A stretch of DNA of 64,000 bases from Pochonia chlamydosporia 170 (taxonomy: Eukaryota > Ascomycota > Sordariomycetes > Hypocreales > Clavicipitaceae), in contig NC_035792.1 of the NCBI RefSeq assembly GCF_001653235.2, positions 4,154,001 to 4,218,000 on the forward strand, given 5' to 3'. Below are positions 1 to 64,000 of this stretch, one piece after another. The translations under genes and the position numbers were made by a program. Below the pieces are notes generated by a model. That model saw only the letters and a program-made list of their open reading frames with translations, made no database searches and had not been told where the DNA came from. Position 1 is the stretch's first letter, and every line of letters starts with the position of its first letter.

Positions 1-2080
1 AGGTGGACTACAAACGCTATACATATTCATTGTATTGGAATATGAAAGAATCCAAGGGTCATGCCAAGTCCCCTTCCCAAAATAATTGCCATCACAGTCA
101 ACAGAAGGTCCACAAAGTACTCCGTATCTTTACCGCTATATGGCACGGCCCCTCATTTGCCGTGAACTGAAGCATGAGCCAAGTCGGGACATCCAGCAAC
201 TACAGTCAAGGGGGCAAAGACTTATTAGCTACCCCATCGCATAGTAACTGATGCCCGCTTGTGATAAAGGATCAACCTAGGCGCACAATTGTGTGTACAA
301 TGACAAGGCTCAATGGATTATCCACCAACTTCAATTTCAAGACCAGTCACCAGCAGTCGCTAGCCTCCTTACCGTGGCTGATCCAGACCTATCCAGAGAC
401 CCTGGATACACCGATAAAGACTACCTGCCAGACAATCTGCATTGACAAGGGTACGTTTATCAAGGAGGTGTGGGAAGCGGGTACACAGAACCACACGACT
501 TTGCTGGTGACAGAGGACGGGAACGTAGGATGAAATATTTCAGGTTGCCGGAGTCTGAATCATTATCCTTCCGCACTGGTTCACACGAGAACCAGGAATC
601 GCCCATTTGGTGCGTCACCCGCAACTCGACTTGCATAATGGACAGATCGGCTCTGAACAAATCCATTTCTCTCTGCGTTGTTCACGACACGAGATTTCTC
701 TGTTGCGTAAAAGACCCGCTTCGGTGCGCTAAGCTGGTCAGCGGACCAGACATGTGCGACATGGTCCGCAGGCACTGGAAGCCAAAGGCGTTTTCGCTGA
801 TGTACCAACCTAGGGCGGACATCTTTCGTCATTGGGAGTGTGCAGAAGCATATAGCCCAAAGCATGTATTGTTCATACGTGGATGTGGCCAGTGGCCAGG
901 GACAGCATGGAAGACCCGCCAACGAGACAAGTACTCGGATTGCACAGCGAGGCTGTTGTCTCTTGATTTGCGTTGCATTATTATGCTTTCAGCAGTATGT
1001 AATCGGATGGGTGTCTTTGGAGTTACAAATGATTTTGGGGTCATCTTCAAAGACGGCTTGGATTGTCAAACAAAGAAGTTCCTTCAAGCCAAAGACGAGC
1101 CAAATTCTCACAACTTCGCACGTCATACGATAAAAGGACCCAGGTACCAGGTCCCCGTCACCGCGGCTTGCTGGCCTTCAACTCCTTACCGTTTGCAGCA
1201 CCGTCTCAGGGGCGGACCGGCGCGAGCCATTCCTCGCAGGGGGCCTGATCCTTGCGCAGCCCCCTTTTTTGCCGAACCAGGCCGTCGGGTTTTGCTGCAT
1301 CGCGTGGGGGACCAGTTCCTCGGGTTTTCAGCAGGTCAAGTTTGCGTCATGGCCTTTGAGTCCAGAGTGCAGCCTGGATGAACTGAGACAATCTGCAGAA
1401 GCTGAACCGTGGAGGTGATACAGTTCCAGCTCGAACATCGGATGAGCTGAAGAACATTCAAAACACTAACCATGATGCATGCCATTATTTGCGTGTAGTC
1501 TAAAATCCAGTCTATGATATCCATGTTGTGCCACTTATAATTTTGATAACCCCTTCTGGAGCCCTTGGTCACATTGTACCCCTCCCAAGTCCAGAATTCC
1601 CAAGACCAACAGGGTCGCCTATATGGGATAATAACATGAAAAAGAAACGAGGAAAGAGAGAACTGCCTATGTTTACAATACATTATCCCAAGTACAACAT
1701 GACGAGTCACAAATCAGGCCGCCTTCAACTGAGTCAGGTTTCCAATGGGGTTCATTGGCCAAGGCGTCGGCCCGTCTAGTCTGCTCTGAGAGGAAGAGTA
1801 GCAGACGAGCCAGTCGATGTACCCAGGAAATTTGGCCGGCTCCCGCGCGAAACAAACTTGCTCTTTCACGCAAGGCGTGGTGGCGAAGATGGTGGCCCTT
1901 GCCGCATCATCCCTTGCGAATGCTGGGCGGTTAGCTAGAGATTAGATTTCTCAGTTGTCTTGTGCACACTCCCAATGTGGACCGGGCACTTCTAGCTCGT
2001 GGATGACGTGACAATTGCCTGCCCGAAATGGATAATGAAACCATCCCTCTAATTCCTTTTCGGCAAGGTATGGCCATTCA
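1..2080. other. intergenic region, no supported gene
   Basis: No recognisable protein family on either strand. The longest open frame is 470-1381 (+, 303 codons). It is rich in Cys, Trp and Arg, has no recognisable domain and no splice partners, and I do not call it a gene. A GC-rich hairpin followed by T6 lies at 1238-1270, which has no obvious meaning in a fungal genome. The right part should include the 3' end of the LSB6 transcript. Confidence 0.6.
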
Positions 2081-4507
2081 TCAGCACCAAGTAAACACGG
2101 GGTTTCTGCTCTTGACTGCCTCGAGCCGCTCGACTATGACCTTTCGCTGATTGCCCATCTGACCTTCCGCTGCGGCATAACCTAAGTCTCCGTCGAGGTC
2201 ATCGTCGTACGAATCATGTGAATCTCCATACAATTGTTGGGCTATGCTGTTGCTGTTGCGTCTTGCAGCGGCAGGCGTAGCAAATGAGTATCTGCGCTGC
2301 TGGTAGGGGCCATGACGGGTCGGCTCGTAGACATTGAGTGAGCGAGATCCTACCGGGTTGCTGAATGGATTTCTGTCAGGGCCGTTCAGAGACCGTCTCT
2401 CGTCAGGTGACCGGGCACCATCATCGTTGGGACTAGAAATCTCGTCAAATCGGCCAGATCGCGGCATCTCCACAGGGGCTGTCTGCAATCCAAGTAGGTC
2501 GGCCGACGGACCCTGGCTAACAGGCACAGAGCTCGCAATGTCGGCCTCATCCATAGATTGCCGGACGTTCGAGTTGCGCCGCAGCTCAGAAGAGGTCACA
2601 CGCATGGGTACTGCAACTGGGACGTCGACCAAATCGTCCCAAACGCACACCTTGGTGCGACGAGTGAGCTCTAAAGGACCATGATCTGAGGTTTTCAGAG
2701 CCTCGACGACGTTCCAAGCCTGGCCCTTCATCACAGCAATTTGCTTGGCAAACATGCGTTCCTGGAAGTCTTCATCAACTTGGAAGACCCTCTTGAGCGC
2801 TATTTGAGTTTGAGCCCACCAAGCCGTCGAAGTGAGGAGGGGTAGGAAGTGATCTCTCGTCTTTTGTGAAAATGGGCGGCCAATGAGGTCTACAGGTAGG
2901 AAAAGCCAGCCAAACGGAAAACTGCCAGATATACGACGTTAGCGAGCTGCGTCTTTTGTGAAGTACAAAAGAAATATGTGATGTATCAGTTGCAGGCTTA
3001 CCTCCGCCACGCATCGGGATGTTTCCAGGGCCATGAAAGCGAGTTGTCAATCGCACCGACGTACATGGCTGGATCCCTTGATGCAACTTTGTTGCTCGAG
3101 GCATTCATAGGCATCTGGCTCCTATAGGGGTATGATGCCTTGGTAGCAGACTGAGGCATCTGCTCTAGATCAACGGGTCGTGGAGCCGCCTCCTCATCTT
3201 CTTGAGGAGTTTCCATGTTCAGATGTACAGGATCTGATGCCAGAGATACGTTGCCCGTTTCCCAGTCAACTTTGATCATCCAATTATCCAGACCACGATC
3301 TGTGTTCCTCATGATGTAGTCTAAAATAACAAGCTTCTCGAGTTCCTCCCTGAAGGACTGCTTGATTTGTTCAGTCCACGTGAATCGTGGCGGGCTGCCA
3401 TCGTCGTCGGCATTCTCTGGTAATTCATCATCGCTCAAATCGGCATCTTCCGGCGATCCAGACGTAGATGGGCGGCAGCTATCCGTCCACTTCTTCTTTC
3501 GATTTCTATGAGTCTCATTTGCTCGAAACCCGGACCAATATTGATCGGGCCAAGGGTGCTCTCGTAAAAGACATTGGCGTCTTTGAAGCCCTTGAGAAAG
3601 ACTTGGAAACTACCTGGCTTGGCTGGGAGCGGCTTCTTCTTCCGGTAAAAGTTGCGGCGGTCCCAGAAGGGGTAGTGGAAGGACTTCGATGATAGCCATA
3701 CAACATCGGTGTAGGGCACGAGGTGGGTGCGAAGTTGGTAGTCGAGTACGTACGCTGCTGCTTCACTGACATATGAGAGATTGGGGATCAAGCTGTGAGC
3801 GATGGTGGTTAGCAACTGCAAACGTAATATGAGTGACTTATCCAAACGTACCAAGCTCGTCCGAAGCAGCAAGGGAAAAGATTTCTGTGAATCCACTTGT
3901 TCCATTTCGGATTACCCGCTGCGTACGGCTCCTCGTCCTTGGGTTTAAAGACGCCGACAATCTTGCCATCCGGGTTTCTCGCAAAGTAGCTGCCAGAACT
4001 ACCTTGCGAAATCATGCTTGGATGGACCTCTTGACGAATTGCAGCTCGTACACTTTCCACAATGCTTTCAAACTCGGCTTTTGTCATCACGCCAGGCTGG
4101 TCTTCAGCCAAGCCCTCTGCCGTAAGGGGACGCACACCCTCGGGCGGCTGGAAGACGGAATGGTGGATTTCAAGTCGATCCTCTTCGCCTGATATGCTCT
4201 TGCCCCTACCACGCTTGAATTTGGAAGCGATTTCGTCTGCCCATCGTTCCAACCTTGCATTGATGGCCTTTATATCAACACCGCCATGGGAGCCTACTCG
4301 TCTTCGAAACTTTGGCCGTTGGCTTGCTTTGGGGCTTATCATGCCGGAGCGATGGCGAGGTTGTGATATGGGTGCGAAGCGCGGCGCTGAGGCCGGCTGT
4401 AGGGAGGCGGAGGAAGCGACGAGGGGATCATCGTCGGAGTCGTCGCTGAACTGGTCGGCTTGTGCGAGGCGTTCGTAGCCGGTGGTGGGGGGTCGATCCC
4501 GGGGCAT
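2081..4507 (-). CDS. LSB6: type II phosphatidylinositol 4-kinase (LSB6), with apparent 1-base frameshift
   Basis: Would phosphorylate phosphatidylinositol at the 4-position on vacuole, endosome or plasma membranes. Three exons: 4507-3852, 3792-3002 and 2921-2081; introns of 59 and 80 nt have GTACGT and GTAAGC donors. Seen: a disordered Ser/Pro-rich N-terminus, a nucleotide loop (GSSGSYF, about residue 170), GVFKPKDEEPY, the Cys-rich FPCCFGR segment typical of palmitoylated PI4K-II, the catalytic loop RNTDRGLDN and the metal-binding AIDN motif. The exons sum to 2288 nt, one base short of 763 codons. At 3566-3569 (T4 on the coding strand) the frame changes abruptly: the upstream frame runs to KDANVF, and the family-like continuation LREHPWPDQYWSGF, which leads into the catalytic loop, is in another frame. 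No splice signals can bridge this. Either the gene is broken before its catalytic loop or one base of a homopolymer is missing from the assembly. The family call is very sure. Confidence 0.93.
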
Positions 4508-5600
4508 GGTTTAACTGAATGTTGGATTTGGACAAGCGGCCATCACGATGGGCAAAATGAGGGAGCAGAACGACGTGTCTCCTAGACAATGTGGCTGTGC
4601 CGCTGGATGATATGTCTGTATGATGGGTATGGTTCGCTGGAGCAAAATTTCAAGTTTAGGTATGGAGCTGTAGGCGTATCGGTGATGTGTCCTATGACGG
4701 ATACAGTGAGGCTCGGAATTAAAAGAAATCTGCCAGGTGTCGAAGAAGCTTCACGAATAGGATGCGTCGGAATCAAGCAAGCCGGGCAAAGGAACGGGAA
4801 ACATGTGTAGTTGGATGTATCTCAATGGGGACAAATGTCGCGAAATGAGCCAATTCAGCCGTGGAGCTCGGCCGAGTCGATGCGTAAATTGTTGATGGCC
4901 AAGCCAAAAAGGAGTGAATGGTGACGAGTGACGTTGGCATGTCAAGTCCAATGTGTCAAGTCGCGGCAGCTTGTGACAGCCTGGACAGAGGCAGGAGCTA
5001 TGGAACAAGTGCTTGCCCGACTGGGATTTCGCGGCATCATGCCCAATGAGGTTTAAGCAAATGTGGCGCCACGAGGCTCAGGCCTCCACTTTGATTCAAT
5101 CAAATCGAATCACATCAAATCAGTCACGGCCACAAACTGCATCAACGCAATTCAGCATAACCTTCAAGACCTTGCAAGACTAACTGGCACAAGGCGATCA
5201 TGACCAATCGTGGTCAATTCCTGGCACCGTCCTTTCGGGCCATTATATCATTGCTGTGTGGCTGAGGCTCCCTCAATGCCGTGTCGTATTTCGCACCTGG
5301 ATGGCTCGGCACTTGTTGGGAGATTATCTTGCGTCACTGGAGTTATGGTACGATGAATACGGCCAAGAACAGAGTAATGGATGGTCTGACATCGGATTTA
5401 CAACGGGCTGTGTTCTCGGTGTAGGCGCGATCTGATCGAGTGTGAGTTGCATGGCAGCAGTATCTATGCTGTTCGCGTAAGTACAAAAAGGGCCATTCCC
5501 TTCAATGCTTGAAGAAGATACCATGCTGCCAGCTTGAGAAAGTAAACAACGTTCCGATACAACATCAAATAATATATTACTTGAAATCGGCATTCCGAGA
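4508..5600. other. divergent promoter region between LSB6 and the FAD oxidase gene
   Basis: About 1.1 kb without a supported ORF. It separates the divergently transcribed LSB6 (-) and berberine-bridge oxidase (+) genes and should hold both promoters and 5' leaders. I see no tandem repeats or RNA genes. Confidence 0.6.
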
Positions 5601-7479
5601 ATGGTATCATTGCGCAAGATATCGATTCTGCTGGCTGCCATACCGGCGTCCCAAGCCATTGCCGTTGACCACAATCCTTCTTGTCGCTGTCGCCCTCACG
5701 AAAAATGCTGGCCGTCGAACAGAAATTGGGATGCCCTCAATTCTACCATCAAAGGCAATCTACAAGCCGTTCGTCCCGTTGCAGCACCATGTTTTAGGCC
5801 ATCTCCCAACACCGCTCTGTGCACCACGGCCGAGCACAACTCCAACAATTCTGTTTGGCGATCCGCCCATCCTGGTGCTGTCCAATGGACAAACTGGGAG
5901 GCATGGCCAGAGCAAAACCAGAGTTGCTACTTTGATCAACCTCAGGATGTGCCTTGCAGACAGGGCCGCGTATCTTTGTACTCAGCCCTCGTGGAGAATG
6001 CACAACAGATACAAGCCGCTGTTCGCTTTGCAGCCAAGTACAACCTTCGACTGGCTATCAAGAACTCTGGCCATTGCTTCTTGGGGCGTTCAACTGCACC
6101 AGAGTCTCTGCAGATATCGACTAATAAGATGAAGAGTATGAAATTTACAGACAAATTCGTTCCAGAGGGTGCACCCAGCTGTGACTCAAAGTCCTTTGGT
6201 TCTGCTGTGACTATAGGCGCTGGAGTCCAGCTGAAGGAATTGTATGAGGCGACCACGAAACACAATGTGACCGTTGTTGCTGGACTGTCACATACAGTCG
6301 GTGCAGCCGGTGGTTACATCCAAGGCGGAGGACATTCACCGCTGGGGAATTGGAAAGGGATGGCTTCTGATAACGCATTGGAATTCAAGGTTGTCAACGC
6401 CAAGGCAAGTTCTCCTGTTCCCATGGGTTACAAACTTTCAAAACCAAGAAATTTCCACTAATTTGGGTTCTTTACAGGGCGAGCTGCTTACTGCCAACAA
6501 CTACAAGAACAAGGACCTCTTCTGGGCGCTCCGCGGAGGAGGAGGCGGCACGTTCGGCGTGGTCGTCAGTGTCACTATTCGCACATTCCCAGACGTACCC
6601 AGTGGTCTTGTGGTGCTCGGCTTCGGTACTCTCGCAACCAACTTATCTGCATACTGGGAGATGGTTAGGGCCTTCCACACTCACCTCCCATCTGTTTCTG
6701 CAGCCGGAGGAGCGGGCTACTACACCATCAGCCCAAAGCCAACAGACCTCAATGGCACACAGATACTCCTAATAACAGGGGCATTCGGATTCGTCAACGA
6801 GACAAATAAGGCGGTCATTGAAAAGGCCATGGCGCCCATGGTGGCAGAAGTCAATAAATATGCTGCCCCAGGATCAGTCCACAACATCTCCATGATCCCC
6901 CGAGTCTCAGACTTCATCCTCGGCGCACTCCCAGATGCGGCCGACGTCACAGGCGGCATCCTCACGCTCGGCTCCCGCCTAGTTTCTCGAGATTTCCTTC
7001 TCTCCAAAGACGGCCCAACACGTCTCACAAACGCGCTTAGGGATATTTCCAAGTTGTCACCCACCGTCGGATACACAGGCCACGTCGTGGCTGGCGGAGC
7101 AGCTGCCGACAAGACCATCGACTCAGCTGTCAATCCTGCCTGGCGGAAGACCCTCACCCATATTGCGTTTGGGGCAGATTGGAATAGCACTACGTCTGCA
7201 AAGGAGCAAAAGGCTATCCAGGAGGAAATGACGAATATCAAAGTAGAAAAGCTGCGAGTGCTGGAGCCGGACATGGGTGCTTACTTGAACGAAGCTGATG
7301 CCAACGAGAAGGACTTTCAGAAATCCTTTTGGGGCGCCAACTACAAGAAGCTGTATCGGGTGAAGCAGACTGTTGATCCGGATAATTTGTTCATTGCGCG
7401 GAAGGGGGTTGGAAGTGAGGACTGGGATGACGCGGGTTTGTGTAGGAGGATGACGAAGAAGATGGTGCAGCAGTATTAG
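5601..7479 (+). CDS. secreted FAD-linked oxidase, berberine bridge enzyme (BBE) type
   Basis: Predicted secreted flavoenzyme of the FAD_binding_4 plus BBE family (isoamyl alcohol oxidase / hydroxynicotine oxidase-like); the substrate cannot be read from sequence. Exons 5601-6404 and 6478-7479 give 601 residues. The 73-nt intron is of the GC-AG class (AAG|GCAAGT ... TTTACAG). Seen: an N-terminal hydrophobic signal peptide (about residues 1-19) followed by CRCRPHEKCWPS; KNSGHCFLGRS, containing the His that carries FAD covalently in this family; GGGHSPLGN, where the second (cysteinyl) attachment site of bicovalent enzymes is not present; RGGGGGTFGVV; and the C-terminal BBE motif around NYKKLYRVKQTVDPDN. 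Many N-glycosylation sequons fit secretion. Such enzymes occur both in secondary-metabolite clusters and alone; no biosynthetic neighbours are visible here. Confidence 0.92.
6405..6477 (+). other. GC-AG intron of the BBE-type oxidase gene
   Basis: The donor reads AAG|GCAAGT, with a strong match to the U1 consensus apart from the T-to-C change at position 2. A CACTAAT branch-like element and the TTTACAG acceptor follow. Removal joins VVNAK to GELLTANNY in frame, the arrangement expected for this family. No GT donor nearby gives a sensible product. Confidence 0.85.
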
Positions 7480-8239
7480 AGTACAGAATGTGTTTTCGGA
7501 CTTTGGCTTTGATGCCAATTAGAATACGAAATCTGCACAGCCGTCTCATCCTTGGGGTCCATAGCCGATTAGCCTACTTGTCATGCCTCGAGGGAATGTA
7601 GTTGTACGATAGTTAATGTGCATCTTGTGCCAAATTCAGTCCGAGTCGGCGTGATATGTTTGGTGGGTCAAAGTAGATTTTGTCCATCAAACGAAGTAAT
7701 TGAGTGAGACTCCCGGTCGGCGAAAGTAATGCACCTCGTCTAGTAGCGTCTCTTTCTCAGATTCACCCGGCAGGCATTTCGCCAATTGTGCTCTCCCCAG
7801 TGAATCACCGTAAATCCATCCGTTGACTCGACTCCAGTCAAATTGAGGAGTCAGCGGGACAGTATCCAGTGCAAAGGGAAAAAAAAAAGGCTAGACCAGA
7901 CCCTTTTGTCTCGCTGATTAGCTTCCAAATGCAGCCACAGATTCCGCTGTGAGTCAACCGGCATAACAGGTCAGCAAACCCGCTCCATCCGTCTATTTCA
8001 GTCTCACAGCAAGTTGGGAACTATTCCATCTTGGTCAGCAAGACCTGATAGGTGCGAAGCCTGGAACTAATTCCGCTCGCGATGCCTTCACCTCTTCAAG
8101 CTTGTATTTAAAAACGACCAAAACGCCAGCTAATAAACCATCAATCAATTGCAATCCAATCTCAACAATTGATTTACCCTCCCCTCTACTCACTGTCCCT
8201 CACTCCGCATATGCATCTCACATCAACCACACCCTCACC
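7480..8239 (+). promoter_or_regulatory. intergenic region and promoter of the GNAT gene
   Basis: No gene seen. A TATA-like element TATTTAAAA at 8105-8113 lies about 130 bases before the acetyltransferase ATG at 8240. It overlaps the upstream in-frame extension of the ORF (from 8102), which supports the later start codon. Confidence 0.5.
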
Positions 8240-8905
8240 ATGTCATCCAAAATCGACGCCAGCTCTTCCTACAGCGTAGACTACTCAACCACAGACGTAG
8301 TCAACGCCTGGCGCACCCCCCGCCTAGAATTCATCAAAATCGACAAAAACGACCCCAACATACGAGAGTTCCTCCCACAAACAGAACAAGACCCCGTCGT
8401 CCTCTCCCTCGCATCAAGCCGCTTCCTCGCACCCAACAGCCAGGCCGACCTAGACGACAGCCTAGACTTCTTCACCAAGGCCCTCCTAGGAGTGGCCATC
8501 TGTCTGCGCCCCACGGAGGAAGAACAAGAAACATCACCGGAGAAGAAGAAGCCCACCATCATTGGGACCATGTGTCTGGGCTGGGGGGGTCTTAACCCAC
8601 GGAATGCGCATAATCGCTCTGCGCACATGGGCATCGTGCTCGCGAAGCCGTATCAGAATAAAGGGTACGGCAGGGAGGCGATCAATTGGATGGTTGATTG
8701 GGCGTTTAAGCATGCTGGGCTACATACCGTGTGTATGATTGCTGCTAGTTATAATCAAAGAGGGATTCACTTGTATCAGGATATTGGGTTTCGGCTGGAG
8801 GGACGGAGGAAGGAGGTGTGCTATTTTAATCGTGGATGGTATGATGAGTTGGATTTTGGCATGACGGAGCATGAGTGGGAGAAGTTGCGTGGTATTTCTT
8901 CCTAG
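8240..8905 (+). CDS. GNAT-family N-acetyltransferase
   Basis: Single exon, 221 residues. It would transfer acetyl from acetyl-CoA to an amine or protein N-terminus; substrate unknown. The C-terminal half shows the GNAT fold: IIGTMCLGWGG (beta-4), then MGIVLAKPYQNKGYGREA, the acetyl-CoA pyrophosphate-binding loop (Q/R-x-x-G-x-G/A type), then AASYNQRGIHLYQDIGFRLEGRRKE, the Asn...Tyr..xGF motif of the RimJ/RimL/SpeG-like subgroup. The start at 8240 (CACCATGTC) is preferred over the in-frame upstream codon at 8102, because a TATA-like element lies inside that extension and the extension resembles an untranslated leader. The first half shifts to strongly C-ending codons, as in highly biased fungal genes. 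Confidence 0.88.
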   Translation: MSSKIDASSSYSVDYSTTDVVNAWRTPRLEFIKIDKNDPNIREFLPQTEQDPVVLSLASSRFLAPNSQADLDDSLDFFTKALLGVAICLRPTEEEQETSPEKKKPTIIGTMCLGWGGLNPRNAHNRSAHMGIVLAKPYQNKGYGREAINWMVDWAFKHAGLHTVCMIAASYNQRGIHLYQDIGFRLEGRRKEVCYFNRGWYDELDFGMTEHEWEKLRGISS

Positions 8906-11900
8906 GGGACTGGAAAACTAAAAGTATTGGCGGATATGGCTAAGATGGTTGGGATGGGTGAGGTTTTGTGTATGAACATGGCGTTTTGTGTTGAGTTTGC
9001 GTGAGGGACAGTTGATCATGCGTCGCTGGTCATCATGCTTGGTATGGGAAACATTATGCCATATTTATAGATCTAGAGCCAATTTAGACCCTACAGCATC
9101 ACTACCTTTCGTGTATCAGTTATAGCCTGGCTTTAATGTTGGAGTACCCTCATCTTCAGGTAGTTACGGGATGTTATGGAGTTTCACTACATCAAATGCA
9201 ACAAGTGTTACAACTAACGCTGTGCTCGAGAGGGACTTGCAAAGGGCATTTTGGCTGCTCATGGTACACATGGTCATGCGAGGTCGATGATTGAACTCAG
9301 CAAGCGCAAGTACATCAACAACTCGTCGTCTTTTTGGCAATACACGGATTCTACGGAGTTGCCGGTTCTCACGTTTCAAGATGAGACCGAATGCAGTACT
9401 CGAGTGAGAGTCTCAGAAACACTCTGGCTCCAACAGACTTTAACTGACATAATACCACTGTGTTCATCCTTTGACGGGGACCGAGGAGAAACTTCAAGCG
9501 AAGCTACTAATAGTGCCTTGACAAGGGTTCACTTGGTACGGTTGCGTAAGAACAAATGCATCCGCAAGGTTGCTCCGTGGAAATTTGGGATCCAACAGCT
9601 TCCAAGTGTACAACAAAGCTCGCTTTCCATACAATCACAGGGTAATGCAACCATGGTCACGAACCGCGTGCAACGCAAAGACTCTCAGATGAGATACAAT
9701 AGATCAAGTCGGTGCGATCGTCGGCACGGCCAGAAGTCCCCTAATGCTAGTTTAACTTGAGATTGGTAATGACTGCCCCTTTGGGCAACGCCCCTCGGAG
9801 AAGAGAGGAAGTTGAAAAATTGAATGCCTGCTTGGTGTGTGAGCGCGTGGAGTTGATCTGCGCTGGGCCTGTTTCAGGGTTTGAAGTGTGAATCAATTTG
9901 GAACCTAATGCATCCAGCAATGCGACAGAACACAAAGACGTGACGTAACAAAGGGCATAGAGCAACCAATGTCGTCGCATTTGGCTGGGTGACACTGCTT
10001 GAAATGCCCACCATGCGCAATGCGGTCGGCATGGACGAACATGGTGAAGTGACACATCGTGTTTCTCGGGCTTGGTTTGTAGGCGACAAAGGGCGGGTCC
10101 GATGGGTGATGGGACGATCAGTGATAACTGCCACTTCTTGATCTCCGGATTTTTACCTTGACGTGATACGACATGTTATGTCTGAAAGAATGTGTTGGGC
10201 TTCGTAGTGAGTCTGGCGCCTAGAGCCTGTCCTCCCCATCACCCATCATCACGGGCCACGACGTGGTTGTTGGCGACAATGCCACATGGTTGTGTCACCG
10301 AACTGCCGGCAGTGCAAGCAACGACACCAAACGGTAAAAGTCTCCATGTACATCCTGGCTGTGGCTGATGTACAAACTTCTGCGTGCAAGCTCCAGGCAA
10401 TCATATTTGTACGCTCGCGTTGTTTGCAGGCAACTATCCAGCCTGCAGGCAGCGAAACCAAGCAAAGGCGTTGAGATGAAGCCAAGCAATGGTAAATTAA
10501 CGTCAGGAACAAAACCTCCTTGTCTCGGCACGTTAGCCGATGCAGAACCCCGATCGCCACTCCAAAGCGAATCATACGGTACATACAGCATCAAGACATT
10601 TCTTGAAAATGGGCGTTGCCACCCAGACTGTATTTTGTGGTATCGATGGGGGATGGATCAATGTCTCCAGTAGGCGTAAGGGGAACCAGTTTGTATGTTT
10701 GGCCAGGAATCAAATAATGCGGGGGAAACTCAGGAATCTCGATGGGCGCTTCAAGTCTCCCAACTGGAGGGTCTGATCATGGCGCCCTTTCAGTGTCGTT
10801 GCGTAGGCGGGCGAGAATGGGCTTGACCATGACGGTGACTGTGAGTGTCTTTGTCTGTGACTGGCTTGGAGCCTGGACAGGAGTGAACATTGAAGCAGAC
10901 GGCAAGTTTGGGTGCATTGTTGGTGTCTGTTTTCATGGCATGGATCTGTGCAAGTGGTGCGGTGGCCATCGAGATGGATTGGCTGGCCTTGGCATGGATG
11001 TCTAGTGGATGGGGAACCATTGACTGAGGGACATGGAAGGAAGGGACGAGGGACAATCAAGGTAATCAAGGTGAAGGGTCATCATCAATGTTGGGCATTT
11101 GAGCATGCATGGCCCATGACCCATGGCATGGCATCTCCCTTGAGGGCGCATCGCCTTCACTATGAAACCATGAAACTCGTGGTCGCCCCCAGCGCCTCCG
11201 ATCATGACTGGCCAACGAGAGACTGGCATCCCCAATAATGCCAAAATGGTGCCTAGCTCCCAATGTCATCTTGGTGGTGGCAGTAATGGTCAAGTACGGT
11301 CCCAGAATCGGGTGCCGACATCAAGGTTTAGTGGCTTATCCTGGGCAGATGCTAATCTTGAGGGGTCTCAGGTGACCTCAAGACCTCGTCAAGGCTGCTG
11401 GTGTTTTGCCGTCCAGTCATCAATCCCTGGGTCTTAGGCTCAAGTCCTTGGGTCATGTCTGGGTTCTTGGGTCCTTGGCCTTGGGTTCTCCGGGATGGAG
11501 GCACTTCGCTTCCAGCCCGGATGCTGTCCGGCTAGTCTGGTGTGGTGGCAGTGGTGGTTCAAAGTGGTTCTTTCAATCAATCTCATCAAGTCATGATTTA
11601 GTTTGGTTTGGCTTGGTTTGGTTGATTACAATCCGGTCCTGGTCCATGCATTCATTTGTTCCATCCCTTGTGTGTTTGAGTGTGTGCATTTCCGTCCTGC
11701 CTGTCCTATCCCATCCCATCGTGTCCCATCGTGTCCTGTCAAGTCTTGTCTTGTCCCATTCACAGCAAAGCAAGCGCCTTGGACCAGGAACTCGCCAAAG
11801 ATTACGCACTGGGCTCTTCACCCCTCCCAAGTATTATTTATTTTCTGTCCTCCATTCTTGATTCTTCTCCCCCTTAACCACCAATCTGGCTTATTTCATC

Positions 11901-12126
11901 CCCTTGTACTTCTATTCTTCATATTTCACCTTTGGCAGCCCTCTCGCTGCGTCTTACACTGCTAGCTAAGGTCGTGCGAGAGACTCGGCTTTGTTCAAGT
12001 CTCATTGACTGAGTTGCTCCCAGCGTGCGTCTTCCATTACCAACAAACAGGCACACGACCTCGACTTTCATTTCTAACACCACGACTCCCCATTCACACC
12101 TACTCACGACAGAGAGTAGAATCAAA
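8906..12126. other. long intergenic region with pyrimidine-rich, pentamer-repeat leader
   Basis: No recognisable gene in 3.2 kb. An open frame at 9251-9760 (+, 169 codons) has no recognisable domain and I leave it uncalled. Towards the right end the sequence becomes simple: GTTTG/GCTTG repeats at about 11600-11627 and a run of TCCCA/TGTCC units at about 11697-11760, then a CT-rich stretch to 12120 that looks like a promoter plus long 5' leader of the RS-rich ORF at 12127. Confidence 0.5.
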
Positions 12127-12591
12127 ATGTCACTTCTCAACGACACCGGTGACATTTTTCGAGATGCTGGGCATCTTGCACCGGACCAGGAGGTCTCCAG
12201 GGGTCGCAAGAGGTCTCGAAGCTCGTCCAGAGTCGGCAGATCCAGGTCCCTTCGGCCCGACGAGTCTAGCACGCTCCGAGGAAGATCACCACGTCGTGCT
12301 ACGTCTCCATTCCCGTTGCCTTCTCGAAACACCTCTCCTTCCATCTTGAGGTCGCCCACCAGCCAAATCTTATTGTACAACCAACTACGACGGGTTCGCA
12401 GGGAGCATTGCCCGTCTCGGACTGCCTCCCCCGGCGATCGAAGCTTGCGACGAAGTCAAAGGACAAGAAGTCGCAGCCGAGGGCCCCGACGGGACCATGA
12501 GCCTGTTCGATCCCCAGATATTCAATCTAGCTTGCGAAACGAGGTTTTGTACGAGCACCAAGATGGCTCCAAGAATACAGTTCAGCAATGA
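12127..12591 (+). CDS. possible small RS/SR-dipeptide-rich protein
   Basis: Open frame of 154 residues starting in a good context (TCAAAATGTC). The product is dominated by Arg and Ser, with RS/SR and SP/RSP pairs (GRKRSRSSSRVGRSRS; RSRSRGPRRD) resembling low-complexity RS domains of splicing factors and nuclear proteins, but no RRM or other folded domain is present. A 54-nt in-frame segment at about 12351-12404 could be an intron (GTCGCC ... TTCGCAG); both forms stay open. The long CT-rich leader upstream supports transcription. It could also be a lineage-specific gene or a fortuitous frame, so confidence is moderate. Confidence 0.45.
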   Translation: MSLLNDTGDIFRDAGHLAPDQEVSRGRKRSRSSSRVGRSRSLRPDESSTLRGRSPRRATSPFPLPSRNTSPSILRSPTSQILLYNQLRRVRREHCPSRTASPGDRSLRRSQRTRSRSRGPRRDHEPVRSPDIQSSLRNEVLYEHQDGSKNTVQQ

Positions 12592-13654
12592 CTATGACTC
12601 CCCAAAAAGGATGGTGGACCGTCGATTTGCATTGGCGCGGACCAAAATATTGCCTCGACCATGACAGCAAGATTGTATTTTCTTGTACGATAGCTTGTGG
12701 CACATGGTGTATGACTTGACTTATTATTATTATCACCTGAAGAGAATGGGCTATTTTTGGACAAAAGCAAGCATGGGCATGGATGAATAGGTTTCCGAGA
12801 TTGTCTGCTGTCTTGCTTCCTCTTGTACGTTTGGCATACACGCGATTGGAGTTATACCAGGATAACGGAACTTGTGTTTGGGAAGCTCGACAGGGTTTAT
12901 CGGCGTTTACAAATGTATGTAGCAATGCTTTTTCAAATACCTCCTATGTAGGAAAAGCGCAAATACAATTCAATACACAATACCATAGCCAATTTCCACG
13001 TTATCTTGCGTTTAGTGGATAGATTTATTTATTGATCATCATACGAGAGCTTGCCTACCTTGGCAGTTTGCATTCAATCTTCTCCACAGCTTGTTCCACT
13101 CCAGCACAGCCATTGAACGCATCGTGTTGGGTGGGGCCGAGCCAGGCTACGACCAGACGGCAGGTGCTGCCAGCTGCCAGCTGTTGACAACCCAGGCTAA
13201 AGGCTCAGGAAGGTGATGGTCGGCTTCCACAGTGGTCTTGCACGTGTTGGCTGAGAGGATGCATGGTTTCGGTACGTACCTGTGGATCCTCGACAGGAGC
13301 TTTGCTCATGGCCGACAACTTTTTTGATCTTACGATCATCAACATCAAAAACTGGCACGCTGCCTTTCCACTCCCTTCCAAGTCTTGTGGCTGTTTCATA
13401 ATCGAGCCCAATATTACTACACGAGAGTAGATGCACACATTTGCGTCTTAGTCAATTGGGACTGCTCTCTCTTCAACTGAATTTACCGAACGAGAGCCGG
13501 TCCCATCCGACGACACAACCACGACCACTCGAAATTCCTAAACCTTGCAACGCCAGCGCCTTCTCACCGCACACATCCGAATCGTACCCTAGCCTGCGCA
13601 GGCGTAGCGGTCGGCGGCTCGTGCAGTGAGCGTGAGCTGTCCTCACGAGGCACG
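12592..13654. other. intergenic region
   Basis: About 1.06 kb without a recognisable gene. The open frame at 12783-13022 is short and featureless. The part next to 13655 should contain the promoter and leader of the PPR protein gene. Confidence 0.55.
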
Positions 13655-16600
13655 ATGCTGGAAAGAACAGCCGCCAGCCTGGAATCATGCAATCTTCAGC
13701 GCGTCCTCCCTAAGCCCACCCGATCCGCAAAACGATGCAGGCGGCTTCATACCGGATTTTGGCAGCATGGAGCTTCTGCAATTGAGCTAACCAGTATATG
13801 GCCTGTCCAAACCAGAGGCAGCCAAGGAGTATTGGAGGCTGTTGACCCATCATCGCAACCTTTGCAAGCTGGTCTTTTGGCTTCGACATTTCTTCTCGAT
13901 TTTTTGTATCCGTTTCCCAGTGGGGCATACGCCTATCTACGACGTCTGTATCCCGCATTAACACGACCGCGAAGTGAGAACCAATCCTTTGGGACATCGA
14001 GAAGAAGAAATTTCACTTCTACCGCCGTGGCAACTGAGGTCGATACGAGTGCAGCCTTGCTGCGGTGCAGTGATAGTGTTGGCCAGAAGAGTAGCCCCAT
14101 CAGAGGATACGCGTCGGGAAGCGATTCGAGTGCAACGAGCGAGATAGCGGATTCCGCAACGCAAATACCAACTACCGCCTCCGTCTCCCCTGATGAACCC
14201 GTCCGAGCGAATGGTTATTCACGAAACAGCCGTGAAGTATGCCTGGAAACACTCACAGATCACCTCAGCAGACCAGAGGACAAGATGTATAGCGATGTAT
14301 GGGATCTATATTGTAGGCTAGATGACGACCACAAGCAAGGCCAGAAGGCATCGGTTGTCGCCTACCTATCCACATCCCAGGGCATTGTTGATACAGGCAG
14401 AGCCATCTCGCTCCTCCGACAAATACCTATGGAGACATGGGATGAAAAACTGCAGACTGTCGGTGTACTGTTACATCTGCAAGCCGGCGACGAGGCTGCC
14501 GCCATCGATGTTCTCAATTCTGGACTTAAAACACGTTCTTGCGCAGGGGGCTTCAAATATCTGGTGGAATATGCCATTACCAGCCAAAAATGGCCAATCG
14601 CCCTCAAAGTCTGGCTAGAATATTACTCTCTTGCAACGAAAGCTGGCCGGCCAATTTCACTTTACAACAATCTGCCATTATTAAATTCGGTTCCTGACCT
14701 GAGCAAGCTTTACTTTTCCCTAGAGCGTTACTTGGAAGTTGAAGCAGCTGGACCAGTCAGATCGATCAACCTCTACGAAGACACTCGCGAAGGCTTGCAG
14801 GCAATGCGCCGTTGGTTAGCACGGCAAGCACTACGACAACCATGCGCCCCAAGGCAAGCAATGAGGATCCTTCAAATCTGGGATGACACGAACTTATACG
14901 TAGGCTATCTCATGCGTATGCTACGGCGCTTGAACGACGGACTTGAGACCAGAGCTAGTCTCGCCGCGTTGCCAGAGATTTATCAGCAGTACCGCACAAT
15001 GGAGCGTGCAAAGCCACCACGTTTGTTGCTGCGAGGAATGTTCAATTTTTATTACCCGGCTGATGCGGCAGGACTAGCACAGATATATTCCGACTGGCAT
15101 CAGACATGGGGCGACCTTGATCATTGGGGATATGTGAAATACTTGAACTTTTACTCCACGACAGGGGATGTGCAGGCCGTCAAAGATCTGTGGGCGAGGT
15201 ACACGAAACTCTTTCCGAAAGCCTCCAAATCGCCTCTAGCCTTCCGAAGCACGATGAATGTCTTTGCTCAACTGGGGGATGTTGCCGGAGCTGAACACGA
15301 GCTTCGCATCATGAGGGATCACTATGGGGTTCAGCCTGACATCTACATCTGGAACTCACTTCTCAAATGTTATTCAAGGGCGAATGATCAAGCACGCGTC
15401 TTTCAATGCTTCGAAGAGATCAAGAAGGTGGACCAGCCAAACTCAAGCACCTACGCGCAGGTAATGGCAATGGCAGCCAGAAAGGGGGACCTGGCGACGA
15501 CGTTGGACTTCTACAATCAGTCTCAAAAGGCAGGGGTGCAGATTTCAAAGGAGATGGCCTTGCCATTGGTAATGGTTTACTGCCGCAACGACCGTTTGGT
15601 GGACGCCCAGAAGATTTGCACCGAGTTCGCCCAACGCAAGGTGACTAGTACCGCTGTCTGGAACCAACTGGTATACTTCAACGGCTTGCAAGGCAAATTG
15701 AATACCTGTTACGCTCTTCTGAAAGCCATGAAGAGCTATGGCGTGGAATGGGATCACCAAACTCACGAGTTTCTGCTACGGGCTCTGGTCCAGGCTAACC
15801 AAATCCCAGCAGCATATCGCTTTCTTCGAAATGCCAGGGACAACGACATCTTCCCTCTTGGACCGGAGCACTTTGCCATAGTCATGACTGGCGCTGTTCG
15901 TAAGGGTCAGTTAGACCTTGCCAAGGCAATTCTATCGCACATGCGGTCTTGTGGTATGACGATCTCCTTCAAAGCTCACGTATCACTTGTTGAAGCGGCA
16001 TTTCGTCAAACCCCCTCAGCGCCAGGGACACAGACTTTGGCCAAAGATCTGGTTGAGCACTTGGGCTCGATGCTGAGCCGAAACAACTCTCAGACACCGA
16101 CTCTGAGCGCAGACGTGCCTCCATGGGGTCCTCCTGTAGGACTAGGCGAGTTGAAGCGGCAAACCAAGGAAATTGGCCGTGCCATCATGCTACTTGTGGA
16201 ACTGCGAAATTTCTCAGCCGTCGAGCGGTTGGTAACAGGCTATTTGGAAGTGTTTCCCGAATTCAAGCAGAAGAACTACTTCCCACCTGACATTGCCTCT
16301 GCCTTGATGCTTGGCTACCTCAAAGAAGGGCAACGCGACCAGGTTCATGACTTGTGGCAAAATACTCTCAAAGCCGTTCAAGCCAACTGCACGAATGCCC
16401 AAGGCAGAATTCATCCCGCCCATCGATACGATATTGCACGACCGCTCAACGTGGTTGCCAAGACGTACAGAGACGCCAATGATGGACCGGGCCTCCTCAA
16501 CACAGTCGAGCAGCTCACCAGCGCAGGCTTCAAACTCACCAGCACAAACTGGAACCTCTGCATCCAGTACCTCGCCGAAATGGGTCACTGGGAACGAGCA

Positions 16601-17158
16601 ATGGACTGGTGTGAGGAATACCTCATGCCCCGGTGGCGCGGATGGACGCCCGGCGCCAAGACCCCCCAAGAACGGCGGGACTCGAACAACACGCACGTCC
16701 TTGTGGCCTCCCAAGCTACCGTCTTCAGCCTGCAGAAGGAATGGCTCAAACTCCGCAAGCTGGCCGCCTGGTCCAGCGAAGTATCCTCCAAGCTTCAAGA
16801 CATGGAACGTCGCCACCCCATGCTTCACTATGCCTTCATCACCACCGACTACGAACACCTCCCTGCCACGTGGGCGCTCCCCAAGAAGAAGAGCATCAAT
16901 AAAGCGATAAAGGATATGATTGGACCGCTATCCCACGACGAGCTGAAAGTTGTGAGAAAGGCACTCGAGAAGCAGTTGCGGGTTGAGAAGCAACGAAAGA
17001 GCCGGAGGACAGTGCGCAGTCCCCTCCATGTCGTCAGACGGTCAAACAAGCAAGGGCACGTTCTGACAAGGGCTGTTAAGAGCGATTCAGAGAATTCGGC
17101 TGTCGTTTTGAATGGGGAGCATGCATCAACTAGAGAGGATACATCTAGATCTGATTAA
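13655..17158 (+). CDS. cya5: mitochondrial PPR protein, CYA5/Pet309-type COX1 translation regulator
   Basis: Intronless, 1167 residues. The N-terminus (MLERTAASLESCNLQ, then an Arg-rich RRLHTGFWQHGAS stretch) looks like a mitochondrial targeting sequence and matches the start I know from fungal Cya5 proteins. The middle (about residues 370-800) is a solenoid of degenerate pentatricopeptide repeats, e.g. PDIYIWNSLLKCYSRAND, STYAQVMAMAARKGD, TAVWNQLVYFNGLQGK and EHFAIVMTGAVRKGQ. The C-terminus is basic. Neurospora cya-5 and yeast Pet309 bind COX1 mRNA and are needed for its translation and for complex IV assembly; that role is inferred here from family and length. It ends about 570 bases from the convergent Atos gene. 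Confidence 0.88.
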   Translation: MLERTAASLESCNLQRVLPKPTRSAKRCRRLHTGFWQHGASAIELTSIWPVQTRGSQGVLEAVDPSSQPLQAGLLASTFLLDFLYPFPSGAYAYLRRLYPALTRPRSENQSFGTSRRRNFTSTAVATEVDTSAALLRCSDSVGQKSSPIRGYASGSDSSATSEIADSATQIPTTASVSPDEPVRANGYSRNSREVCLETLTDHLSRPEDKMYSDVWDLYCRLDDDHKQGQKASVVAYLSTSQGIVDTGRAISLLRQIPMETWDEKLQTVGVLLHLQAGDEAAAIDVLNSGLKTRSCAGGFKYLVEYAITSQKWPIALKVWLEYYSLATKAGRPISLYNNLPLLNSVPDLSKLYFSLERYLEVEAAGPVRSINLYEDTREGLQAMRRWLARQALRQPCAPRQAMRILQIWDDTNLYVGYLMRMLRRLNDGLETRASLAALPEIYQQYRTMERAKPPRLLLRGMFNFYYPADAAGLAQIYSDWHQTWGDLDHWGYVKYLNFYSTTGDVQAVKDLWARYTKLFPKASKSPLAFRSTMNVFAQLGDVAGAEHELRIMRDHYGVQPDIYIWNSLLKCYSRANDQARVFQCFEEIKKVDQPNSSTYAQVMAMAARKGDLATTLDFYNQSQKAGVQISKEMALPLVMVYCRNDRLVDAQKICTEFAQRKVTSTAVWNQLVYFNGLQGKLNTCYALLKAMKSYGVEWDHQTHEFLLRALVQANQIPAAYRFLRNARDNDIFPLGPEHFAIVMTGAVRKGQLDLAKAILSHMRSCGMTISFKAHVSLVEAAFRQTPSAPGTQTLAKDLVEHLGSMLSRNNSQTPTLSADVPPWGPPVGLGELKRQTKEIGRAIMLLVELRNFSAVERLVTGYLEVFPEFKQKNYFPPDIASALMLGYLKEGQRDQVHDLWQNTLKAVQANCTNAQGRIHPAHRYDIARPLNVVAKTYRDANDGPGLLNTVEQLTSAGFKLTSTNWNLCIQYLAEMGHWERAMDWCEEYLMPRWRGWTPGAKTPQERRDSNNTHVLVASQATVFSLQKEWLKLRKLAAWSSEVSSKLQDMERRHPMLHYAFITTDYEHLPATWALPKKKSINKAIKDMIGPLSHDELKVVRKALEKQLRVEKQRKSRRTVRSPLHVVRRSNKQGHVLTRAVKSDSENSAVVLNGEHASTREDTSRSD

Positions 17159-17730
17159 TCGCGGAGTTTTTGGACATGATATCCGTGTATTAGAGTAGAT
17201 ATATGTACATTTTAGCAATCGCATCACAGGGGCATGGATATGTATAAATATAAGGCTATTTATCTTACACTGAACCACGTACAATCTAGTAAAACGCATC
17301 CCCCATATTCCAAATTGCACTGACAAATCTCAATATTCCTTGGCATGTAACGCGATATGCAACACCTTTCCTCTGTTTAAATAGGTTTGACCCCTACTGC
17401 ATTTACCCCTATTGGTGTCTAGGTGATAAGTACGGTTCACATGGCGACTTGGTCATTGATATAAACTCGTGTTTACGTATGTACCTAGATATCCTATTAT
17501 GCCACGGGTCGCCTATCCTACCCAAGGACAAGGTAAGTATTCCAAAGAGTACTTTGCCGCCTTTTTTCCCACGGGAATGAAATGAAATCGAAGAAACAAA
17601 ACTCCGCTAGACCAGTCTATACCAAATACAAGTGTTGCCCAGAAATTATTTGCTTGTCAAGATGGAATAGCCACCTTTGTAATACGTACTCGTGTGATTA
17701 TATACAAATTCGACGACATCCAAACATCCA
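17159..17730. other. convergent 3' intergenic region
   Basis: AT-rich stretch between the stop codons of the PPR gene (+) and the Atos-family gene (-). No ORF of note; expected to hold both 3' ends. Nothing else is visible. Confidence 0.6.
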
Positions 17731-20153
17731 TCAAGCTAGGTCCTCAGCCGATTCCGGCGGCTGCGGCCGGTTCACACCCAGCGAACGCAGTCGCTGTGAC
17801 AGTAAACCTTCAGTTCCACCAGGGAACCCGTTGCCGGAGAAGCTACCGAATGCGAGGCCGCCATAGCCGAAATCTCCTCTATTAAGTTTCTCGTACTGCG
17901 AGCTAGTATCGTCGGGGCCACCAGCCCAGGGGCCCATCCTTGCTGAGTCCTTGGTAGATGGGCGGCTAGCTTGCGACGAGTCTGGTGAGCGGAGTCCAGC
18001 CGCTGGATTGCTTGTTGAGTTGCTGATGTCGCTATCTCCTCGATCTCGAGAAGGTAGTCGGAAGGGAATCGGTTCAATGGGAAGGGTGTTTCCGCCGCCG
18101 GTAGAATCCAGGCCGTCGACCATGTCAAATGCTCGAGACGAGGCTCCGCCAAATGTTATCCCTAGACTTCGTCTTCGGAAGGCTTTGTCTGCTGCTAGCG
18201 TGGCACCTGGACCAGACGTCATGTTAAGCGGTGGGTGCATGACCCTGATGGGTTTGTATGCTGTAAACCTAGGTTCCGGCCATGTCGTGTCGTTGCGGAG
18301 CTTTTCTTTCCCTTCAGGTACCCTATTGGCAAATACAACGCGAATACTTTTGTACAAATAAAAACGGCCCTTGGAAGGGCAGCAAATATGCAAATGAACA
18401 AGATATCTGAGCATGGGCCGACTCTGCGCATCCGTTTCACTCGGATTGGGAGCGTGGTCTATGATGGGTCCGGCAGAGTAGCTGCGCTGCCTGATAAAAG
18501 TCTTGGTGCCAGGTTCCATGCCTGTGAGGTCATATGGCACCAAGAACAGCTTGACAGCAGTCTTGTTTTGGTTTTTTATGATGATTTGTATCTGACCTGT
18601 TTCCGGGATTCGATAGCTCCCGCCAGGAGGAGCCTTGGGGGATCCCATGCGACGCTTTGGCCTGGACATTCTCATACAGTCATTTTCGGGCTCAGAGTCA
18701 GGCATCATGACGTCGCCGGGATTGTGTGTCGTTTGTCGATCCATGTACCGGCCATGGGCTTTTCTCTTGGATCTTGACTCTTCCTCCGAATTTGGCAACC
18801 CGTTCTCCAGATCGATTTGCCCGACGTAAGGACTTGGACCATCGTCGGAGCGAGATCGGCCATGTGCTGTGTTGCTGTAGCTGTAGTACACGGCAGCAAA
18901 CGGAAGAGTCACATGCGGTGGACATCGAAGTCTAGACTTGCATTTCCCCTTGCCGAGAACTCCAATTTGAGCCAAGAAATCAAATGGTTTGGATGGTGTT
19001 GTAGACATTCGTCCCCGTAAAATACTCTCTTCGTAGGAGCCCACCATGGATGCATGTTGAATTGGTGAGGAATCTGATCCAAATGAGGGGCGCCTAGCAC
19101 GGAACAAGGCGGGCGTCTGAGGAGACGTTCCATGTAGAGCGAAAGTCGGGGTAGAAGTCAAGGACCTCCGTGGCTGGTGGGCCTGCCAAGGCAAAGAACC
19201 ATCACGTCTTCCAAATGACAACCTAGAGCTCCCCATGGACGGTCGTGGAGAGGGTGAGGCAAATGGTGACGAAGTAATCGAGTTGAGCGCGGATAGTCTT
19301 CGGTTCAGCTCTCGGGGAGGCACATCGAGGCTACCGGGGGCCATAGAGAAGTCCAGCTCGTCGTTGCTCTCAGACTGCACAAGAGGGCTTGTCGGCGGAT
19401 GATAGGCGAAGCTTGACGACAGGGACGACGACAGAGGTGACGCAGTGACAGATCTAAAGCCGCCACTGTCGCTCTGGAACGGAATCCGCCTTTCAAAGTT
19501 GAACGGAGTGAAATCTCGGGGCGGCGACGTTGCAATCCATGACGTTTCTGATGCCAGCTGACTTCCAACTCGCTCCCGGGCTCGATTACTCGACCGTCGG
19601 TCCTGTTCCGCCTGATCGTGTGTGAAATCTCCGCTATGCAGGGCCGACCTTGGTCTTTCAATGCTCAACCCGTCTTGAAGTCTGTCCTGCGCAGCATTTT
19701 GCGTGTCATTTTCTGGTTTTTCGGGTGTAATTTGCACTGGAGGCAGCAATCTCGGCGACTCGGGCGAAGAACGGAGACTGGTAGGGCTATCACGCCTCTG
19801 GAAGATGGATTCAAGCTGAAGCACGGATACGAGTCAGACCTAGGCCACAATAGTGAAGGGCCAGGCATTCAAACAAAATAACTTACATGACGGTTGGGGA
19901 TCCAAGTCGGACTCTCTCCCCTCTTGAGCCTCTCAATCAGCTCCGCTCGGCATGAAATGGCGGCCTCGTCATCTATCCTCGGCGTCGTAGGTCGTCTGAG
20001 GTTGTCAGGGACGGGCCCTTCGCACAGCTCCGTAGGTAAGCTCTCTTCGGAGAGTCGTCTCAAGACGGGAGACGTAGGGGCCAGCTGGGGTCGGCTCGGC
20101 TGGCCAGAACGACGGTGGTGGTCGGGTTCGAGGTCGTCCTGGAAGATGGGCAT
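17731..20153 (-). CDS. Atos-family protein (DUF4210 plus chromosome-segregation-type C-terminal domain)
   Basis: Exons 20153-19887 and 19815-17731 give 783 residues; the 71-nt intron has a GTAAGT donor and joins PNRH to LESIFQ. Ser/Pro-rich disordered sequence fills the first ~330 residues. The conserved Atos block follows: GSYEESILRGRMS then LAQIGVLGKGKCKSRL, with a basic strand and a PHVTLPFAAVYY core. After a charged spacer comes the second conserved region (YRIPETGQIQIIIKNQNK; FLVPYDLTGMEPGTKTFIRQ; LVHLHICCPSKGRFYLYKS). Animal Atossa/FAM214 proteins act as transcriptional regulators, and a fission yeast relative is linked to meiotic chromosome segregation; the role in this fungus is unknown. 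The next ATG-less codon at the exon 2 border (GTG, 19824) is not a start. Confidence 0.85.
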
Positions 20154-21974
20154 GTTGAATTCAAGGTGGAGGAACCACAGCTCAGAATTGGGCTGTGGTT
20201 CTCCAATATTTGGCGAGACAAAACGAGCGTTTGGGCTATAAATCGACGACTTGCATTCCGACGTCGCTAGAAAATTTGGTGTTTGAGAAAGAGCAGATTT
20301 GCACGACAGCTAATTATGGCAGCAAGTTGGCGGCCACCATCCGAGTAGTCAGTCAGTCAGTCAGTCCACCACCGGAGGTCGCAGGGTTCCTGTTCGATGG
20401 GCACGGGCTTGGCTCGATGGAACAAGCAAGGGCACACGAGCCAACGAAAAAAAGCAGTCTGATGTAAGTTTTGGCGGCGGGTTCCGAAGACGGCAGGTGA
20501 ATAAAAAGCAAACAAAAAAAATTTTCCAATCGAACAGCAGGCTGCGAAAGGAACAGGCTGTAGTTATGAATGGGCGTGCTTATGAACAGGGTCGGGTTGA
20601 CGGGTGGTCAGAAGGTGACGATAAGTGGTGAATCATGGTCAGTCCCCGAGAGCGGTGGGACAGGCGAAAATGGCCGGGAAAGCGGCCAGGAATATAAATG
20701 GGGTCTGGCTAACTGAGTCGGAAATACATGTCGAAAAAGATGTCCAAGTGTTGGTCTGCTGGACGCTGGAAGTCGGGTCGAGATGGGGCAGCATCGTCAT
20801 GCGGTCGATTAAAGCACTTGGTGGCGGTTATGGACTCGTAGGCTAACGGAGTTTGGAACTGGAGCAGCTCAAAAGCCCCACCTGCATCACAAGGGACTGC
20901 CCTCAACATTGAATGCACCAGAGCCGGCCAGTGAGCGGTTCAGCGTCAACTGGTCTGGAGCGCCAACCTCCCGAACCAGACACTTCACGGCGCTGGCAAT
21001 GGGTCCAGCTGCCACAGCGCGTTTAGGCGCCGCAAATGGGACCCAGATAGCGCCGGTTAGTGGTTCGCATCATCCCCTCAGTGGCTATCAGTAGCCTGGC
21101 TGGATTGGCCTTCGTGGGCCTCAGGCGCAGGTCTACCAGAGTGAAGTTGACCAGTCAGGGTGCCAGACATCTGCAGAGCACTCCATACGGAGACAGAGTT
21201 GTCAGTGACAAGCTGCCTCGAAAGCCTTCACGTCACCGCCTCCCGCCGTGGCTGGTTAGCCTCTTCATCCATCACATCAATGAGAACCCATTCAAAAACA
21301 GCATTTACATACCATACACACCCAGTTCAAAAATGTGCTCGAAAAAGTTGGCTCTTTCTCGTAGAATAGAGTTTGGCTCTTCCTAAACAACCCAAGCTAG
21401 CCACGTCAACATGCGAAGCCAAACAACTCCCACAATCCACCAGACAGCTTCCTGCGTTGGCACCCAAACAACTCACATGAACGGCACTGACTGATTGACC
21501 CTATTACTCCTCACGGCTCCTTCGACCAGACACTTATCCCGTCCCTGTTGCCGCATGCATCCTCATGCAGCTGTCTATTTCTGTGCAAAACAAAACAAAA
21601 ATCCCAGGGCCTCTGCTCCCGTGATTCCCTACACATGTCGCCGATACCACGCCATCACCAAATCAACATGATCCATGTCGCCATCGTCGCAATAAAATAT
21701 CCTGAATCAGTGACATGCTTATGCCATTGCACAGAACACTTGAGCCCTGTATAAGTGCCTGCATAAAATGCTGCTCCAATGCGGGTCTGGTCTGTCATTC
21801 CATGTCAAGTTCAAAATGAGTCCCGTGTCTCCACTTGTATCGCCCCCGCCAGCCAACCACAAGATCCCAATCCAACTGCAAACTCTACACTCAGTGAGCG
21901 GTGACCAGCAAAATCATCATACCCGACCATTCACATACACAAGGCCATCCCATATCTGTAAAACCCGCCAAATC
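20154..21974. other. divergent intergenic region with an AGTC microsatellite
   Basis: About 1.8 kb between the Atos-family gene (-) and the FYV7-like gene (+). An AGTC repeat of five units is at 20347-20366. Short open frames (20625-20846, 21060-21386) have no recognisable features. The region should hold both promoters. Confidence 0.55.
20347..20366 (+). repeat. (AGTC)5 microsatellite
   Basis: Five perfect AGTC units, about 190 bases upstream of the Atos-family start codon, in its promoter or leader. Confidence 0.9.
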
Positions 21975-22633
21975 ATGGCTCCCAAACGGCCTCATGACAC
22001 AGAAGAATCCGGAGCAGAAGCCAAAAAGGCCAAGCGTGGCTTCAGAGTCGGACCAGATAACTTACCTGACGGGCCCTGGCGACGAAAAGGTATCACCTCA
22101 CAAAAATCTATCAACACACCACCCCAGTAATCTCAGACTAACCCTTCATAACAGTAACCAAAATCAAGAAAGATCTCATCCAAAAAGCCAAAGTCAAAAA
22201 AGAATATGCCAAAATAAAAGCCCGCGAGCAGCAAGAGCACAACGATGCAGAAAACTCACATGACGAGGCTGCCGCGGAGGATGAAACACAGGAGAAAATG
22301 CACCCCACGCGGGAACTCATGCTCAAGGATGAAGAGATGGCACAGGCAGGCGCGGAGGCATCTGCTGATCCTGCGAGCGATGGGATGAGGCGACGTACCA
22401 GGCGCCCCGGGTACTATGACAAGCAGCTCAGGAAGGCGGAGGAGCGGAAGAAGGAATCTGACGAGAGGGCTCAGGAGTTTCAGCGGAGGAGGGAGGAGAG
22501 AGAGAGGAAGATTGCGGAGCGGGAGCGGTTTAAGAAGGCTATGGCTAAGACGGTGGGGAGGGATGGGAAGAAGAAGCTGGGGAGGGAGAGTACCATATTG
22601 CTGGATAAGGTGAAGAGGATGATGGAGAAGTGA
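21975..22633 (+). CDS. FYV7: FYV7-like rRNA-processing protein
   Basis: Exons 21975-22089 and 22155-22633 (65-nt intron, G|GTATCA ... AACAG) give 197 residues. The protein is almost entirely charged: a basic N-terminus MAPKRPHDTEESGAEAKKAK, the motif FRVGPDNLPDGPWRRKV, KIKKDLIQKAKVKKEYAKIK, and a long helical Arg/Glu/Lys C-terminus (RKAEERKKESDERAQEFQRR ...). This composition, size and the short conserved entry segment match fungal Fyv7, a nucleolar factor involved in 18S pre-rRNA processing. The nucleolar role is inferred from family. Alternative: another highly charged coiled-coil nuclear protein. Confidence 0.75.
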
Positions 22634-25185
22634 GGGATTGGTTGTGAGATGGGTTTGTGCATTGCGGTTTTGTGGCCGGAGTTGCGAAATACTAGATTCT
22701 ATCAGCATGATTTGTTATGTCAGCCATTTGTTAATTTACATTGTCAATACATCGATTTGATATCGAAAGAACTGCAGGGTGTGTGTCGAGGGTGTCTTGA
22801 ATTGGGTTGCCCCCCTAATTATGTGATTAGGCTGGGCATAGTCTACAATGCCGTCCTTCTTCTGTTGACTTTTCGTACCTTGTATGGTGCAAATTCTCAG
22901 ATCTGAGGCTCGTTGACTGGACATCTATCCGCAATGAAACTACAGACTCAAGCGGACCTAGCATGGACAAGAGTCCACTTCTGTGCCGGGCTTTGCTATA
23001 GATTTCTGACTCTGGTAAAGTATTTGAAAGTATTTTTCATCCTTGGAAAATAATATAATATGCTCTAGCTAATCCGATTGGCTTACATCAAGTCTTAACC
23101 TGCGTTACTATTACTTCCAAAATTGCGGGCTACCCTGGAGTCGTTGACCAAATCTAATACTAGAGCGCCATCTAAAGTATCGCACACTAGTGATGGTCGT
23201 ACAATTCTGGCAGTAGAAAGAAAATACATCTAACAGATTTGTTCAAAGCTTTTGTTTTACAATCATCAAGTAGTGCCGTCTATGACCCTGGCCACGTTCA
23301 AACGAGAGCAGAGGAAGCATGCATCACGATCAAGCCTTCACTCCCATGGATCTATTGTCTGGAAACGAAAGTCTGAACATGTGCCTCCGAGGCTTCTCCA
23401 ATAATCAATCGTACCTGAAACTTTTGGCTGCAGCAATACGATCCCACAGCTCCCGATGCCAAGCTGTGGATAATTTAGATTGGGCAGATCGGGGATCACA
23501 ACCGAACCTTCCCCTGGTTATTCGTTGAACCAAAAGTTTCAAATCAGTATGGCCTCGATATAGAACTGACTGGGAGGGATTGAGTCTTGTTGACAAATTG
23601 TCCAAGTAAATTATCTCGCGTTTGGGAATGCCTGTCAAGGATACAGTACCTTGATACATCTTGATATGATCGCCATCCGAAGCGTTACATGCGACCCTTG
23701 TTCCCTGCTGGCTAAGATCTTCCACCAAGAAGAAGAACTCTGGGAAGCTGAACTCGCTTCAACGTCTGTGGGTAGTGGAGAGAACGGCCTGGACCGACAT
23801 GAACGGCGCATGTCCGTGCATGTTGTTATGTTGAAGCTGCAATAATGAAAGCCAAAATAAGCAAAGCGTCCGAAGTTCATTAGTTACACGCCTTCTACCA
23901 CCAGATGAGAGTAACCACGTCCGTTCGTGTAGTAATCCAGGACCGGGACGTGAGTACATAACGTAGCTTGGTCAATGAAACCATTTCCATGTGTTTTTGC
24001 CGAACCTTGTGTCTCTGGCTGTCCGTCGTTGAACACTACAGGCGTAGTGGCCATCCTTGTTCGTATATGCAACAGCTGTGCTCAAGCAATTCCAGTCCGA
24101 GGCTCAATAGTCCGCGATCCGGGAATTGAGCATGTGACCCTGAACCACAGTTCAGCTAAACAAGGTCGTGGAACACAAATTGTGGAGGACAAAGTTGCCT
24201 AATTGCTTCACAAACAATCGATCCGTGCTGGGGGAATAAAATGGATACCGTCGGACGTTTTGCGAAACCGCTACAGCGGATAAGGCGTGGGATCCCGCAA
24301 GCCACGGGTTGGCTGACCAGATCTGCGTCTTGTCTTTGTTGTCAACCGATGTATGTATCAAAACATGCTTCGCTAATCGTGAGAAGGCCCTTACGCATCT
24401 AGAGGCGTGGCCAACCGCCAAGTTCTCGCTTCCCCTGGCATTTGAATCCGTCACCAACAGCGACCATCTCGATTGAATAGGGAGTGCCACGACGATCTCT
24501 TGTGCAAAATGCACAGAGGTCCTGTTTTCAACATGTTTTGTGGCTTCGCGTATGTAGAGAGTACGCCAGCTCGGTTGAACAAACTTGGGCTGATTCGAAA
24601 CAGCTGCTAATATCATTTTGCGACTTGAGTTGTGTTACACCAACACCTCGCCGGGTATAGTTACTTGGGGGTGGTCACACTTGCCATAACACGACAGAGC
24701 CTCCAAAACCAATCAGAAAACTTGAGAGTATTGTCACGGAATGATTCTCCATGCCCTTCGTTTTGCTGGACCGGACTATTCATACAAATAGTCGACCAAT
24801 AATTATGAAGCGAAGGCCCAAAAAACACAAGATCAACGGCCCCGCCTCACTTTTGTTATCCAGGATGGCAGCCTGACAACTGATGGTGTGATTGTATCAG
24901 TCAAAACCCATAACAGGCCATGGTATGAGGCAGTTTGGGTTGGCGAGCCAGCCGAAAGCATCTGCGAAAGCAACAAGTTTACCCGAGCTTGTGACGATAC
25001 AAAAAGGTCAACAACAAGTGAGTAGCTGGCTGGCTCCTGCTTTGACCCATGCCATGCTCTATCGTGCAAGCAAGAAGGAGGCCAGCAAGGGCAAGTTGTC
25101 CCTCTGTGTTTCGTCTTTGCGGGCCCAGGAACATGAAACACAACTCAAGTGGAGCAAGCCGATGTTGCAGTCGACAATTAACATT
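22634..25185. other. gene-poor region left of the MULE relic
   Basis: No recognisable gene. The largest open frame is 24152-24616 (-, 154 codons), of a length expected by chance and without a known domain. A 12-base inverted repeat (CCAAAAGTTTCA and its complement, near 23417 and 23530) is the only structure noticed. Confidence 0.5.
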
Positions 25186-25309
25186 CCCGTGGGGAGTATT
25201 GCTCGGGGTGCTGTCATTTCTGCTCCGTGTGCTTTTGGGCCCCACCACCGACCAAATTCGGGCTAGCGGCCACATTCCTACACCCCACAGTACATTTTAG
25301 GTATAAATG
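25186..25309 (+). repeat. left terminal inverted repeat of the MULE
   Basis: It pairs as an inverted copy with 27827-27951. The best-preserved blocks are the outer ~35 bases and the inner ~36 bases; the centre has several substitutions and small indels. It retains normal GC content, unlike the interior. Confidence 0.9.
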
Positions 25310-25499
25310 CATGGCAACTCAATAGCCTTAATTAATCGAAAAAGTGGTTAATAAGATACATAAATTTCTTAACGGCTGCAGCCCTCCCAAGCCTTAATTC
25401 GCTTAAAAACGCAATTTCTGCTATTTTCCTTTAAAGTGTATACTTCCTGGCCTGTTAATTCTTCCGCTGCCGTTTTGGCTGCTCAGGGTCATAGGAAGG

Positions 25500-27674
25500 G
25501 GCCTAACGCACCTCCCACCATTGCGACGGTAGCAGCTGCGTTTGGGGGATAAATTCCTCTATATCCTGTGATAGGGAAGCTGCTGCTTGCCCTATAACCT
25601 GTCTATCTGTTGTTTCTATTTAGCTGCTTATCACAGCGTAATTTAATTGGGGCATTAACTGCGCTTGGAGTCTCTGCTGTTGTTGTGTTGCTACAGCAAT
25701 ATCTTGCTTGTCTTGCGTTAATTCCCTTTAAATGCTTAGTGCTAGAGGCTATAGGAGGGTTCTTTAAGACATTTAACTTGGCTGTTAACTACTATTTTGA
25801 CGTGTTTTTTGGTGTTAAGAGTTGGCTTTATTTATTGCTGCCTAGCGATAGCGAGTTAGGACTGGGGTAGGGTCTTGGATGCAAAGATATAGCTGCTGTT
25901 TATCCTGTTAGTTATTATTAGTTATAAAATCTATAATAGAATGCGGTAAAAGAGATTGTTAACTTACTGGTGGTGTCTATAGCTACTAGCGCTTTGTAAT
26001 TTTGTGTCTTTCCAGTAACTTAGCGGCGGCTTTCTTCTGCAAAATATAATAAGCACAAGGGAGACTAAATTGCTTAGTAAAATAGCCTATATAAGGTTAT
26101 AGCTCCTGCTGCTTAAGTTTATGTGCTTAAACTAGCTTATTTTAACTAATTAAGAGGTTAATAGCTTAATAGGAAATTTATGAGGGTAATACACCTAACT
26201 AGTCTCTATTGTTAATTAAATATTAATAGTGGATGCCTTTGTTAGCTACCTTTACAAGATAATTTCGCTCTTAATTAACAAGCATCTAGTTAATTAAATT
26301 TATTAACGGATAGAAATTGCCCGTCCCTATATTTAGCTGGCGCTTAAGAGTGCTGTAAGATAACTTAGAAATACTGTTTAATTCTTCCCTAAAGTTGTGA
26401 TAATGCCTTGTAAAGCAGGAAGCCTACTGCTACTTAACCTTAAGATAGGTCTCTTCTAGATAATATAAGATTGCTGGTTGCTGTAAAATATATGTGTTAA
26501 TTATCTGGGTCTAGATATACTAGAAATCCTTAGTAGTACTAGCGGATTAAAGCAATTTAAATGCTTTAAAAGCTCCCTCTAGGCTATTGTCAAAGGCAAC
26601 ACTATTATTATTAGCTTTAATAGCGTTACTATTGTTGTGATTCTACTTCTTCTGGAAATTTGCCCTAATATTTGCCTGGATGTGCCATATACAAATCTGC
26701 TGTTATGTTATTAGCTAAATAACATCTAGGGCATTTTTTAATGCTTTTTTGAAGTCTGTGATGATAACCTTAGGGGCAGGAATTTAGAGCTTACGGCGAA
26801 TCTCATCTAATAACGCTAGCATCTAGTGATATCCCTCTTCCTTTTTGCTGCTTGAAATACCAAAGGCAATATTTGCCGTTATTTTATGATTAGTGACGGT
26901 TACTATGTCTAATAGATAGAGTTCCTAACGGTTAGTCTTATATGTATTATCTATCGCGATAAATTCCGAAAAACCTTGCTATTTTGCAATGCAAGACAGA
27001 TAGGTCTAAATGGCGCTTATAACCCGGTTATTTTTGTTATACTTTATCCTGTGAGGGAGGCTCTTTTCCTTAAGGACTTTGACGAACTATTAGGTAGAGG
27101 TAAGGCCACCTAATTCCTGCTTGCGAGCTCTTTATTGTTAATTATAGATGTCCTTTGGCCGAAAAAAAAGGTGTTCTTTGCTACTTGCTTGGATAATCTT
27201 ACTGATGCTCTGGGCAGGAAGTGCCTAATGCTTTAAAAGCTGCAATATTTATGATTTCTGCTTATTGGAAAACGCGCGATGCAAGCGATGCCCTGAGGCA
27301 TTAGTTGATTTATTGTAATCATAAACGCCTTGCTCCTAATAGTACTATTCCTAATGACCGGAAATATTAGCGGATGTTACTTTAAGACGGTAGTTGCAAT
27401 TGGTTTTCCGAGTGCGAGTCTTTTAAATCTAAGCTCCCTGGGGCTCTCTTTTGCCACCACGGTTGCAATTAAGATAGCCTAAGCAAGGCTGCCTTATTCC
27501 GTTGATATTGTCTAAATTAATAGAGCATTTTCTAAAGCTAACGCTATTTTAGCGGCTAAATGCTTGTACAGCTTGGAATAGTTTATTAAAGCTGCTATAA
27601 CCTGGCGACAAGGGCAAATTAGGTGGTGGATTTATGGGTGGATTTAACGGAATTGGGCTGCCGTTATTATCCAT
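25500..27674 (-). pseudogene. FAR1/MULE transposase remnant, broken by many stop codons
   Basis: Reading the minus strand from a possible ATG at 27674, the frame is interrupted by many TAG/TAA codons but keeps family blocks in the right order. There is a FAR1-type zinc-binding start (YLNCNRGGK, KTNCNYRLKV, about 27400-27480) and EQGVYDYN...GHRLHR (about 27290-27340). The transposase core follows: IAIDNTYKTNR, ELYLLDIVTVTNHKITANIA (about 26875-26960), then KVIITDFKKALKNALD (about 26720-26775), QQICIWHIQANIRAN (about 26655-26700) and STLKRQLNIGTGNF (about 26310-26360). Several stops sit where Trp or Gln is expected (TGG to TAG, CAA to TAA), the result of C:G to T:A transitions, as from repeat-induced point mutation. 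The left boundary is approximate. Confidence 0.85.
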
Positions 27675-27826
27675 CGTGATGTTGCTTGTGGTGTTGAAGA
27701 AGGCAGAATTAAGGAAGGAAGGAAGGGAGGGAGGGAAGGAGAAAGAGGGTAATAACGGCCGGGTCCTATCAAAAAATTTCTGTGATGTGTGCTTTAAGAT
27801 TTTTGGTGTTAAGTAAAGCTGCCAGA

Positions 27827-27951
27827 CATTTATACCTAAAATGTACTGTGGGGTGTGGCAGTGGGCCTCTTTGAGAGAAAAATCGGGGCACAGGTGGGGC
27901 CTAGCACCCCGAGCAAAAAATGACAGCACCCCGAGCAATACTCCCCGTGGG
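27827..27951 (-). repeat. right terminal inverted repeat of the MULE
   Basis: Inverted copy of 25186-25309, on the 5' side of the transposase remnant. It is followed inward by a GGAA/GGGA-rich tract (about 27712-27745) just upstream of the presumed transposase start. Confidence 0.9.
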
Positions 27952-30517
27952 TCCTGGTCTTTGTTTGCTGCGGGAGATGCTGGCCGTCTTGATGTCTGGT
28001 CCCCCTCAGACCCGCTCGATGGCTGTTCAACCCCTGGCTTAGCACCACCATCCTCTTCCGGCTGCTGGCGGCTTGCATCTCAAGGGTACCAGGGTATTCA
28101 ACCCAACAACAGGTCCCCAGATAGTTGCTGGTGCGCCATTGAGCTTTCTGCATGGTTCAACGACTTTCCGGGTAATGCCTGGCGAACGGTGCATGTTTTG
28201 CTCTGGTATCGTAGTGCTATTTGGGGTTCACCAATTTTCATTTGTCGTCTGATCATGTGAAGTCGTTTGAAGCCGTGATTTCAGCTCGCGCTCGTAATGC
28301 CCTATGTCCTTGAACGACTCTAAAGCAATTAGTGGACCAAGATGACGGGGCAGGACACCATTTTCACGGTTCTCGACCTGCAACTTATTACTTTCGACTG
28401 TCACTCGACAAGTTGAAGTGCGGAGTACGTGGAAAGGAAACACTTTGGAAACTCTTGGTTCATGCGCTTAGTCAGACACATGCCTCCTCAACAGGGTCAT
28501 TTTCATCGTCCATGCCAGTTGGATGGCACTTTGGGAAGGTACGCCACTGATGAAACTTCCTCGCAATGCCAGAAACCATTTCATTCTCCAACTTGGGACA
28601 GGCAAGTGTTGATCCGGGGAGCTGCGGTCTCGCATGCTTGTATTGGTAGGTACCTACCTAGGCATGTATGTTGTGGAAGAACGAAGAACCACAGATGCGC
28701 AGCCTGTTGGTGTCTGCAAGATCCCCAATGCCTGGTTCCTGTCAAAACGAAACCAGGTAAGTCGAAGCTACCCCATACATCCTCGAGTTGGACATTTGGA
28801 GTCCTTGAATCGACCAGATTTGCTTCCGCTGGCGCAGGGCGAGCTGAATACGTTGTCATTTGACCCGTCTTCCCTGTACCACGGGCAAAAGGGCTGTTAC
28901 ATGAGTAACGCCCTTCTGCTTTGGCTCTTGCTGTCTATGTCAAGCTTCAATGTTGGTAGTGAGCCTCTTCTTCGTCAGCGCTTGGCTTCTCAATTCCTAT
29001 CTACCTAGGTATGTCGAGGACCGCACTATGCCGACTCATCAGCCATGTCGCAATTATTAATAGCTACTCGACAAGTCTGGGGTACTGTGTTGTGTTGGCC
29101 CCAGCCGTTCGAATACTCATCGTGAGCGGTTTCTCGAAACAAGGTCAATCGAGCTACCCAGGATTCGTGACCATCTTTTCTCCAATCTGGCGCCCACCAT
29201 AGCATCACCCCACTCTCGATGACAAGTTCAACGCCCGCAAGGTCACCCATCTGGCTGTCAAGAGGTGTCACGAACCCGGCTTGTTGGTTCCCATGGCCAG
29301 TGGTGAAAGGAAACAGAACCCCTTTATTATCCACATCCGCAGCCACGCCACTTCATTCCACCTTTTGGCGCGAGGGCAGGACTCACGGGCAGCACCATCG
29401 ACTCTTGTGGCTACGGAGTTGTGGGCTCTGTCAACTTGGTGTACCTAATACCTGGGCTGCGTTGGTTGAGCAGCATTTCTCATTGCACGGTCTCGTCGGC
29501 GCACCGAGTGGTAGTGATCACCCTCGCCATCAGATTAGGGCTCTATCCAATGCTGTGAAAATAACACCAAGGTGCCCGGTGCGAAAGGAACGTGCTCCGC
29601 AAAATTCACCTCGAAATAGCGCACATGGCCTTCCCCGGCCCGGTTTCCATGTTTCGAGGTTTATCCACACTTTGAGGCCCGGCATTTCTTATTGCTCATT
29701 CGCGGCTGGTTAGGTTTTATTCCCCTACCAATCATTGTCACATAAGCAACTAAGAACAAAGCAGTGTAGTCTGGTGCAGTGTCTGCGCCGAGCCTGAGTT
29801 GCTAGTCAATCAGAAAGGGCACAGAGCAAACAGGGGACATTGCCCTTTTCGTGACCTCAGCATTCCAACTCGACGCGAAATCTTCAAGGAGTTTGAGGGA
29901 AAGCCGCCAAGGAAGGCAAGGGTTGGGAGGAGTGCATCAAACGGTAGGCAAGGGATTCCAGCACTTCCTCTGTTGCGAAGAATGATAATGCTGTGTTTTT
30001 CGTTCTCAGTACTCGGTTACAGTGTAATAGACGCAAATCTATTTCGCTTCATCCCTGCCCCAAAGCCGTGATTCACTTGAGCGGAACAGGTCGAAAGAAA
30101 AAAAAACGGACAAGATGAACACGTCGAGAGAGCGCGGACGCCACATGAAGGTGTGCCATCCATGCAATGCGTCCGGTGCACTCCGCAATAGTATTTGCAA
30201 GCTGTCGCAGTGCTGGAGCCCAACATCATGCACTGACAGGCGGGATGGTGGGCTGAGAATTAGAAAGAACAAAGGCAATGTCTTGCCTTGCTCAACATTC
30301 CGAGATTCGACTCGATTGACTCGATTGACTCGACTCTGGTCAGCAGTGCAGCATCAATATCAATAATACGGAAACAAAACTGCTGCTGTCCAGGGTCCGT
30401 CTGCCTGGGCTCAGCTTTGCCCGCCAAGGAGACAACGTAATATCTCAAGGCCCCCCAATCAGGTTTATTGCTTCACACTGAAGGACGGGATAGCAAGCCA
30501 GGGCGCCTGGCATCCAG

Positions 30518-30541
30518 GGATGGATGGATGGATGGATGGAT
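30518..30541 (+). repeat. (GGAT)6 microsatellite
   Basis: Six perfect GGAT units followed by GG. Located in the gene-poor stretch; no gene overlaps it. Confidence 0.9.
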
Positions 30542-31827
30542 GGTATCTGCAGGTCGGGTCAGGCACAAGACCAGGCACGGTTCATGGACCACCTTGAGCA
30601 GGTCGATCTGCCCTTGCACACCCACCAGCCCACACTTGACTACTGCGCAACAGCCAGAGGGTCTTTGGATGTTTTGTTGATGCCGTGAAGATGCCTATTG
30701 AACCGGACTGGACAAGCCAGGTTGCAAAGTTGTGGTCGTGTATGTATTGGACTGCACCTCATCCATCATGGCACGATTTCTCGTCAAATTCCAAGTTATC
30801 AACGGCGTCAGCCGTGAATATGCCAATACAATATGTTTTGAATCTGTGGATGGCTGTGCTGTGTGCGGTCTGGTACGTAGTGACCACACAGATGATCAAT
30901 CACCTTGGTCAACACACGGGTCGACAAGCAGGAAATGACACTGATTTTGTGCTTGACGCACATACAATGCCGTCCCTGATATCATACCTAGGTATTCTCC
31001 GTATAGGTTACTGTCAATAAGCTCTGGTCAAGCGAGTAAGATTGTCAGCAGATTTGTCAGGCCACCAGACTTGACACCAGACTTGTTTGGAGCGTGAAAT
31101 GCTTGTGTTCTAAAGTTGATTGAGTGAGTGAGCTGGCACTCTGGCTTCTGCTGCGCGACGCGATGCCACCAGGCCACAAGTACAAAGTACTTACATACAG
31201 ACATGTTTGGACAGGACCAGACTGAACTGGACCATGCTTCGGCTCTCGAATGCGCCCTTTGCAGGTGGCTGTTCTGTTCCACCTCTGCTGCAGTCTACAA
31301 TACAAGCTCAACACTGTTTCATACCGTGCACCGTCCACCGCATGTGAAGGACCCCACGACCAACTATTCTGCTCACGGGCACTGCAAAATAACAGGACGT
31401 ATTAAGTCTTGAATGTGGCCGACTTCTACGTTGACGTTCTTTGGCCTCATTGCGCCAAGGGGCGGCGTATGGCTTGTCGAGTTCATAAGTTGTGGCACAG
31501 GAAGGTACGACCAGACACTTGGCCAATATGTCAAGTGGATGCATGTACCTATACCTGTCGCCTGTACCTGCACCTGCAGCTGTACCCAGTACTTGCAGAT
31601 GTCTGGTCTGGTGCTTCAGACCAGTTGAGACCAGGAAGACCAGACCAGACCAGACGACTTAACTTGACTTGACCAGATTGACTGGACGAGACTAGAACTC
31701 CTCACCTCACTGACTTGACTGCCCATACCCAGACAAGTCGAACCCATAACCCATCCCAGGCGGACATGGACCCTCCCCCCCTTCAATGTTCGCCCTCCAC
31801 CACACAGCATGCACTTGACCCTTTTCT

Positions 31828-31847
31828 TTGACTTGACTTGACTTGAC
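31828..31847 (+). repeat. (TTGAC)4 pentanucleotide repeat
   Basis: Four perfect TTGAC units, part of a wider zone (about 31610-31860) of related ACTTG / GACCA pentamers roughly 450-700 bases upstream of the RhoGAP start codon. Confidence 0.85.
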
Positions 31848-32307
31848 TGACCTTCAAGCATTCAATTTGATCCAACATTGAACTTTGAACCCCTGGCAAC
31901 GCCACACTCTCCGTTCGAGGTTGGCTGCCCTCTCAACCTCCCACCCCCCCCTGTGCTTGCGCAAGGCCAACTGGTATCGAAGACTTTTGGCGGCGTTGAA
32001 CCCTTGCACAATCATCAGCGACCAGACAGTTTCTTCTTCTGCTCCTCTCTTCGACGACGGTGGCTCTTGGACTTGTCGTTCTTCGTCCTTCACCATCACC
32101 GCTGACTGCTGGTTTTCCCCATCCCATTGGCAGCGACTGGTCGGTCTGTCGACGAATTTCACAGTGTCGTCCATGACACCCGAGCATTTATAATCGCTGC
32201 CACGAACCTGTTCCGCCGAGCCATCGTCTGCCTTGCCGATCTGCCTTCCCCTCGAATATATCGCAATACATTGGCGTGGATTACCCGATTGTGCCGCATC
32301 CATCAAC

Positions 32308-35300
32308 ATGGCTGCCATAGTGGACGAATATCTCGACAGTCCCATGGACAATGACGATGTATTCCCTTGCAAGGGCTGCGGAGAGGTATGTACCCTTGTG
32401 CTGTGATGCCTCCATGGCCCCCCTCCCATTGTCCTCATACCGGCCATACCATTTCTGCATTTCCGTACTGACAAAGAGGCGCCTCTCTTATTTAGATACT
32501 TGAAGAAGGCAAAGCATTCGAGTTAGGTATGTCTGCGACACAATACAAACCAAAGCCATTCGCGCGAGTTTCTGGTCAACGTTGGCTGAGCTGTTTCGTT
32601 GCTTCCCGCGCTGTCCCGGTCTCTTGCTTTTCCATATCTTGTATCAAATACCTGCAAGACTATGAATAAGACATTGCTAACGGCGACCCAACTAATAGCT
32701 GGAAACCGATGGCATCTGGATTGCTTCCGCTGTAATACCTGTGGCACTTTGCTGGACTCGGACGCCAACCTACTACTGCTAGGCGATGGTTCACTCATCT
32801 GCAACAACTGTACCTACAGTTGTAGCGCCTGCGGTAACAAGATTGAGGATCTTGCTATCTTAACGGGAGACCAGGCATTTTGCGCCACATGCTTTCGATG
32901 CCGCAACTGCAAGCGGAAGATTGAAAACCTAAGATATGCAAGGACTTCACAAGGCATATTCTGCATGGGATGCCATGAAACTCTCATGGCCAGACGGAGG
33001 AAGAAAACCAAAGCGGCATCCGCAGCGAAATCCCGAGACAAGGAAAACTCTCCCATGATAACCGAAAAGTCACTTCCCGCTCTTCCACCAAATGCCATCC
33101 CTCCAAATGCCTTTTCCAACGACCGAGTCGATCCCGATTCCGATACTCCTACTGAACTGTCGCCGCGCCCTCGTGCTACACATCGACACAACGAATCGTC
33201 TTCGCGTGGCAGCTCAAGACCAGCCCGTTCTCCCGAACGATCTGATTCCGCTAGTAAAACCGAAGGGCTAAGCCTCCCGGCTACTACATACAAGAAGAAT
33301 CGCAACTCAACAATATATCAAAGCCCAGACTCCGGATCTGGTGAGGGACCTGAAAGCTTCTTTATTCCTGTAGCTCTGGATCCCAGCCCTGCTCCCAGCA
33401 GTACACCAAGATCCACGTCGGACAACACGACTGATGCCACCAGACGGAAAGACAGAGACTACTTTAGTGGCTCTAAAGGACCAGGATCCGATAAGAAAGA
33501 CGACTCGCAGTCATCTACCCCTCACATCGCATTCCAAGACAAGGGTCGACAGCCTTCTTCAGATCTCGATGTGGCTCGTCTCAAGTCCGGCAAGTTTACC
33601 AGGTCTCCGGAACAGGATCAACGGAAAGCCTCGGTATCCGGCGACGAGTTTAAGCTTCAGGACGCTCCAGCAACGAAGAAAGGTTTGTCGACTCGCAGCA
33701 ACAGCTCGCATTCTTCAGTTCCCCAGGACAACGCTTCTGGAAGAGCCTCCAACGGTGTTGTGAGAAAGGAACGGCATTCAAACTTGTCTGAGGCCCGGAA
33801 GGCGAATGAATCTCGTACATCCGAGGATACCGATGGCACGAGAGGCGGTGGTCGTTCAGAGGCCAATAAGGCTATCACACGAAAGGAAGTGCCCACGTCA
33901 GCGGGTCGAAGTGGTATGTATTGTTTTTGTCTTTGCAATGTCGTCACTGCTGGTTTCAGGTTTGCTAACATTGTGCCCCTTCACAGCAAATGGACAACCT
34001 GGTTCTCGGTCTGCTCAGTCCGAGCAGAACAACTTGAGCGACTCTTATACACAACCTCGAGCGGCACCTCCACCACCGCCCACTGGTCCAGTTCATACGC
34101 CCAAAAAGGGGTCAACGAACGCCAAGGATGCTGGTGAACCAAAGGTCTCTCCAAAGCTGCCACGGTGGAGTAGCGGAGGGGACTTCAGTATGGACGAAGA
34201 TATGGCTAGAATCCTAGGTACCGATGAAGGTTCTTCGTCTATTCTGCGACGAGTCTCCAACGTAGTACGCCATGGTCGTACTGGCAGCGTGGAATCCAGC
34301 CACCCTAATCCCGCGAGAATCAGTCATACCCGAAGTATCAGCGAAACAACGAGAGCTACTGCATCGCCTAGATGGCCTAAGTCCCCTATTGGTGATGAGC
34401 ATCCCGGCATGTCGCACGATATCAGCAGCCCTGTGTCTCTAGCCTCTCCGGAAGATGCTGCCATACTGAAACGACAGCTTAGAAATTCGGAACAGCGTGT
34501 GGCTGAGCTTGAGAGACAGTTCAACACCGAGAAGGATCTCAAGACTCTCAACAAGAAGCTGGTCGAGAAACGAAAGACTGTATCTGTGCTTGACACGCAG
34601 ACTGAGATTATGATTCGTCAGCTGGAAGTGCTCGCCGGCTACGTCGAGCGCGCCAAAGAGACGAAGACGCCAGTCGACCCACAGGAGCTGGAGGATTCGG
34701 CCATCAAGGACTTTGTCAACAAGTTGGACGCCGTTAAAGAAGCCATGTCAGAAGCAATCGAGAAGCTTCATGAAGAACGAGACCAGTTGGTCGAGGAGAA
34801 GAACCAGGCGATGGCAGACAGAGACCGGGCTCTCATGGAGTTTGAACAATTATCATCCAAGAATGCTCAGCTGGCAGACATGAACAACGACCTGACACAT
34901 CAGATCCAAGAACGGTTCAAGTCACAAATTGGAGACCTCAAGTCACCGAATGGACTGGGCATCTATGGGCCTGGCAAGTCTGGCGCTGGGTCGTCGATCA
35001 ATCTGGATGCTGCAAGCTTGCACACAGGAGCCACCTTGGTCGGTGACGAAGAGCCAATTGTCGAGAGTGGTCCGACAGTCGTGCAAGTCAGAAAGGGCCA
35101 GGTCAAGAAATTCAACTGGAAGAAGGGTTCGAAGACGATGGCGCAGAATGTCGCCAAAGGTGTGAACAGGGCTGTGGTTGCGTTCCAGCAAAATGACCGC
35201 GAGAGAATGCAACATCAGGGACTGGCTGGAGACAACATTGGGCTACCATACAACATGACAGTTGCCCAGGTAGAAGCTGCGGCACCCGGCGGGCTCAACG

Positions 35301-36125
35301 GTCAGAATAGGCAACAGATGGACCCTGGCAGGCAAGGATTTGGGTTCTTTGGCAAGAAGAACGCCATGCCTAAATCTGTCTCGGCGAACGCCATGATGGC
35401 TGTGGCGGCGGCTGAGCCTGCGTCTACACTCTTTGGATCTGATCTAGTGGAGCGAACCGAGTACGAACGACGCCAGATTCCTGCCGTGGTCACTCGTTGC
35501 ATTGAAGAAGTCGAGCTTCGCGGCATGGACCAAGAAGGCATCTACCGCAAGACTGGTGGTAATTCCCAGGTCAATATGATCAAGGACGGCTTCGACAAGA
35601 ATGAAAACTTTGACATTTCAGACCCAGACTTGGACATTACTGCTGTCACAAGCGTCTTGAAGCAATATTTCCGAAAACTGCCAGTTCCACTGCTGACCTT
35701 TGACGTTTATGAACGAGTGTTGGAGTCTAATGGTAAGTCGCCCATCCGTACCCTTTCCCAAACGGTAAGTGATGCTAACTAAGCATTGTACAGCAATTGC
35801 CGACGAGGCAGAAAGATGTAACCATCTTAGAAAGACGTTTGCCTCAATGCCTGAGAGACACGGCGACTGCTTGGAATTCCTCATGTTCCACCTTCACCGT
35901 GTTGCTCAACGTGAACCCGAGAATCTGGTACGTGGATTAGTTCTTGAAATCAAGTGAATCAAACCTAACAGACTGTAGATGTCGCCAAAGAACTTGGCTG
36001 TGGTGTTTGCGCCGACTATTATGCGAGACCTCAGCATTGAGCGCGAGATGACGGACATGCACGCCAAGAACATTGCGGTTCAATTTGTTATTGAGAACAT
36101 AAACAGAATCTTTGACGACTCATGA
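32308..36125 (+). CDS. RGA1: LIM-domain Rho GTPase-activating protein (Rga1 type)
   Basis: Six exons: 32308-32385, 32496-32526, 32699-33913, 33987-35732, 35794-35927 and 35979-36125, giving 1116 residues. Two LIM zinc-finger domains open the protein (CKGCGE ... WHLDCFRCNTCGTLL, then CSACGNKI ... CFRCRNCKRKIE ... CMGCHE; about residues 20-130). A long Ser/Pro-rich disordered region and a coiled coil (about residues 590-740) follow. A RhoGAP domain ends the protein, with the arginine-finger loop EGIYRKTGG and LAVVFAPTIMRD. By family it stimulates GTP hydrolysis by Cdc42/Rho proteins at growing hyphal tips and septa, as yeast Rga1/Rga2 do. Exon 2 is only 31 nt. Splice joins restore conserved LIM and GAP sequence exactly, so the model is well supported. 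Confidence 0.92.
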
Positions 36126-37165
36126 TGGAGCTCGTTTGCCAAACCAACCCTTTTGACGATGGAGGACTCAACTGTCTGCTCGCTTTCCTTTCAGCACTGC
36201 GTTTGATTCCCCCACCCATTATTCACAAAGCATCTTCTGGTTCATCATCAAATGCGAGCGGATTCCTCTTGGCGTTTGATCGTTTTGTCCTATTTTATGA
36301 TATCCCTTTTTCTTGCTGTCACAACAGTCTTTTTCCACATCGGGTGTTGGAGAGATGCCTCAACGCGGAATGACAGTGTTTTGACAAAGACCAAAATTTA
36401 CCACCCTTTTTCATGATGCGACTTCAGATTTTGGGAGCAACCAGTACCCATACCTGCTGTCGTGCTGTCACCGCGTCACGCAATACTACGTTGACTACAC
36501 TGTGGCCACACGGTTACAATTATTGCGGTCCAGCATCATTACCCTTGTCTGGCATTGACGATGTTTATCTTCATTCAGTGTGGGTGTATCCTGCCTTCTT
36601 CTTATTTTGGCACGTTTGTTTGATTTCCATTCGGCGGCTTTGCTCCTGAACTCGCGTTCCTTGTTTGGTTTTACGGGGTTACGTTGCCACTTCAATTCTG
36701 CTACGCATGGATCTCGAGATAAAATTTCCTTCCGCTGGTCGGCGGAAGACAATGGCGTGTTTTCTTGTCGCGGTCCCAAGTTTCTTTCTGGGAAGAATGG
36801 GTGTACGAGGGTTTGCACCAGGTTGGGCGGTACAGATCATGACGAGAGATAGAAAGTTGACAGTATTTTGTTCTCAATATCCATATATACATATAGCCAG
36901 ACCGGTCAAGACACCATTCGAACAGAGCATGTATTTGCCTCCAGCCTATGTGAGTAGTATGTTCCTGCGTCTCTTCATGAGCAATAATGGTAAATTGGCG
37001 GACCGTATGGGAAGACTGTTACTTCCATGCTACTACATAACATCTACACTCTTTGTAAGCACCCATAGTAAATGCTACTTTCATCTCGTGCCGTCACAGG
37101 TTTCCGTCAAGTTTCCATCAAGTTCATAGCCGGCTTCAGTCCCATCAATTACCATATCAAGTATA
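36126..37165. other. intergenic region, RhoGAP 3' side
   Basis: About 1 kb without a recognisable gene; the first few hundred bases are T-rich and probably the 3' UTR of the RhoGAP transcript. Overlapping short open frames (36580-36852, 36665-37129) have no recognisable features. Confidence 0.55.
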
Positions 37166-37237
37166 GCCCCGTTGGCTCAGTGGTAAAGCGTGTCACTAGT
37201 AATGACAAGATCACTGGTTCGATTCCAGTACGGGGCA
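37166..37237 (+). tRNA. tRNA-Thr(AGT): tRNA-Thr (anticodon AGT)
   Basis: A 72-nt cloverleaf folds by eye. Acceptor stem GCCCCGT/ACGGGGC, D arm within GGCTCAGTGGTAAAGC, anticodon stem TGTCA/TGACA around loop CTAGTAA (AGT at positions 34-36), T stem ACTGG/CCAGT with loop TTCGATT, discriminator A. Internal A box (TGGCTCAGTGG) and B box (GGTTCGATTCC) are intact. No intron. Wobble A34 would be modified to inosine to read ACU, ACC and ACA codons. Confidence 0.97.
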
Positions 37238-37246
37238 TTTGATATA

Positions 37247-37252
37247 TTTTTT
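37247..37252 (+). terminator. RNA polymerase III terminator (T6)
   Basis: A run of six T residues nine bases after the tRNA-Thr 3' end, the usual Pol III stop signal. Confidence 0.85.
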
Positions 37253-37767
37253 GGTCTTTTTGACAGTCACATCTTGTGTGTGTCTATGGAATCCCACATG
37301 GTGAGTTGGCGTGGTCAGACGGCTATCCATGGAGCTTTGTGGTCGGTGCGCCATTGTGCTCTCACTGCTGCTTTGCAGGTATTGAGTTGGTGGGTTTTAT
37401 TTTTGCAGTTATAGATCATGTCATTCGGTCATGATTGATGTCCATGAGGTGTGATGCTGTTAGTGGTACACAACATGGTGCGTTGGTCTGGTACAGGCTC
37501 TTTGCGGGATACAGTATAACATAGGAATAGACTCCTGAATCTTGGGCCGCGTCCCTGATCAAACTTGATACAGTATTGCCGTACAATTCCGGTATCATAA
37601 TCAGATACTGATTAAGGCAATTTGAGCAGACTACTCTTTAATAAGCAGAATGGTATTGATCAACTACCAGAGTAAATAGTACCAACACGTACGCCCAACC
37701 ACCATCTTCCCAAAACGCCGAAAAAAAGCCGTTTTAATTAATAATACATATTTACTGACAATATGCC
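37253..37767. other. intergenic region between tRNA-Thr and STU1
   Basis: About 0.5 kb, AT-rich towards the right, expected to contain the STU1 3' UTR. No ORF or repeat of note. Confidence 0.6.
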
Positions 37768-40700
37768 TCAAGCAAAAACGCCTTGCTCTCGCTGCTTCTT
37801 AACAATATAATACGTGATAAGACTCTTTGGGTCCTCCTTCACATCCTTGAATGCGTCCCAAAACCCAGCATCGCCAACTCGATCGTGCAGTGAAACGCAG
37901 AATTTGACAGCGTCCATGCGAACTCCGGAGTCTGCCGACTCGAGGCAGCGACTCGATAGGCCGGTTAACTGCATGAGTTCGCTGTCTGTAGGGACAAAGT
38001 CGGCGCGCATGTCGAGCATCTCTTTCAGCACGTGGAGACCCATGCTTAGGGTTCGGCACCCCTCGATCGTAGTATCCGTGCAGGCTTGGAGTCGCTTGGA
38101 GAGAACAACGACAATTTCAGAACCGTCTCCGATAGCGACAAGTTCGTCAGCCAATAGTTCCAGTCCACTGACTACATGAGCGCGAGTGTCATACGCCCCG
38201 CGAGTCTCAAGCAGTGACTCTAGCCCCTTGGAGACATGCGGTTGGAAGTTATCTCTCTCCTTCTTAAGAAGTAGTTTGATTGTCGATAATATTTGAGCCT
38301 TAACATCTTGCACCTTTTCGGTGGGAATGCCAGGGAGCGGGTCCTCGAGATACTGGAAGAGGCCCAGTAGCAGGGCCTCAAACTTCTCGTCCGTGAATAT
38401 TGTCTTACTGTCGCGGATAAGAGACTGGAGTTTGCGGAAGCCATGGACTTCGAGGTTCTTGTTTTTGATCTTTGTAATTCCACTGTCCAGCAGTCTAGAA
38501 TTTTGTCGAGTCTTCTCTGGAGAATCCAGCTGATCTGGCATTGGTGACTGCCCATTTGCCTTGGGCAGGCTGCCTGCGTCCTCATTCACGGGTTTGTCCT
38601 CCAAAACTGGAACGTTGAAAGTCGGCTTCGTAGCAGACGGGACATTATCAGTAAACGGGTCTTCATAAACCTTGAGTGTACGAGATGGTGTCTCCGCCTG
38701 AGGTTCCAGGTTGCTGGCCTGGGTTGTTGCCGCTACGGGTGAAGCTCTCGCTATTTCCGGAGAGGCCTGGAGCTTCGCCAGTTGCTCGGGAGCAGAGACG
38801 TGCAGGCTGGCAAAATTTGGTACTGGTATCGAGTCATCCTCGTTGTGGGCTGCGACGGCCCGATTACCTGCGGAAGGCGATGTCTGAGCGTGCTTCAGCG
38901 TTACAGGGCTAGTACGCGGCGAAGCGATGCGTTTGTGAGCGGATGGGAAGGTCGGGGACGGGATGCTAGATTCGCTGGCATGAGAAGAGTGACCAGGGCG
39001 AGTCTTTGGCAGCGTCTTCTTGGGTGTTACAGCCTTGGGCGCCTTGGGAGTGACATGCTTGGACTTGATACTCTCGGGGCTGTCAGCTTCCAGGCCTGGT
39101 CGGTCGCGAACCGAGTACGGGCCAGCAGTTGCTGGACGGGCAGCCAATTCTGGTCGACGGCGTGTTGGCCGCATGGGAGCCACCGACATGCCTCCGGCGT
39201 TGACGGACAGGGTCGATTCGGGGCGAGTCCTCGTTGCGGTAGACTTGGTGGACGTTGTAGAGTGAGTTGAGGCATTCGACGTTGTTCGGACAGGTGAAGA
39301 GATGTGAGCCATGGCCGAGCCGGGTCTTGCTGGAAGATTCTTGGCAGCCAGAGCCTTTTTCTGCGCCATCATAGCCTCTCGGAGGCTTGGCTTGCTGGAA
39401 GTCATGGTACTCCTAGATAACCCAAGACCGGGCCGAGCCGGTGCGTCTATCTTCTTAGGAGAGTTGGGGTTGTTGGGGTCCTTGTTCAGTAGCTTCTGAG
39501 CCGTAGAGTCGAGGTCCGCCATAATGCTAGGAAATATGTTAGCTACCTGCTACGGCAATTGATGAAGAAGGAATGACAGCATACGCATCAGCCCGGGCGG
39601 GGAATACACCCCAGAAGGCCCAGAAAGCAGATCTCGTTTTTTCTCGCACACCAGGATTGGCATCTCCCAGACCTTTGCGAAGACACTTTTCCATTAGATC
39701 CACACCACCTGTGTGCTCAATATGGCTCTTATGACCAGCCTCCCTCTTCAGTACAGTCTTCAGCCAGCCCGTTGCATACGTTCGAGGTTGAATGTTCTTG
39801 TCTTGGCTCGCACCCCAGATGTGCTGCATTAATCGTTGGTTGTAAGAGACGCGACTAATGATGGTATCGACTGTCACATTGGCCATCTGTGAGCTGATCT
39901 TCTTTGTACCCGCAGAGAGTTTGACGAGCGTCTGCATGAGCAATTCCACCATGGGGTCCATGGCTGGACCTAACGAGATGGCGATCTCCTGGATAAGTCC
40001 GCACCCTTCTTTGGACAAACTCGTGCGCAGTGAAGTTATGGTCTTGATAATGCCGTCCAGCATGGTCCGTAATCCGCTCACAAAGGCGTCCTGGAAATCG
40101 GTAGCCGCATTACCGGCATTGAGCCTTCTCAAAGTGTTGACGGATTGTTCGCGCTTCATCCAGTTCTGTTCTGTCTCCTTGCCCTCGAAGAACCAGGCCA
40201 TGTCCTTGAATATGTCGTCGAGCTCGCGATTGGTATTAACATACTGCGGGTCGACCGCTTCAGCAGCGTCTGGCATGGGAGTGATGGGTCGTTCGCTTGC
40301 AAGAGACGAAACGCTAGCAGCCAGGTTTGACCGGCTCGGTTGTGATGGTTGGGATGGAGCAGGGTCGGCAGGGGTTTCTGGGCGACCGCCTGTGGGAGCC
40401 AGTGCTTTCACAATGGCTTGTTCAATAGCGGGACGAACTTTGAAATTCTTGAGTTGTCGCTTGAGATCAGATTTCGCCGTGTTTGGGGCGGTTCTAATTT
40501 AAGGGATTAGCCAAGGGGACTAGGACCGGAGGGTCATGACGATGAATTAGGGGCTCACTTGAAAAGTTCAATCACGGTGGACTTGGCAGTGTCTCGAACC
40601 ATGCCATCGGCGTCTTCGAGCAATTCCATAAGCAAAGGGACATAGCCTCGAAATGGTAGCCCGTGTTCCTGGTGTGTCTACAAGCACAAGCAGAGGGCGT

Positions 40701-41261
40701 TAGTTCACGGATGATATTGACAAAACCAGACTTTTTACAACACCGGACAGCCAGCTCCAATAGGGGTAATGGATTTGTAAGGAGCTCATTATTCACCTGC
40801 AAAAGCCATTGCATGCCGCCCTCCTTTGCTCTTGGATTCTTGCCTCCCAGCGCCGAGTTGCGCACAAAGCGCTCGGCATCAGCAGGTGCGGCGGCATAAA
40901 GCGTATTCAGTGACTGGGCCGCTAGACTCCGGTATTTGTCCTTTTGGTCGCCCAACTTCTCAATGATCAGCGGCAAGGTGCGGGCAGCCTCACGAGCGAG
41001 GAGCTTGGGGTCCTGGCGCGACAACCGGGTCAGGAGGTGATTGAGGGCAGTGAAGCCAGCGTTGACGAGAGCGGCATGCTGGGCGGACGATGCGGTGCGC
41101 AGACCGTCAAACAGCTGGGGAAGGCAGCTCTCGGGAACGTTGTGTTGTTTGATGCCAGACTTAATGACGGTAACGAACTGGACCTTGGCGTCGAGAGAAG
41201 AGTCGCTTCGTAGGATGGTCAGCAGATCTGCGACCTGCGCATCCGTGAGCTTTTCGGCCAT
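37768..41261 (-). CDS. STU1: STU1, CLASP-family microtubule plus-end protein
   Basis: Four exons: 41261-40797, 40677-40559, 40493-39585 and 39526-37768 (introns of 119, 64 and 57 nt), giving 1083 residues. N-terminal HEAT/TOG-like repeats (LADDLLTILRSD-type helices; HLLTRLSRQDPKLLAREAARTLP is one helical pair), a CLASP_N-like central TOG (VREKTRSAFWAFWGVFPARADA), then a basic Ser/Pro/Arg-rich microtubule-binding linker (e.g. RPGLGLSRSTMTSSKPSLRE) and a C-terminal helical domain. By family it binds tubulin and stabilises spindle and kinetochore microtubules. The start at 41261 is the first ATG of the frame; the codon at 41270 is GTG. Exon joins reproduce family sequence (WLLQ|THQEHGLPFRGY; ELFK|TAPNTAKSDLKRQ), so the model is strong. 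Confidence 0.93.
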
Positions 41262-43018
41262 GGGAGGCACCTAATGTCAGGGTCACGAGCTGAGGAATCG
41301 TAAACGGAAGCTGGTCTGTAGAAGAGTAGCTCGTTAGAATTTGGACGAAAAGGGTTGTGCCTCCAGACGTCGTCACATTGATGGCAGAGCGTTGCGCGAA
41401 GGCACAGCAGCAGAGGATGACCTCTGAGAAATGACGCGAGCTGTGCGATGTGAGGTGAACGAGGGTGGGATGACCGTTGAATTGATTTCGGGGACAAGGT
41501 GAGGTCATTCCGGGCCAGTGAGCAACACTTTCGGTGCTTTGCCAATGTTGCACCGGGGACAGAGACAGGGTGACTGAGACATTTGGTAAAGATCGGGCGA
41601 AAGAGGGGCAACAGGTAAATTAAAGTGACCAGCCCAGATAGGAGCAGCCAATTTAAATATGCCGCTGGAACAAGAAGAACAAGGGGCGCCGAGTATTGGA
41701 GAAACGATGGAGAAAATGCAAAGACGTACGCTGAATAGGGGAACACGGCAACCGTCAAGGCGTTGAAGACCGTTTTGCCAAATGTCAGAGTCGTGGGAAC
41801 CGCGAACGTTGATGTCTTCGCAAGGGCGATGGCATTTGGTGAGATTGTGCCAGAGCCAACGGCCAGGGGGGTATTTCGTTCGCCGTCCACGTCGGTTCCG
41901 TACTGCTGATTCTGTCGCAAGCAGTGTAACAATGGGTTGATGAGCAGAAGCACCTCGGAGGTGAGCAGAGGGGCCGGGCGTCGCTGATGATGTCGATGTT
42001 GTCGATGTTGCTGTTGTGCTTGTTATGTTTATGTCTGGTCTGATTTGTTTGGGCGGCGCTCGTTGGGCAGTTGGCGGAGGCACATGCAGCCAGTGGGTTG
42101 CCTGGGCGAGGAAGGTGCAGTGCAGCACCGTCAATGCTCCATACAAAACGGGAGTGGATGCGGCTATCGATGGATCGGCGGAGAGGGGAAGCTGTCTGGT
42201 TCGTCGTCGTCCTCGTGCTCACAGCATCAAGCAGTTCAAAATTGGACCTCTTCTTGAGTTGGTGCGGGGCTCGGCGCGTCTGCCAACTTCAATTGACGCG
42301 CCTCATTGCGCATCGAGTAACTACCAAGAAATATCGTGCTCTCCGACGTTGACACACTGCTTCCAGGTGGTTGGAAGAGCAGTTCAACAGATATTGGAGT
42401 GCATGACATTAATTTGCCATCATCAGTTTGCGCCAATTCCCGAGAGAGCTGTGAGAGCATCAGCATCCCTAATACCTACGCCCAAAAACATTCACATTCA
42501 CAGTTCCTCGCAAACGGTCTATTCTTTAAACCACCCCATCAGTGTACCTACCTAGGTAGGTTTTCGAATTAGTCGTTCGTTTCATCGATACATCCATTAC
42601 CTTTCCCTTTCAATCTGCGCCAGTATTTACGCCAGTATTTATCAACGGCGCTCAATCTTTCTCAACGCCTCTCACTAGCGCCACCTCTCTCCTGCCTGCC
42701 CTTCACCCAACAGTCAGTCAACCTGCGTAACCCACCAAGCCTCCATATCATCAGCCGACAGAGGCACATACCGTAGCATCTCCATCAACTACAACGCTGC
42801 CAGAGTCATATCAGAGAACAAAGTCAACCGATCCGTCAGCGTGAATAAACCATCCATACTCACATACCAGCTGATCCAACACACACAAACTCCCCAAACA
42901 TGAAATTGTGTATATAAGCACCAAACCATCTCACACCATCTCAGCCGCACATCAACACACGATATCTCAACCACCATCGCAAAACACCAGCCCTTAGCAT
43001 CCCACAATATCAAACAAA
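41262..43018. other. divergent intergenic region, STU1 leader and BSP promoter
   Basis: About 1.75 kb. Overlapping minus-strand open frames (41219-41953, 41505-42146, 41785-42222) run into the STU1 start; the first encodes a hydrophobic stretch (about residues 50-125) but no known family, so they are left uncalled and most simply are the STU1 leader. A CCTACCTAGGTAGG palindrome is near 42545. A TATA box serving the BSP gene is at 42911. Confidence 0.5.
42911..42917 (+). promoter_or_regulatory. TATA box of the BSP-family peptidase gene
   Basis: TATATAA, 101 bases before the ATG at 43019, followed by a C/A-rich leader without other ATGs in good context. Confidence 0.65.
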
Positions 43019-43768
43019 ATGCCTCCCCATCCCGAAACAACACCTCTCCCCTCCCCATTCCCAAATACCTCCCCCGCCATCCCCAAGCCCACAACCGCAA
43101 AATCCCAAGAATTCACCCTCCCCAAACTACGACTCGAGATCCGCGATCTCACCCACCCCGGCGCCAACCTCGTCTTTACCACCGTCAACGCCTCCCAAAC
43201 CATCATCACCGCCGCCCGCAACGTCCTCCGCCTGCTGTACAACTCCCCCTCCGACCCGACCACCACGCCGCCGCCCACCCGCTCCGTCACCTTCATCCTA
43301 CGTGACATGCCGGGCGTGGCCTACGCAACGGGCATAGAACTCGACGACGACCACAAGGAGATTCACTTCTCGCTCAACCACATCGTCAACACGGCCAAGG
43401 ACCGTACCGGCCGGGAGATCACCGGCGTGGTCACCCACGAGCTGGTTCACTGTCTGCAGTGGAATGCGTTTGGCACATGTCCGGGCGGGTTGATTGAGGG
43501 TATTGCCGACTGGGTGAGGCTGAATTGCGATCTGGCGCCGCCGCATTGGAAGAAGGAGGTCGTTGAGAAGTGGGATGCGGGATATCAGCATACGGCTTAC
43601 TTTTTGGACTATTTGGAGAAGAAGATTGGGGAGGGGTTTATCAGAAGGTTGAATGAGAAGTTGAGGATTGAGAGGTACGAGGAGAAGAGGTTTTGGTTGG
43701 AGTTGACGGGAAGGACTGTCAATGAGCTGTTCAAGGAATACGTCGCGAGCATCACGGGAGAGCAGTAG
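43019..43768 (+). CDS. BSP-family (basic secretory protein) metallopeptidase-like protein
   Basis: Single exon, 249 residues. The family hallmark is a zinc-binding HELVH (His140, Glu141, His144) in ITGVVTHELVHCLQW, followed by GTCPGGLIEGIADWVRL, and the C-terminal GYQHTAYFLDYLEKK and GRTVNELFKEYV segments typical of the PF04450 family. Plant members are secreted pathogenesis-related proteins; fungal members are widespread but little studied. No signal peptide is present: the first ~30 residues are Pro/Thr-rich (MPPHPETTPLPSPFPNTSPA), so this copy is probably cytosolic or exported by another route. The first half is strongly biased to C-ending codons and the second half is not. Confidence 0.9.
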   Translation: MPPHPETTPLPSPFPNTSPAIPKPTTAKSQEFTLPKLRLEIRDLTHPGANLVFTTVNASQTIITAARNVLRLLYNSPSDPTTTPPPTRSVTFILRDMPGVAYATGIELDDDHKEIHFSLNHIVNTAKDRTGREITGVVTHELVHCLQWNAFGTCPGGLIEGIADWVRLNCDLAPPHWKKEVVEKWDAGYQHTAYFLDYLEKKIGEGFIRRLNEKLRIERYEEKRFWLELTGRTVNELFKEYVASITGEQ

Positions 43769-44058
43769 CTTTGGTTGGATCGAGTCATGCTGTTTGGCAT
43801 TTACATATAGAATAGCTGTGTTATATAGTCGCATTGTATAGCAATAGAGCTTGTGTATTTACTCTTTTCCAATGTACTACTAGCAAATGGAAGAAACGAA
43901 AGAGCGCAAGACGCTCAAAGCCCTGCAAAAAGGGAAAATTATCCGTTCCCGTCTTCAGAAATTCCCAGAAACAAAAACGCCATGCGAGTCAAAGTCCTTG
44001 CCACCATTGCCGATAATATGTCCGCCAAACGCCAACATTTCAAAAGGACCAAAAGAAG

Positions 44059-45225
44059 TTATCCGTGAAGTGGTGTATTAGCACCAACGTGTGCATGTCC
44101 CTCAGTCTCGCTGACAACACTTCCCACCTCGGACCAACTCGCGGGCGTTAACATGCCCTCGCTCTCACTCATTACATCAAACGGTCTACCTGCGCGGGTA
44201 TCATTGCCAACATCCTCACCGGATCCAATGATGGAGATCGAATCCGTCGGCGTCAACTGCCCATCACTCACAACCTCTGGCTCGGACACAGGCGCAACGG
44301 GCGTCTCTGGAAGCGGTGAGTAGAAATTCCGGCTAGAATCATGCGCCCACGCTTGGATGGAAGCATATGCATCTTGTCTATCTTCCTGGCCTGCAGACAT
44401 GTATTCATTCTCGCCTAGCTGTCGCTCGAGAGTGGGCGGCGGCGGCGGCGATGAAAATTGATCTTGTGGCGCGCCAAAATTGGACGATGACAGCTCGATG
44501 AGGGCCGGAGAGCCGTCCAAGGTGCGGGACTGGACGTCGTCGTTCTCGCGGGTTGTTGCGCTGTATATATCTGACATGTGCTCCTCCTTCCTGGGAAGGG
44601 TAAAAGTCCGAGAAAGAGGATCAACTTCGTCGTTTGAAATGTAGTGTTCATCAGCAAACGGATTCGTATACAGCGACGATGAAGCTAACGGTGCAGCGGC
44701 CGGCACACGATGGCGAAGACCACTGCCCCCATCTCGAATATCGGCACCCGTGTTGAAGACGTATGCTCCTTGTTCGGCACTCTCATCCTGCCGAAGGAAG
44801 TCGTCGAAAGATGTACCGCGAGTGCCGGTACGGGGTCTAGAGGGCTCAGGAGCAGGCAAACCAGCTGGTTGATCCCTAGCCGATTCCTGTTCCTTCTTCT
44901 GCTCTAGCACGGAATTCCAATAAAGTAATTCTTCTCGCTGTCGTCGACGGGTTTCCTCGTCGGCATCAACTCCCGGTTCCGCACCTGCACCACGACTCGA
45001 TTGCAAGAAACCTTCCGCATCCTCCGGCCTGTTGAACCGAGGAGGCCGGTTAGGCGGATTGATACCATCACCCAACGAGTGGAGAGCCACGGCGATGCGG
45101 CGTCGAATGTCATCTGCATATCGTCGCAGTTCTGGGTTCTCATACATGGCCATAGCTGCTGCGACAGCTACCGAGACGGCGACTACCGCGCCCGAAGCGA
45201 GCACAACATGGTTCACGACGGGCAT
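44059..45225 (-). CDS. conserved fungal protein with one N-terminal membrane helix
   Basis: Single exon, 388 residues. Residues about 7-27 (VVLASGAVVAVSVAVAAAMA) form a clear membrane segment. A basic amphipathic stretch follows (ELRRYADDIRRRIAVALHSL), then PPRFNRPEDAEGFL and a helical charged segment (EETRRRQREELLYWNSVLEQ). The rest is acidic, Ser/Pro-rich and probably disordered, with NPFADEHYISNDEVDP and a C-terminal MSESEGMLTPASWSEVGS block. I recognise it only as a protein type conserved in filamentous ascomycetes; no function can be named. The topology suggests a membrane-anchored cytosolic protein. It ends 290 bases from the convergent BSP gene. Confidence 0.8.
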   Translation of the reverse strand: MPVVNHVVLASGAVVAVSVAVAAAMAMYENPELRRYADDIRRRIAVALHSLGDGINPPNRPPRFNRPEDAEGFLQSSRGAGAEPGVDADEETRRRQREELLYWNSVLEQKKEQESARDQPAGLPAPEPSRPRTGTRGTSFDDFLRQDESAEQGAYVFNTGADIRDGGSGLRHRVPAAAPLASSSLYTNPFADEHYISNDEVDPLSRTFTLPRKEEHMSDIYSATTRENDDVQSRTLDGSPALIELSSSNFGAPQDQFSSPPPPPTLERQLGENEYMSAGQEDRQDAYASIQAWAHDSSRNFYSPLPETPVAPVSEPEVVSDGQLTPTDSISIIGSGEDVGNDTRAGRPFDVMSESEGMLTPASWSEVGSVVSETEGHAHVGANTPLHG

Positions 45226-47199
45226 CTTGAGCCTGAGTGTGTGTGCCTGAACCAGAAGCCTGAGTGTGATGTCAGGCAGTGAGCGGCGGGGTCAAAGACG
45301 TCAAAGAGGTGATTTGAGTTTGGGGTTTGAGAGACGCAATGCTCGAGGAACGCAACAAAGAACAAAAAGTATGCACCAGACCCTTCTGGCGAGTTCAAAT
45401 CAGCTACACAGAGGCAGATGGTGTTTCTATATGGTCTTTTTGAAAAAGAACAAGATGCCACATGTGATGACAGTGTCTGCTTGCGTAGTCCTTGTCGAAT
45501 GCCTCGCCACTGTGCCCCAAGGCAGTCGCCTGGTTTCCTGATTGGGAGGCCCAAGGTGAGGAGGCCGCGTACGTGAAGCACCGGCCAATCACGTCACATG
45601 ACTGCTTTGTAGACGCCTTGTGCTTAGCTTTGAGGCTCTCAAAGTGTAAAATCTGCCACTAGAACCTTGAAAGCGTATTACTGTGCAATGCATCGCGAAG
45701 GTTCACTCTAAGCGAGATGCTCAGGTTAAGAACACCAGCTGGCTCTTGGTGTTATCCAGCACGCATGGCGCTCGGAGGGTCCTTTAGAGTCTGGTCTGGT
45801 GCACATGTGGGGGACTGCTGAGATTAGTCTGCAGCAAAGCACCATGAAGACTTATGCCAAAGCTGCGTGGCATAATCGGCCAGTGCACAATGGTTGACGA
45901 CATGCACATACTTTGCCATAGCATACAGTACTGAGTATGATTATAATGTGCAGAAGCTTCCTTTCGTCATGGTGTCTTGTCGCGCACGCTCGTGTCTCGG
46001 GCGAAGAAAGCGACTTGAGCGACCACCGACAGCTTAGCTGTTGCCTGAAGTTCTGGATGTCTTTGCCTCAATTCCAGCCTTTGGATCCAGTTGGGGCTCC
46101 AGCTAGCCCCAGACCTGCCCGGATGCTCGGACCGGCAAAATTCACAGCTGGAGCTTTTTGTGCAGATGGCTTAGTGCAAGTCTTCACCCAGGTACTGCGC
46201 ATGCATTCTTGAAGTCAACTGTACCCAGACTTGACGAAGGGGAGATGCTGCCATTGCGGCCAATTGCAACGTCCCCATCCTCGTCGTCTCGCACACCCAC
46301 AGACCGCACATGGCCCACGCAGGAGCACAGGACAACGTTGAAGAAAATGAAAAGGAACAACAACATCTTGGCATTTAGGGCCTTGCAGTGAGGATCACCA
46401 GTGATGCAACGACAAGATTCATTCCTCAATCCTCCGAGACAAGATTACCACAGTGATGATATGATAGACAAGACTGCATACCAAATTGCCAATGGACTCG
46501 CCACACGTGCGCCTCTGCTACTTCCAGCCTCGTGTCTCTCAAGACCATGGTGGATTCATCAAGGATGACCGAATCAGATAACTTGACGTCGGACCTTGCA
46601 AATCATTACATTGCAACACATGTACGGAGGAGTACCTGAGGCTAGTCGCCGTACATATGTAATGTAATGTGATGCACATGCACTCACTCACTGCACATGG
46701 ATTGGAACGAATTAGAGCCGTGGAGAGCGGTTACAAGGTGTCAAATTTCGATGCACCCTGGCACCCATGACCATGTCTGGTCCTATTCTCGATCGTAGTG
46801 CTAGCATCGCTAAACCATGAAAAAAAACCTACTCTCCAGCTCAAGTCAGCTTGAGAGAGACCGCCCGCACCTTGAGTTTGGATATCTACCGAGTCCGTAA
46901 AAGGAAAAATTGCAACAAAAATACAACACTGCTGAGACGATTGCCGTCGGAAACTTGAGCCGCATCATGAAAATATTGGGGGCGGCGACACCACCTGTGG
47001 TTGTGCCCGCTGATCCCGACTGGCCGCGATTCGTTGTGTTGATCAAAAACGCCACATGCAGTCTAACGCCATATGCTTTCCCTTCAGGAGCCGTAAATTT
47101 TTCTTTCCCGCCCACACCACCGCACGTCAAGTCTGGTCTGGTCCGCGTTTTATCGACGGCTTGGCTGGCTTTGACGCACCCCTTCCCGCTCAACATTGC
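45226..47199. other. intergenic region
   Basis: About 2 kb with no recognisable gene. Short open frames such as 46910-47203 (+), which overlaps the small gene's last exon on the other strand, are not supported. No repeats of note. Confidence 0.55.
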
Positions 47200-47491
47200 T
47201 TAGTGGGAGGTGGTTGATGAGGCGCTGGAATCGACAGAGTCCGTAGAGTTGGTACGGGTCGTCTTGGTACGCTCACTGCAAATCTCATGTTAGTTCGTTG
47301 TTCAAAGGGGTTGCTGCTTTAGTCTCGCAAATGAAGCTCCAAGAAAAGGAAAAAGGTAGAGGTAAGGCATACTAAGCAGAGCGATCCTGCAAAGTGCAGG
47401 TCCAGCGGTTGTTGCCAGTCTTGATGTGAAACTTGATGCCCTTGTTGTCACCGAAGGCAGCAGGGGGAGCGGAAGCAGAAGATCCAGCCAT
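47200..47491 (-). CDS. small two-exon protein (64 residues), unknown function
   Basis: Exons 47491-47373 and 47275-47200 with a 97-nt intron (TA|GTATGC ... TTTGCAG|T) join in frame to 195 nt ending in TAA. The product begins MAGSSASAPPAAFGDNKG, continues IKFHIKTGNNRWTCTLQDRS and, across the splice, AYERTKTTRTNSTDS, ending in a Ser/Thr-rich tail. The first exon alone would be 39 codons. Support: good donor and acceptor, a coherent Thr/Ser-rich second exon that stays in phase, a pyrimidine-rich leader on the coding strand, and my recollection of similar tiny proteins in related fungi. No signal peptide or membrane helix. Function unknown. Confidence 0.7.
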
Positions 47492-50400
47492 TGTGAATGA
47501 GAAGAGCTCAAGAAGTTTAGTTGTAAAAAAAGAAAAAAGGACGCTTTAGTGTGTGGGAGGAATGCAAGGACGGAAAATAACGACGTTGATGCGAACACAA
47601 AGGCGAGAATGAGTCCAGGTGGAGGGGAGGTCAGGGCCTTTATACAGTTCTCTCATAAACATCAATACCCTCAGAAAGGCGACACAAGAAAGACAACAAT
47701 CCAACCGGCAAAAAATCAGCGCCGACTGGTTGGGGGTGGGCTGGGGATTCTCGCCCACTTCTCCGGTCCAAGACACCGAACAGGAACATTCACTTGCCCC
47801 AAGCTAATAATACACGCGCATATGTCGCGGTATGAGATAAGGTGAGTTATTTTCTTGCTGTCATGGACAGGCGGACCTAACCTGTCCATGTACACCACGG
47901 AGACGAACTCGCCCTATGAAGACTAGGCTGGATGGGTGCCAATCTCCTGCCCCACGATCGTGTTGATAATTGGAAAAGATAGCTGCATGGGGTTGCTGGG
48001 TTTCTGGCGCCATCCTGAGGAAATCCCCATGTGTGGCTTTTTGGAGTTGCCACCACATTTCCAACGAGAATGCGCAAGCGAGATGTAACAGGGCAATCCG
48101 GGTGGTCTCGAAAAGACAGACACGCTGGCACGAGCGTTGTGCCCGTACTCTATTGTACCAAGAAGGGAAATTTTCTGAAGAAAAAACCTTATAGGCGTCG
48201 CGGAGCCAGAAGCCACCACACCCACCTTTTCCTTCCTCCCAGTCGGCGCCGAACTCCGTCTTCATGGGTCCAGCCCGGAAATTTGCCACACAATGAAACG
48301 GACTCTTTCAACAACGGTTACCGTTCACTCAAACAGCAGAGGTACGGCGACTCATTCGAAACCATAACTCCGACAATAGGCAGGTAAAATCAGCAGTGGA
48401 GTACGACCTGTGGATGCAGGCGACTTGTTTGTGGGAGGGACGAGGTTTTCCTTTGTGCAGGCGGAAACGACGGAGTCGTCATGACCACCCTAACCCTAGC
48501 CTCTGCTCTCGACTGACGGAGCTGGACGCATCCAGTCTGCTGGATGCTGAGGTTTCTTCTCAACAGGATCGTTGGGATTAGGCCACCGCATTCCTGCACG
48601 CCAAGTGCTCTTTGGCTTGCTGGCTGGGCAAGCCTCGAAACGAAATGTGGACAACCCTCCAAATGAAGGGTTTGGTGGGTTGAAAATCCAGACGGTGGTT
48701 TGATGGGCTCGGATTGTTGCTTGATAGGGCGGTGGGGACCCGAGTGATTCCCTTCCCGCAACGTCAGCGTCTTGTGGAATGCCAGCTTGTTGTTCTAGAA
48801 GGAATATCCATGGACATAATTGGCTCCTGGATTTCTGCTACATCTGCAAGGACAGGGGTGGCTGATGGTAGCAAAGTTCTGATACGGACTGTTTTGTTCC
48901 TGGTTTGGGGATGCAAGTGGGCGAGAAGACATGGATCAGCACTACCGTTGGCTGGCTCCAGCTGCGTCGGCCCAAAGGTAACGATAATCTCATCACCGTC
49001 ATTGAGTCCGCGGAGCTATTTGGGCGCGAGGTCCGACAGGGTGTGACTCGGTGTCGACGATCCTCCTCCTCTTCGTGGGACATCTCTCCTGGTCATCTTC
49101 CTGCTGCTTTGAACAGCTTGAGTTGTGAAAGGGTCTTTCTGAAGTAAGAAAACGCTCAAATGCCGTTGGCTTTGGCTGTTCACAACAGTGAAGCGTCTGG
49201 TCGCTATTTTGCACCTATGTTCAAGCTGAGACAAGGTGCAGTGATGTCCTGTTCTTGCTCATTCTTTGGGAAGCCAATGCGCTACGTCATGTGAGCTGAG
49301 TCGCCATCCTCTGCTTGACCCGCCTATGCCGCGCATGCACATTCTCCATTGAAGTACCAGCATTGCACAGGACTGGTTGCACAGCAGGCCATTGGAACTC
49401 CATGCCTCTGTTCCTGGCCGGGATTGCTCACAGCCAGGGGAGTGTGATCAGTGAGAGGCTGGTCAATTGGTCCATGTCTCAAGACCTGCGCTTGATTGGG
49501 CTTCCTGCACCATATTTGGTGAGTTTTGTAGGCATCGTGTTGGGACTCGCAAGGCATGGTGTGACGAGTGAACAATGTACAAAACTATTGTCTGACACAG
49601 ATCTCTCTCCTGTAAATGCCTCAAATCGTTGATTCTGCTGTGCACCTAGCTGGGTTCTTAGCCTTAGCGGCGGCTTTCATGGGTATAGTGACGGAGCTGT
49701 GCTGTCTGGGACAGGCCAACCAGTTGCCCATCTAAAAACGAGACTTTCTGACCCTGGTGATTTGGCTGGCTTATGTCGTTTTTGACAGCAAACCCGAATA
49801 TTCTCATGCCCGAGCATTGGATTGCCGATACAAATCGGGCTCTTCTCTCGTGCTTGCAGCTGGCGCATTAGTTTTCCCCCTTCTCTCGGGACGCACTGCT
49901 TACTTTGGCTATTTCAGAAATGCCTTGACTTGACAGGCATATGCTGGCTGTCCACAGACTTGGCTGCACCAATCTGAGGGCTGTCTGGCCTGACGGCTGC
50001 AGTGGAGGTAGGTTTTGCAGTAGCGCGGCTCGATCGTCCAGGCGGAAAAGCTTAGCGGTTGATGAAGCCAAGCCTCAAAAGGACGGATGGGCTGCAACCC
50101 CAAAGCAGACGACGCTCTCTGAGATGCGCATAAGCATCTCCGCACAAGTGCTCCATAGATACTGGCATGTAAGGCGGTCGGCGACGACAAGTAATAGCCC
50201 TCTTGGCGAAGCTTGTGGCCAGGACGATCAGACGATCCAATATGTGCCACGTTGCCTTCCAAATCATGGGTAGGGGGTGTTTCTGTGCCGTGCTGCTAAA
50301 TCTCTGCTCGAATTGAGTGCCCGCCTGGAGAGGAGTACATTATTGGCAACATCTTGGCATCTTGGCGATAATCTTACGAGTGTCGTCGAGACACAGCAAC

Positions 50401-52053
50401 AAAATTAGGAAAAGGTGAGTTACAACGCGAGTTTCTCCTCAGCTACCTCGGTAGGTATCATGAATGCATGAGGAAGGAGACAACAGTGGCGGACCGTTCG
50501 AGGCCGTTCCTTCCCTTTACGTCCCTCACGAGGTAATTGCCCAGCTGGACCGTCCCCAGAGTGAATGCCACAAGGTGCCAGGTGCACCAACATCTACCCA
50601 GACATTACATTTGCTGTATTGTGCTGGAGTTGATTCCCTGGTTACTGATTGCAATGCTCTAGATGAGAGTCCCATATTGATTCACCTTCTGGTGTCGACT
50701 GGAGCAGCTATCGTCGAGCAAGCCGTGGGAAATTTAGTCCCAGGCGCAGCTGTTTGTGACACGCCTTACTTGGGCAACAAGCTTTACGAACTTTCCCCCG
50801 CAAGGAACCCGTCAAGTGCAGTTTGAGCCGGAATGACACCATTCCGACTCTGATGTGGCCGCTATTTGAAACTCATGTGCAAGCAAGGCTCGGTAAGGAC
50901 TTCCTCAAGAAGCATCAGGCACCCTGTTGGTGAAAGGGTCAGACGAAATTAAGTCGGCTCGTTATTCAGCCTGGGCTTGACCAAGTACCCAAGTGAAGTA
51001 CACATATGGTCTCTTCCGAGACCTACGGAGGCGGACGAGAGTCGTTGGCACAGACAGTGGAAGCTTTGTCTGACTGATATGGGCTCTGGTTCGACCTCTC
51101 TTTTCAGTCATTGCTTTTTCTCAGCACGTAAGTTCTCTTTGACGGCGGATGACGATGAAAATCAGACACCATGCCGGAACAGCCGGCAAACCATATATTC
51201 CGACGCAACCAGCTAGCCAAGATCGACAGCATCTCGGTCCTGAAGTGATGCTGATTTGTTCTTAGGCGATACTACCGTGTATGACGGTCCGCGCCGGTGA
51301 AGATCTCGATACACTATGACTTCAATGAAAAAACAGCGGTGAGATGTTGAATGTACGCGTTCTTCTGAAAGCAGTATTAGTATTTAGGAATATGTAACCA
51401 ATCCTGATGAGAATGCGCCTGAAAGCATCAACGAGTGGGATACCCCCAAGGTTACTATTACAAGCTCCTTAGTCCAAAACCAAGACACATTTCGATAGGA
51501 CCTACCTTTGAGTAGTTGATGACTGGCATAGACTAAGCGTTGGAATCGAGCGGCATTAAAGACCTGACCATCTTCTCCGATTGATCTAGGATTTGCTTCA
51601 GTTCAATGGGCTTGGATCTACATTACAAATAATAACAGAGTTAGTGTTAATCCACAGTTCATGTGATGGCTTCGAATAAGAATCCCCTTCGCCTTGGAAT
51701 ATCCACGGTGAACCAAATCGGCGGCTTTGTAGGATATTTTGTGACGGCTATTTGCCAAAGTATCTGATGACATTGCAGGGAGTATGTGCGGTCAATCACA
51801 GGCACAACCGGCGGGTAGTGCACTTCCATTGACAAAACAAGCCATTTTGTGTATTTCTGTTCGCTGCGCCCTCGTAATAGACATGTAGAAGATACACAAA
51901 TACTTCCTCTAGTAAATCAACAAGCTGTTACCTATTTTTCTCTGCCTTTTTGTAGTTTCGGATGCGTTCCGGTGGATCGTCCACAACGGTGTTTAGGTTC
52001 CCTCCGCACACCGCACCGCACGTGGGGTTGAGATCCGCAACTCGGATAGCAAC
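47492..52053. other. 4.6-kb region without a recognisable gene
   Basis: No family recognised on either strand. Open frames are all at or below about 145 codons (47861-48289 -, 50464-50826 +, 49941-50273 +), overlap each other on both strands and show no domains. CCTCGGTAGGTA at about 50451 resembles the CCTAGGTA palindromes elsewhere. The right end should contain the promoter of the Zn2Cys6 regulator. Confidence 0.5.
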
Positions 52054-52065
52054 CGGTACCATCCG
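52054..52065 (+). promoter_or_regulatory. CGG-N6-CCG site upstream of the cluster regulator
   Basis: CGGTACCATCCG, 88 bases before the regulator ATG. It has the same half-sites and spacing as the palindromes before the pathway genes and shares their right half (CATCCG), but the left part of the spacer differs. A second CGG half-site (CTCGGATAG) lies ten bases further upstream. Suggests autoregulation; weaker than the other sites. Confidence 0.45.
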
Positions 52066-52153
52066 TCCCCGGACTTCGATCAATCAACCGCTTCCCATTA
52101 CCAATTCCTGCCAAAATACCAGTGGTGTTTCGAAAAGCTTGTTTCAATTCGCC

Positions 52154-54358
52154 ATGTATGAGCGCCAGAGAGTCTGGAGAGCCTGCCAGGCATGCCGCAA
52201 GAAGAAGATCAAGTGTGATGGTGAGCAGCCATGCAGGAGCTGCAACAAGAGTCGGGCGGATTGCGCCTACACCGAACCGTTCAGCAACATGCGCATGGCT
52301 GATCCTCAGTAAGGACGGACTCGGCCTCATATGACATATAGTGACTATGAGATCCATAATAACGCGCGTCACAGATATGTTATGAGACTAGAAAGCCGAC
52401 TTCTGTCGATGGAAAAGAAGCTCCGAGAGCAGAATGACAATCTTGCAGCTGGGTCTGCTGCTGACGTAGCGCCTGCAACCACGGCATCTACAACTAACGA
52501 AAACGGCCAAAGAGAGCATGTCAATGATTTACACCAAAGGCCCGTCAATGGTCATGCGATTCCACCAAATAGAGATCACGAAGGATCTGTGCATACACAT
52601 CGTAATGAGGCGACTATTCCAAGTCCCACAGCTTCCCAACAAACACCAGTAATGCCTCTCGAGGTACTGGATCCAATGCTTTATGATTGCACTGGCGATT
52701 TTGTCCCCGAGGAATCACCTAACCCCGAAAGCAAGCTGGAAGATATCAGGAGCCTGCCACAGAGTTTGATCGAGGCGCTGGTCAGCCAATTTTATCGCAA
52801 CACATATTCAATATTCCCCATTATTCGGGAGCCAGAATTCAGACAGCAATTAGATCAATGGACCTCATCTGGGGAAGATGATAATGGCTTCGTGCCTGTA
52901 CTATATGCTCTTCTGGCTGTTTCTGCCATCGTTCTGCCGGCCGATCACGCTGTCTTCAATATACCAGAGGTACAGGGATACAAGTCGCTCGATTTGGGAG
53001 ATTTAATATCCTCACACGCGAATTCAAAATTGTCTCTTAAGACCCACAAGTCTGGGAAACTTGCTCGTGCCAACTCAGTAGTTGCACATGGGCTGTTGAG
53101 TCTCTACTTGGCAGAAGTCGGCCAGGTCACAGAAGCATGGGTAACGGCTGGCCACGCCATACGACTTTATCAAGGACTAGACTTGTACGACAGCGCTTCA
53201 TCTAGTATGGGGCCAGTGGAGGTTCAAAACGGACACAGCGCCGTGTGGTGGTGCTTATACATACTCGACCGATCTCTCTCGACCGTGCTTCTCAAACCAC
53301 TGGCAATTGACGATGCAGAGTGTGATGTGAATTCTAGCGATGACGGAGAGAGCCATATATCTGTTTCGGAGGACGAGATAGACCCCTGGTTTTCCATCAT
53401 AACGGACTTTTATATCACCATGGGCAAAATTTACAAGTCAGTTCGTTCAATACGACGACTCCAGCACTCGGACAAGTGCAGCACCAATGAAATCTTACAT
53501 TCGCGTCTCAAGAAGCATGATCTGGAGCTTGAGCAGTATTATGAAAAGCAAGTTCTCCCCAACATGAGACATACGTCCAACGACTCCCAGCGAATGGGCC
53601 TGCAAACCATTGCTGTATGTTCCTACTTCATTGGTGTGGTCTTGCTATATCGCCAATTCATCGAGACGTTCCACATCGAGGATCCTCAAGTCTACCTTCG
53701 CTGCGCAGAGGCTGCATCCAACTGCATCAAACTGACACCAAAGGTCTTGGACACAATTCCTGCAAGCCATTTCATAATCCAGCAGAGCCGCTCAATATAC
53801 GTGAGCGCCAAAGTCTTGCTGCATTGCACGCGGCTGGCGCGAAATGAAAATTTTACCAAAAAAGCCTGGGATGACGTACAGATGGGATTGGATTTGCTGC
53901 GAAAGATTAAGATCCAATGGCCAGAAATAAAGAAATACCAGAGGCTCACGGAAGAGGATATGCGCCGTACTCGTATCGAGCTGGACAGACATGAGTCCTT
54001 TTCCAAGACGTTTGATCTATTCGGATCTATTTCCGGCGATGGGAACTACACTCGATTACCTGGCTCTAGCCCAGCCATGAGTAATGAAATGGCCGATTCG
54101 AACACAGACCGGTGTCATAAACGGAGTCGGCCAGGTGTCGAACTAGATGATGCTCACGATACGCAGTCTCCGCCAAAGCGACAAAAGTCATTACGGCCGT
54201 GTAGTTACCTCAGTCCCGACTTTCCAAGTCTGTTCCAAACAGGTGGAAGCGAGATGGCAGATGACGATTTCACAATGTCGTTTATGCTTGACCTAGCAGC
54301 ACTTACACCAACAACAGCATTTGCGTCCGCCAACCTATGCGGCAGGGAGGGCAACTAA
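52154..54358 (+). CDS. Zn2Cys6 transcription factor, probable regulator of the 3-hydroxyanthranilate cluster
   Basis: Exons 52154-52308 and 52375-54358 give 712 residues. The 66-nt intron (CA|GTAAGG ... GTCACAG) contains an in-frame TAA and joins MADPQ to YVMRLESRLLSMEKKL, a leucine-rich coiled coil expected right after the zinc cluster. The DNA-binding domain is C11-x2-C14-x6-C21-x5-C27-x2-C30-x6-C37 with RKKKIKCDGEQPC. The fungal-specific middle domain (PF04082 type) spans about residues 180-420, with LVSQFYRNTYSIFPIIREPEF and AVWWCLYILDRSLS. The C-terminus is acidic and may activate. It lies just left of the dioxygenase (convergent, 84 bases apart). Zn2Cys6 dimers read CGG half-sites, and CGG-N6-CCG palindromes stand before the pathway genes. 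The start at 52154 is preferred because the upstream extension (from 51962) is leader-like. Confidence 0.9.
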
Positions 54359-54442
54359 GTTCAAATTAGGAGCAAAATTGGCAAATTGCCAAAAAGACAG
54401 CAAGTATTTTGGGCATGGCTTTGTTTCCATTACTACACGCGT

Positions 54443-55174
54443 TCAATAAGGTGGTGCAACTTCACCACACTCTCTGCACCTACGACTCTCCTCGTTGCTC
54501 ATCCAGTCATCAATCACAACCTTAAGCTGCGACTCAATATCCGCACAGTAAAACTTTTCGTGCCGAATAATGACGGGCTCTTCTCCATGCGCTGCCTTGT
54601 TGGGGCAATACCATCGCATCTGATCGATGCTCTCCTTTGGTCTATTTCTTTCCATGACAAGTCCAATAGTGTCTTTGTATCGAATGGGCGAATGAGGCGT
54701 ATTTCCTGTTTTAATATATGAATTAACGCGTCTGAATTTGTGCTCTGGTACGGTGTAGCGAAACGTACCTGGAAGAAGGAACATTTCGCCTTCGCGGATA
54801 TGAATATCTCGAAATTGGTTTCCATTCTCAACGATTTTTAATAGCATGTCGCCTTTGATTTGGTAGAACCATTCCTGTCATTTACGTTAGCGGTTAGTGA
54901 GTGAATGGAAGATGGTTAATCACCTCTGTTTCGTTGACTATGTAACTTTGTTAGCGAGAAATATATGTGGAATTTGGACCTGGTGTGCCCACGTACTGTG
55001 ATAGTCACTTCTGGTGTTGGGTCCTCCAACAGCCATCAAGATAAAGTCTTTGCCTGAATATAAGCATTGGTTGTTGACTGGCGGTTTCAAGTTGGCAGCG
55101 TTGGTAGATAGCCAAGATGACAGGACAAGTGGCCCTGGAAGTGATGGAAGGGGTGCATTATCCGCCGTGGCCAT
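54443..55174 (-). CDS. BNA1: 3-hydroxyanthranilate 3,4-dioxygenase
   Basis: Opens 3-hydroxyanthranilate to 2-amino-3-carboxymuconate 6-semialdehyde (ACMS), using Fe(II). Four exons: 55174-54997, 54937-54924 (only 14 nt), 54874-54769 and 54705-54443, giving 186 residues, normal for the family. Cupin signature: [19 protein letters not shown] with iron ligands His59 and Glu65, then [17 protein letters not shown] with His104, and [10 protein letters not shown]. The C-terminus has the rubredoxin-like metal site (RWYC ... CRECG) of the bacterial and fungal form. The last intron (63 nt, 54768-54706) has no stop and keeps frame, so retention would insert 21 residues before PHSP. It may serve NAD synthesis in general, but its neighbours argue for a catabolic copy. 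It shares a 308-base promoter with the ACMS decarboxylase. Confidence 0.94.
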
Positions 55175-55482
55175 TTTGCGGTTTAAGATTTGATTGCTTT
55201 TGGTTGGGTGCAGTGTTTATTGAGCGTCAAGACTATGAAATAACTTCATCGAGTCTCAACACGTCAAGTTCAAATATTATATCCCCTGCACCCCCTCGTG
55301 ATCTAATATTCATGTTGGCATCCTCACGGTGAGCGGACCGCGTTCCGATGACGTGCATTCGGATACATCCGTATACAAAGCATTTCATGAACGACCCAAA
55401 TTCATCAAATATATCTTTCAACTTAAACACAGAAGCATCATTTAAAAACTACTAGATATTTTACTTCAGGATATCATCAACA
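55175..55482. promoter_or_regulatory. shared divergent promoter of the dioxygenase and ACMS decarboxylase genes
   Basis: 308 bases between the two ATGs. It contains the palindrome at 55360-55371 and, 20 bases before it, a second CGG/CCG pair (GCGGACCGCG, 55333-55342). One regulator bound here could switch on both genes. Confidence 0.75.
55360..55371 (+). promoter_or_regulatory. CGG-N6-CCG palindrome in the divergent promoter
   Basis: CGGATACATCCG, one base different from the CGGATGCATCCG copies before the dehydrogenase and RidA genes. It is 111 bases before the decarboxylase ATG and 185 bases before the dioxygenase ATG. Confidence 0.75.
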
Positions 55483-56808
55483 ATGAGCTTAACCACCTCC
55501 CGTTCTCCCTCCGGTGGAATACACAACATGCGCTTCAACGCCCAAATGACCACCAGGCCCAAAACATGCGACTGCATGTCCGCAAATCCATACAAACCAT
55601 CAGTCTCACACGTTGAAAGACCAGAATCTTCCCAAAAAGCATTCAAGATCGATATGCACACACACATCATGCCGCCCTCACTACCAAACATGTCACAATT
55701 CGACGACCCAGCAAACACCAACGAATGGATCAACCTACGGCCTCATCAACCATCATCCGAACCAGGCAAACAGCCCAAAAAGGTAGACATGTACGTTGGC
55801 GATAAATTCTTTCGCACCGTGGAAGCAAACTGCTTCGATCCGGAGACGCGAATCAAAGAAATGGATGCGAGTGGTGTATCCGTGCAGGTCCTCAGCACGA
55901 TTCCCGTCCTGTTCTCTTACGATAAACCCAGTAAGCCGGCTGCACTGCTTGCACGGCTACTAAACGATCACATCGCCTCTCTGTGTCGAGTGTATCCCAA
56001 TCGATTCGTGGGACTTGCCACGGTGCCGTTGCAAGATGTCCCTGCTTCGGTTGAAGAGCTGAATCGTGCGAAGGGCCTGGGCCTGCGTGGCGTAGAGATC
56101 GGCACTGAGATTAACGGACGAGAATTGGATAGTCTGGAGATGGAGCCATTTTGGGAGGCGTGCGAGGAGTTGGACATGCCTGTGTTTGTGCATCCGCTGG
56201 GATATGAACTCGCCAAGGAGAATAAGAGGTGGGAGAAGTATTGGTCTGCCTGGCTAGTTGGGATGTATGTTGCCCTGCAAGTCCACAATCGCTGTTTCAT
56301 AGACCATGATGTTAACATGCTATAAAGGCCAAGTGAAACAGCTCTCGCTCTGCATGCGATAATCTCATCAGCCGTATTAGTTCGCCACCCGAAACTGCGG
56401 TTGTGCTTCGCCCATGCTGGCGGCGCGTATCTCCCTCTCCTGGGTCGTATTCAACACGGCTATGACTGCCGACCAGATTTAGTAGCTCACAAGTCGGAGG
56501 GTGTATCGCCCACAGAGCAGATCGCGTTTCCTCAGCGTAATATCTGGATAGATAGTCTGGTGCATGATCCGGATCTGCTGGAGTACATGTGTAAGAAGAT
56601 CGGGCCGGAGCGCATCGTCATGGGCAGCGATTATCCGTTTCCGTTGGGAGAGGTGCCTTTTCCGGGGAAGATGATAGATACGGATGAGAAAGTCAAAGAG
56701 TTTTTGTCGGAGGAGAAGAGGGAAGGGATGTTGTGGGGGAATGCGGTTGAGTTTTTGGGCTTGTATGACTTGGTGAGGGAGTGGGAGATGGAACGGGAAC
56801 GGGTGTAA
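55483..56808 (+). CDS. 2-amino-3-carboxymuconate 6-semialdehyde decarboxylase (ACMSD)
   Basis: Amidohydrolase-fold decarboxylase turning ACMS into 2-aminomuconate 6-semialdehyde, diverting it from quinolinate and NAD. Exons 55483-56264 and 56328-56808 (63-nt intron AT|GTATGT ... TAAAG) give 420 residues. Zinc ligands: [10 protein letters not shown] (His59, His61), [24 protein letters not shown] and the late Asp in [13 protein letters not shown]. Other family blocks: [18 protein letters not shown] and [13 protein letters not shown]. It is longer than the ~336-residue animal enzyme because of a ~52-residue N-terminal extension and an extra stretch near residues 75-105 ([10 protein letters not shown] ... 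DMYVGDKFF). In-frame ATGs at 55528, 55546 and 55576 would shorten the extension; 55483 has the best context (CAACAATGAG). A related gamma-resorcylate-type decarboxylase is possible but the genomic context favours ACMSD. Confidence 0.9.
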
Positions 56809-57139
56809 TTGGAAATGTAGTTGGTGATTTGGAGCAATACACGGGTTTAATGTCATCACACTTGTTAATTTACCATAAGGGCTACGAAGTATATCAAATA
56901 TTTTTGTTCAATTGCACTGCCTAGTCGCACAAAAAACATCACATGCATGCTGCTGTTTCATCGAGTCCGTCCCGTCCGTCCGTATCCGACAGTGTGATTG
57001 AAATCGGATGCATCCGACTCCAGATGCAGCCACAAGCTCATGCCATCAACCTCACTCTCCTCATAAAATCAGAAACAAATCCTCAGTCAGTCGTTTCCGC
57101 TACAAAGAATTACTATTATCTCATCCTCCAATCTCCAAA
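56809..57139 (+). promoter_or_regulatory. promoter of the aldehyde dehydrogenase gene
   Basis: 331 bases between the decarboxylase stop and the dehydrogenase ATG. It holds the perfect palindrome at 57005-57016 and, just upstream, a CCGT-repeat (CCGTCCCGTCCGTCCGTATCCGA, about 56967-56989) with extra CCG half-sites. Confidence 0.6.
57005..57016 (+). promoter_or_regulatory. perfect CGG-N6-CCG palindrome before the dehydrogenase gene
   Basis: CGGATGCATCCG, extended by flanking T and A to the 14-base palindrome TCGGATGCATCCGA; 123 bases before the ATG at 57140. The same 14 bases occur before the RidA gene at nearly the same distance. Confidence 0.85.
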
Positions 57140-58757
57140 ATGGACACAATCGCAGCACTCTGGAACGCCAACACCCCAGAAGCGGCAGACGCCTTGCTTC
57201 AAAGAACCAACACCCAACCCCTCCGCATACAAAATTTTGTGGACAATGAGTTTCAACAGCTCTCTCCATCCGCCACTTGCATGGACTCGTATAACCCTCG
57301 AACCGGCAAGCCCCTTATTCAAGTCCCGTGTAGCTCTCACGCGGATGTGCACGAAGCCGTGGATGCAGCAGCCAGGGCATTCCCTTCCTGGTCTCAAACC
57401 CCGAGACGCGAAAGAAGCCGGCTGTTGCAGAAAGTTGCGGATCTTATTGAGGAGAATAAGCTTATGCTTGCGCTGTGGGAGAGCATAGATCAAGGGAAGA
57501 CGATAAGTCGCGCCATAGCTGAGATTGAGAGAGCGGCATCAAACTTTAGGTCTGAATTTTCCCCTATAGCACCATGTGTAAGATGACTAGGCTAACGATG
57601 TAGTAGTTATTTTGCCCAGTTCATTCTCTCTGAAGAAGGGACAGTTCGATACGTAGATGGCGAGTCACCAATTATGGCATATGAGCACCGATCGCCGGTT
57701 GGTGTTTTCGGACTCATCACACCGTGGAACATGCCGCTGTATCTTTTGACTTGGAAAATTGCGCCTTGCCTAGCATTTGGATGTGTTGCAGTTGCGAAAC
57801 CAAGTGAAGTGACCAGCGTGACGGCATTCCGTAAGCCATGTAATATCTCTAGACTACATCCCACTCTAACTTGTGCCAGTACTATGCGAAATATTCCGCC
57901 AAGCCAAACTACCCCCCGGAGTCATCAACATGGTATTCGGCAAAGGCGCATCAGCAGGCTCAGCCCTCGTCAACTCCCCAAAAGTCCGCGGCATCTCATT
58001 CACAGGCGGTCTAAGCACCGGAATACGCATCCGTCAAGACACAGCCGCTGACATCGGCAAACACATCTCCCTGGAACTCGGCGGCAAAAACCCCAACCTG
58101 ATTTTCGAAGACGTCGACATGAGCAAGGCAGTTCCTCTCGCTGCAAGAGCCGCCTTCGAAAACAGCGGCCAGATCTGCCTGTGTGGATCGAGAATCTACA
58201 TCCATCGCTCTCGGTATGAAGAGTTCATCACCGCATTTGTGGACTACGTGAAGCAGAGTTATAGATGCGGTGAGACGCTGGGGCCGGTCGTCTCCAAGGA
58301 ACATTATTCCAAGATACGGGCGTATTTGGCTTTGGCACAAAGAGACTCTGCTACGTTTCACCTAGGCTCTGTTCCTGAAAAAGACCCCCAGGGAGGTTAT
58401 TGGATATCACCTGTGATATTGACGGGACTTTCGCAAGAGAGCCAGGTTATTCAAGAGGAGATTTTCGGTCCGGTGGTGACGGTGTCTATGTTTGACACGG
58501 AAGAGGAAGCTATTGCTCTGGCTAACGACAATGCAAATGGCCTGGCGGCGGTGGTCATGACGAATGATGTGTCGAGGATGAGACGCGTTGGAGAGCGAAT
58601 TGATGCGGGATTAGTTTGGGCTAATTGCTGGCTGGTGAGAGAGTTGGGCACGTCGTTTGGCGGCATGAAGGCGAGTGGCGTGGGAAGAGAGGGTGGTTTG
58701 CAGAGTAGGGACGTTTTTACGAATTTGAGGACGGTGCATGTACCATCACGTTGGTAG
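57140..58757 (+). CDS. aldehyde dehydrogenase, probable 2-aminomuconate semialdehyde dehydrogenase
   Basis: Would oxidise 2-aminomuconate 6-semialdehyde to 2-aminomuconate with NAD. Exons 57140-57549, 57607-57830 and 57880-58757 (introns of 57 and 49 nt) give 503 residues, typical for the superfamily. Seen: [20 protein letters not shown] with [13 protein letters not shown] (NAD-binding region), LELGGKNPN (general base Glu276), [15 protein letters not shown] (catalytic Cys310) and [29 protein letters not shown] and the [11 protein letters not shown] context are features I associate with the ALDH8A1 / bacterial AMSDH branch. The position downstream of the ACMS decarboxylase gives the substrate assignment, which remains an inference. 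The start at 57140 (CCAAAATGGAC) is preferred to the upstream in-frame ATG at 57008, because the palindrome lies at that point. Confidence 0.9.
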
Positions 58758-58849
58758 GCAGTTGCAAATTTATTACCAGACCAAAACGCTTACTTGATCT
58801 ACTAATCGCTGCTCTTTGCTGAACTTTGTGATATTCTACATGTAAGTGT

Positions 58850-58861
58850 CGGATGCATCCG
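58850..58861 (+). promoter_or_regulatory. perfect CGG-N6-CCG palindrome before the RidA-family gene
   Basis: CGGATGCATCCG within TCGGATGCATCCGA, identical to the copy at 57005; 125 bases before the ATG at 58987 and 93 bases after the dehydrogenase stop. Confidence 0.85.
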
Positions 58862-58986
58862 AGTGGGGAAAGTCGATGTTGAACATATATTTGTGTACAT
58901 CCGCTCTTCGCCTTACCGAATGTCACTCAGACTTCACATCACAACCACAAATTCCAAAAAAATTGCAAACATCTCCAAAAGACAAC

Positions 58987-59457
58987 ATGTCCGACTCACC
59001 AAACGGAACCCCCTACTTTCGCTCCTCCAACCACGCCCAAGGCCTGGCAAACTATCCCCACGCTCGCATTGTCCCTTCCGGCAACGCGCACACCATCTAC
59101 GTTTCTGGAACGTCCTCCCGCTGCGGCGATGGAACTTTTGTCGGCGCAACTCCCACCAAAGATGAATCCGGAAACACGACGCTAGACCTGGATATCCGGC
59201 TTCAATCCGAGGCTGTTCTGTCAAACATTAGCGAAGTCATCAAAGGCGCCACCGACGGCAAGGCAAACATGCGGAACGTCGTGGAGGCGACTGTGTTTCT
59301 CGTCAACGTGGAAAGGGACTACAAGGGCATGAATGAGGAGTGGAATAAGGTGTGGCCAGATCGCGCGTTGGCGCCGGCGAGGACGACGGTGGAAGTGAGG
59401 GCTTTGCCGAGGCCAGAGATATTGGTGGAGATCAAATGTGTAGCTCACTTGCCGTGA
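58987..59457 (+). CDS. RidA-family protein, candidate 2-aminomuconate deaminase
   Basis: Single exon, 156 residues. YjgF/RidA fold: the C-terminal signature PARTTVEVRALPRPEILVEI contains the active-site Arg, preceded by VVEATVFLVNVERDYKGMNE and by IYVSGTSSRCGDGTF near the N-terminus. In bacteria that degrade 2-nitrobenzoate or 2-aminophenol, a RidA-superfamily enzyme (AmnD/NbaF type) hydrolyses 2-aminomuconate to 4-oxalocrotonate and ammonia. The position directly after the semialdehyde dehydrogenase, with the same promoter palindrome, suggests that function here. A general enamine/imine deaminase scavenging reactive intermediates of the pathway is the alternative. The start at 58987 (GACAACATGTC) is the first ATG after the leader; the open frame upstream from 58846 includes the palindrome and is not coding. 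Confidence 0.88.
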   Translation: MSDSPNGTPYFRSSNHAQGLANYPHARIVPSGNAHTIYVSGTSSRCGDGTFVGATPTKDESGNTTLDLDIRLQSEAVLSNISEVIKGATDGKANMRNVVEATVFLVNVERDYKGMNEEWNKVWPDRALAPARTTVEVRALPRPEILVEIKCVAHLP

Positions 59458-59527
59458 GTTAGTAAGATAAACTAATAAAGCAATGCATTTTCCATCTGTA
59501 TTCTATAAAGTAGATTTGAGAGTTTAT

Positions 59528-60520
59528 TTATACCTTTACAAGAAGCTTTCCCATTGTCTTTTGCGAAGCAAGATCATCCTGAGCCTCGCCCAGACTCTCC
59601 AAAGCGTACGTCCCTCCCAGTTCTATCTTGACAGCCCCCGAGCCAACCAGTTCCAACAACTCTCGAGACCGCTCTTCAAACTCCTCTCTTTCAGTAATGT
59701 AATTCGCCAGCGTTGGCCTCACCAGCTTCACATTCTTCTTACTCAACGCCAGTATCCCAAAATTAGCCACGACACCACTGCTGTTCCCGTACGACACCAA
59801 CGTGCCCTTTCGTCTCGTACACGCCAAATCAGCCTCAAACGTAGCTGCTCCCACACCACTAAGCACCGCATGACATCCCTTACCATCAGTCAGCCGGCTG
59901 ATTTCCTTTTCAACATCAACATCCTTGTAGAGAATGACATGATCACAACCATGCCTCTTCGCTACTTCAGCCTTTTGCGGCGTAGATACCGTTCCAATGA
60001 CCGTGGCGCCGAGATACTTGCACATTTGTACCAAGAGACCGCCTGTTCCGCCCGCAGCAGCTTGTACCAGAATCGTCTGTCCAGCTTCCACTTTATGCGC
60101 GTCTTGTACCATTGTCCATGCCGTGAGCCCTTGCAGCATGATCGCCGCCCCGGATTGCGTTGACACAGACGCTGGAAGCTTCATGACTCCGGATGCTGGA
60201 GCGGAAACGTATTCCGCCATGGTTCCCTGCGTGAATACAGCGATGCGGTCTCCAACATTGAGACTAAGGGTTGATGGGACTGCGGATCCGATGCTGACGA
60301 TTGTTCCGGATCCTTCGCGGCCGGCTGTGAAGGGGAGTGGCATGGCGTATACGCCCGTTCGTTGGTATATGTCGATGAAGTTGACGCCTGCGTATTCGAC
60401 TTTGACTAACACGTCGAGGGCGCCGATGGATGGTAGTGCTAGGTTATCGACATGTTGGAGGATTGAGGAATCGCCAACTTGGTGGATTTGGACACCTCTC
60501 ATGGAGGATGGGAGAGACAT
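59528..60520 (-). CDS. MDR-family NADPH:quinone-type oxidoreductase (zeta-crystallin/ZTA1 type)
   Basis: Single exon, 330 residues. Medium-chain reductase without the structural or catalytic zinc Cys clusters. Seen: VEYAGVNFIDIYQRTGVYAM with AGREGSGTIVSIGS (GroES-like domain, about residues 45-85), then the nucleotide-binding loop VQAAAGGTGGLLVQMCKYLGA (AAxGGxG, about residues 142-162) and LSGVGAATFEADLACTRRKGTLVSYGNSSG. Family members reduce quinones or alpha,beta-unsaturated carbonyls with NADPH. It is convergent with the RidA gene (70 bases apart), and its promoter carries one copy of the half-palindrome (CGGATGC on the coding strand, 60677-60671). Cluster membership is therefore likely but less certain than for the others. 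It could reduce a pathway intermediate or be a stress gene. The start is the first ATG of the frame; the codon at 60559 is not ATG. Confidence 0.88.
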   Translation of the reverse strand: MSLPSSMRGVQIHQVGDSSILQHVDNLALPSIGALDVLVKVEYAGVNFIDIYQRTGVYAMPLPFTAGREGSGTIVSIGSAVPSTLSLNVGDRIAVFTQGTMAEYVSAPASGVMKLPASVSTQSGAAIMLQGLTAWTMVQDAHKVEAGQTILVQAAAGGTGGLLVQMCKYLGATVIGTVSTPQKAEVAKRHGCDHVILYKDVDVEKEISRLTDGKGCHAVLSGVGAATFEADLACTRRKGTLVSYGNSSGVVANFGILALSKKNVKLVRPTLANYITEREEFEERSRELLELVGSGAVKIELGGTYALESLGEAQDDLASQKTMGKLLVKV

Positions 60521-61501
60521 GGTGCAGTGGTGATGATGGTGAATTGGGCTAAGAAGCACTATTGATGACAGACAATTTGTGATGTTTGTCCAAAATATTT
60601 TAGAACAGCTTCATTGTTCAATTGCGATAAACTTCCCAACACGGCATAGGCCCACTGCGGCTCCGGACCGGCATCCGTGTGGAGGAGAGCCCGGGAGAGG
60701 CTACCGGACAGCGCCGTGATTGGCTGGACGCTTCCGTCTTTATTTGGAAGCTTTGTTTTAATCTACACGAAAGAGTCTATGCTGATGTGATAACTGTCAG
60801 TCAGTGCTAGGGGTCGAATGGCAATTGTTGCATAGATATAGAGAGAATTAGTCATACAGCAATGTCGTGCAGTTCTGTGATTGAACTTTCCAGTAGGATA
60901 AAGTACGACCGACAGTTTAACATTATGTGTAAATACGTCAGCGGCTCTACGGAAGACTTGCCAGGAACCAGATATTATTCTCAAACTACCGACAATTGAC
61001 AAGGCATCAACTAATTCCATTGGCAACTCCTCCTTGATCAAACTCAGATTTCCTTGCTAATAAAGGCTAACTGCGTAAATTTTCGGGTAAATTTTCCCCA
61101 GTGTCGATCCTCCGCTTCCACAATTAATGCGGCTTCCATTCTGAGTTTAACTCAGTCTATCGGCCCTTTTTGCTCCTCTCGAAACACCAAGCACCACGCG
61201 TCACAACTCCAAAGTGACGCATGAAGACGATCCCCTTCATTGCAACTCTATTGTAAAACATATTTGCGTATAAACTTCTACCATGGATCAATTATTCGCG
61301 GTCGGAGTGTCGATCACTGCTAAGTCTGATAGCATGTTTACCCGAAGTAAACTGCCAAGTTCCTGTTTAATTGTAACATCTACGTATTCATGAAATATAT
61401 AATGTCTCGAATTCTCTCGCAACTTTAGTCTCATCTCGTAGATCACAACTCTGTTTCAAATAGTCGCTAGCCTTGAAACTCTACAAGTTTAGTGGTTCAA
61501 C
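60521..61501. other. divergent intergenic region between the oxidoreductase and GH71 genes
   Basis: About 1 kb, no gene seen. Near the oxidoreductase side, 60663-60677 reads CGGATGCCGGTCCGG on the minus strand: one good half-site of the cluster palindrome followed by a displaced CCG. The right part should hold the glucanase promoter. Confidence 0.55.
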
Positions 61502-62974
61502 ATGCTTGCTTCAATAGTCGCAGCGCTATGCGCCGTTCCCTTGCTCGCCTTGGGACAGGACACCAAGCCCGTGTATGCCCATTTTATGGTCCGTACATGC
61601 CCTACACCCTCCTGTAACAACCCCAGCAGAGCTAACCACGTAAATAGGTTGGCATTGTGGAAAACTACACCACAGAAGACTGGAAGACGGACATGACGCA
61701 AGCCAAGGACATTGGCATCGATGGCTTCGCACTCAACTGCGCGCCACCCCGTGTCGACAGCTACACCCCCAAGCAGCTTGCCAATGCGTACGAAGCAGCG
61801 GCAGCAGTTGGTTTCAGCGTCTTCATCTCCTTTGACTTTGCGTACTGGTCCACGGGCGATACTGCTGAAATCACCAGCATCGTGGGCAACTACAGCGATC
61901 ACCCCGGCCAGGCCAAGTACAATGGCGGAGCGCTCGTGAGCACCTTTGTAGGCGACAGCATGGATTGGAATGCCGTCAAGAATGGGCTGGGCGGTAAGAA
62001 AATTACAGTTATTCCCATGGTGCAGGATCCGAATTCCCTGTCGCACATTACGAATGGCATTGACGGTGCGTTCTCTTGGTACGCCTGGCCGACGGATGGG
62101 GGGAACAGTGTTATCAAGGGGCCCATGACAACATTTTGGGATGACAAGTTCCTTCAGAATCTCGGAGATAAGCCGTACATGGCGCGTAAGTGTACCTGCT
62201 GTGTCGTTGCGAAATGTCCCTCTGACTGACTTTGTTAGCCGTCTCGCCTTGGTTCTTCACCCACTTCAACACCAAGAACTGGGTGTTTATCTGTGAGGAG
62301 CAGCCCAGTCTTCGATGGCAGCAGATGCTTGAAATGAAGCCGGCGCTCGTTGAAATCATTACCTGGAACGGTAGGCTCTTCAGCTCTCCATCAACGTGGA
62401 ACAAGCTAACTCCCTGGCAGATTTTGGCGAAAGCCACTACATCTCGTATGTTTAACACACCTGGCATAATAATTACAAGGAGACCTAACAATTATCCAGC
62501 GACGATGAGCCTCACCACAGCGACGACGGCTCCTCCCAATGGGCAAACGGATTCCCCCACGGCGGCTGGCGCAAACTCATGAAGCCCTACATCGCCGCCT
62601 ACAAGACCGGCGCATCAGAGCCCAAAGTCGACGCAGACGAGCTCGTCTACTGGTACCGCCCAACACCAAAGGACACTGCCTGCAGCGCCGACAACGTCGG
62701 CGACTCCAGAGGAAAGGAGCTGCTGGAGGACTTGGTCTTTGTGAGCACCCTGTTGACCGCGCCGGGTGAACTTACCGTGAAGAGCGGCTCTCAGCAGGCG
62801 GTTACGGTACAGGCACCGGCTGGCATCCACACGTTCAACTTTACCATGGGTGTTGGGTCGCAGGACTTTTCGGTTTCAAGAGGCGGAAGTAAGGTTATTG
62901 GGGGGACTAGTCCCAAGGATATTAGCAGTTCGTGCACTACTTTCAACTACAATGCGTATGTTGGGTCTTTTTAA
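61502..62974 (+). CDS. secreted GH71 alpha-1,3-glucanase (mutanase)
   Basis: Would hydrolyse alpha-1,3-glucan of fungal cell walls. Five exons: 61502-61588, 61648-62185, 62239-62370, 62421-62445 (25 nt) and 62500-62974, giving 418 residues; the introns (50-59 nt) carry clear branch sites such as GCTAACC, GCTAACT and CCTAACA. Signal peptide about residues 1-18 (MLASIVAALCAVPLLALG). GH71 blocks: KPVYAHFMVGIVENY, DIGIDGFALNCAPP, GFSVFISFDFAYW, GAFSWYAWP, SPWFFTHFNTKNW and the WNDFGESHYIS active-site region formed across two splice junctions. A C-terminal beta-sandwich follows, with no separate carbohydrate-binding module. The first donor is GTCCGT rather than GTRNGT. Likely roles are wall remodelling or attack on other fungi. 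No functional link to the neighbouring cluster is visible. Confidence 0.92.
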
Positions 62975-64000
62975 GACGAGTGCAGATGGGATTTGGTGGA
63001 ATGTATATAAGTAAGGGGGAGTGAAAACTAAGCTGGTGCTCTTATTGGAGCGAATAGCCTGGTATTACGTACAAGTGCAGCAAGATACTCGGGGTAACGC
63101 AGGACAGCCACAATTAGCACCTATACGCAGAATCCTACCCAATCTACATGTTATACCTTCACGCCATCTAGCTGGAAAGAACATAGCTCCGTCCCCCATG
63201 TTTCGAGAAGCGATGGCGCTACAGGCCGGATATTAGGCTGAATAAAGGTCTATTCCCGACCTGTTCAATGTTTATTAAGAAACAAGCTTGTTTTGCACTC
63301 TATATCGGCTATTGAGCACGTTGTCGGGTATTATAGGCTTGACAGTCATATGCCGAGGAGTAAGTGCTGTGGTGAAGGTCCGAATAGATGCTGGGAGGCC
63401 CTGCATCGCAACGATGTTGATATTTTCCACGACTCAATTTTTGGTGAATACGAGTTCTATCTTGTCATGGAGAGTTTGTTACGTTGCATTTGGAGTTGCC
63501 ATGTTACAGTTTTGCTTGGCCTGGGGAGGTGGGAGTTGCTGAGGTCGAGCAGTACCAAATGCCCAAGGTGATGGCGTTTCAAACGCTGGTGTGTCCAGTG
63601 CCTGAGTACCACTTGATCGAAAAGATGATGTCCATTGCATTCAACGAACAACAGTCCGGAGCATGGGATGACGGCATATGACTGTCGTTGGGCCTTGATA
63701 TCTTGCAATCCCTCGCCTTCTTTTTCTCGTTGCCTACTATTTCCCCATGTCGGGCGCAGGTAAATGCAAACACGGAGTTCAAAATTTTGATTGAGGCAGT
63801 GTTGCACCTCGCCCAATGTCTCACATCTCCAAATCCGCTTGGGTGCGGTGGAGAGGAGTGCAGAGGATATAACAAGGCAAGCAATATTGCAGCATGCCAA
63901 ACTGATCTAAGAGCTGCTCAGCCTGGCAACTACTGATGTTATTCGCTGACGAGACCAGCAGGCCGCCAAGTGAGGCTGTCGACATACATTATGCATTGCA
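62975..64000. other. intergenic region to the window end
   Basis: About 1 kb after the glucanase. Open frames on both strands (63288-63542 +, 63457-63900 -) are short, overlap each other and show no family features. No gene called; one could begin beyond the window. Confidence 0.5.

Follow-up and report, generated by a model that had tools for sequence, protein, structure and literature searches.

Which protein reads a short palindrome that recurs ahead of neighboring enzyme genes? The question is raised by a 64,000-nucleotide stretch of Pochonia chlamydosporia 170 (contig NC_035792.1, positions 4,154,001 to 4,218,000; here called the window), in which HAO, ACMSD, AMSDH and deaminase genes lie side by side and a gene for a Zn2Cys6 regulator precedes them. 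Based on sequence comparisons, we propose that the palindrome, TCGGATGCATCCGA, and its variant are operators of the regulator encoded at 52154-54358, and we put the probability of this reading at roughly 0.72. The features involved are as follows.

51958..52066, group of half-sites in the promoter of the regulator gene: CGGATGCGTTCCG at 51959 (N7), CGGATAGCAACCG at 52043 (N7) and CGGTACCATCCG at 52054 (N6)
52154..54358, plus strand, Zn2Cys6 regulator with zinc cluster and Fungal_trans domains; 712 aa with intron 52309-52374 placed by an ortholog-like splice
54443..55174, minus strand, HAO (3-hydroxyanthranilate 3,4-dioxygenase); 4 exons, 186 aa, PF06052 and TIGR03037
55359..55372, variant palindrome TCGGATACATCCGT in the HAO/ACMSD divergent promoter, 110 bases from the ACMSD ATG and 184 from the HAO ATG
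55483..56808, plus strand, ACMSD; best solved relative ACMSD 2wm1
57004..57017, exact TCGGATGCATCCGA in the AMSDH promoter; 122 bases from its end to the ATG, 123 from the inner 12-mer
57140..58757, plus strand, AMSDH (2-aminomuconate-6-semialdehyde dehydrogenase); 3 exons, best solved relative 4npi
58849..58862, exact TCGGATGCATCCGA in the promoter of the putative aminomuconate deaminase; 124 bases from its end to the ATG, 125 from the inner 12-mer
58987..59457, plus strand, putative 2-aminomuconate deaminase, RidA/YjgF family; 156 aa, best solved relative 2-aminomuconate deaminase 6izh
59528..60520, minus strand, NADPH:quinone reductase-like gene at the cluster edge

By homology, these genes make up the known fungal cluster for the catabolism of 3-hydroxyanthranilate, a by-product of tryptophan, and comprise HAO, ACMSD, AMSDH and a putative aminomuconate deaminase. 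Its chemistry is that of the bacterial 2-nitrobenzoate and 3-hydroxyanthranilate pathways (nba, onb), and the HAO here is like bacterial nba in passing the TIGR03037 (anthran_nbaC) cut-off, its NF009763 score lying under that model's own cut-off. Unlike nba and onb, the fungal genes have several promoters of their own, and their likely regulator is a Zn2Cys6 protein. ACMSD matched none of the NCBIfam models, and the models listed for the AMSDH frame and for the deaminase (Rid models) all scored under their cut-offs. For AMSDH, intron 1 splices giving 508-aa and 503/504-aa versions are both possible, and the solved-relative search covered the last frame (57870-58754). A second HAO lies elsewhere (C1:1091965) and is 55% identical to the cluster HAO, which is hence distinct. 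The identical gene set (3HAO, ACMSD, AMSDH and a YjgF-family putative 2-aminomuconate deaminase) is described as clustered in fungi, in some Aspergillus, Fusarium, Metarhizium and Penicillium, in the available text of Martins et al., 2021 (PMC7842363), where joint horizontal transfer is suggested for one version of the cluster. The available main text of that paper, in which both “zinc” and “transcription factor” occur 0 times, assigns the cluster neither a regulator nor a binding site, and neither was found among the matches listed from the open-licence literature.

The preliminary description had placed two 12-mers, at 57005-57016 and 58850-58861, within one 14-base palindrome; a window search located both with 0 mismatches, and the distances given from them to the ATGs at 57140 and 58987 (123 and 125 bases) are correct. 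The one-base variant of the 12-mer that had been placed at 55360-55371 is likewise present, and its 14-mer differs from TCGGATGCATCCGA at two of 14 positions, one of them within the inner 12. The three 14-mers end 110, 122, and 124 bases ahead of three enzyme ATGs, HAO having the variant site only, at 184 bases. Inverted CGG-N6-CCG triplets are present at 55360, 57005, and 58850, which supports the earlier claim of a common site of this format in the enzyme promoters, and the spacer of both exact cluster copies is ATGCAT. Both exact copies lie ahead of the ATG and inside stop-to-stop frames (56925-57488, 57002-57586, and 58846-59457). Over stretches of 10-100 bases, the sequences flanking the copies are 0-40% identical, where chance gives about 25%, and promoter duplication is therefore ruled out as their origin. 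The palindrome was not found in the promoter of the NADPH:quinone reductase-like gene, which contains a single CGGAT half-site (60673) and, at 60705, CGGACAGCGCCG, a CGG-N6-CCG whose spacer differs. The 12-mer string also matched in one paper, the title of which concerns human Orai1.

Rarity bears directly on whether the recurrence arose by chance. Three places in the 44.2 Mb genome carry the exact 14-mer, two of them in the cluster, compared with about 0.17 expected from base composition and 0 for the backward-read control (not CpG-matched). Chance recurrence of a short palindrome would fit the looser matches: in the window, three matches at up to two mismatches (0.25 expected) were reached in one of 100 shuffles, and the genome holds seven places at one mismatch and 150 at up to two, the latter against 82 for a backward control that was not CpG-matched. 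It would also fit the looser form CGGATNNATCCG, which occurs at 24 places against 30 for a backward control (again not CpG-matched) and so has no genome-wide enrichment; on this count a broad regulon read by CGGATNNATCCG was set aside. Nevertheless, three exact 14-mers against 0.17 expected, with two of them less than 1.9 kb apart in promoters of one pathway, speak against chance, which we consider a highly improbable explanation. Of the 24 CGGATNNATCCG places, three fall within this 3.5 kb (about 1.5e-4 once each of the 24 is allowed as a starting point), while bare CGG-N6-CCG shows no enrichment across the window, with 16 places against an expected 16.3. Seven of the 21 off-cluster CGGATNNATCCG places were inspected (L016 and L024-L029), every one of the form CGGATRYATCCG: L025 and L029 lie inside frames of more than 500 codons, L016 is ETF-QO, the only one named by the family search, and at the remaining four no pathway gene was recognized by eye. 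Six of the seven one-mismatch 14-mers (L017-L023) fall within stop-to-stop frames 129-585 codons long, a feature that fails to separate these places because the exact cluster copies lie in such frames too.

The palindrome might instead work in RNA, as a hairpin common to the 5′ untranslated regions. It is able to self-pair, its distance of 110-124 bases from the ATGs would suit such a role, and a CGGA/UCCG stem appears in the minimum-energy fold of the variant's leader, but the palindrome's own hairpin is absent from the minimum-energy folds of the two exact copies. Moreover, the three leaders of 138-150 bases fold no more stably than shuffles (z -0.35, -0.52, and -0.66), so a common hairpin was judged unlikely, and we leave it a very slight probability.

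The Zn2Cys6 gene that had been claimed to be next door was found, with a Zn(2)-Cys(6) domain (PF00172, residues 9-43, 40.9 bits against a cut-off of 21) and a fungal-specific middle homology domain (PF04082, 46.7 bits against 23), both scanned on a splice longer by 11 residues. The sites resemble the operators of Ppr1 and UaY in having two inverted CGG triplets with 6 bp between them, and the UaY flank, T before and A after, is the same here, whereas the ATGCAT spacer of both exact copies sets them apart. The site had been described as of the Ppr1/UaY type: this holds for the spacing. The zinc cluster of the regulator, compared alone with solved relatives, is nearest by sequence to Put3 (34.7 bits; Lac9 27.3, Gal4 24.0, and Ppr1 fifth at 23.7). 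The Put3 site is the wider CGG-N10-CCG. In six of eight genomes, the six being Penicillium, a regulator homologue and ACMSD are no more than two locus tags apart, and in the other two the tagged homologue is not adjacent to ACMSD; the sample comprised genomes with a tag prefix in both homologue lists, and tags were compared by eye. In Xylogone the two are on one record. The DNA-binding residues are 65-74% identical to those of 11 homologues (from Penicillium, Aspergillus, and Xylogone) and the middle domain 44-58%, in an alignment of 13 of the 77 homologue matches, two of which are without the DNA-binding part. Alternatively, the linkage of regulator and ACMSD could reflect joint horizontal transfer.

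Real operators could also be bound by a Zn2Cys6 protein encoded elsewhere, such as a purine regulator of the UaY/Ppr1 type using CGG-N6-CCG. Ppr1 targets vary between yeasts, one exact copy lies outside the cluster, and the uricase locus carries a CGG-N6-CCG with a different spacer, CCGGAGCCCGCCGA. The N6 spacing itself fits Ppr1, for which CGGN6CCG is given in PMC11534201. However, TCGG-N6-CCGA is frequent (473 places) and two of the three places with ATGCAT inside sit in the cluster, so a general N6 binder leaves the inner bases unexplained; in addition, it is homologues of the adjacent regulator that stand beside ACMSD in Penicillium. We consider such an outside binder unlikely and favor the regulator of the cluster itself.

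The promoter of that regulator contains four CGGAT half-sites in 354 bp, one of them inside a weak CGG-N6-CCG, and four were reached in 0.9% of 1769 background windows. Across five cluster promoters there are 13 half-sites compared with 2.7 expected, a count to which the three palindromes behind the question contribute; with those set aside, seven are left (Poisson about 0.02 by our own arithmetic). With a weaker site and half-sites in its promoter, the regulator gene may be subject to autoregulation.

The analysis establishes the sites with their rarity and promoter positions, the domains of the regulator, and its linkage to ACMSD here and in Penicillium, with the enzymes identified by homology, and from these we infer binding, activation, an inducer, and autoregulation. 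Specifically, the regulator would bind as a dimer, touching both CGG triplets, which are inverted and 6 bp apart, and would also read the adjoining AT. Once bound, it would activate HAO, ACMSD, AMSDH, and the deaminase together, the trigger being a build-up of 3-hydroxyanthranilate or one of its products, and it would act on its own promoter via the weaker site and half-sites. Counting against these operator assignments are the variant-only site of HAO, the third exact site off the cluster, the Put3-nearest zinc cluster, and the lack of a palindrome at the kynureninase and second HAO loci.

The prediction of a site at other tryptophan-pathway genes is not supported: none was present in flanks of up to 1.5 kb at three kynureninase loci (0 of 3) or at the second HAO locus. 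The divergent IDO/kynureninase promoter on C6 has five half-sites in 1238 bp, with about two expected at background density, which we do not take as evidence. The sole other exact copy precedes, by about 730 bp, a gene for ETF-ubiquinone oxidoreductase (identified by Pfam), a possible outlying target. The regulator might then act on this gene as well, linking the pathway to electron transfer from glutaryl-CoA oxidation, an extension that is compatible with our main proposal. The upstream 1 kb contains 10 CGGAT half-sites, a number reached in none of 672 overlapping background windows, but six of the 10 belong to three palindromes, and the richness was noticed post hoc, so this support is partly circular. 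Also against the extension, the ATG is far from the site, a GH125-like gene (recognized by eye) starts about 1.2 kb away on the opposite side, and the ETF alpha locus has no palindrome copy. We therefore hold a wider regulon to be possible but doubtful. The fuller proposal, in which an undescribed cluster-linked regulator reads TCGGATGCATCCGA and governs the ring-cleavage cluster along with the distant ETF-ubiquinone oxidoreductase, which would take electrons from glutaryl-CoA oxidation at the far end of the pathway, is somewhat more doubtful still.

The essence of our proposal is that the rare palindrome ahead of the enzyme genes is most likely bound by the regulator that the cluster itself encodes. 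The cluster was described in 2021, and the new part would be the assignment of an operator and a cluster-linked regulator; the mechanism itself is textbook for fungi, and this would be a sensible fresh example of familiar fungal gene control. If true, animal-like tryptophan breakdown in fungi would gain a switch that can be tested, and more genes of the pathway might be located by their promoter motif, with the ETF oxidoreductase as first candidate.

Two exact copies and one variant of a palindrome enclosing CGG-N6-CCG stand before the enzyme genes of the cluster, and the positions and distances to the ATGs given in the preliminary description proved right when the copies were found again in the window.

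57004-57017: exact 14-mer TCGGATGCATCCGA, ahead of the AMSDH ATG (57140)
58849-58862: exact 14-mer TCGGATGCATCCGA, ahead of the deaminase ATG (58987)
55359-55372: variant TCGGATACATCCGT, between the HAO ATG (55174, minus strand) and the ACMSD ATG (55483)

The sequence flanking the copies is unrelated (0-40% identity), which rules out a recent duplication as the source of the identical 14-mers. Genome-wide (44.2 Mb), the exact 14-mer occurs at three places, where base composition predicts 0.17. Against patterns read backward, which are rough controls because their CpG content differs from that of the patterns themselves, the counts are 3 versus 0 for the exact 14-mer, 150 versus 82 with up to two mismatches, 24 versus 30 for CGGATNNATCCG, and 473 versus 845 for TCGG-N6-CCGA. 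Three of the 24 CGGATNNATCCG places fall inside 3.5 kb of the cluster (~1.5e-4, with any of the 24 allowed as the start). Bare CGG-N6-CCG is present in the window in a chance number (16 places, 16.3 expected), so what sets the copies apart is their ATGCAT spacer rather than the format.

The gene set is the 3-hydroxyanthranilate catabolic cluster described by Martins et al. (2021; PMC7842363). HAO contains PF06052 and passes the TIGR03037 cut-off; with NF009763, another HAO model, its score stays under cut-off. The best solved relatives of ACMSD are themselves ACMSDs (2wm1, 269 bits), with no NCBIfam model matched; those of the last AMSDH frame are 2-aminomuconate-6-semialdehyde dehydrogenases (231 bits, next kind 215). 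The RidA-family protein is closest among solved structures to the 2-aminomuconate deaminase 6izh (68.7 bits, next 44.6), and its NCBIfam matches are all under cut-off. A second HAO gene elsewhere in the genome, 55% identical, means that the cluster HAO can be devoted to catabolism. Among the best 120 of 992 ACMSD matches, the closest outside Pochonia (77% identical) is named Arthrobotrys musiformis, which traps nematodes and belongs to a distant class of fungi, and the best from Penicillium is 66% identical. The former may reflect horizontal transfer, or else the way in which its protein cluster of 17 members was named.

The regulator gene (52154-54358) encodes a Zn2Cys6 cluster, located in the short first exon (52154-52308), and a fungal transcription factor domain. 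When the 8000 candidates with most words in common were scored, at least 77 homologues were found, in Metarhizium, Penicillium, Aspergillus and Xylogone. Residues 1-43 are 65-74% identical to 11 of the 13 homologues aligned, the remaining two being Metarhizium models without this N-terminal part. The Metarhizium homologues P0002 and P0005 start at MRMADPQ, without the zinc cluster, and are possibly truncated gene models. Locus tags of regulator homologues and of ACMSD relatives (best 120 of 992 matches) were compared by eye; eight tag prefixes were present on both sides, and in six of them the two genes are 1-2 tags apart.

PMG11: regulator 02375, ACMSD 02374
N7496: regulator 001464, ACMSD 001466
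N7462: regulator 002314, ACMSD 002312
N7540: regulator 007243, ACMSD 007245
N7454: regulator 009871, ACMSD 009873
N7481: regulator 004178, ACMSD 004176

A spacing of two tags would allow one gene in between, as in the window order regulator, HAO, ACMSD. N7462 has a second regulator homologue (003502) away from ACMSD, and in N7520 and PFLUO the tagged homologue and ACMSD, within the same best 120 of 992 matches, are not adjacent. Penicillium odoratum has a homologue with no tag, whose record is as long as that of the N7520 ACMSD, and in P. argentinense and Xylogone the two genes are on records of equal length. Of the new evidence that the regulator belongs to the pathway, this linkage, judged from gene order, is the strongest. 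It may also have arisen by joint horizontal transfer, which has been suggested for one version of the cluster (Martins et al., PMC7842363).

The nearest solved structure to the zinc cluster of the regulator is Put3, whose sites have N10 spacing; in this family it is probably the linker and coil that determine how far apart the triplets lie, so nearness to Put3 does not decide it. The UaY site is flanked by T...A. Most likely, a dimer of the regulator binds CGG-N6-CCG, also reads the AT adjoining each triplet and, once bound, would activate all four enzyme genes at the same time; the binding itself, the inducer and whether control is positive are what we infer. The Ppr1 target is given as CGGN6CCG in PMC11534201. 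Searches among open-licence PMC papers yielded no description of such an operator for this cluster. The regulator's own promoter holds, within 51959-52065, CGGATGCGTTCCG and CGGATAGCAACCG, each with triplets 7 apart, and CGGTACCATCCG, with triplets 6 apart. Its four CGGAT half-sites in 354 bp, equalled by 0.9% of 1769 background windows, are suggestive of autoregulation and no more. No open frame of 150 codons occurs in the ~6.6 kb (45292-51931) that separate the cluster from its neighbours on the left, and the gene downstream of the cluster (61500-62974) resembles a GH71 alpha-1,3-glucanase, as judged by eye.

About 730 bp before its first ATG, the ETF-ubiquinone oxidoreductase gene has the third exact 14-mer (C1:5541431, position 4932 of locus L016). 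The 1 kb upstream of this gene (L016:4204-5203) is unusually rich in CGGAT, with 10 half-sites, whereas the 672 overlapping background windows drawn from window positions 1-51800 and from the motif-bearing loci L017-L029 hold 1.6 on average and never as many as 10; six of the 10 are accounted for by three palindromes, one being the 14-mer and the others both CGGATCCG. Electrons from glutaryl-CoA oxidation, an expected late step of the pathway, pass via ETF to ETF-ubiquinone oxidoreductase, so a link to the palindrome makes sense, and control of this gene through the third 14-mer is a sensible, unproven candidate. At the ETF alpha locus the palindrome does not occur. The wider regulon predicted in the preliminary description was not seen, since the palindrome was found neither at three kynureninase loci nor at the second HAO, each scanned with at most 1.5 kb of flank, nor in the scanned sequence of the uricase locus. 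On contig C6, kynureninase and IDO genes form two divergent pairs (2491613-2495461 and 2971055-2975669), and contig C11 has the third kynureninase and an IDO ~17 kb apart.

On sequence grounds, the palindrome is genuine, rare and well sited as a candidate operator. It is ordinary in kind, and the catabolic cluster that it belongs to, which comes with a linked regulator, is of a known type.
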